DNA from: a virus
Direction: 5' to 3' (one strand)
Length of the DNA: 23,903 bases
IMG/VR virus record: IMGVR_UViG_3300042868_002539
Coordinates: 1 to 23,903 of that record
Shown: one piece after another, positions 1-23,903 of the stretch
How the letters are laid out: every line of letters begins with the position of its first letter
How positions within the stretch are numbered: the stretch's first letter is position 1
The notes under the pieces: generated by a model
Told to the model about the DNA's origin: nothing
Seen by the model: only the letters and a program-made list of their open reading frames with translations
Database searches by the model: none
Position numbers and translations under genes: made by a program

Positions 1-48
1 TGCTTTGGGCTGTGGCAATATCCAAGCCCCTAAGTCTCTTTCACTCAC
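1..48 (-). CDS. Partial ORF, possible start of terminase large subunit
   Basis: Reading leftward, a GTG at 48 opens a frame that overlaps the end of the small-terminase-like gene and stays open to the window edge, giving 16 residues (SERDLGAWILPQPKA after the start). Large terminase genes usually follow small terminase genes, and an N-terminal motif ending in LPQP/K is compatible with that family. The fragment is too short for any domain to be seen, the ribosome site is weak, and the assignment rests mainly on position. Confidence 0.35.
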   Translation of the reverse strand, partial: MSERDLGAWILPQPKA

Positions 49-409
49 CGCTGTCTTTGGCTGGTAAAATCATGATGCCGTTAGGTGCTGTCACCTGAAC
101 TTTCTCTGTCTTCACCAAGCCAGCCCTGTCTAACAAATCCTTAGCAGCGTTGAGCTTCTCTTTCAAGCCTAGCTCTGTAGGATCGGAAATGCCACTAACA
201 ACCGCCATTGCTGCTCTAGGAGCATTCATAGCGATGTAAAGCTGTGTAGCCTCAATCACTTCTTCCTTGAGAGTGTCCATAATCATCTTGGTAGCATAGC
301 CTTCGCTGTAACCAGCAAGCTGTCTTGCCTTAGCCGGATTACCTCCAGCCTCGGCAAATAACACCTCAATGAATTTCTTCTGTTGTTCGTTTAGTTCTCT
401 TTTAGCCAT
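41..409 (-). CDS. Putative terminase small subunit
   Basis: 122 aa. The N-terminal part (residues about 8-45: LNEQQKKFIEVLF, then NPAKARQLAGYSEGYA) has the look of the helix-turn-helix DNA-binding domain of phage small terminases, with the typical pattern of a searched pac site recogniser: helix, turn, AxxAGYS, helix. The middle (residues 45-100) is helical and could form the oligomer ring; the end is short and polar. In the family this protein recognises phage DNA and hands it to the large subunit, which would be the gene running off the window. AAGGA lies a few bases before the ATG at 409. A different small DNA-binding protein cannot be excluded. Confidence 0.6.
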   Translation of the reverse strand: MAKRELNEQQKKFIEVLFAEAGGNPAKARQLAGYSEGYATKMIMDTLKEEVIEATQLYIAMNAPRAAMAVVSGISDPTELGLKEKLNAAKDLLDRAGLVKTEKVQVTAPNGIMILPAKDSGE

Positions 410-420
410 TGTATTCCTTA

Positions 421-753
421 TTAGTTTGCAGGAGCATATTGCTCTAATGTTTTAACAGACACTTCAACAGCATTGTTAACACTGCATAGTCCTCTAATCT
501 TATCGTTCTGTAAAAGATAAAACGCTTTAGTTATCTGTAGCATACTATTAGGCTCAAGTCTCACTGTCTCAGCTATGGTGTGGTATGCAGAGCCTGTAGA
601 GTCATACCAGTCTAATGAGAAGGTGACATAGCTAGTGGTTACATTAGTGATGTAGATGCTATCTACATCTGCCTTAAATGTAGGCGGCACTGTATAGATG
701 TCTTGATTGCTGGTTGTCAGCGTAGCACCTATTGTTCTATTCTTTGTTGTCAT
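421..753 (-). CDS. Small virion-type protein, unassigned
   Basis: 110 aa, rich in Thr, Ser, Val and Tyr with alternating hydrophobic residues (IGATLTTSNQDIYTVP, then ADVDSIYITNVT), suggesting an all-beta fold. Such proteins are common among neck, tail or decoration proteins of phages, and the position between a 409-aa virion-type gene (4-base overlap at 750-753) and the small terminase fits. No catalytic motif is visible. Function beyond probable structural protein is not claimed. Confidence 0.6.
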   Translation of the reverse strand: MTTKNRTIGATLTTSNQDIYTVPPTFKADVDSIYITNVTTSYVTFSLDWYDSTGSAYHTIAETVRLEPNSMLQITKAFYLLQNDKIRGLCSVNNAVEVSVKTLEQYAPAN

Positions 754-1979
754 GTTAAATCATAAAAATCTAATGATCCAATAATTGAATCTGTTCCACT
801 CAATGTTCTAGCCGCAAGAGTGATGACATCACTAACACCAGCAACAGTACTACCAAGCTGCAAATCCCAATTGTAATCCTCGTTGTTAGCAACAGCACTT
901 GCCGACTGATTGGTTGCAGCAGCATATTGATTTGAAATCATAGTGCCACCAGACATAGCTGTTGCTGCTACATCAAAATCAACATTACTGAAGGTTGTTG
1001 TATCGTAAGAAGCACTGGTCAGTGTTGCGTTACGAAACAATGCAATCTCAAAATTGCCAGTTGATATTGGAAGTGCAATATATTTGCTTGGAAGGATGAC
1101 AGCATCAAGTCGATCTGAAGCAAGTCGAAGGGAAACAAGTGGAATAAAACTAGTTGAAATACTTTTAGATGTAGTATTTCTAGCCACAGACTGTGCCACC
1201 TTACGCTCATACCCACCCTCTGACATTACAGATGAACAAATCTGCTTCATCGTAGAAGAAGATGCTGTGGTTCCAGTGTTTGTAATTTCAATACGGATTG
1301 GTAAACTTGCTGTGGTCATGTACACAGATGACACATTATTAGCGTGATTGAATCGATGGCATATATATAAAAGACCATCAATGACAAAACCCATACGAAC
1401 AGTACCAACACCAAGCCATTCAATGTCCGTATACAAGATGTGTGTTTTAGTTGTATCTAAAACTATACCACTTGGTCCAGTACCATCAAACTTATCAGTG
1501 TTCCAACTACTTTGTTCAATACGATTTTCAACAACACTACCACTGGCATAACTACGAACAACAAAGTTTTTAGTTGTTCCGTCAAGCTCAAAGAAAATAC
1601 CATTGGTTGGAGTGAAGCTACCAACTCGTTGACGCAGGTTTGTCTTACCAGCAGCAAACACAAACGAGTTAAATGTCAGCAAACTTTTACCAGACTGATA
1701 AGGAAAGCATCGTTTAGTTTGACGAATAACCTGATCACCGCTGGTAGTTCCAACAGCTAAAGCAACAGAACTTTCATTGATCAAGTGTGTTGCTGAACCA
1801 CCCCCAGTTGTTGATGTATCAAAATACCCATTATCTTTATATCGTTGTTGACTATCAAAGAAAGTAAGTGGTGTACTGGTCCTCAGTCTTCCAAATGCAT
1901 CTGTGTTAGTACCACCAAAGCTGACAGTGTTTCCACTGTCAGCAATGCGTACAAGTTCTGGGTAGCTGGTAATTGTCAT
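750..1979 (-). CDS. Virion structural protein, probable
   Basis: 409 aa, low in Cys and rich in Ser, Thr, Gly and Asn. Near the N-terminus it carries NTDAFGRLRTSTPLTFFDSQQRY (residues about 25-47, split here as NTDAFGRLRTSTP and LTFFDSQQRY), followed by DTSTTGGGSATH and a central GKTNLRQRVG block (residues about 110-120). I recognise this signature from hypothetical structural proteins in aquatic phage genomes, but its exact place in the virion is unknown to me. The fold is likely beta-rich; no enzyme motif is seen. It starts in an ATGA overlap with the upstream lysine-rich gene and ends in a 4-base overlap with the 110-aa gene, so it is part of the late operon. Confidence 0.7.
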   Translation of the reverse strand: MTITSYPELVRIADSGNTVSFGGTNTDAFGRLRTSTPLTFFDSQQRYKDNGYFDTSTTGGGSATHLINESSVALAVGTTSGDQVIRQTKRCFPYQSGKSLLTFNSFVFAAGKTNLRQRVGSFTPTNGIFFELDGTTKNFVVRSYASGSVVENRIEQSSWNTDKFDGTGPSGIVLDTTKTHILYTDIEWLGVGTVRMGFVIDGLLYICHRFNHANNVSSVYMTTASLPIRIEITNTGTTASSSTMKQICSSVMSEGGYERKVAQSVARNTTSKSISTSFIPLVSLRLASDRLDAVILPSKYIALPISTGNFEIALFRNATLTSASYDTTTFSNVDFDVAATAMSGGTMISNQYAAATNQSASAVANNEDYNWDLQLGSTVAGVSDVITLAARTLSGTDSIIGSLDFYDLT

Positions 1980-2134
1980 TTCTTCTTAGGCTTCACTTTA
2001 GCTTCAGACAAGGCAATGGCAATGGCTTGCTTGGGATTCTTAACAACAGGACCACCTTTACCACTGTGCAAGCCCTTGTCTTTAAACTCACCCATCACCT
2101 TGGCAATTTTAGCTGTTTGCTTTTTAGTAGCCAT
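1976..2134 (-). CDS. 52-aa DUF6496-like lysine-rich protein
   Basis: 52 aa, starting MATKKQTAKIAKVMGEFKD and ending NPKQAIAIALSEAKVKPKKK. The pattern KVMxEFKxxxLHSGxGxxVxxxKQAIAIALSEA matches, from memory, the short DUF6496-type domain found in many phage and bacterial small proteins; its biochemical role is unknown. It begins in a TAATG overlap with the gene upstream and its stop overlaps the next start (ATGA at 1976-1979), so translation is probably coupled. Highly basic ends suggest nucleic-acid contact, which is inference. Confidence 0.7.
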   Translation of the reverse strand: MATKKQTAKIAKVMGEFKDKGLHSGKGGPVVKNPKQAIAIALSEAKVKPKKK

Positions 2135-2292
2135 TATTTCTTCTTAGCTTTCATTGGCTTACCAACACCAATCATAATGGCAACAACAGGCTTACCACCC
2201 TTGCCCTCCTTAGCCATACACTTACCAGCAGCTTTACACTTGGCTGGTGTGGGGCATCCCTCACAAGGTTTAAACGCTTTCTTAGTAGCCAT
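2134..2292 (-). CDS. 52-aa cysteine- and lysine-rich protein
   Basis: 52 aa. After MATKKAFKP come four cysteines (C10, C13, C19, C25) in the pattern CxxCx5Cx5C, followed by KEGKGGKPVVAIMIGVGKP and a KAKKK tail. The Cys spacing could bind a metal ion or form disulphides. Joined to both neighbours by overlapping stop and start codons. Its MATKK start and K-rich end resemble those of the adjacent small genes. I do not recognise a named family. Confidence 0.65.
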   Translation of the reverse strand: MATKKAFKPCEGCPTPAKCKAAGKCMAKEGKGGKPVVAIMIGVGKPMKAKKK

Positions 2293-2591
2293 CATTTACC
2301 TTTCTTAGCTGGAGCTTTTTTAACAGCACCACCCTTAGACATCATGGTTGTTTTAGCTGGCATAGCATAACCACCACCCATCATTTTCTTCTTTGCGTTA
2401 GTAGCTGTACGGCTACCTCGAACAGGCATACCACCATACATCATCTTCTTCTCAGGAACCTTAGTAGCTTCAAAAGCCTTACGCTCTAGTTCATTGGCCC
2501 TGTCCAAGTAGGTGTTACGCACCTCTTGAGGGACAGAAGTGTCCTTAGCCTTCTCACGGTACATCTTAACTTTCTCTGCATCGGTAGCCAT
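2292..2591 (-). CDS. 99-aa basic protein with Met/Gly/Lys-rich tail
   Basis: 99 aa. Residues 1-45 look helical and charged (EKVKMYREKAKDTSVPQEVRN, continuing YLDRANELERKA, cut here into two pieces). From residue about 48 the protein turns low-complexity: KKMMYGGMPVRGSR, KKKMMGGGYAMPAK, MMSKGGAVKKAPAKKGK. Similar MMxKGG tails occur in small phage proteins near virion genes. A strong AAGGAGA lies upstream of the ATG at 2591. The tail is likely disordered and cationic; binding to DNA or to a capsid surface is a guess. Confidence 0.65.
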   Translation of the reverse strand: MATDAEKVKMYREKAKDTSVPQEVRNTYLDRANELERKAFEATKVPEKKMMYGGMPVRGSRTATNAKKKMMGGGYAMPAKTTMMSKGGAVKKAPAKKGK

Positions 2592-2602
2592 AGTTTCTCC
2601 TT

Positions 2603-3100
2603 TTAGTTACCATTAAACTTCTTAGCTACTGCTTTACAGATAGCTATAAACAAGTCTTGATCATAAGCTTGTTTCATCATGTTTACTTGTCGAGTGACAA
2701 GTTGTACATTATCTTTTACATATCCTTTTTTACTGTCTATCCTATCAATAGAAGCAAGAGCTTTCTGAGGAGATCCTACTTCAGGAAAAACAATATCAAC
2801 ATCTGTTAAAGCACATCGATGCTTTTGTTGCTCATACAGATCAGCTAAATAATCTAAGTTAAGATCCCATTCAAGATTTCTTAACTCAGCTCCTGTTTTA
2901 AATTTATTAAACCAAGAGATTCTTATACCTCTATGCCATCCTCGATGGCAGTTATCAACATGCTTATTAGAACAAGCTTTACATTCTTTATTAAGTCTCA
3001 AAGACTCTTCTGCATAATTCTTACGCAGATAGCTTTGCGTTTTGTTACAGGTAGGACAATCCTTGTACCATCTGTTATCTAGGCCTTTAGTAATAGTCAT
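2603..3100 (-). CDS. HNH-type endonuclease, possibly homing
   Basis: 165 aa. Two zinc-ribbon-like Cys pairs (C15, C18, C40, C43) precede a nuclease-type core: RCALTD (95-100), ASIDRIDSKKGYV (116-128) and NVQLV...N (131-140). The DRIDxxKGYVxxNVQLV block is typical of free-standing phage HNH-like nucleases. The gene sits between otherwise contiguous small late genes, has a poor ribosome site, does not overlap its neighbours and looks richer in A/T than they are. Those traits fit a mobile intron-less homing endonuclease gene, though a role in DNA processing during packaging is also possible. Confidence 0.7.
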   Translation of the reverse strand: MTITKGLDNRWYKDCPTCNKTQSYLRKNYAEESLRLNKECKACSNKHVDNCHRGWHRGIRISWFNKFKTGAELRNLEWDLNLDYLADLYEQQKHRCALTDVDIVFPEVGSPQKALASIDRIDSKKGYVKDNVQLVTRQVNMMKQAYDQDLFIAICKAVAKKFNGN

Positions 3101-3132
3101 AGGGTAGTTATACCGCTACCACTTTGATTTGT

Positions 3133-3384
3133 CTACCACTTTATTTTATTGGCCCAAAAAGCTGCAGACATCTTACCCTTTTCAATGTTCTTGGCATGCC
3201 TAGCCTTAAACGCTTCATTGCGTTTACTACCATCAGGACTACCACTAACACCCTGTTGTCCAAACCTAATGAGCTTCACTGTGTCACCATCTTTAGCTAA
3301 CACAGCATGACTCTTCGTAGGATGCTTAGGCGTAGCCTTGGGCTTATTGTATCCGCTAAACTCTTCACTACCTTTTTTAATCAT
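3133..3384 (-). CDS. 83-aa conserved basic phage protein
   Basis: 83 aa, with KPKATPKHPTKSHAVLAKDG (13-32), VKLIRFGQQGVSGSPDGSKR (36-55) and FKARHAKNIEKGKMSAAFWA (59-78) followed by NKIKW. I recognise this strongly conserved pattern from many tailed-phage genomes, always as a small protein of unknown function close to virion genes. The dense Lys/Arg/His content suggests nucleic-acid binding. Its start overlaps the stop of the 77-aa gene (ATGA, 3381-3384). Confidence 0.7.
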   Translation of the reverse strand: MIKKGSEEFSGYNKPKATPKHPTKSHAVLAKDGDTVKLIRFGQQGVSGSPDGSKRNEAFKARHAKNIEKGKMSAAFWANKIKW

Positions 3385-3614
3385 CTGAACCCCTTCACCT
3401 TCTTAGCAATTTCTTTAGGCTGTTTAACAAACTGCTTACCAGCCTTTGTGCCTTCACGCTTAGCTTTAGTGGTGGCTGCATACTCAGCAGAGCTTAAAGA
3501 CTTAATGGCAGCTTCAGGCAGATAACGCTCTCCTGTTTTAGCAGAAGGCTTACCGGACTTAGTTGTCCACTTCTGGTCTGTCCAATCCTTTAAAGACTTC
3601 TGTGAAGGCTTCAT
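3381..3614 (-). CDS. 77-aa conserved basic protein, DUF5872-like
   Basis: 77 aa: SLKDWTDQKWTTKSGKPSAK, then GERYLPEAAIKSLSSAEYAA and KREGTKAGKQFVKQPKEIAK. The WxTKSGKPS...RYLPxxAxxxLSxxEYAAT...KKGKQFxxQP layout is one I associate with a small conserved phage/bacterial domain (possibly DUF5872; name not verified). Strongly basic, likely soluble. It is coupled to both neighbours by 4-base overlaps. Confidence 0.65.
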   Translation of the reverse strand: MKPSQKSLKDWTDQKWTTKSGKPSAKTGERYLPEAAIKSLSSAEYAATTKAKREGTKAGKQFVKQPKEIAKKVKGFR

Positions 3615-3790
3615 TTGTAACCACCACCAGCAGCTTTGTACTTCTTTGCTACAAGCTGTGCTTTCCTAGCAGACCATTCTCCCGGATCTCCACCAGCAGA
3701 ACCAGCCTTCACCCTAGCTACCAACGCCTTACGCATTGTAGGCTTGGTGTAATTGCCAGCAGCATTAACAGTGCTTTTCTTTGTTGCCAT
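3611..3790 (-). CDS. 59-aa basic protein (YTKPxxR...WSARKAQ motif)
   Basis: 59 aa: NYTKPTMRKALVARVKAGSA then GDPGEWSARKAQLVAKKYKA and GGGYK. The pattern YTKPxLRxxLxxxxKxGxxGGxPGxWSARKAQLxAxxYxxxGGGY recurs in phages next to, or fused with, the previous gene's domain, which supports a joint role for the two. It starts MATKK like other genes of this cluster and ends in an ATGA overlap with the 77-aa gene. Its start lies 26 bases inside the upstream 93-aa gene. Confidence 0.65.
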   Translation of the reverse strand: MATKKSTVNAAGNYTKPTMRKALVARVKAGSAGGDPGEWSARKAQLVAKKYKAAGGGYK

Positions 3791-4046
3791 GTTCTTTCTT
3801 CCTTGGTAGGTGTCTGTGTTCTTTCCATCCCTCAGCTCTCATAGCATCTTCAACTCTGTCTAAGGGAAATACATATCCTGTATGTTTTTCCATAGCTGCT
3901 CTGACATAGTAGACATCACTGTGGAATAGGTGCATCTTGTCTACATAGCCTCTGTGTAATGCTAGTGAAGCCTGTGTAGCCACACTGTAGGGGTATGTGT
4001 TTGTTAAACCTTTATCATCTAGCTGTTGTCGGGTGTAATAGTTCAT
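3765..4046 (-). CDS. 93-aa protein of unknown function, first late gene
   Basis: 93 aa, the first gene of the leftward operon. Sequence is ordinary for a soluble protein: YYTRQQLDDKGLTNTYPYSV, a helix-like middle (LALHRGYVDKMHLFHSDVYYVRAAM region) and a basic C-terminus. No family is recognised. The long leader upstream (4047-4532) and the 26-base overlap with the next gene are the noteworthy aspects. The ribosome site is weak (GAAG about 9 bases before the ATG). Confidence 0.6.
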   Translation of the reverse strand: MNYYTRQQLDDKGLTNTYPYSVATQASLALHRGYVDKMHLFHSDVYYVRAAMEKHTGYVFPLDRVEDAMRAEGWKEHRHLPRKKEHGNKEKHC

Positions 4047-4532
4047 AATACTTCATGCTAACACACATAGCCTAGCTAAGGTGGTATGGTAGCATTTATT
4101 GCTACACATAACAACCTATCCCAATGTATGTCTATAGTGTTGACGGTAGAAGTCCTGTGAAGAAACAACTACCATTACCTGTAGGGAACGGTACATATCA
4201 CATTATGAAATACATACCACCTACCACTAATATCTAGAACATACACCTAGAAAGCCCATAAGGGATGTGTTCATCTATGGCTGTTGTTAGCCCACCCTTT
4301 TAGCAACAGCTTTTAACAAGTACCCACATCAAGTCTAGTCTGGTCAGTGTAAGGTGTACCACTGCCAGTATCCAGAGCAGAGAAACACAGTGGCCCCTGT
4401 GAATCTCTCTCCGAGTCTTTTCTCTTCAGCAGCCGATTGCAAGCTCGTTTCTTTACCTGTAGCCGGAAGGTAGCCTATACTTTGTTTCGTATCGCCTGTA
4501 TACATAAAGCATACATGGTGCAGGTACGGGTA
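4047..4532 (-). other. Long untranslated leader of the leftward operon
   Basis: About 480 bases separate the leftward promoter from the first late start codon and hold no convincing gene on either strand. On the transcribed strand at least one good hairpin is present (4379-4408). The segment also contains short repeated words such as GGTAGCC/TAGCCGGA around 4460-4476. It may carry regulatory RNA structure, an antitermination site or further promoters. I found no tRNA-like T-loop in it. Confidence 0.45.
4379..4408 (-). other. Hairpin in late leader
   Basis: AGAGA at 4379-4383 pairs with TCTCT at 4404-4408, CACAG at 4386-4390 pairs with CTGTG at 4397-4401, with a symmetric AA/AA internal loop and a six-base apical loop. 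The two perfect 5-bp stems separated by a symmetric loop suggest a real RNA fold in the long leader. No U-tract follows, so a simple terminator is unlikely. Confidence 0.4.
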
Positions 4533-4560
4533 GTTTTACACATATCGAAACCAATGTCAA
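4533..4560 (-). promoter_or_regulatory. Sigma70-type promoter for late genes
   Basis: On the - strand TTGACA (4560-4555) is followed after 16 bases by TAAAAC (4538-4533). The -35 is perfect and the -10 matches 4 of 6. It points toward the late operon, whose first start codon is about 485 bases downstream. Assignment is from consensus only. Confidence 0.45.
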
Positions 4561-4637
4561 GCTTTTTCTGTAGGAGATAACAAGATATGTTAGCTATTTA
4601 GCAAATGGTCCATATGGGGTGTCTTCTTAACCTATAG

Positions 4638-4659
4638 CTATCAAGATGTTTCTTGATAG
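4638..4659. repeat. Perfect 9-bp inverted repeat, 4-base loop
   Basis: CTATCAAGA (4638-4646), loop TGTT, TCTTGATAG (4651-4659). It lies just upstream of the leftward promoter. Neither strand shows a T-run after it, so it is more likely a protein-binding palindrome or an RNA stem than a terminator. Confidence 0.4.
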
Positions 4660-4967
4660 ATACTTATAAGTTGCATGAAACTTCAATGAGAATAGTTCTT
4701 GTTTGTTAACATATAAGTGTACAGAAGGTAGCGGTTTGTGCAGCTTTATGTGCATCTTTGTAAGATGGCTTTTGTTCAATATACTCAACAGTTTATGTCG
4801 GATAAGGTGCAGTATATTGCGTGTTCATCTGTCCCTAATTGTTTCTATTGCGGTGTGGGAGCTGCCAAGAATGGAGTTTGGTTAACAGACTCTATTTTCC
4901 TGATTTTTGTACGAGGCCATATACATATAACGTACACCCCCCCTGTGCCCACGCACCCCCTCGCATC

Positions 4968-4998
4968 GCAGCCCTGCAGCCCTGAGCAGCCCTGAGCA
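4968..4998. repeat. Short tandem repeat in a C-rich tract
   Basis: GCAGCCCT at 4968 is followed by two perfect head-to-tail copies of GCAGCCCTGA (4976-4985, 4986-4995) and a partial GCA. The preceding 4935-4960 is a run of C-rich sequence that contrasts with the A/T-rich surroundings. It lies about 230 bases from the DnaA-box cluster. The repeats are iteron-like in layout but too few to call. Confidence 0.45.
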
Positions 4999-5052
4999 AT
5001 GCGTTGCAGATCTTAGGTGAATCAAAGACATAGAATGCAGTTCACTCAAGAA

Positions 5053-5107
5053 GAAGATATCTTCAATGAATTCAATGACTTAGAAGATCTTTGAATACTG
5101 ATTCAAA
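5053..5107. repeat. Run of palindromes
   Basis: Within 55 bases lie GAAGATATCTTC (perfect 12-bp palindrome, 5053-5064), TGAATTCA (5067-5074), AAGATCTT (5084-5091) and the hairpin TTTGAAT-ACTG-ATTCAAA (5090-5107). Such density suggests binding sites for a dimeric regulator or part of an origin. No protein candidate is identified. Confidence 0.4.
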
Positions 5108-5208
5108 ATCGGTTCACCATGTCAAAAATGGTTATAAAAAGTAACGATATTTTGGCATACCCCATCGACAAGAAGGGTCGGTATATCCACCACCCTCTAA
5201 AGAGAATA

Positions 5209-5339
5209 CCCCAATCGGTAAAGTTATCCACAGCAAAACCAAAGTTATCAACAACTACCCCGATCAGTAAAGTTATCAACACCATCAATCAGGGTTATCA
5301 ACAACATCCTAAGCCGAGCCAATAACAAACTGTGGACAA
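5209..5339. promoter_or_regulatory. DnaA-box cluster, candidate replication origin
   Basis: Five nine-base sequences related to the DnaA box occur in 131 bases: TTATCCACA at 5224 (perfect match to the E. coli consensus), TTATCAACA at 5245, 5273 and 5295 (one mismatch each), and TGTGGACAA at 5331-5339 (TTGTCCACA on the other strand). Spacing of the first four starts is 21, 28 and 22 bases. Two of them sit inside a longer imperfect direct repeat (5209-5232 and 5258-5281, 21 of 24 identical). The cluster lies at the divergence point of two operons and next to A/T-rich inverted repeats. It could be an origin, a DnaA-responsive promoter control, or both. Confidence 0.55.
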
Positions 5340-5361
5340 CTCTGTAGTTACTTCCTATATT
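5333..5361 (+). promoter_or_regulatory. Early rightward sigma70 promoter
   Basis: TGGACA (5333-5338), 17-base spacer, TATATT (5356-5361): five of six matches in each hexamer. The -35 overlaps the reverse DnaA-box-like site 5331-5339, and the -10 lies in the left arm of the inverted repeat 5351-5419. Transcription would start near 5368 and read into the 84-aa gene at 5541. Confidence 0.55.
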
Positions 5362-5419
5362 TAAATTCGCATTTTTATGACAACTATGTTGGCATTAAAA
5401 AATGCTTAAATATAGGAAG
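5351..5419. repeat. Long interrupted inverted repeat
   Basis: CTTCCTATATTTAA (5351-5364) pairs perfectly with TTAAATATAGGAAG (5406-5419). Inside, GCATTTTT (5369-5376) pairs perfectly with AAAAATGC (5398-5405), leaving a 4-base bulge and a loop of about 21 bases. In total 22 paired bases, mostly A/T. It could extrude as a cruciform, bind a dimeric protein or unwind easily at an origin. Confidence 0.6.
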
Positions 5420-5442
5420 ATCTGCGTACATACGCCCGATCC

Positions 5443-5529
5443 CATGTCTTTCATTTAACAAAGAAACTATCCTTTTCACTTTAGTGAGAAAAGGAAATAG
5501 TTTCTTTTCTTAGTTAAATGAAAGACATG
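5443..5529. repeat. Long stem-loop just before the first early gene
   Basis: A perfect 17-bp outer stem (5443-5459 with 5513-5529), a perfect 11-bp middle stem (AAAGAAACTAT 5460-5470 with ATAGTTTCTTT 5497-5507) and a 7-bp CCTTTTC/GAAAAGG inner stem, with a 5-base bulge at 5508-5512. It ends 11 bases before the ATG at 5541, leaving the AAGGAAG ribosome site free. In mRNA from the 5333 promoter it would be a very stable 5' structure that could protect the message or act as a processing site. Confidence 0.6.
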
Positions 5530-5540
5530 AAGGAAGCAAA

Positions 5541-5795
5541 ATGACCGATAACGATGCAGTTCAAATTCTCATTGAAATCTCTGTAGTGCTTAGCACTATT
5601 AGCTTAGCCCTTCTTTGGGAAGATCAGATTAAACTGATGCTTTGCAAAGCTTTTGGTTACAAAGTAACTGGTGTCGGATTCAAGAAATCCCACTACACTC
5701 TCAGCAAAGCTGAGGCAATGCAGTGGATGGGTTGTTATGATGAAGCACTGTTATTCAAGGGTAAAACCCTTGTTGGTAGCAGAAAAGCCCTGTGA
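5541..5795 (+). CDS. 84-aa protein with N-terminal membrane segment
   Basis: 84 aa. Residues about 8-25 (ILIEISVVLSTISLALLW) form a likely membrane helix; the rest (KSHYTLSKAEAMQWMGCYDE and a basic end) should lie in the cytoplasm. AAGGAAG precedes the ATG at good distance. It is the first early gene after the control region and sits alone before the next promoter. No family is recognised; early phage membrane peptides often modify host envelope functions or block superinfection, but nothing in the sequence shows that here. Confidence 0.6.
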   Translation: MTDNDAVQILIEISVVLSTISLALLWEDQIKLMLCKAFGYKVTGVGFKKSHYTLSKAEAMQWMGCYDEALLFKGKTLVGSRKAL

Positions 5796-5824
5796 GAGGG
5801 TCGAAGCCCCTCCAATTGACAGGG
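5788..5824 (+). other. Stem-loop overlapping the next promoter
   Basis: CCCTGT (5788-5793) pairs with ACAGGG (5819-5824) and GAGGG (5796-5800) with CCCTC (5808-5812). It spans the stop of the 84-aa gene and includes the -35 of the following promoter. It has no T-run, so if it slows transcription it is a weak terminator at best. Confidence 0.35.
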
Positions 5825-5844
5825 TTATTGGATCTCTTTATAAT
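5816..5844 (+). promoter_or_regulatory. Perfect consensus sigma70 promoter
   Basis: TTGACA (5816-5821), exactly 17 bases, TATAAT (5839-5844). This is the full consensus with optimal spacing. Transcription should start near 5851, which also shows that an upstream in-frame ATG at 5844 cannot start the following gene. It probably gives strong early expression of the GP88-family gene. Confidence 0.85.
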
Positions 5845-5874
5845 TGAAACCTCAACGGCAATGTTGCCACAACT

Positions 5875-5894
5875 TTCCTAAAGGAAACAAAATG
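5875..5894 (+). promoter_or_regulatory. Hairpin ribosome-site cassette, copy 1
   Basis: TTCCTAAAGGAAACAAAATG: TTCC pairs with GGAA around a TAAA loop, and the AAGGA ribosome site lies in the right arm, 7 bases from the ATG of the GP88-family gene at 5892. Near-identical cassettes precede other early genes. Confidence 0.6.
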
Positions 5895-6608
5895 TTCAAG
5901 TCTAAAGCTCTGCTTTCAGTTAGCTCTGATGCCAAAACTATCAAGGGTGAAACCTTAGGTTTCTTAACTGGAATTCTTTACTTAGCTCCGGCTAACACTA
6001 CCAAGTGGAACACTTGTCCTATGGCAAAGAAGGCTCAATGTGATGTGGCTTGCCTCAACACTGCAGGTCGTGGAGCTTTCAGCTCTGTTCAAACGGCTCG
6101 AATCAATAAAACCGAATGGTTTTTTACTGAGCGAAATACTTTCATGCAACAACTTGTTGTTGATATTACAAAGCTCATCAAGAAGGCTAACAAGCAAGGC
6201 TTAAAGCCTTTGGTTAGACTGAATGGGACTAGCGACATTCGTTGGGAAACCGTAGGTTTTACTGATGTTAGTGGCATTGAATATGTAAACATATTTGCTG
6301 CTTTTCCTAACACTCAATTCTATGACTATACCAAGAGAGGAAACCGCACTGAGTTACCAAGTAACTATGACCTGACATTTTCCTATTCCGGTGTTGAAGG
6401 CTTTCAGCCTTATGTCGAAAATGCTTTGTTAAACAACATGAGAATGGCAGTTGTTTTCCGTAAGGAAAAGGATATCCCAATGACATTTATGGGAATCCCT
6501 GTTGTCTCTGGAGACAACTCTGATGTTCGTCACCTTGATGACAAAGTCATTGTCGGACTGTATGCTAAAGGTAAAGCGAAGCTTGATACTACAGGCTTTG
6601 TTGTTTGA
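5892..6608 (+). CDS. GP88-family (gene product 88) protein
   Basis: 238 aa from the ATG at 5892, chosen because of its ribosome cassette and because the longer frame would start inside the -10 box. Landmarks of the phage GP88 domain are visible: GILYLAPANTTKWNTCPMA (27-45), three Cys at 42, 50 and 54, RLNGTSDIRWE (109-119), FPNTQFYDYTKR (138-149) and LPSNYDLTFSYS (155-166). The family is widespread in phages of actinobacteria and proteobacteria, with no established biochemical activity known to me. The clustered Cys residues might bind a metal or cofactor (inference). A consensus promoter directly upstream and a terminator directly downstream suggest a strongly expressed single-gene unit. Confidence 0.8.
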   Translation: MFKSKALLSVSSDAKTIKGETLGFLTGILYLAPANTTKWNTCPMAKKAQCDVACLNTAGRGAFSSVQTARINKTEWFFTERNTFMQQLVVDITKLIKKANKQGLKPLVRLNGTSDIRWETVGFTDVSGIEYVNIFAAFPNTQFYDYTKRGNRTELPSNYDLTFSYSGVEGFQPYVENALLNNMRMAVVFRKEKDIPMTFMGIPVVSGDNSDVRHLDDKVIVGLYAKGKAKLDTTGFVV

Positions 6609-6619
6609 TGACCTTCCGG

Positions 6620-6638
6620 AAAGCCCTAAGGGGCTTTT
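6620..6638 (+). terminator. Probable rho-independent terminator
   Basis: AAAGCCC (6620-6626), loop TAAG, GGGCTTT (6631-6637) followed by one more T, starting 12 bases after the stop of the GP88-family gene. The stem is a perfect 7 bp; the T-run is short, so termination may be partial. Confidence 0.55.
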
Positions 6639-6885
6639 CAGAGTGCCATTGAGTATTCTCTATAGGGTGAAGCCCTGCTGTGAAGCAAAGCTTCAGTCGA
6701 ATGTTCTTTAAAAATTGATACTAGTGTCGGTGAGGGTGCTTGCTATTAGCAAGGTAAGCGTCATCACTATGGACTAGCCTAGTCTGTACAAGGTGAATGT
6801 ACAGGACATGCTTACATATCATGTTGATAATATGTGTGAGAGACATTTTCCATTGTGGCACTGGGGTCGGTGCTAGACAGTGGGT
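6639..6885 (+). other. Intergenic region before second early block
   Basis: With its flanks this is a stretch of about 345 bases without a convincing gene between 6608 and 6954. It holds several small hairpins, for example TGAAGC-AAA-GCTTCA (6681-6695) and TGTAC...GTACA (6785-6802), and a possible promoter at 6803-6831. No tRNA-like sequence was seen. Confidence 0.4.
6803..6831 (+). promoter_or_regulatory. Possible sigma70 promoter
   Basis: AGGACA (6803-6808), 17-base spacer, GATAAT (6826-6831): 4 of 6 and 5 of 6 matches. Position fits a separate start for the block of small genes after the terminator at 6620-6638. Confidence 0.35.
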
Positions 6886-6933
6886 TTCTGCGAACGTCTT
6901 TGAGAGGACGTTCACAGAAGCAAAGTCGCTTCT
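6886..6933 (+). other. Overlapping hairpins in leader of small-gene block
   Basis: Hairpin A: TTCTG (6886-6890) with CAGAA (6915-6919) and GAACGTC (6892-6898) with GACGTTC (6907-6913). Hairpin B: AGAAGC (6916-6921) with GCTTCT (6928-6933). They share 6916-6919, so both cannot fully form together. The ribosome-site hairpin follows at 6937. The arrangement resembles a leader switch but could be chance. Confidence 0.35.
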
Positions 6934-6936
6934 CTT

Positions 6937-6956
6937 TTCCTAAAGGAAACAAAATG
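6937..6956 (+). promoter_or_regulatory. Hairpin ribosome-site cassette, copy 2
   Basis: The same 20 bases as copy 1 (TTCCTAAAGGAAACAAAATG) occur directly before the 71-aa gene. It decides the start at 6954 over upstream in-frame codons. Confidence 0.6.
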
Positions 6957-7169
6957 GTATTAACTACTCCGGAACAAATCAATGCTTATCGTCTTCGTTG
7001 CTTAAGACAAGGTCTTAAACTGGAGATGAAAGGTATGCGACTCACCTCTAAAGGTAAGACTTGCTATGCAATTTTGAAGGGTATGGGGTATAAAGGCACG
7101 AAGCAACAGGTGTTTGATGCCATCACTATCGACAGTGAAAATGCACTGGCTGAAGCTCACAATTCCTGA
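6954..7169 (+). CDS. 71-aa basic protein of unknown function
   Basis: 71 aa, starting MVLTTPEQINAYRLRCLRQG, then a basic stretch (LEMKGMRLTSKGKTCYAILK) and GYKGTKQQVFDAITIDSEN. Start set by the cassette at 6937. The first half looks helical and positively charged, so a nucleic-acid contact is possible. First gene of a long run of small genes. Not recognised. Confidence 0.65.
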   Translation: MVLTTPEQINAYRLRCLRQGLKLEMKGMRLTSKGKTCYAILKGMGYKGTKQQVFDAITIDSENALAEAHNS

Positions 7170-7183
7170 AAGGAAACAACATG
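7163..7183 (+). promoter_or_regulatory. Hairpin ribosome-site cassette, copy 3
   Basis: TTCCTGAAAGGAAACAACATG (the last three bases are the start codon). Here the loop supplies the TGA stop of the preceding gene, so one short element ends one gene and starts the next. Confidence 0.6.
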
Positions 7184-7429
7184 ACAGATAAAGAAATGCA
7201 AATGTATGGCTGTGACTTCCAAGCTTTCAAAGAAAGCGTGAAGGACAGTCTCACTTACAAGATATCAGGTGGTGTGATGGTACTTGCCGGACTACTGTCC
7301 GATGCACAGGAACTGATGGCAATGGGTGACACTGAGACTGCTAGGAAGTATCTCAACAGAGCTAAAGCTCTGATGTTTGATATGAGATATACAGGGAATC
7401 TGACATTCCTTCCGAAGGAAGGTGAATGA
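7181..7429 (+). CDS. 82-aa protein of unknown function
   Basis: 82 aa, predicted largely helical: DFQAFKESVKDSLTYKISGG, then VLAGLLSDAQELMAMGDTET and RKYLNRAKALMFDMRY. The AGLLSDAQELMAMGDTExARKYLNRAK stretch reads like a helical hairpin repeat. No membrane or catalytic motif. Start preceded by cassette copy 3; the tail ends just before the next small gene. Confidence 0.65.
   Translation: MTDKEMQMYGCDFQAFKESVKDSLTYKISGGVMVLAGLLSDAQELMAMGDTETARKYLNRAKALMFDMRYTGNLTFLPKEGE
7408..7422 (+). promoter_or_regulatory. Variant hairpin ribosome site
   Basis: CCTTCC-GAA-GGAAGG forms a 6-bp hairpin with the ribosome site in its right arm, 8 bases before the ATG at 7431. It is a variant of the recurring cassette. 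Confidence 0.45.
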
Positions 7430-7430
7430 C

Positions 7431-7508
7431 ATGGAATATGTAATAGGTGTGCTCTGCTTTGCAGCATTTGTTGGTGTGAAGTTTTGGTTATTAACCCTGC
7501 TTTCCTGA
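7431..7508 (+). CDS. 25-aa single-span membrane peptide
   Basis: 25 aa: MEYVIGVLCFAAFVGVKFWL then LTLLS. Nearly the entire length is one hydrophobic helix, with a single Glu at the start and one Lys in the middle. It has a good ribosome site and its TGA stop lies inside cassette copy 4, exactly as the stop of the 71-aa gene lies in copy 3; that context is the main support. Function unknown. Confidence 0.5.
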   Translation: MEYVIGVLCFAAFVGVKFWLLTLLS

Positions 7509-7522
7509 AAGGAAACAACATG
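7502..7522 (+). promoter_or_regulatory. Hairpin ribosome-site cassette, copy 4
   Basis: Identical 21 bases to copy 3, again containing the stop of the upstream gene (the 25-aa peptide) and ending in the ATG at 7520. Confidence 0.6.
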
Positions 7523-7690
7523 ACAAGAGAAGAAAAGATATTGGCACTCACCAACTATGAGTTGGTGTTCTTAATTGAATCACCTGAACAGTTGAAGGAT
7601 GTGTCTGAGTTCTTCGCTAAGGGTGGCTTCAATGCATGGACTGATGAGCAATTAGATACATCTATGTATCACAAGTTTGGAGATGATTGA
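7520..7690 (+). CDS. 56-aa acidic protein
   Basis: 56 aa: MTREEKILALTNYELVFLIE, PEQLKDVSEFFAKGGFNAWT, DEQLDTSMYHKFGDD. Acidic and likely a small helical fold. Start set by cassette copy 4. Ends one base before the next start. Not recognised. Confidence 0.6.
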   Translation: MTREEKILALTNYELVFLIESPEQLKDVSEFFAKGGFNAWTDEQLDTSMYHKFGDD

Positions 7691-7691
7691 T

Positions 7692-8096
7692 ATGAGAGTG
7701 TTCGTATACTTCAATCTGCATAAGAAATGCTTCAGCATTAAGGCACTGGAAGGTGACCGAAAGGGTAGGGTTGTGGCTCACAGTACTACTGTGTTGCTTG
7801 AGGGGTGCAAGTTCAAGGTGAGTGAGGCAGGGCGACAGAGGGTGCTTCGAGAGAAGCGTAAGAATGTCCATGCCGGAGTCACTGGCACTTGGATTAATGC
7901 CGACAGGGTTGAGAGTTGCTATGAGTTTCTCAGCATGGTTGGTAGGCAAGTATCTTATAACCCTTATAAGTATTCGAGCTTCATCATCAAAGCCACTGAG
8001 CAATCAGTGGATAAGGCTGATGTTGTTGGTATGAAAGTGTTCGCTGATGCCGAAGGCACTAAGCGTGGTGCAATTTACATGAGGAACTTCTTATGA
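7692..8096 (+). CDS. Conserved phage protein of unknown function (134 aa)
   Basis: 134 aa from the ATG at 7692, placed 9 bases after GGAG; an alternative in-frame ATG at 7677 would lie inside the previous gene. The stretch FKVSEAGRQRVLREKRKNVH (residues about 44-63) followed by AGVTG is a conserved pattern I associate with phage proteins of unknown function, as is the opening MRVFVYFNLHKKCFSIKALE. The protein is basic, and the end (GAIYMRNFL) is beta-like. It could bind nucleic acid. Confidence 0.7.
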   Translation: MRVFVYFNLHKKCFSIKALEGDRKGRVVAHSTTVLLEGCKFKVSEAGRQRVLREKRKNVHAGVTGTWINADRVESCYEFLSMVGRQVSYNPYKYSSFIIKATEQSVDKADVVGMKVFADAEGTKRGAIYMRNFL

Positions 8097-8446
8097 TTCC
8101 CGAGTGGCTTGATGATGACCAACATAAAGAATTTATGTTCAAGTATGCAGTGATGGGGTTGTTATCAGACAACCACCCTGCAGAACTAGCCCGACTCACT
8201 AGGGATAGTGATGAGAGGTGCAAGAAGATTTGCCATGAGATTTATCTCAAAGACTGGGCATTGAATGAGATGAAGGACTGGTATGTGGAACATGTTGATG
8301 ATGATCAGTATGTACTGTTTGCCAAGACTGTGTCTTGTGAATGGATAGATGAGGATGGTGAGTACCGAGTCTTTGACAGAGAGTCAGAGGCACTGGAATA
8401 TTTGTTTAAATATTTGGAGAAATACAATGCGGAAAATCCTTGCTAA
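8093..8446 (+). CDS. 117-aa acidic protein of unknown function
   Basis: 117 aa with strongly acidic character: EWLDDDQHKEF, DSDERCKKICHEIYLKDWAL, YVEHVDDDQYVLFAKTVSCE, then a helix ending DRESEALEYLFKYLEKYN. Starts in an ATGA overlap behind GAGGA. Small acidic early phage proteins often mimic DNA or inhibit host nucleases, but nothing here proves that. Confidence 0.65.
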   Translation: MIPEWLDDDQHKEFMFKYAVMGLLSDNHPAELARLTRDSDERCKKICHEIYLKDWALNEMKDWYVEHVDDDQYVLFAKTVSCEWIDEDGEYRVFDRESEALEYLFKYLEKYNAENPC

Positions 8447-8621
8447 GAAGGGCTACGAAGTGTGGGTTAGATGGGAGAAGGACGCTGAGATATTTGAGAT
8501 GTTCTCAGATTCAGATGCAGTGGGTTACATTGGTTTCGCAGAAACCATAGCAGAGGCTATCAAGATAGGCACTTGGCACATTGAAGAACAACATTCGGAG
8601 GCTACATGGAACGGATCATGA
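8427..8621 (+). CDS. 64-aa protein of unknown function
   Basis: 64 aa: MRKILAKKGYEVWVRWEKDA, EIFEMFSDSDAVGYIGFAET, IAEAIKIGTWHIEEQHSEAT. The beta-strand then helix layout could be a small alpha/beta fold. Start chosen because the frame upstream would lie within the previous gene; the ATG still overlaps it by 20 bases. Confidence 0.55.
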   Translation: MRKILAKKGYEVWVRWEKDAEIFEMFSDSDAVGYIGFAETIAEAIKIGTWHIEEQHSEATWNGS

Positions 8622-8761
8622 AGGCTAGATACAAAGGTATCTGCTGTAAGACAGGGGCAATCATTAATGTCGGTGACATTATTGTTTACGATTCATCCAC
8701 TAGGAAGGCATGGCTGACAGTGGATGAGGACAGGATGGTGGTACATGTTTGCTGTAGGTGA
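8606..8761 (+). CDS. 51-aa cysteine-containing protein
   Basis: 51 aa: MERIMKARYKGICCKTGAII, NVGDIIVYDSSTRKAWLTVD, EDRMVVHVCCR. Cys pairs at 13-14 and 49-50 could jointly bind a metal. The G(I/V)CxxTGxxIxxGDxIxYD pattern is seen in small zinc-binding or SH3-like domains. Preceded by TCGGAGG; overlaps the gene before by 16 bases. Confidence 0.55.
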   Translation: MERIMKARYKGICCKTGAIINVGDIIVYDSSTRKAWLTVDEDRMVVHVCCR

Positions 8762-8762
8762 C

Positions 8763-8924
8763 ATGACTACCTTCCTGATACTGGAGACAGGATGGTCTAG
8801 GTACAAGTATGACATTGACATTGCTAAGGCACTGGGTGACATAGACTTTGAACTAACAGAGGATGAAATCCTCGACTTCTATTACTCAACAATTAACTTT
8901 CCGAGGAACGATTATGGGACTTGA
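8763..8924 (+). CDS. 53-aa acidic protein
   Basis: 53 aa from the ATG at 8763, just after the previous stop and behind AGGTGA; ATGs at 8724 and 8745 lie inside the previous gene. Sequence: TFLILETGWSRYKYDIDIAK, LGDIDFELTEDEILDFYYST. Acidic and without a known motif. Confidence 0.45.
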   Translation: MTTFLILETGWSRYKYDIDIAKALGDIDFELTEDEILDFYYSTINFPRNDYGT

Positions 8925-9294
8925 TATGTATGCATTCAGTGTGGATGTTGAGGTAGCAAGGGGTGGTGTCACTGATGTGGCACTGGGTGACAACGCTGAA
9001 CAGATCAGCTACTGGCGTAAGTTCAATGCTTTGCATGGTTGGATGGAGGATTTGTACCGCCAAAAGGGTGGCTCTAAAGAGAGCTTCAACTGCACTACAG
9101 TGAGGCTCACTGCTAACGATCTTGATCGTTTAGAGATGGACACTGGCAACAACAAGTTGATACCTGTCAATGGTTTCTTCTTTGGTATTCAAGAGATAGA
9201 CTCCGAAGACATCGAAAGCGTAGCAGGTTTTGTTAAGCTTGCGAGGCAAGCCCTTGCTGATGGCAAGGCAGTGTTCTACGATTCATGGTGGTGA
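8914..9294 (+). CDS. Conserved 126-aa protein (MGLDMY family)
   Basis: 126 aa starting MGLDMYAFSVD, chosen for its GAGGA site 9 bases upstream and because homologs I recall start with MGLDMY. Further landmarks: EQISYWRKFNALHGWMEDLY (residues about 29-48), RQKGGSKESFNC, LDRLEMDTGN, GFFFGIQEID and AVFYDSWW at the end. This is a widespread family in phages and bacteria, sometimes labelled phosphoglycerate kinase by error; its activity is not established to my knowledge. The conserved W, H, Y and final WW suggest a binding pocket. Confidence 0.75.
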   Translation: MGLDMYAFSVDVEVARGGVTDVALGDNAEQISYWRKFNALHGWMEDLYRQKGGSKESFNCTTVRLTANDLDRLEMDTGNNKLIPVNGFFFGIQEIDSEDIESVAGFVKLARQALADGKAVFYDSWW

Positions 9295-9295
9295 T

Positions 9296-9493
9296 ATGAG
9301 ATACAGATACAAATTCATTGTGTGCTATCCCAATAGCACTAGCCCTGTTGCTACTTTCAAGACATTGAAAGCAGCGAGAGCACACTCAGACAAGATCGTT
9401 GAAGATCAATTGTTTGAGCATCAATTCTTTGGTAACAAAGTTTACCTACCCTTCATTAAGCGAGAACTAATCCTGAAAGGAAACACACAATGA
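9296..9493 (+). CDS. 65-aa basic protein
   Basis: 65 aa: MRYRYKFIVCYPNSTSPVAT, FKTLKAARAHSDKIVEDQLF, EHQFFGNKVYLPFIKRELIL. Begins two bases after the preceding stop. The alternating hydrophobic opening followed by a helix suggests an alpha/beta fold. It ends within a cassette-like ribosome site. Not recognised. Confidence 0.6.
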   Translation: MRYRYKFIVCYPNSTSPVATFKTLKAARAHSDKIVEDQLFEHQFFGNKVYLPFIKRELILKGNTQ

Positions 9494-9744
9494 ACATGAA
9501 GATCAGTGAGAGGTTTGCCCTCAACCAGTGGCTCTCCGGCTACCCCGACAACTTCTCTTATGCAGACATCTTGTGCAAGCTTGGCTGTGAGGATGTCACA
9601 GTGTGGAAAGTACTTGATGGTTATGTAACACATGAGATTGCTAACATCATTGAAGACACTCGAAAACAATTCGAGAGTAGTGCTAATGACTTATGTCATA
9701 GCATTAAGTTGAGTGATGCTATGGAAGGAACATGTGATGACTAA
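9490..9744 (+). CDS. 84-aa protein of unknown function
   Basis: 84 aa: MNMKISERFALNQWLSGYPD, FSYADILCKLGCEDVTVWKV, YVTHEIANIIEDTRKQFESS. Predicted mainly helical and acidic. TCCTGAAAGGA (9471-9481), a form of the recurring hairpin cassette, precedes the start, which overlaps the previous stop. Not recognised. Confidence 0.65.
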   Translation: MNMKISERFALNQWLSGYPDNFSYADILCKLGCEDVTVWKVLDGYVTHEIANIIEDTRKQFESSANDLCHSIKLSDAMEGTCDD

Positions 9745-9928
9745 GCGATACAAAGTGATTGCTAAGATGACAACATACTTGTATGTTCATGTTGATGCTG
9801 AGTATGCCGTTGATGCTATAGCTATAGCTAAGGACATGGATGGTGGTGATTTCATTCCCTTCAATCAAGGCATTGTGGCTGAAGGTGATTGGAAAATACT
9901 TGATGCACATTTAGAGGTGAACGAATGA
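9737..9928 (+). CDS. 63-aa protein of unknown function
   Basis: 63 aa from the ATG at 9737 (GAAGGA 9 bases upstream). Alternating strands and a helix: KRYKVIAKMTTYLYVHVDAE, YAVDAIAIAKDMDGGDFIPF, AEGDWKILDAHLEVNE. The beta-alpha-beta layout resembles small phage adaptor-like domains with a ferredoxin-like fold, an inference. Overlaps both neighbours. Confidence 0.6.
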   Translation: MTKRYKVIAKMTTYLYVHVDAEYAVDAIAIAKDMDGGDFIPFNQGIVAEGDWKILDAHLEVNE

Positions 9929-10119
9929 GCAAGATAGAATTTACTGCAGACTTTTTTGGTAGGTGTTATGTAGCCACCCTGCCTAACTTCTCCAAGGCTA
10001 TGAAGCCTAAGGATGTAGCATCCACCTTCTACACCCCGAAGACGAAGGGCTACTATGCCTTCATCAAGGGCATGGAAAAGGAACTGGCTAACCCAACAAC
10101 CCTTAAGGAAACAAAATGA
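9925..10119 (+). CDS. 64-aa protein, first copy of a duplicated domain
   Basis: 64 aa. Residues 12-52 align without gaps to residues 56-96 of the next gene product (20 of 41 identical by eye), including VASTFYTPKTKGYYAFIKGM (31-50). The shared core reads A(S/T)TFYTPKxKxxYAFI(K/R)GME. Good GAGGTG site, ATGA overlaps on both sides. The pair looks like a tandem duplication followed by divergence. Function unknown; the aromatic/basic core may bind nucleic acid or protein. Confidence 0.65.
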   Translation: MSKIEFTADFFGRCYVATLPNFSKAMKPKDVASTFYTPKTKGYYAFIKGMEKELANPTTLKETK

Positions 10120-10568
10120 ATCAAGTTATTAAGACAGCCGATGGCTACATGGTGCTGATGGCTAACGAAGACTATGCCTGTGATGCACAGGGTGACAACA
10201 CATGGAACACATTCAATGAAGCAAGGGAAGTTCTTTGCACATTGACAGTGACCAAGCAGGAAGAGACTGCCCGAATCTTTGGGCAACACTATGCTTATGT
10301 CCACCCTAGCTACACTAAGCACTGGGAGCGTAAGGAAATTGCAACCACCTTCTACACTCCGAAGTCTAAGTCTTGGTATGCATTCATTCGGGGCATGGAA
10401 CGACATGAGCAATTCCCTGTCATTGACAAGGGTGCTCCGGCTGACATTCGAGGTGTTCTTAAGAGCCTGACTGAGTCGGCTGACAAGTACATTGAGGATG
10501 GTAAGTGGATAGAGGCACTGTCTAAAGACATTGCCGATGCTAAATATATTATGGAACACAACCTATGA
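10116..10568 (+). CDS. 150-aa protein with second copy of duplicated domain
   Basis: 150 aa. Residues 1-50 are unique (GYMVLMANEDYACDAQGDNT). Residues 56-96 repeat the domain of the upstream 64-aa protein, with EIATTFYTPKSKSWYAFIRG at 74-93. The C-terminal third is helical and acidic (LKSLTESADKYIEDGKWIEA). CCTTAAGG before the start is a shortened hairpin cassette. Not assigned to a family. Confidence 0.7.
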   Translation: MNQVIKTADGYMVLMANEDYACDAQGDNTWNTFNEAREVLCTLTVTKQEETARIFGQHYAYVHPSYTKHWERKEIATTFYTPKSKSWYAFIRGMERHEQFPVIDKGAPADIRGVLKSLTESADKYIEDGKWIEALSKDIADAKYIMEHNL

Positions 10569-10831
10569 CACATGATGATTCGTATGAAAGGATTGACAAG
10601 ATGTGGGCAATCAAAGCGGAGGAGGTGCTACCACCACCATACACCCTGCACTGGGAGTTCAGTAATGGACATGGATGGCAACACTCTTTCGATGAAAGAG
10701 GACAGATGGAAACATACATGACTAATTGTGGACTCAGGTCACATCAAAACATCGTGAAGCTTAGCTTTGTGGTAGGGGCTACTGGTAAGACAGTGGTATT
10801 GGCAGGGACTATCGAGGAGCTAACATCATGA
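10565..10831 (+). CDS. 88-aa protein of unknown function
   Basis: 88 aa: HWEFSNGHGWQHSFDERGQM in the middle and KLSFVVGATGKTVVLAGTIE toward the end, suggesting beta strands with a GHGW loop. Overlaps the previous stop by 4 bases; weak ribosome site, so translation may depend on the gene before. Not recognised. Confidence 0.6.
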   Translation: MTHDDSYERIDKMWAIKAEEVLPPPYTLHWEFSNGHGWQHSFDERGQMETYMTNCGLRSHQNIVKLSFVVGATGKTVVLAGTIEELTS

Positions 10832-11124
10832 CAGAACAGAAGACATTCACCATCACTGTATACACTGATGCAGGGCATGGATGGGGCAAGGTGAAGCGTA
10901 AGGTGTTAGAGAACTTAGGCATTGCCCCTGATGTAAGCAGCTACAGCTACCAGTACAAGGACAATGTCTACCTTGAGGAAGACTGTGACTTGTCGTTGTT
11001 GTTACAACGATTGCACTCAGATAATGTGGCAGTTAAGTTTGTATACAAACACACCGATGGTGACAGCAAGGTTAAGTCTTATGAGAGATATGCATATGTA
11101 CAAGATACAAACCAGACTGCGTGA
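10828..11124 (+). CDS. Conserved 98-aa phage protein (YTDxGHGW family)
   Basis: 98 aa: FTITVYTDAGHGWGKVKRKV (6-25), then SSYSYQYKDNVYLEEDCDLS (37-56) and a basic end with YKHTDGDSKVKSYERYAYV. I recognise this pattern from small hypothetical proteins in phages and prophages of proteobacteria; no function is known to me. Its GHGW motif echoes the GHGW in the gene before. GAGGA ribosome site. Confidence 0.7.
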   Translation: MTEQKTFTITVYTDAGHGWGKVKRKVLENLGIAPDVSSYSYQYKDNVYLEEDCDLSLLLQRLHSDNVAVKFVYKHTDGDSKVKSYERYAYVQDTNQTA

Positions 11125-11293
11125 CAAGTGGTACTGCCTAGAGTTTGATGTGACAGACAGTGGCACATTCAAACCTAGACGCTATATCACATTGAAGGAT
11201 GCATCACTGGCACTGGAACGCTTCCTTGATGGGGTGTTCTTTGCCAACAAAGAACAGATAGACTCTGGAAATTTTCGTATAGTTAAGGATTGA
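11096..11293 (+). CDS. 65-aa protein of unknown function
   Basis: 65 aa from the ATG at 11096, 8 bases after GAGAG; an ATG at 11090 is possible. MYKIQTRLRDKWYCLEFDVT, FKPRRYITLKDASLALERFL, FFANKEQIDSGNFRIVKD. Basic start, then a probable helix. Overlaps the gene before by 29 bases. Confidence 0.5.
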   Translation: MYKIQTRLRDKWYCLEFDVTDSGTFKPRRYITLKDASLALERFLDGVFFANKEQIDSGNFRIVKD

Positions 11294-11294
11294 A

Positions 11295-11462
11295 ATGAAT
11301 ACAAAGATGTTAAAGCATGTTCGCACTCTGTTCAACACCGAAGGTGTAGAGAAGCGTATTAACAGACACAACCAACGGCAGTGGGTGCGAAGCATTAGGC
11401 ACTTAGGTGACAAGTGGTTGTTAGCTACACCAGTAAAACGGAAGGAAGATGTAAATGGATGA
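11295..11462 (+). CDS. 55-aa very basic protein
   Basis: 55 aa: MNTKMLKHVRTLFNTEGVEK, RINRHNQRQWVRSIRHLGDK, WLLATPVKRKEDVNG. Over a quarter of residues are Lys, Arg or His. Starts one base after the previous stop. Likely to bind nucleic acid, by charge only. Confidence 0.5.
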   Translation: MNTKMLKHVRTLFNTEGVEKRINRHNQRQWVRSIRHLGDKWLLATPVKRKEDVNG

Positions 11463-11529
11463 TGAAACTTTATATGGTTGGTTTGCTCTTCTCTTTGCTA
11501 TAGCATTTGTGATTTTAATGCTATGGTAA
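11455..11529 (+). CDS. 24-aa single-span membrane peptide
   Basis: 24 aa: MDDETLYGWFALLFAIAFVI then LMLW. An acidic head and one hydrophobic helix. A strong GGAAGGAAG site lies upstream and it overlaps both neighbours (its TAA is in a TAATG junction), which supports it as a real gene. With the 25-aa peptide at 7431 it is one of two minute membrane peptides in this operon. Confidence 0.45.
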   Translation: MDDETLYGWFALLFAIAFVILMLW

Positions 11530-11693
11530 TGAGCTTCAGCTTAGGCTTTGCTCATGGTCTGCGTAGTCTGCCCCTGTCTAAGGAGTGGGTAGACAAAGAC
11601 TATGTCTTAGGTTATGCCGAAGGGCAGAAAACAAAACGATTGTTTATTGAACAAGAACATGAAAGGTTCTACAGCTATGTTAAGCGAGATTGA
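11529..11693 (+). CDS. 54-aa protein of unknown function
   Basis: 54 aa from the TAATG junction at 11529 (an ATG at 11523 is an alternative). MSFSLGFAHGLRSLPLSKEW, DYVLGYAEGQKTKRLFIEQE. Contains GFxxGL and GYxxGQ, a pattern of short Gly-based helices. Not recognised. Confidence 0.45.
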   Translation: MSFSLGFAHGLRSLPLSKEWVDKDYVLGYAEGQKTKRLFIEQEHERFYSYVKRD

Positions 11694-11895
11694 CATTCGA
11701 GACTTTGACAAGCAACCAGTGCAACCGCTGTACTCAGTCAAGCCTAAGAGCTATGTGCAGTGTCCAAGAACTGAAGCGGTTTATTATTTTGACCATGTAG
11801 ATGGTATGTATTCGTACTGCCTAGATATGTTTGGGGACGTTGTACATCTAGTAGCATGGATGGACGTAACACCGTTGGTTAAAAAGACCGACTAA
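11677..11895 (+). CDS. 72-aa protein of unknown function
   Basis: 72 aa from the ATG at 11677, with AAAGG about 9 bases upstream. IDIRDFDKQPVQPLYSVKPK, SYVQCPRTEAVYYFDHVDGM, FGDVVHLVAWMDVTPLV. Likely beta-rich. Last gene before the promoter at 11921. Not recognised. Confidence 0.55.
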   Translation: MLSEIDIRDFDKQPVQPLYSVKPKSYVQCPRTEAVYYFDHVDGMYSYCLDMFGDVVHLVAWMDVTPLVKKTD

Positions 11896-11920
11896 TCTAT
11901 AGGGGTATTTGTTAGCACTG

Positions 11921-11948
11921 TTGACACTGCCCCTAATTTGTTTATAAT
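11921..11948 (+). promoter_or_regulatory. Strong sigma70 promoter before DUF932-like gene
   Basis: TTGACA (11921-11926), 16-base spacer, TATAAT (11943-11948). Both hexamers are perfect; spacing is one base short of optimal. A CACTG direct repeat flanks the -35 (CACTG-TTGA-CACTG), which could be an operator. The transcript would begin near 11955 and include a GTCAG/CTGAC hairpin before the start at 11996. Confidence 0.75.
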
Positions 11949-11995
11949 TTAAAGCGTCAGTTGCTGACACTCACTCACTTTTCTTAAGGAAACAT

Positions 11996-12838
11996 ATGTC
12001 CAAGCATGTAATATTTAGTCGCAATGTTAACAATTCTGCTCTCTCTACAGAGCGTATCCAACAACTTGCCCCTGCTGCTTTCAGCACAACCAAGGCTGAC
12101 CGCCTTACAGATCGTTATGTGTCGTTGAACACAAGCGACATCATCACAGTGATGCAAGACTATGGATATGCTCCAGTGCAAGCAGCACAAAAGCGTAGCC
12201 GTAAGAACAACCCTGCCCACTCAGGCCACATGGTAGCCTTCGCTAAGACATGGGACATTGACTTTGGCACTGCTGACATTCGTCCTGAGATTATCTTGTA
12301 CAACTCTCACGATGGCACTGGCTCAGTGAGACTGTATGCAGGTTGCTTCCGTTTCATCTGTGACAATGGCCTCATTGCAGGTGATGGTTTTCAGTCTCGC
12401 ATCTACCACAGCAAGGCACTGAGTGGCTTTGAAGAGATGCTTAAGAACACTGTGGCTACATTGCCCACCATGATGGAGCGTCTTGAGAGACTTCGTGGTG
12501 TGACACTTGACCCACATCGGTCTATATTGATGGCTAAGCGTGGTGTTGAGACACGATGGGACATGCTTGAACAGCAGACCAATGGTGTGTATGCTACCTT
12601 TCAGACTGTTGCTGATGTGTTGAAATTCCACCGCCATCAAGACAACTACATGGATGCATTCACTGTGTTCAACCGCATTCAGGAAGGTGTTATCCGTGGT
12701 AATGCATTCGTTAAGAGCCTGTCTGACAAGCACCCCAATGGTGTGACTCGTAAGGCTCGGCCTGTTAGCAGTGTGAGAGAGAACATCCGCATCAACTCAG
12801 AGTTGTGGGACATTGCCGAAGACATTGCCTTCGCTTAA
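11996..12838 (+). CDS. DUF932-family protein
   Basis: 280 aa. Family landmarks: RYVSLNTSDIITVMQDYGYA (41-60), the AFAKTWDIDFGTADIRPEII region with LYNSHDGTGSVRLYAGCFRF (about 101-120) and ICDNGLIAGDGF (about 121-132), the last being the conserved V/ICxNGL block. DUF932 proteins are common on phages and plasmids and are of unknown function; expression at high level early in infection or in plasmid-like phases is a repeated observation from context only. A TTCTTAAGGAA cassette precedes the start and a near-consensus promoter drives it. No membrane segments. Confidence 0.8.
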   Translation: MSKHVIFSRNVNNSALSTERIQQLAPAAFSTTKADRLTDRYVSLNTSDIITVMQDYGYAPVQAAQKRSRKNNPAHSGHMVAFAKTWDIDFGTADIRPEIILYNSHDGTGSVRLYAGCFRFICDNGLIAGDGFQSRIYHSKALSGFEEMLKNTVATLPTMMERLERLRGVTLDPHRSILMAKRGVETRWDMLEQQTNGVYATFQTVADVLKFHRHQDNYMDAFTVFNRIQEGVIRGNAFVKSLSDKHPNGVTRKARPVSSVRENIRINSELWDIAEDIAFA

Positions 12839-12932
12839 CCAGTTAACGGGGGAATTTGGTGTCGGACTCGGGGGGTTCTCCGTGATGATCAGCCGTAGCC
12901 ATTAGTACCCCCACCTATACAAAGGAACATAT
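12839..12932 (+). other. Intergenic leader with competing G-tracts
   Basis: GGGGGT (12871-12876) can pair with ACCCCC (12907-12912), and a second G-tract (12848-12852) could compete for the same C-run. AAAGGA (12921-12926) precedes the next ATG at 12933. It might act as terminator or regulatory leader; there is no T-run. Confidence 0.35.
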
Positions 12933-13115
12933 ATGTTAGTTGACTCAGTAAAGATAATAGGCACGGTGGATGGGGATGAGGCGGTTGTTATTAACATGAC
13001 CTGCTTATGCCCCTTAGAAACCATTGAAAAGATTTGCTCCACTATTCGTGGGGATCTAAATGATATGGGTAGTGGTATTGATTTTAAAATCTCTTTTAAA
13101 GATATGGATATTTAA
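12933..13115 (+). CDS. 60-aa acidic protein
   Basis: 60 aa: MLVDSVKIIGTVDGDEAVVI, NMTCLCPLETIEKICSTIRG, LNDMGSGIDFKISFKDMDI. Beta strand, helix, beta strand arrangement likely. Its TAA overlaps the start of the ADP-ribosylglycohydrolase gene (TAATG at 13113-13117), so the two are probably translated together. Not recognised. Confidence 0.6.
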   Translation: MLVDSVKIIGTVDGDEAVVINMTCLCPLETIEKICSTIRGDLNDMGSGIDFKISFKDMDI

Positions 13116-13951
13116 TGCATCAAGACAAAGCAATTGGTATGTTCATGGGTCTGTTCATTGGAGATGCACTGGGTGCTCCGTTGGAATTCATCAGACCACA
13201 TGAGATGACACACACATTGACAGAGATGGAGGGTGGTGGTGTACATAACACTGCCGAGGGTGAGTGGACAGACGATGGTGCTATGGCTGTGGCAATTGCC
13301 GATGCATACATAGGCAGCAAACGCTTTGACCCTGAGAACATTGCTATGAACTTCCGTATGTGGAAGAAGACTGGTCACTTCGGTACTCGCAACTATGTCT
13401 TTGACATTGGCAGGACATGTAGTGAAGCCATTGACCGCATCACACCAACACATCCCTATGCAGGTAGCTGTAGCTATAGCTCCAGTGGTAACGGATCTAT
13501 CATGCGAGTAGCACCAGTGGTACTTGCCAATCACAACTGCATGCCTAGTGCTGTGGCACAGAGCATAGCTGTGTCGTTGATGACACATGGTAATGCAGAC
13601 ACTGTGCATTACATTGCAGGGTTTGTGGCTGAGCTTATGTCAGGTAAGGCAGAGGACAACTTCGACTATCTCAAGCACTATCGTGATCCGTATGCTACAG
13701 GAACCATCATGTATACATACAACATGGCATGGGAATGTGTGAGAGAAACTTCTACCTTCGAGAAAGCCTTGGTGAAGGCAGTGAACATGGGCTTTGACGC
13801 TGACACTTTAGGTGCTGTCACTGGTATGTTAGCAGGACGTAAGTATGGCTTGAAAGGTATACCAAATAGATGGCTAGAGAAGCTAGTTAAGAAGGATGAA
13901 CTCATTGATATGGCTGAGAAGCTCTATGCACTGGGAGGTGATGATGAATGA
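13115..13951 (+). CDS. ADP-ribosylglycohydrolase family protein
   Basis: 278 aa, full length for the DraG/ARH family, which removes ADP-ribose from modified proteins or other acceptors using two Mg ions. Visible motifs: GLFIGDALGAPLEF (12-25), WTDDGAM (51-57) with metal ligands T52, D53, D54, GNGSIMRVAP (125-134), and MGFDADTLGAVTG (225-237) with D228, D230 and T231. All expected metal ligands are kept; the residue after TDD is Gly where Thr or Ser is usual. Start is in a TAATG overlap. In a phage it could reverse host ADP-ribosylation used in defence or regulation, or recycle modification; the substrate cannot be told from sequence. Confidence 0.85.
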   Translation: MHQDKAIGMFMGLFIGDALGAPLEFIRPHEMTHTLTEMEGGGVHNTAEGEWTDDGAMAVAIADAYIGSKRFDPENIAMNFRMWKKTGHFGTRNYVFDIGRTCSEAIDRITPTHPYAGSCSYSSSGNGSIMRVAPVVLANHNCMPSAVAQSIAVSLMTHGNADTVHYIAGFVAELMSGKAEDNFDYLKHYRDPYATGTIMYTYNMAWECVRETSTFEKALVKAVNMGFDADTLGAVTGMLAGRKYGLKGIPNRWLEKLVKKDELIDMAEKLYALGGDDE

Positions 13952-14168
13952 TTTAAAATTTACAACAGCAGAAAACTATATGAGTGATAACAATATGCAA
14001 TCAGCTTTCCCTGATCAATTCAAAGATGGCATGACCTTGCGTGACTACTTTGCAGCTAAGGCTATGGCTGTGCTGATGACCAGTGCGTGGAGCATTCCAC
14101 ATGCTGAAGTGGCAAGCAAAGCTTATTGGTTTGCTGAACAGATGATGAAGGCAAGGGAACAAGAATGA
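13944..14168 (+). CDS. 74-aa protein with GMTLRDYFAAKAM motif
   Basis: 74 aa from the ATG at 13944, 5 bases after GGGAGG (13941 also possible). The centre, DGMTLRDYFAAKAMAVLMTS, and the end, YWFAEQMMKAREQE, match a pattern common in small proteins of phages and prophages of proteobacteria. Helical; role unknown. Confidence 0.65.
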   Translation: MNDLKFTTAENYMSDNNMQSAFPDQFKDGMTLRDYFAAKAMAVLMTSAWSIPHAEVASKAYWFAEQMMKAREQE

Positions 14169-14392
14169 CCAGAGAAGAGGTAATGGAACAGGCTAAGGCT
14201 TTGGGCTGGGTGGTGCGTGATTGCAAAGATCCGTCTTACATATCCATTCGTGCATACAAATCTGAAACAAATGAGCGTATGAGGATAGGGTCTAGCGGTG
14301 AAGTTTATACCCGTGACGATGATGGATGGATGTGGCAAGCGGGTACTATTGAATCTCTTGAACAAGCCATAAAAGAAAGGGGACAAGCATGA
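14165..14392 (+). CDS. 75-aa protein of unknown function
   Basis: 75 aa: EEVMEQAKALGWVVRDCKDP, ISIRAYKSETNERMRIGSSG, WMWQAGTIESLEQAIKERGQ. Helix, strands, helix. Overlaps both neighbours by 4 bases and has an AAGGGAA site. Not recognised. Confidence 0.6.
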   Translation: MTREEVMEQAKALGWVVRDCKDPSYISIRAYKSETNERMRIGSSGEVYTRDDDGWMWQAGTIESLEQAIKERGQA

Positions 14393-15489
14393 CTCTCCCT
14401 CGCTATGTTACCTTGGCTAAGGCCACCGAAGGTGTCCTCAAGTACCGCTACAACCCACCACAGGATGCAGTGGATGCAGGGGTGGTGGCTAGGCGTGTGC
14501 TTGGCACTGACAAACATAAAGTGTTTGCCTTAGCTGAAGAACTAAATGCCATGCTAGACAACTGGCGTAAAGAGCTTAGATATCTTAAAGATATCTCTGA
14601 GAAGACGAAGGTGGCTGACTTAGTCAAGGCATATAAGAACAACATCACTTACACAAAGCTCAGTGTTAAGGCACAGCGTGACTACATCTACTACCTACAG
14701 GGATGGCAGGACAGCCGAGCCAATGGAGTGACACTGTATCAATGCAAGCTTGGTGACTTAGTCACACCCCATTGTCAGAAGATATATGAACAGCATGCTG
14801 AGCACAGTGTTAGCTTAGCTAACCACACTCTAGCTGTCTATCGTTTGCTATTCAACTTCGCTATTCGTCATGGCTACATCAAGCACAACCCATTCAGCAA
14901 GGTGCTACGAAGGGCAGACAAGCCTCGCAGAACTGTATGGAGCAGGGAAGATGTTAGAGCATTCATGAACACTGCCTATTCCACATTCAAGTGGCGTAAT
15001 GTAGGACTCATTGTGCAGATGGGTTATGAATATGGACAGCGTATGGGGGATATGCGTAAGCTACGATGGGATCAGGTAGACCTAGAGAAGGGTGTGTTGC
15101 ACTTGGAACAAAGCAAGCGTAGGTCTAGGGTGACCATTCCCACAAGCACTGGGCTACTAACTATGCTGAGACAACAGCATGCTGAGTTTGGTTGGCAGCA
15201 ATACATTGCTCCATCTAATGTGCCTGATAGGAAGGGTGGGCTGGTTCCTTACAGTCTGTTCAATCTGTCCAGAGTGGCTAAGCAAATCTTAGCTGATGCA
15301 AATCTACCTAGTGATTTGGTGTTACAGGACTTAAGAAGGACAGCCATTACAGAGATGATTGAGGTGGGTGTACCCATCACCAACATCATGTCGGTGTCAG
15401 GACATGCTACCCCGCAAAGCCTAACACCATACATCAAGAACACTTTGCGTAGTGCAACAGTGACACAGGAAATGCGAGGACTAACATGA
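14389..15489 (+). CDS. int: Tyrosine recombinase (phage integrase)
   Basis: 366 aa, typical length. An N-terminal arm-type region, a core-binding domain (about 70-175) and a catalytic domain from about 185. Catalytic residues by position: R218 (YGQRMGDMRKLRWDQV), K243 (QSKRRSR), R316 in QDLRRTAITEM, H339 in SGHATP and nucleophile Y348 (LTPYIK). The usual His of the HxLR motif is Gln (Q313), a variant seen in some phage integrases. The enzyme would join phage to host DNA at att sites or resolve genome multimers. It sits inside the early/replication operon with no repressor gene or attP recognised in the window. Confidence 0.85.
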   Translation: MTLPRYVTLAKATEGVLKYRYNPPQDAVDAGVVARRVLGTDKHKVFALAEELNAMLDNWRKELRYLKDISEKTKVADLVKAYKNNITYTKLSVKAQRDYIYYLQGWQDSRANGVTLYQCKLGDLVTPHCQKIYEQHAEHSVSLANHTLAVYRLLFNFAIRHGYIKHNPFSKVLRRADKPRRTVWSREDVRAFMNTAYSTFKWRNVGLIVQMGYEYGQRMGDMRKLRWDQVDLEKGVLHLEQSKRRSRVTIPTSTGLLTMLRQQHAEFGWQQYIAPSNVPDRKGGLVPYSLFNLSRVAKQILADANLPSDLVLQDLRRTAITEMIEVGVPITNIMSVSGHATPQSLTPYIKNTLRSATVTQEMRGLT

Positions 15490-16082
15490 AAGTGTATATA
15501 GGGGGCTACTCCAATTGGCTTGGACCATATCAGCTTGCTGAACTAACAAGAAAGCTAGGGGTTAGCGAAGAGAGAGCATACAAGTGGGGTGAGTGGCTCA
15601 GTGAAACATGGGTGGGTGATGTGCTGCAATGGATGCACACTAAGAAAAAGCGCACTGTCATTGTGAAGCTTGATAGGTATGATACATGGGCTATGGATCA
15701 CACGCTATCGCTCATCATCTTGCCAATGCTCAAGCAGCTTAAGGCAACACAGCATGGTAGTCCTAGTGTGGATGATAAAGATGTTCCTAAAGCTTTACAA
15801 AGCAGGTCATGCCTACCCAAGGAAAGCAGTTGGGACATTGATGACAACCACTTCAAGCGGTGGGACTGGGTGCTAGATGAAATGATATGGGCTTTCGGTG
15901 AAATGGTGGATGAAAATTCAACTGAGAAGTTCTATGATCATTCTGCTGTGGATAAGAAGGCAGGACTGGAAGAACAGATAGGTAAGATTAAGGTGGACTA
16001 TGCAGGTCTAGAGGTGCATGAAGCTAGGATGAAGAAAGCTTTCATGTTGTTTGGTAAATATTACAGAGGACTATGGGACTAA
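15486..16082 (+). CDS. Conserved 198-aa phage protein of unknown function
   Basis: 198 aa. Landmarks: MKVYIGGYSNWLGPYQLAE, VKLDRYDTWAMDHTLSLIIL (residues 60-79), PMLKQLKATQHGSPSVDDKD (80-99), WDIDDNHFKRWDWVLDEMIW (115-134) and LFGKYYRGLWD at the end. I know this as a well-conserved phage family of unknown role, recurrent near replication genes. No catalytic motif stands out, although the DRYDTWxMDxTLxxIILP block is highly conserved. GAGGA site; 4-base overlap with the integrase gene. Confidence 0.75.
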   Translation: MKVYIGGYSNWLGPYQLAELTRKLGVSEERAYKWGEWLSETWVGDVLQWMHTKKKRTVIVKLDRYDTWAMDHTLSLIILPMLKQLKATQHGSPSVDDKDVPKALQSRSCLPKESSWDIDDNHFKRWDWVLDEMIWAFGEMVDENSTEKFYDHSAVDKKAGLEEQIGKIKVDYAGLEVHEARMKKAFMLFGKYYRGLWD

Positions 16083-16083
16083 T

Positions 16084-16251
16084 ATGACTGAATTAAACAG
16101 AGAACAAATTGAAGCTGCTGTTGCAGAAGAACTAGAGTTTTTACTGCGGTGGGAAAGTAGTTTGCCTGAACCAACTCAAGACACTGAACTTATTAAAGCA
16201 ACAATGAGAGTGCTTAAAGAGTTTAAAGTGATGAAGAAGGATGACAAATGA
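16084..16251 (+). CDS. 55-aa acidic protein
   Basis: 55 aa: MTELNREQIEAAVAEELEFL, LRWESSLPEPTQDTELIKAT, MRVLKEFKVMKKDDK. Two predicted helices joined by a Pro-containing linker. Start just after the preceding stop. Not recognised. Confidence 0.55.
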   Translation: MTELNREQIEAAVAEELEFLLRWESSLPEPTQDTELIKATMRVLKEFKVMKKDDK

Positions 16252-16394
16252 GTGCATGGCTTATCGCAGTTGTTGGTGTAGTTTATACAGTGGTGGCAGT
16301 GGATCTGCTACTCAAGGGAAGCACTGGGCTAGGCATAGCCTTTGTTGGTTATGCACTGGGTAATGTTGGTTTGTATATGGAGGCTGCAAAATGA
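16248..16394 (+). CDS. 48-aa protein with two membrane spans
   Basis: 48 aa: MSAWLIAVVGVVYTVVAVDL, LLKGSTGLGIAFVGYALGNV, GLYMEAAK. Two hydrophobic helices (about 3-20 and 27-44) joined by a KGS turn. This matches a small membrane protein pattern seen in other tailed phages (MSAW.. start, GxAxxxxGYALxNVGLY). AAGGA site, overlaps at both ends. Role unknown. Confidence 0.65.
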   Translation: MSAWLIAVVGVVYTVVAVDLLLKGSTGLGIAFVGYALGNVGLYMEAAK

Positions 16395-16570
16395 CACAAG
16401 ATGAAATTATTAGTAAAGCAAAACAACAAGATGAAATTGAGTTAGTAGACTTTATAAAGTTGGCTATCTTGCAAGAGCGTAAGATATGTGCTGAGATTGC
16501 TGAATGGTGTATACAAAACCATCTTGAACACCACATACCTGAACGCATTAGAGCAAGGGGACAAGCATGA
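16391..16570 (+). CDS. 59-aa helical protein
   Basis: 59 aa: MTQDEIISKAKQQDEIELVD, FIKLAILQERKICAEIAEWC, IQNHLEHHIPERIRARGQA. Charged and almost completely helical. GGAGG site and 4-base overlaps place it in the operon. The final REGQA-like end resembles that of the 75-aa gene upstream. Not recognised. Confidence 0.55.
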   Translation: MTQDEIISKAKQQDEIELVDFIKLAILQERKICAEIAEWCIQNHLEHHIPERIRARGQA

Positions 16571-16887
16571 CACACGATGAAGCTGTTGACATGAAAGACT
16601 TTAATGAATGGTGGGATAGTGACATCCCTATAACTAGTCCATTTAGAAAAGGTAGTCCTGCATACTGGGCATGGGCAGGATGGCAAGCTGCCTTGCGTGA
16701 ACAAGCCATGATTGAAGTGCAGAGACTTGGGCAAGAGATTCAGCCAGAGCAGGAGCCTGTGGCTTGGATAAGTGCAGTAGAACTGATGGTGATGCGTGGT
16801 CATGCTTTGGCAGGTGCGAAAGACTGGCGAGTTAACGTAGGGCTTGTTGAAGAAGAAGGCGATGTGCCTTTATACATAGGAAAATAA
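16567..16887 (+). CDS. 106-aa protein, Ea22-like C-terminal pattern
   Basis: 106 aa: DFNEWWDSDIPITSPFRKGS, PAYWAWAGWQAALREQAMIE, then QEPVAWISAVELMVMRGHAL and DVPLYIGK. The AWxGWQAAxREQ block followed by EPVAW...PLY is common in phage accessory proteins with a modular C-terminus. Role unknown. AAGGGG site. Confidence 0.65.
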   Translation: MTHDEAVDMKDFNEWWDSDIPITSPFRKGSPAYWAWAGWQAALREQAMIEVQRLGQEIQPEQEPVAWISAVELMVMRGHALAGAKDWRVNVGLVEEEGDVPLYIGK

Positions 16888-16888
16888 A

Positions 16889-17143
16889 ATGAAACTACAT
16901 GAACTAGAAGACCTCATCATGGCAGCATGGATAACTAAGGAGGACATTGATTCCATCCTGTGGGTATTGATGGACAGAGAGAAGCACCCTACTGAAGATG
17001 AGCTTGCCAATTTATTAATTGGACTACACAGCTTGCACGATGCTAGAATGACCAAGCTATTTAGTGGATACGAACAAGTATTAAAGACCAACAAAGTAAC
17101 TTACAAGGGCTATGACATTCTTAAAAACCCATCTACCCTGTGA
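16889..17143 (+). CDS. 84-aa helical protein
   Basis: 84 aa: MKLHELEDLIMAAWITKEDI, DSILWVLMDREKHPTEDELA, NLLIGLHSLHDARMTKLFSG. Predicted helical; ends in a basic tail overlapping the primase start by 32 bases. I recall similar small proteins upstream of T7-like primase genes but cannot name the family. Confidence 0.6.
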   Translation: MKLHELEDLIMAAWITKEDIDSILWVLMDREKHPTEDELANLLIGLHSLHDARMTKLFSGYEQVLKTNKVTYKGYDILKNPSTL

Positions 17144-18725
17144 GACATGTGGCAGTAGTGATGGCTTGTCCATCAACGATGACATGTCCACCAAATGTTT
17201 TGTATGTAATACATACATTCCCTCAATGAACAAAGAAAGACTTGAAGTGATTGATGTTGATACAGAAACGAAAGACACAAGCTCTTTCTTTAAAGACTAC
17301 AACGAAGGTGTTAGTGTGTCTGTTTCAGACAGACGCATCAACAAAGCCACAATGGAACGCTATGGTGTTGTTCGCAGTGGTGGCTATTACTACTTCCCCT
17401 ATTACGACAGCAACACCCAACTGGTGGCAGCTAAGCGTAGAGAGGTGAAGGACAAGAAGTTCACGACAGTGGGTGGGTGGAGCAAGGGTACATTGTTTGG
17501 ACAGAACCTATACCCATCCAATGGCAAGTATCTCACCATCACTGAGGGTGAGTTTGATGCACTGGCTGCATACCAATTGACAGGTAGTAAATATCCTGTG
17601 GTGTCTATACGCACAGGTGCAGGTAGTGCATTGAAGGACGCTAAAGCAAACTACGAATACATCAACAGCTTTGAAACTGTAGTGCTATGCTTTGATGGTG
17701 ATGAGGCAGGGCAGAAGGCAGCAAAGGAAGTTGCTGAATTGTTTGGCAGCAAGTGCAAGATATTTAAACCTGATCCCTCATATAAGGATGCATGTGAGTG
17801 GCTTGCTGAAAGCAAGGAAGCTGCATTCGTAGCCCGTTGGTGGGCAGCAGAGCCATTCATACCTGATGGTATTGTCAGCGGTACTGGATTGTGGGAGCTA
17901 GTATCTAAACCAATGGAAGCAGCAGATTGTTTCTACCCTTGGAAGGGACTCAACGACATCACCTATGGCATCAGAGCAGGTGAGCTAGTCACATTCACAG
18001 CAGGTAGTGGACTAGGTAAGAGTCAAACCCTAAGGGAAATTGTGTGGCATCTGCTGCAGCACAGCAGTGACAACATTGGCTTGATGTTCTTGGAAGAGAG
18101 TGTGAGAAAGACTAGCCTATCCATGATGAGCCTTGCTGCTGACTTGCCTATGCACCTACCTACCACTATGGTGTCGGATGCCATACGCAAGGACGCATTT
18201 GAAAAGACACTAGGCACTGGACGCTTGTACTTCTTTGATCACTTTGGTAGCACAGCCATTGAGAACATTGTCAATCGTGTGAAGTATATGGCTAAGGGAC
18301 TTGGCTGTAAGTATGTCTTCTTAGATCACCTAAGCATCATCGTATCCAGTCAGGACAATGGTGATGAACGTAAAGCCATTGATGAAATCATGACCAAGCT
18401 TCGCATGCTTGTACAGGAAACTAACATTGCTCTCATCATTGTTAGCCACCTCAAGCGTCCATCAGACAAGGGTCATGAAGAAGGTGCAACTACTAGCTTA
18501 GCTCAGCTAAGGGGTAGTGCAGCCATTGCACAGCTTAGTGACATGGTGGTATCGCTTGAGAGGAATGGTCAAGCTGATGATCCCATTGAACGTAACACCA
18601 CCAAGGTGAGGGTTCTCAAGAATCGTTTTGCAGGTTCGACTGGTCCCGCTTGCAGCTTGCTTTATAACAAAGACACTGGCAGAATGTTTGAGATTGACGA
18701 TACTATGGAAGGAATGATGCTATGA
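17112..18725 (+). CDS. T7 gp4-like primase-helicase
   Basis: 537 aa, close to T7 gp4. A zinc-binding domain with C10, C13, C29 and C32; a Toprim primase domain with TEGEFDALA (144-152) and CFDGDEAG (193-200); a RecA-type helicase with Walker A GSGLGKS (298-304), catalytic glutamates EES (328-330), Walker B-like VFLDHLS (402-408) and QLRGSAAI (465-472). The protein makes RNA primers and unwinds DNA as a ring helicase with the polymerase encoded downstream. Start chosen behind AAGGG; it overlaps the previous gene by 32 bases. No missing motif is seen. Confidence 0.92.
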   Translation: MTFLKTHLPCETCGSSDGLSINDDMSTKCFVCNTYIPSMNKERLEVIDVDTETKDTSSFFKDYNEGVSVSVSDRRINKATMERYGVVRSGGYYYFPYYDSNTQLVAAKRREVKDKKFTTVGGWSKGTLFGQNLYPSNGKYLTITEGEFDALAAYQLTGSKYPVVSIRTGAGSALKDAKANYEYINSFETVVLCFDGDEAGQKAAKEVAELFGSKCKIFKPDPSYKDACEWLAESKEAAFVARWWAAEPFIPDGIVSGTGLWELVSKPMEAADCFYPWKGLNDITYGIRAGELVTFTAGSGLGKSQTLREIVWHLLQHSSDNIGLMFLEESVRKTSLSMMSLAADLPMHLPTTMVSDAIRKDAFEKTLGTGRLYFFDHFGSTAIENIVNRVKYMAKGLGCKYVFLDHLSIIVSSQDNGDERKAIDEIMTKLRMLVQETNIALIIVSHLKRPSDKGHEEGATTSLAQLRGSAAIAQLSDMVVSLERNGQADDPIERNTTKVRVLKNRFAGSTGPACSLLYNKDTGRMFEIDDTMEGMML

Positions 18726-18949
18726 AACAGTGGGATGATCTTGATGATTCCATCATTGGACAAGCTTCCATATGGAATGGTAACAAGAGAGTGGAGGTCT
18801 TGGTCTACGATGCTGACAAGATGATTAAAGTATTTAAGGACAGAGATGGTATGACTGAGGACGAAGCCCATGAATATATTCTTTTCAACATTGAGAATTC
18901 ATACATAGGAGAGGACACACCTGTATTGGTGTGGCAAAGATATGAGTGA
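18722..18949 (+). CDS. 75-aa acidic protein between helicase and polymerase
   Basis: 75 aa: KQWDDLDDSIIGQASIWNGN, KRVEVLVYDADKMIKVFKDR, DGMTEDEAHEYILFNIENSY. Acidic, alpha/beta-like. Strong GGAAGGA site with ATGA overlap. Proteins of this type sit at the same place in other T7-like replication modules; role unknown. Confidence 0.65.
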   Translation: MKQWDDLDDSIIGQASIWNGNKRVEVLVYDADKMIKVFKDRDGMTEDEAHEYILFNIENSYIGEDTPVLVWQRYE

Positions 18950-19139
18950 TGGAGGAAAGGGACATGCTCAGCGTCCCAAGTCAATAGCTGATGAAGAGTG
19001 GGCTACTAGATGGAATGCCATCTTTGGTAAAGACTCATTAGAAGATTACAAACAGTCGGTAGATGTTAACAATCTCCGACAAAATGATAAGGACAAGGAC
19101 GATGATCTTCTTAGACATAGAGACAAACCTAAAACATGA
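18942..19139 (+). CDS. 65-aa conserved small phage protein
   Basis: 65 aa: MSDGGKGHAQRPKSIADEEW, ATRWNAIFGKDSLEDYKQSV, then a charged tail rich in Asp and Lys. The opening MSxGGKGxxxRPxSxxxxxxxxxWxxIFG is a conserved short phage motif that I have seen many times without any known function. Its tail overlaps the polymerase start by 38 bases. Confidence 0.65.
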   Translation: MSDGGKGHAQRPKSIADEEWATRWNAIFGKDSLEDYKQSVDVNNLRQNDKDKDDDLLRHRDKPKT

Positions 19140-20817
19140 CACCATATGGTTGTGTGTTACTAAGCACAGCACCACTGGTGAGATAAGACACTGGCGGGAA
19201 GCCGACAGCTTGCAGCAATACTTAGATGGTGAGCAAGTGGTGGGCCACAACATCATTGGCTTTGATGCACCCATACTAAATAAGGTATGGGGTGTTGGCA
19301 TTCCTGACAACACTCTGATGGATACACTGGTGATGTCACGCCTGTACAAGCCTGACATTGAGGTAGTGCTCCCTAAGCAAGGCAAAGCCCCCACTCCCCA
19401 CAGCTTAGAGGCATGGGGCTACCGCTTAGGCAGTCACAAGATTGGCTTCACTAACTTCGATGGTGGGTGGACACAAGAGATGGCTACTTATTGTGAGCAG
19501 GATGTGTTACTGCTTGAGAAACTGTACAGCCACCTATCAACAGTGTTGATTAAGGAAGAGTTTTCTTTACAGAGCATTAAGCTTGAGCATGCGGTGGCAC
19601 TGATCTGCCGAGGCATGGAAGACAATGGCTTCATGCTTGATATGCCTAAGGCTATGGCGTTGCATGCCACCCTCAGTGGGCGTATGTCCGACATTGAAGA
19701 GAGCATGCAGCAGGTGTTCCCTCCCATCGTAGAGCAACGCATCTCTGAGAAGACAGGTAAGCAGCTTAAGGATAAGATTACTATTTTTAATTCTGGTAGT
19801 AGGCAGCAGATTGCTGAACGATTGGCAGGGCTTGGTGTTGTCTTTACGAAGAAGACAGACAAAGGTAATGTCATTGTTGACGAATCGGTGCTTGAGAAGA
19901 TTGACCTACCTGAAGCTAAGCTTGTAGCTGAATACTTAATGATTCAAAAGCGTGTATCTCAGATAAGTAGTTGGCTTGAACTGGTAGCCGATGATGGCAG
20001 GGTGCATGGTAGAGTGACAACCAATGGCGCAGTTACAGGAAGGGCGACACATAGCAGTCCTAATATGGCGCAGATCCCTGCCGTGGGTGGTCCATATGGT
20101 GCTGAGTGCAGAGAAGTATGGACAGTGCCTAAGGGGTACAAGCAGGTGGGTGTAGACCTGTCAGGCATTGAGCTTCGATGCTTAGGCCACTACCTGAATG
20201 ACAAAGAGTGGATGGATGAGTTGCTTAAGGGCGACATCCACTGGTTCAATGCACAGAGTTTTGGCTTAGTTGACAAAGGCACTGTGAAGGATGATAACAA
20301 CCCTGAGCATAAGAAGGCTAGAAATGTTACCAAGACCCTGACATATGGTGTGTTGTATGGGGCAGGGGCAGCTAAAGCTGGAAGCATTGTTGGTGGTAAC
20401 AGTAGCAAAGGCAAGAAACTTATTGATAGTTTTATCAATAACACCCCCGGCCTTTCTGCCTTGAAGAAGAAGATATCTAGGCTGATGGCTAAGGGTCACT
20501 TACCTGCCTTAGATGGTAGGAGAGTGTGGGTTAGATCAGAGCATGCAGCATTAAACACATTGCTGCAAAGTGCAGGTGCTATCATAGCTAAACAATGGCT
20601 TGTTGAATCAACAAAGCTGTTGCAAGAGAAGGGAATAGATGCTAAACTATTAGCGTTTGTTCATGACGAAACACAATGGGAAGTTAGAGAAGATCAGGCA
20701 GAGGAAGCAGCTAGGCTCATAGAGCAAGCAGCAACCAAGGCAGGAGAAGCTCTAGGTTTCCGTTGCCCAGTGGATGCCGAAGGAAAGATTGGCAACAACT
20801 GGCGTGAGTGCCACTGA
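19102..20817 (+). CDS. T7-like family A DNA polymerase
   Basis: 571 aa from the ATG at 19102, placed by AAGGAC just upstream and by the start of the exonuclease motif. 3'-5' exonuclease: DIET (5-8), HNIIGFD (49-55), YCEQD (130-134). Polymerase: motif A VDLSGIELR (351-359, D352), GDIHWFN (377-383), motif B ARNVTKTLTYGVLYG (406-420, K411 and Y415), motif C FVHDE (519-523). All catalytic acidic residues are present. A Tyr at the O-helix position (Y415) is as in T7 polymerase. Shorter than T7 gp5 by over 100 residues, mainly in the thumb and connecting regions. The replicase works with the primase-helicase and SSB genes beside it. Confidence 0.92.
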   Translation: MIFLDIETNLKHDTIWLCVTKHSTTGEIRHWREADSLQQYLDGEQVVGHNIIGFDAPILNKVWGVGIPDNTLMDTLVMSRLYKPDIEVVLPKQGKAPTPHSLEAWGYRLGSHKIGFTNFDGGWTQEMATYCEQDVLLLEKLYSHLSTVLIKEEFSLQSIKLEHAVALICRGMEDNGFMLDMPKAMALHATLSGRMSDIEESMQQVFPPIVEQRISEKTGKQLKDKITIFNSGSRQQIAERLAGLGVVFTKKTDKGNVIVDESVLEKIDLPEAKLVAEYLMIQKRVSQISSWLELVADDGRVHGRVTTNGAVTGRATHSSPNMAQIPAVGGPYGAECREVWTVPKGYKQVGVDLSGIELRCLGHYLNDKEWMDELLKGDIHWFNAQSFGLVDKGTVKDDNNPEHKKARNVTKTLTYGVLYGAGAAKAGSIVGGNSSKGKKLIDSFINNTPGLSALKKKISRLMAKGHLPALDGRRVWVRSEHAALNTLLQSAGAIIAKQWLVESTKLLQEKGIDAKLLAFVHDETQWEVREDQAEEAARLIEQAATKAGEALGFRCPVDAEGKIGNNWRECH

Positions 20818-20850
20818 CGTTACTAGTGGGTTTTCATATTGGAGAATATT

Positions 20851-21270
20851 ATGACTGAAGAAAAGAAAGCGATTAAGCTTAAGGCTGATGTGTACTGGTG
20901 TCAACACAACAAAGTGAATGACATGTCTGGTAAGTTCCAGTTGAACTTGTGTAACCTGTCTGATGCTGCTGTTGAAGCACTGGAAGATATGGGTATCAGT
21001 GTTCAAACTGGTGAAGATAAGAAGGCTGACATGGGCAAGTACATCACTTGCAAATCAGAGAAGCCTATCCGTGTCTTCGATACAGACAACGATGAAATCA
21101 CTGAAGCTATTGGCAACGGTAGTAAGGGTAAGGCATTAGTGTCTAGTTATTCTTGGACATACAAGAACAAGAAAGGTGTTAGCCCTTCATTGAAGAAGCT
21201 GGTCATCACTGACTTGGTAGAGTATGCTTCAGCTACAGGTATTGACGCAGATGATGAGGATGTATTATGA
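20851..21270 (+). CDS. gp2.5-like single-stranded DNA-binding protein
   Basis: 139 aa from ATG at 20851 (GGAG 8 bases upstream; an earlier in-frame ATG at 20839 lacks a site). Family landmarks: LKADVYWCQHNKVNDMSGKF (14-33), QLNLCNLSDAAVEALEDMGI (34-53), GKYITCKSEKPIRVF, NGSKGKALVSSYSW and GVSPSLKKLVITDLVEYA. The end, GIDADDEDVL, is the acidic tail by which such proteins contact polymerase and helicase. It coats single strands and aids annealing. Confidence 0.8.
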   Translation: MTEEKKAIKLKADVYWCQHNKVNDMSGKFQLNLCNLSDAAVEALEDMGISVQTGEDKKADMGKYITCKSEKPIRVFDTDNDEITEAIGNGSKGKALVSSYSWTYKNKKGVSPSLKKLVITDLVEYASATGIDADDEDVL

Positions 21271-21452
21271 ACATCACTATTACATTAACATTAGATCAAT
21301 TGAATTTGGTATTGGCAGCACTTGCTAAGCTTCCTTTTGAAGCTGTTACAGACACCATTGCTGTTATTCGACAGCAAGGTACTGAGCAACTTCAAGCAGC
21401 AGAAGCAGCAAAGGCTAAAGAGCAACCAACGATTGTTGAAGAAGTTGCTTAA
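21267..21452 (+). CDS. 61-aa small conserved protein
   Basis: 61 aa: MNITITLTLDQLNLVLAALA, KLPFEAVTDTIAVIRQQGTE, QLQAAEAAKAKEQPTIVEEV. The ITLTLDQLNLVLAALAKLPFEAVxDxIxxIRQQ pattern recurs in phages next to SSB and exonuclease genes; a helical hairpin with an Ala/Gln/Glu tail. Overlaps both neighbours. Function unknown. Confidence 0.65.
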   Translation: MNITITLTLDQLNLVLAALAKLPFEAVTDTIAVIRQQGTEQLQAAEAAKAKEQPTIVEEVA

Positions 21453-22153
21453 TGAAAGCAATCCTTGATGCGGATATTTTCTGCTACAGGGCCGCATCCG
21501 CATGTGAGGAAGAAGACGAAGCAACGGCACAGCGAACACTGGATCGTTTAATTGTTGATGTCCTCATGTGGGGTGTTGATAACATCTATCCTGATTGTTT
21601 TGTTGATAGTTGGAGCATGCACCTAACAGGGAAGAACAACTTCCGATATGAGATAGCTACCACTGTGCCTTACAAAGGTAACAGAGTTGATAAGCCTAAG
21701 CCAAAGCATCTAGCTTTCCTTAGAAGCTATCTTGTTAAGGAGTGGGGAGCAACTATCTCTGAGGGTGAAGAAGCCGATGACACCATTGCCATTGAAGCTA
21801 CAAAGCTTGGTGACAATTGTGTCATTGTGTCTTTAGACAAAGACTTAGATCAGATATGCGGATGGCATTACAACTTTGTTAAACATCTAGGCTACTACAT
21901 CACACCAGAAGAAGGTGTGGTTAAGCTGTATACACAGATGCTGACAGGTGATGCTGCTGATAACATCAAAGGATTGTTCCGTGTTGGTCCAGTGAAAGCA
22001 GCCAAGATAATTGGGGACACAACAGATGAACTAGAGCTATACAACAAAGTGTTGGAAGCTTACGAGGGTAATGCTGAGCGTGTGTTAGAGAATGCTCAGC
22101 TTCTTTTTCTACGAAGATATGAAGGACAAACATGGACTCCTCCACAAGCTTAA
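21452..22153 (+). CDS. 5'-3' exonuclease (T7 gp6/FEN type)
   Basis: 233 aa. Metal ligands of the FEN family can be placed: D6 and D8 (ILDADIFCYRAA), SEGEEADDT (103-111), VSLDKDLDQI (126-135), and the helix-turn motif TQMLTGDAADNIKGLFRVGP (161-180) with D167 and D170, followed by VKAAKII. It would remove RNA primers, degrade host DNA and help recombination. Starts in a TAATG overlap with the gene before. Slightly shorter than T7 gp6. Confidence 0.85.
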   Translation: MKAILDADIFCYRAASACEEEDEATAQRTLDRLIVDVLMWGVDNIYPDCFVDSWSMHLTGKNNFRYEIATTVPYKGNRVDKPKPKHLAFLRSYLVKEWGATISEGEEADDTIAIEATKLGDNCVIVSLDKDLDQICGWHYNFVKHLGYYITPEEGVVKLYTQMLTGDAADNIKGLFRVGPVKAAKIIGDTTDELELYNKVLEAYEGNAERVLENAQLLFLRRYEGQTWTPPQA

Positions 22154-22470
22154 AACCAAACGACATTGCACTAATCCTGCGTCCTACTATTGTAGATGGT
22201 AAATATCAAAACAACTTTCAGGTGTTAGTCAGTGGCTTTGGTCCACTCACTATCAGTGAAGATGATATTAATAACCTGATTGGTATGGCTACGATATTGG
22301 CAGCAACTGTACAGTATATGGAAGAAGATGAACAACTTGCTAACAAGCTTGTTGAGTATTGCGGTAAGATGTTTGGTGATGTTGGTGACTTCTTTTACAA
22401 CGCAGACCACGACAGCTTTGGCGATGGCAACTTCACCATTGACACCAAGACAGTTGGAGGCATCCAATGA
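22132..22470 (+). CDS. 112-aa acidic protein
   Basis: 112 aa: LKPNDIALILRPTIVDGKYQ, NNFQVLVSGFGPLTISEDDI, NNLIGMATILAATVQYMEED. The N-terminal half looks like beta strands, the middle like a helix, and the end is Asp/Gly-rich. Strong GAAGGA site; overlaps the exonuclease gene by 22 bases. I recall similar proteins in T7-like phages without a function. Confidence 0.6.
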   Translation: MDSSTSLKPNDIALILRPTIVDGKYQNNFQVLVSGFGPLTISEDDINNLIGMATILAATVQYMEEDEQLANKLVEYCGKMFGDVGDFFYNADHDSFGDGNFTIDTKTVGGIQ

Positions 22471-22730
22471 ACATAGATGACACACTAATACAACGAGGTG
22501 TTAGGTATGGCAACTACAAAGAAGATGTCTCTAGAGTTTCACAAGCTTTAAAAGAATCTGTCAGATCAGGTGCTGAATGGAAAGAGATGGATGATGATAT
22601 GAAGGAAAGCCTTGATCTCATCTGTAACAAAATCTCTCGCATTGTTAATGGTGATCCTTGGTATCATGACTCATGGCATGACATCATTGGCTATGCTAGA
22701 CTGGTAGAAGAAAGACTGGAACGATTATGA
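22467..22730 (+). CDS. DUF6378-like protein
   Basis: 87 aa: DTLIQRGVRYGNYKEDVSRV, SQALKESVRSGAEWKEMDDD, MKESLDLICNKISRIVNGDP, then DSWHDIIGYARLVEERLE. The RYGxY...Q.LK...R...W......ESLDLICxKIxRIxNGDPxYxDSWHDIxGYAxL pattern fits a phage family I remember as DUF6378, all helical, of unknown role. GGAGG site. Overlaps neighbours by 4 bases. Confidence 0.7.
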   Translation: MNIDDTLIQRGVRYGNYKEDVSRVSQALKESVRSGAEWKEMDDDMKESLDLICNKISRIVNGDPWYHDSWHDIIGYARLVEERLERL

Positions 22731-22903
22731 TTGCTGTTGACATCCACTTAAAGGTTTTCTTTAAACCTCAAGACCTACCCAATGTCTACCTAAATGAAGA
22801 GGTGCTGAGTGAAGCCATCACTGAAAACTTAACTGCTTCGTTGGAACGAATGGATGCACAAGAAGTGCTCTTTTGTTTCGTGGATATTGAAGGACTAGAA
22901 TGA
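22727..22903 (+). CDS. 58-aa acidic protein
   Basis: 58 aa: MIAVDIHLKVFFKPQDLPNV, YLNEEVLSEAITENLTASLE, RMDAQEVLFCFVDIEGLE. Strand, helix, strand arrangement. Joined by ATGA overlaps to both neighbours, which is the main support. Not recognised. Confidence 0.55.
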   Translation: MIAVDIHLKVFFKPQDLPNVYLNEEVLSEAITENLTASLERMDAQEVLFCFVDIEGLE

Positions 22904-23100
22904 AAGTTAATTCTGTAACCATTAGAGAAGCAAGCAACGGCTTTGTTGTTGAGCATGTAGCTGAGGGAGAATACGATAAGTATCTTTCTGAGTTTGTTGC
23001 TCTAGATATTGACGAAGCACTGGCTATAGCTAGGGATTTATTTGTGCATTACGATGCTGCTGACATGTCGCATCTAGTAGATACACCAATTGGTAGATAA
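22900..23100 (+). CDS. 66-aa protein of unknown function
   Basis: 66 aa: MKVNSVTIREASNGFVVEHV, AEGEYDKYLSEFVALDIDEA, LAIARDLFVHYDAADMSHLV. Beta strands, then DxDEALAIARDLF helix. Small proteins with this VxIxxAxNGFVVEH opening are common in phages. GAAGGA site. Function unknown. Confidence 0.6.
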   Translation: MKVNSVTIREASNGFVVEHVAEGEYDKYLSEFVALDIDEALAIARDLFVHYDAADMSHLVDTPIGR

Positions 23101-23473
23101 TAAAAAAAGGAATGGTGGTGAATGGACTGACTCTAGGTTCAGAAGCTTCGTCACCTCAGCACTGAGGGCTGCGTCTAGGCGTTGGCCTCCTAAATATAAA
23201 GCACTCAAAGAAGCTTTTGTAGGTAGGAAGACTAACAAGAAGACTGGTAAGTTGGCAATGCATTACAAATGTGCCAAGTGTAAGAAGCACTTTGTTGCAG
23301 CAGATGTGCAGGTAGATCATGTATTACCAGTGGTAGATCCTAAGGTGGGGTTTGTTAGTTGGGATGATTTTATTAACCGCATCTTCTGTGAGATAGAGAA
23401 CTTGCAGGTGATGTGTAAGCCCTGTCATAAAGTAAAGACAGAACTAGAAAAGGCAGAAAGGAAAAAGAAATGA
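23090..23473 (+). CDS. HNH endonuclease
   Basis: 127 aa from a TTG start at 23090; a stop lies 10 bases upstream in this frame and no ATG precedes the conserved region. FRSFVTSALRAASRRWPPKY (17-36), then a zinc knuckle C61-xx-C64, the HNH core VQVDHVLPV (74-82) with D76 and H77, N104 (ENLQVMC) and C109-xx-C112-H113. In T7-like modules a nuclease at this position handles host DNA breakdown or junction resolution. The frame overlaps the previous gene by 11 bases. Confidence 0.75.
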   Translation: MVDNKKRNGGEWTDSRFRSFVTSALRAASRRWPPKYKALKEAFVGRKTNKKTGKLAMHYKCAKCKKHFVAADVQVDHVLPVVDPKVGFVSWDDFINRIFCEIENLQVMCKPCHKVKTELEKAERKKK

Positions 23474-23703
23474 ATGTAATTTTATTAAAAGAACATGAAG
23501 ATGGTAGTGCCACCTATACATTTGATTTAACAATGGAAGAGCGTGACATCCTACTTAGCTTAGGTATAATGACAGCCATTAAGAACGGCATTCAAGAAGG
23601 GAAGAAATATGTCGGTGACATTGATATGGGCTACACCAAATGCGGAACATCTGATAGCGTACATGGCGAGGGTGAGCAACCCAGAGAATCAGGACAACCC
23701 TGA
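23470..23703 (+). CDS. 77-aa protein overlapping thyX
   Basis: 77 aa with a strong GAAAGGA site. Residues 1-48 ([47 protein letters not shown]) look like a genuine small phage protein; the remaining residues come from a frame shared with the start of thyX for 95 bases and read as low-complexity. Either the gene is truly this long or a shorter ancestor was extended by loss of its stop. Not assigned. Confidence 0.55.
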
Positions 23704-23903
23704 CACAGCACCTAAGCTGCTTAAGTATTTGATGGACAACAAACACTGGAGTCCATTTGAGATGGTGAATGTGTGCATGGAAATTACGACAACCCGTGAC
23801 ATTGCACGACAGATATTGCGACATCGTAGCTTTAGCTTCCAAGAATTCTCACAACGCTATGCCATTTCCTCACGCTATGAAACCAGTGAGGTGAGGCTAC
23901 AGG
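23609..23903 (+). CDS. thyX: Flavin-dependent thymidylate synthase ThyX, partial
   Basis: The first 98 residues are present; the gene runs off the window. ATG at 23609 with GAAGGG upstream. The ThyX signature RHRxxSxxxxSxRY is present as [14 protein letters not shown] (77-90 region), with [10 protein letters not shown] upstream, another family block. The enzyme makes dTMP from dUMP with FAD and methylene-tetrahydrofolate, supplying thymidine for phage DNA synthesis. Its start lies 95 bases inside the gene before. Confidence 0.9.

Follow-up and report, generated by a model that had tools for sequence, protein, structure and literature searches.

The DNA analyzed here is a virus record of 23,903 bases, which we refer to as the window. 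At the point of divergence between its early and late genes lies a non-coding region that carries DnaA boxes with a rigid, conserved geometry, beside which a pair of covarying hairpins is found. Neither a T7-type RNA polymerase nor a DnaA C-terminal domain was found in the full-length relatives of this phage. On sequence evidence, the best reading of the region is a lineage-specific docking array for host DnaA, which may gate the start of replication, early transcription, or both. Phages of this lineage would probably borrow host DnaA to start DNA copying or to switch genes on, whereas T7 employs an RNA polymerase of its own.

A motif scan of the window detected five DnaA-box-like 9-mers at 5224-5339, one of them a perfect match to the E. 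coli consensus, exactly as the initial annotation had described them (Table 1). Altogether, the window contains 9 such sites, compared with a mean of 1.4 expected from order-3 Markov sequence of the window, and those outside the array are lone singles (2952, 6822, 15947 and 21574), so that a similar density is not reached elsewhere. Two hundred composition-matched order-3 Markov simulations of the window served as the null model: the best 130-bp cluster held 2 boxes in the simulations and 5 in the window, and none of the 200 simulations produced even three. The boxes had also been described as lying within partly repeated units of 24 bases. A repeat is indeed present, as an imperfect 29-nt duplication and as 19-nt copies spaced by 28 and 22; however, a strict 24-mer is not, and consecutive boxes are separated by 21, 28, 22 and 36 bp. 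When the array was folded, no hairpin was obtained with a stability above that of shuffled sequence.

Table 1. Features of the early/late divergence and its surroundings (window positions, except where another record is named).
Feature	Position	Strand	Remarks
GCAGCCCTG short tandem repeats	4968-4995	+	Variable between relatives
Non-coding block, strongly conserved, upstream of the boxes	5059-5113	+	93-100% identity in close relatives; also in the more distant L107, L116 and L159
Imperfect direct repeat carrying boxes	5207-5284	+	29-nt copies at 5207-5235 and 5256-5284, 86%
Box B1	5224-5232	+	TTATCCACA, perfect E. coli consensus; optional in relatives
Box B2	5245-5253	+	TTATCAACA, one mismatch; optional in relatives
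Box B3 (core triad)	5273-5281	+	TTATCAACA, one mismatch; TTATCCACA in most relatives; column identity 99% in close relatives
Box B4 (core triad)	5295-5303	+	TTATCAACA, one mismatch; 22 bp from B3; column identity 94% in close relatives, spacing fixed
Box B5 (core triad, inverted)	5331-5339	-	TTGTCCACA, one mismatch; 36 bp from B4; column identity 96% in close relatives
Weak sigma-70-like site, TGGACA-17-TATATT	5333-5361	+	-35 hexamer overlaps B5; at this score in some relatives only
Hairpin H1	5351-5419	+	A/T-rich inverted repeat; conserved 5'-side bulge; fold and covariation
Hairpin H2	5443-5529	+	A/T-rich inverted repeat; conserved 3'-side bulge; stops shortly upstream of the first early ORF
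First early ORF, 84 aa	5541-5795	+	No Pfam match
Consensus sigma-70 promoter, TTGACA-17-TATAAT	5816-5844	+	Before GP88; TTGACA-17-TAYAAT in most close relatives
GP88-family gene	5892-6608	+	PF17338; query for relatives
TGTGATCACA sites, CRP-1 (L228)	53719-53802 of the record		
TGTGATCACA sites, CRP-13 (L229)	54778-54862 of the record		
TGTGATCACA sites, CRP-603 (L230)	54104-54222 of the record		

Relatives were collected by a scan with the downstream GP88 gene, which yielded 80 loci. Boxes are found upstream of GP88 in nearly all loci whose GP88 is more than about 79% identical, and the perfect TTATCCACA is commoner in relatives than in the window itself. Among the 38 loci that have adjacent hairpins, 37 carry at least one box upstream and 34 carry at least two within 180 bp. 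The core triad, located at about -78 (+), -56 (+) and -20 (-) from the start of H1, is present in 29 of these 38 loci when one mismatch is allowed, and all but two of the 29 keep exactly 22 and 36 bp between the boxes; the two outer boxes are dispensable. The spacing of B5 is likewise fixed, with about 11 bp between its end and H1. Column identity across B3-B5 averages 96%, compared with 71% in the flanks (Mann-Whitney p = 4e-9, in columns that are not independent of shared ancestry). Retention of the boxes in related phages, with rigid spacing, is thus borne out. More distant loci keep at least one direct and at least one inverted box (L113, L114, L222, L223, L225 and L159) or direct box-like sites only (L115), while L105 has kept the hairpins and has no box. 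Because the geometry of the triad is rigid, DnaA would be expected to form an ordered complex beside H1, whether the array serves replication or transcription.

The hairpins H1 and H2 correspond to the A/T-rich inverted repeats noticed earlier, and their existence is confirmed. Together they fold with z = -11. In 28 distinct sequences, standard pairs make up 98.8% of the H1/H2 pair cells, and in 33 of 61 pairs both partners have changed while pairing is kept, compared with 17.8 in shuffles and 7-11 when the partners were slid. Covariance models give a single match per locus for each hairpin and never find one without the other, the opposite-strand matches being the same inverted repeats. The pair is a separate conserved element, and no Rfam family matched the window at gathering score. 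Wobble G-T pairs outnumber A-C mismatches (15 and 2 cells, respectively), an excess that leans toward an RNA of the + strand. However, a wobble fraction below 1% of the pair cells is low for RNA, and each of the two DNA strands folds well; the view that H1 and H2 are certainly RNA was therefore not adopted. A terminator function was also discarded, as neither hairpin is followed by a run of T.

Short tandem repeats were announced near the boxes, and they are indeed found there. An A/T-rich region beside the boxes is present too, but it is not exceptionally unstable for this genome: parts of it come within the window's 15 least stable 50-mers, but several other places are less stable still. Between 4050 and 5540, about 1.5 kb of the window lack a convincing gene, and positions 4300-4960 are conserved at 75-90% in close relatives; late promoters or a non-coding RNA may be located in this stretch. 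At 4900-4960, a block GGCCATATACATATAACGTACACCCCCCC is followed by GC-rich DNA, an arrangement found at the same place in the marine phages CRP-1, CRP-13 and CRP-603 and in the Manatee Spring phage (L218). Being common to all of them, the block predates the box array.

The window encodes GP88, an integrase and part of ThyX, together with the T7-type replication proteins already recognized in the initial annotation, here confirmed as a T7-like primase-helicase, a family A polymerase, a gp2.5-like SSB and an exonuclease. An ADP-ribosylglycohydrolase-family gene (PF03747) is also found among the early genes, at 13115-13951. T7 primes replication from promoters of the phage RNA polymerase. The primase-helicase, polymerase, SSB and exonuclease of the window phage are related to those of T7; in contrast, the single-subunit RNA polymerase that a T7-type origin employs (PF00940) is absent from the full-length relatives and was detected in the T7-like positive control MW671054, in line with the earlier remark that the window contains no RNA polymerase. 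No O-/P-like initiator or helicase loader and no Rep protein were recognized among the proteins scanned, which covered the small early genes in part.

The long relatives (56-59 kb) have a TerL that is 58-74% identical to that of HMO-2011-type phages, and their early genes follow the order of HMO-2011 (GP88, integrase, primase/helicase, polymerase). A homologous TerL and a shared order of replication genes, the features by which HMO-2011-type phages are recognized, are therefore both found, and a long non-coding early/late divergence is common to the two groups as well. Unlike the polymerases of the marine members, which carry a DnaJ-type CXXCXGXG insert, the window polymerase gave no DnaJ match; for this reason we speak of a cousin and do not file the lineage as an HMO-2011-type member. 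Judging from these comparisons, the lineage is a freshwater-type cousin of HMO-2011-type phages, where "freshwater" derives from its GP88 neighbors, Limnohabitans phage DC31 and a Manatee Spring contig, and not from sample metadata. Window positions 4800-6700 found no match in a DNA search of phage records. In bacterial genomes, neither the primase nor the hairpin pattern led to a prophage, and hence not to a host either.

In four full-length relatives, the cumulative GC-skew curve is lowest 110-260 bp from the closest box. Early and late genes point in opposite directions, and the skew is thus confounded by gene orientation; ORFs that run counter to their half of the genome might have told the two effects apart, but many of them are probably spurious. 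Furthermore, the relative HTVC103P has no boxes at its early/late divergence and shows its minimum likewise there. A skew minimum at the site is therefore real but not specific to DnaA, and we discounted it as support for a DnaA origin. It fits an origin at the divergence across the whole group, and an origin function of the region is plausible.

A more specific proposal is that the region acts as a DnaA-assisted, transcription-coupled origin, similar to ori-lambda, and serves instead of promoters for a phage RNA polymerase like those that prime T7. By analogy with lambda, we give this proposal close to an even chance. Host DnaA bound to the triad of two direct boxes and one inverted box, with extra upstream boxes in some members, would form an ordered complex by the hairpin pair. 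The complex would then aid DNA opening, activate host RNA polymerase at the array, or do both, and the T7-like primase-helicase and polymerase of the phage would take over. We infer each of these steps, namely DnaA binding, replication start at the array and hand-over to the phage replisome. The usual loading of host DnaB by DnaA would not obviously be needed because the phage has a helicase of its own. Counted in favor of a DnaA-assisted origin were a box array above chance, the conserved triad, the location at the divergence, the skew minimum, the lack of a T7-type RNA polymerase and of a DnaA C-terminal domain in full-length relatives, the T7-like replication genes, the known action of DnaA at ori-lambda and the box array of the cultured phage DC31. 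Counted against it were the marine relatives without boxes, the hairpins without a box in L105, the ordinary stability of the adjoining A/T-rich DNA, three non-consensus boxes in the window, a helicase encoded by the phage itself, and a skew that is confounded and has the same minimum in a box-less relative. Recruitment of host DnaA for replication or for the timing of transcription, as suggested at the outset, thus stands as a possibility: the conserved boxes and their rigid spacing speak for it, but the skew is not DnaA-specific and the marine kin lack the array.

The main rival explanation is that the array controls transcription only: DnaA would activate or repress the first early transcript according to the growth and replication state of the host, and replication would start elsewhere. 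DnaA is an established transcription factor, for instance at nrdAB and dnaA (PMC8203912), and this known role favors the explanation. So does the position of the array upstream of the early operon, and in the window and several relatives B5 overlaps a weak sigma-70-like site at its -35 hexamer. Lacking a T7-type RNA polymerase, the phage would presumably have to use the host enzyme. However, the promoter-like site overlaps H1 and is not present in all relatives; RNA made from it would begin within H1, leaving the covarying outer stem out of the transcript; and the clearest conserved early promoter lies about 480 bp downstream and has no association with boxes. Altogether, we consider transcription control alone to be rather unlikely.

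Another protein, from the phage or the host, might have a DnaA-box-like site and bind the array with no involvement of DnaA. Three boxes in the window read TTATCAACA, and the marine cousins show another repeated site, TGTGATCACA, in the corresponding position, both of which agree with such a protein. The explanation is nonetheless improbable, as most relatives have the exact E. coli consensus TTATCCACA, including the inverted copy and the optional boxes.

A lesser rival is a signal for DNA entry or packaging. The injection stop signal of phage T5 is a non-coding stretch with repeats, inverted repeats, palindromes and DnaA boxes (PMC13250531), which are ingredients similar to those found here, and the records of related marine phages begin at the divergence, although a record start may be arbitrary. 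Genome position and phage family differ, however, and two-step entry is a trait of T5. The rest of the gene content examined gives no pointer to two-step entry, and the role of the T5 signal is itself described as poorly understood. We thus regard this explanation as very improbable. Titration, in which the array would soak up host DnaA and delay initiation of the host chromosome, is likewise very improbable: several boxes per genome would presumably multiply with phage copy number, but the two or three boxes of many relatives are few for a sink, and a sink needs neither fixed spacing nor a fixed distance to H1. Finally, a chance cluster of boxes in A/T-rich non-coding DNA, in keeping with the lone boxes at other window positions, can be dismissed as practically negligible, as it is refuted by box conservation over dozens of contigs and by simulations that never matched the array.

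The DnaA-assisted origin that we favor has its closest parallel in lambda, whose origin lies by an early promoter, has DnaA boxes bound by host DnaA and needs host RNA polymerase; ori-lambda is transcriptionally activated more strongly when DnaA is bound nearby (PMC3985674, PMC8203912). Lambda, however, uses its O and P proteins and host DnaB, in contrast with the T7-like primase-helicase and polymerase of the window phage, and box geometry and hairpins differ as well. Host DnaA boxes within a phage-borne origin are also credited to the plasmid origin of P1 in a citation of earlier work (Abeles 1990, cited in PMC5043065). Origins of the P1/iteron type work with iterons and a Rep protein of the phage or plasmid, whereas the repeats of the window are the boxes themselves.

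The box array is absent from the divergence in the marine phages CRP-1, CRP-13, CRP-603 and HMO-2011. DnaA docking would therefore belong to the freshwater lineage and would not be a requirement of the replication system. The first three, which are Roseobacter phages, have instead a palindrome, TGTGATCACA, at their early/late divergence (2, 2 and 4 copies, respectively) and nowhere else in their genomes; HMO-2011 does not have it. Since these cousins carry TGTGATCACA at the equivalent place, the docking factor would differ between lineages, and different factors seem to dock at the divergence in each. A doubtful speculation is that the divergence is a swappable docking bay by a conserved hairpin pair: the freshwater lineage would have adopted host DnaA, so that a replicon with a T7-like replisome came to be started by DnaA, and the Roseobacter-infecting cousins would use another factor via TGTGATCACA. 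The hairpins might represent a class of phage origin or leader element not described before, working as hairpins in the DNA or within early RNA.

Hairpins are also seen in the marine records. Ahead of the first gene, the last 80 bases of the CRP-1 locus (L228) include a long hairpin that is bulged on its 3' side and is H2-like in plan. A near-perfect hairpin at the start of the HMO-2011 record (L220, 1-60) has a loop, ACTTTAGTGAAA, similar to the H2 loop CACTTTAGTGAG; the H2 covariance model did not detect this hairpin.

The underlying ideas are known from lambda, P1 and T5. Their combination is new: a lineage with a T7-like replisome joins DnaA docking sites to covarying hairpins, and its marine cousins have other docking sites at that position. 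To our knowledge, how T7-like replisomes start in phages without an RNA polymerase of their own is unsettled for several abundant aquatic phage groups, and with a conserved array of host-DnaA sites in a single defined location, this can be put to a direct test. If the proposal is true, DnaA docking would couple the replication or early expression of the phage to the replication state of the host.

The general idea of DnaA arrays in phages has a laboratory system in the cultured Limnohabitans phage DC31 (PQ492658), whose GP88 is 65% identical to that of the window. Five perfect TTATCCACA boxes lie within roughly 120 bp of its record (20233-20350; L219, 17840-18160), in a non-coding, repeat-rich and origin-like stretch of about 930 bases, with GTTCAGTCAG-type direct repeats and A/T-rich repeats beside them. 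Five boxes in a non-coding array are thus common to both phages, but DC31 has a 76-kb genome, another gene set and another box layout, and its array adjoins direct and A/T-rich repeats rather than H1 and H2. In addition, other viral contigs found by box pattern have 7-12 DnaA-box-like sites per 200 bases (L190, 9317-9517; L164, 112-312; L166, 1648-1848; L182; L183), and DnaA arrays therefore occur in other phages too.
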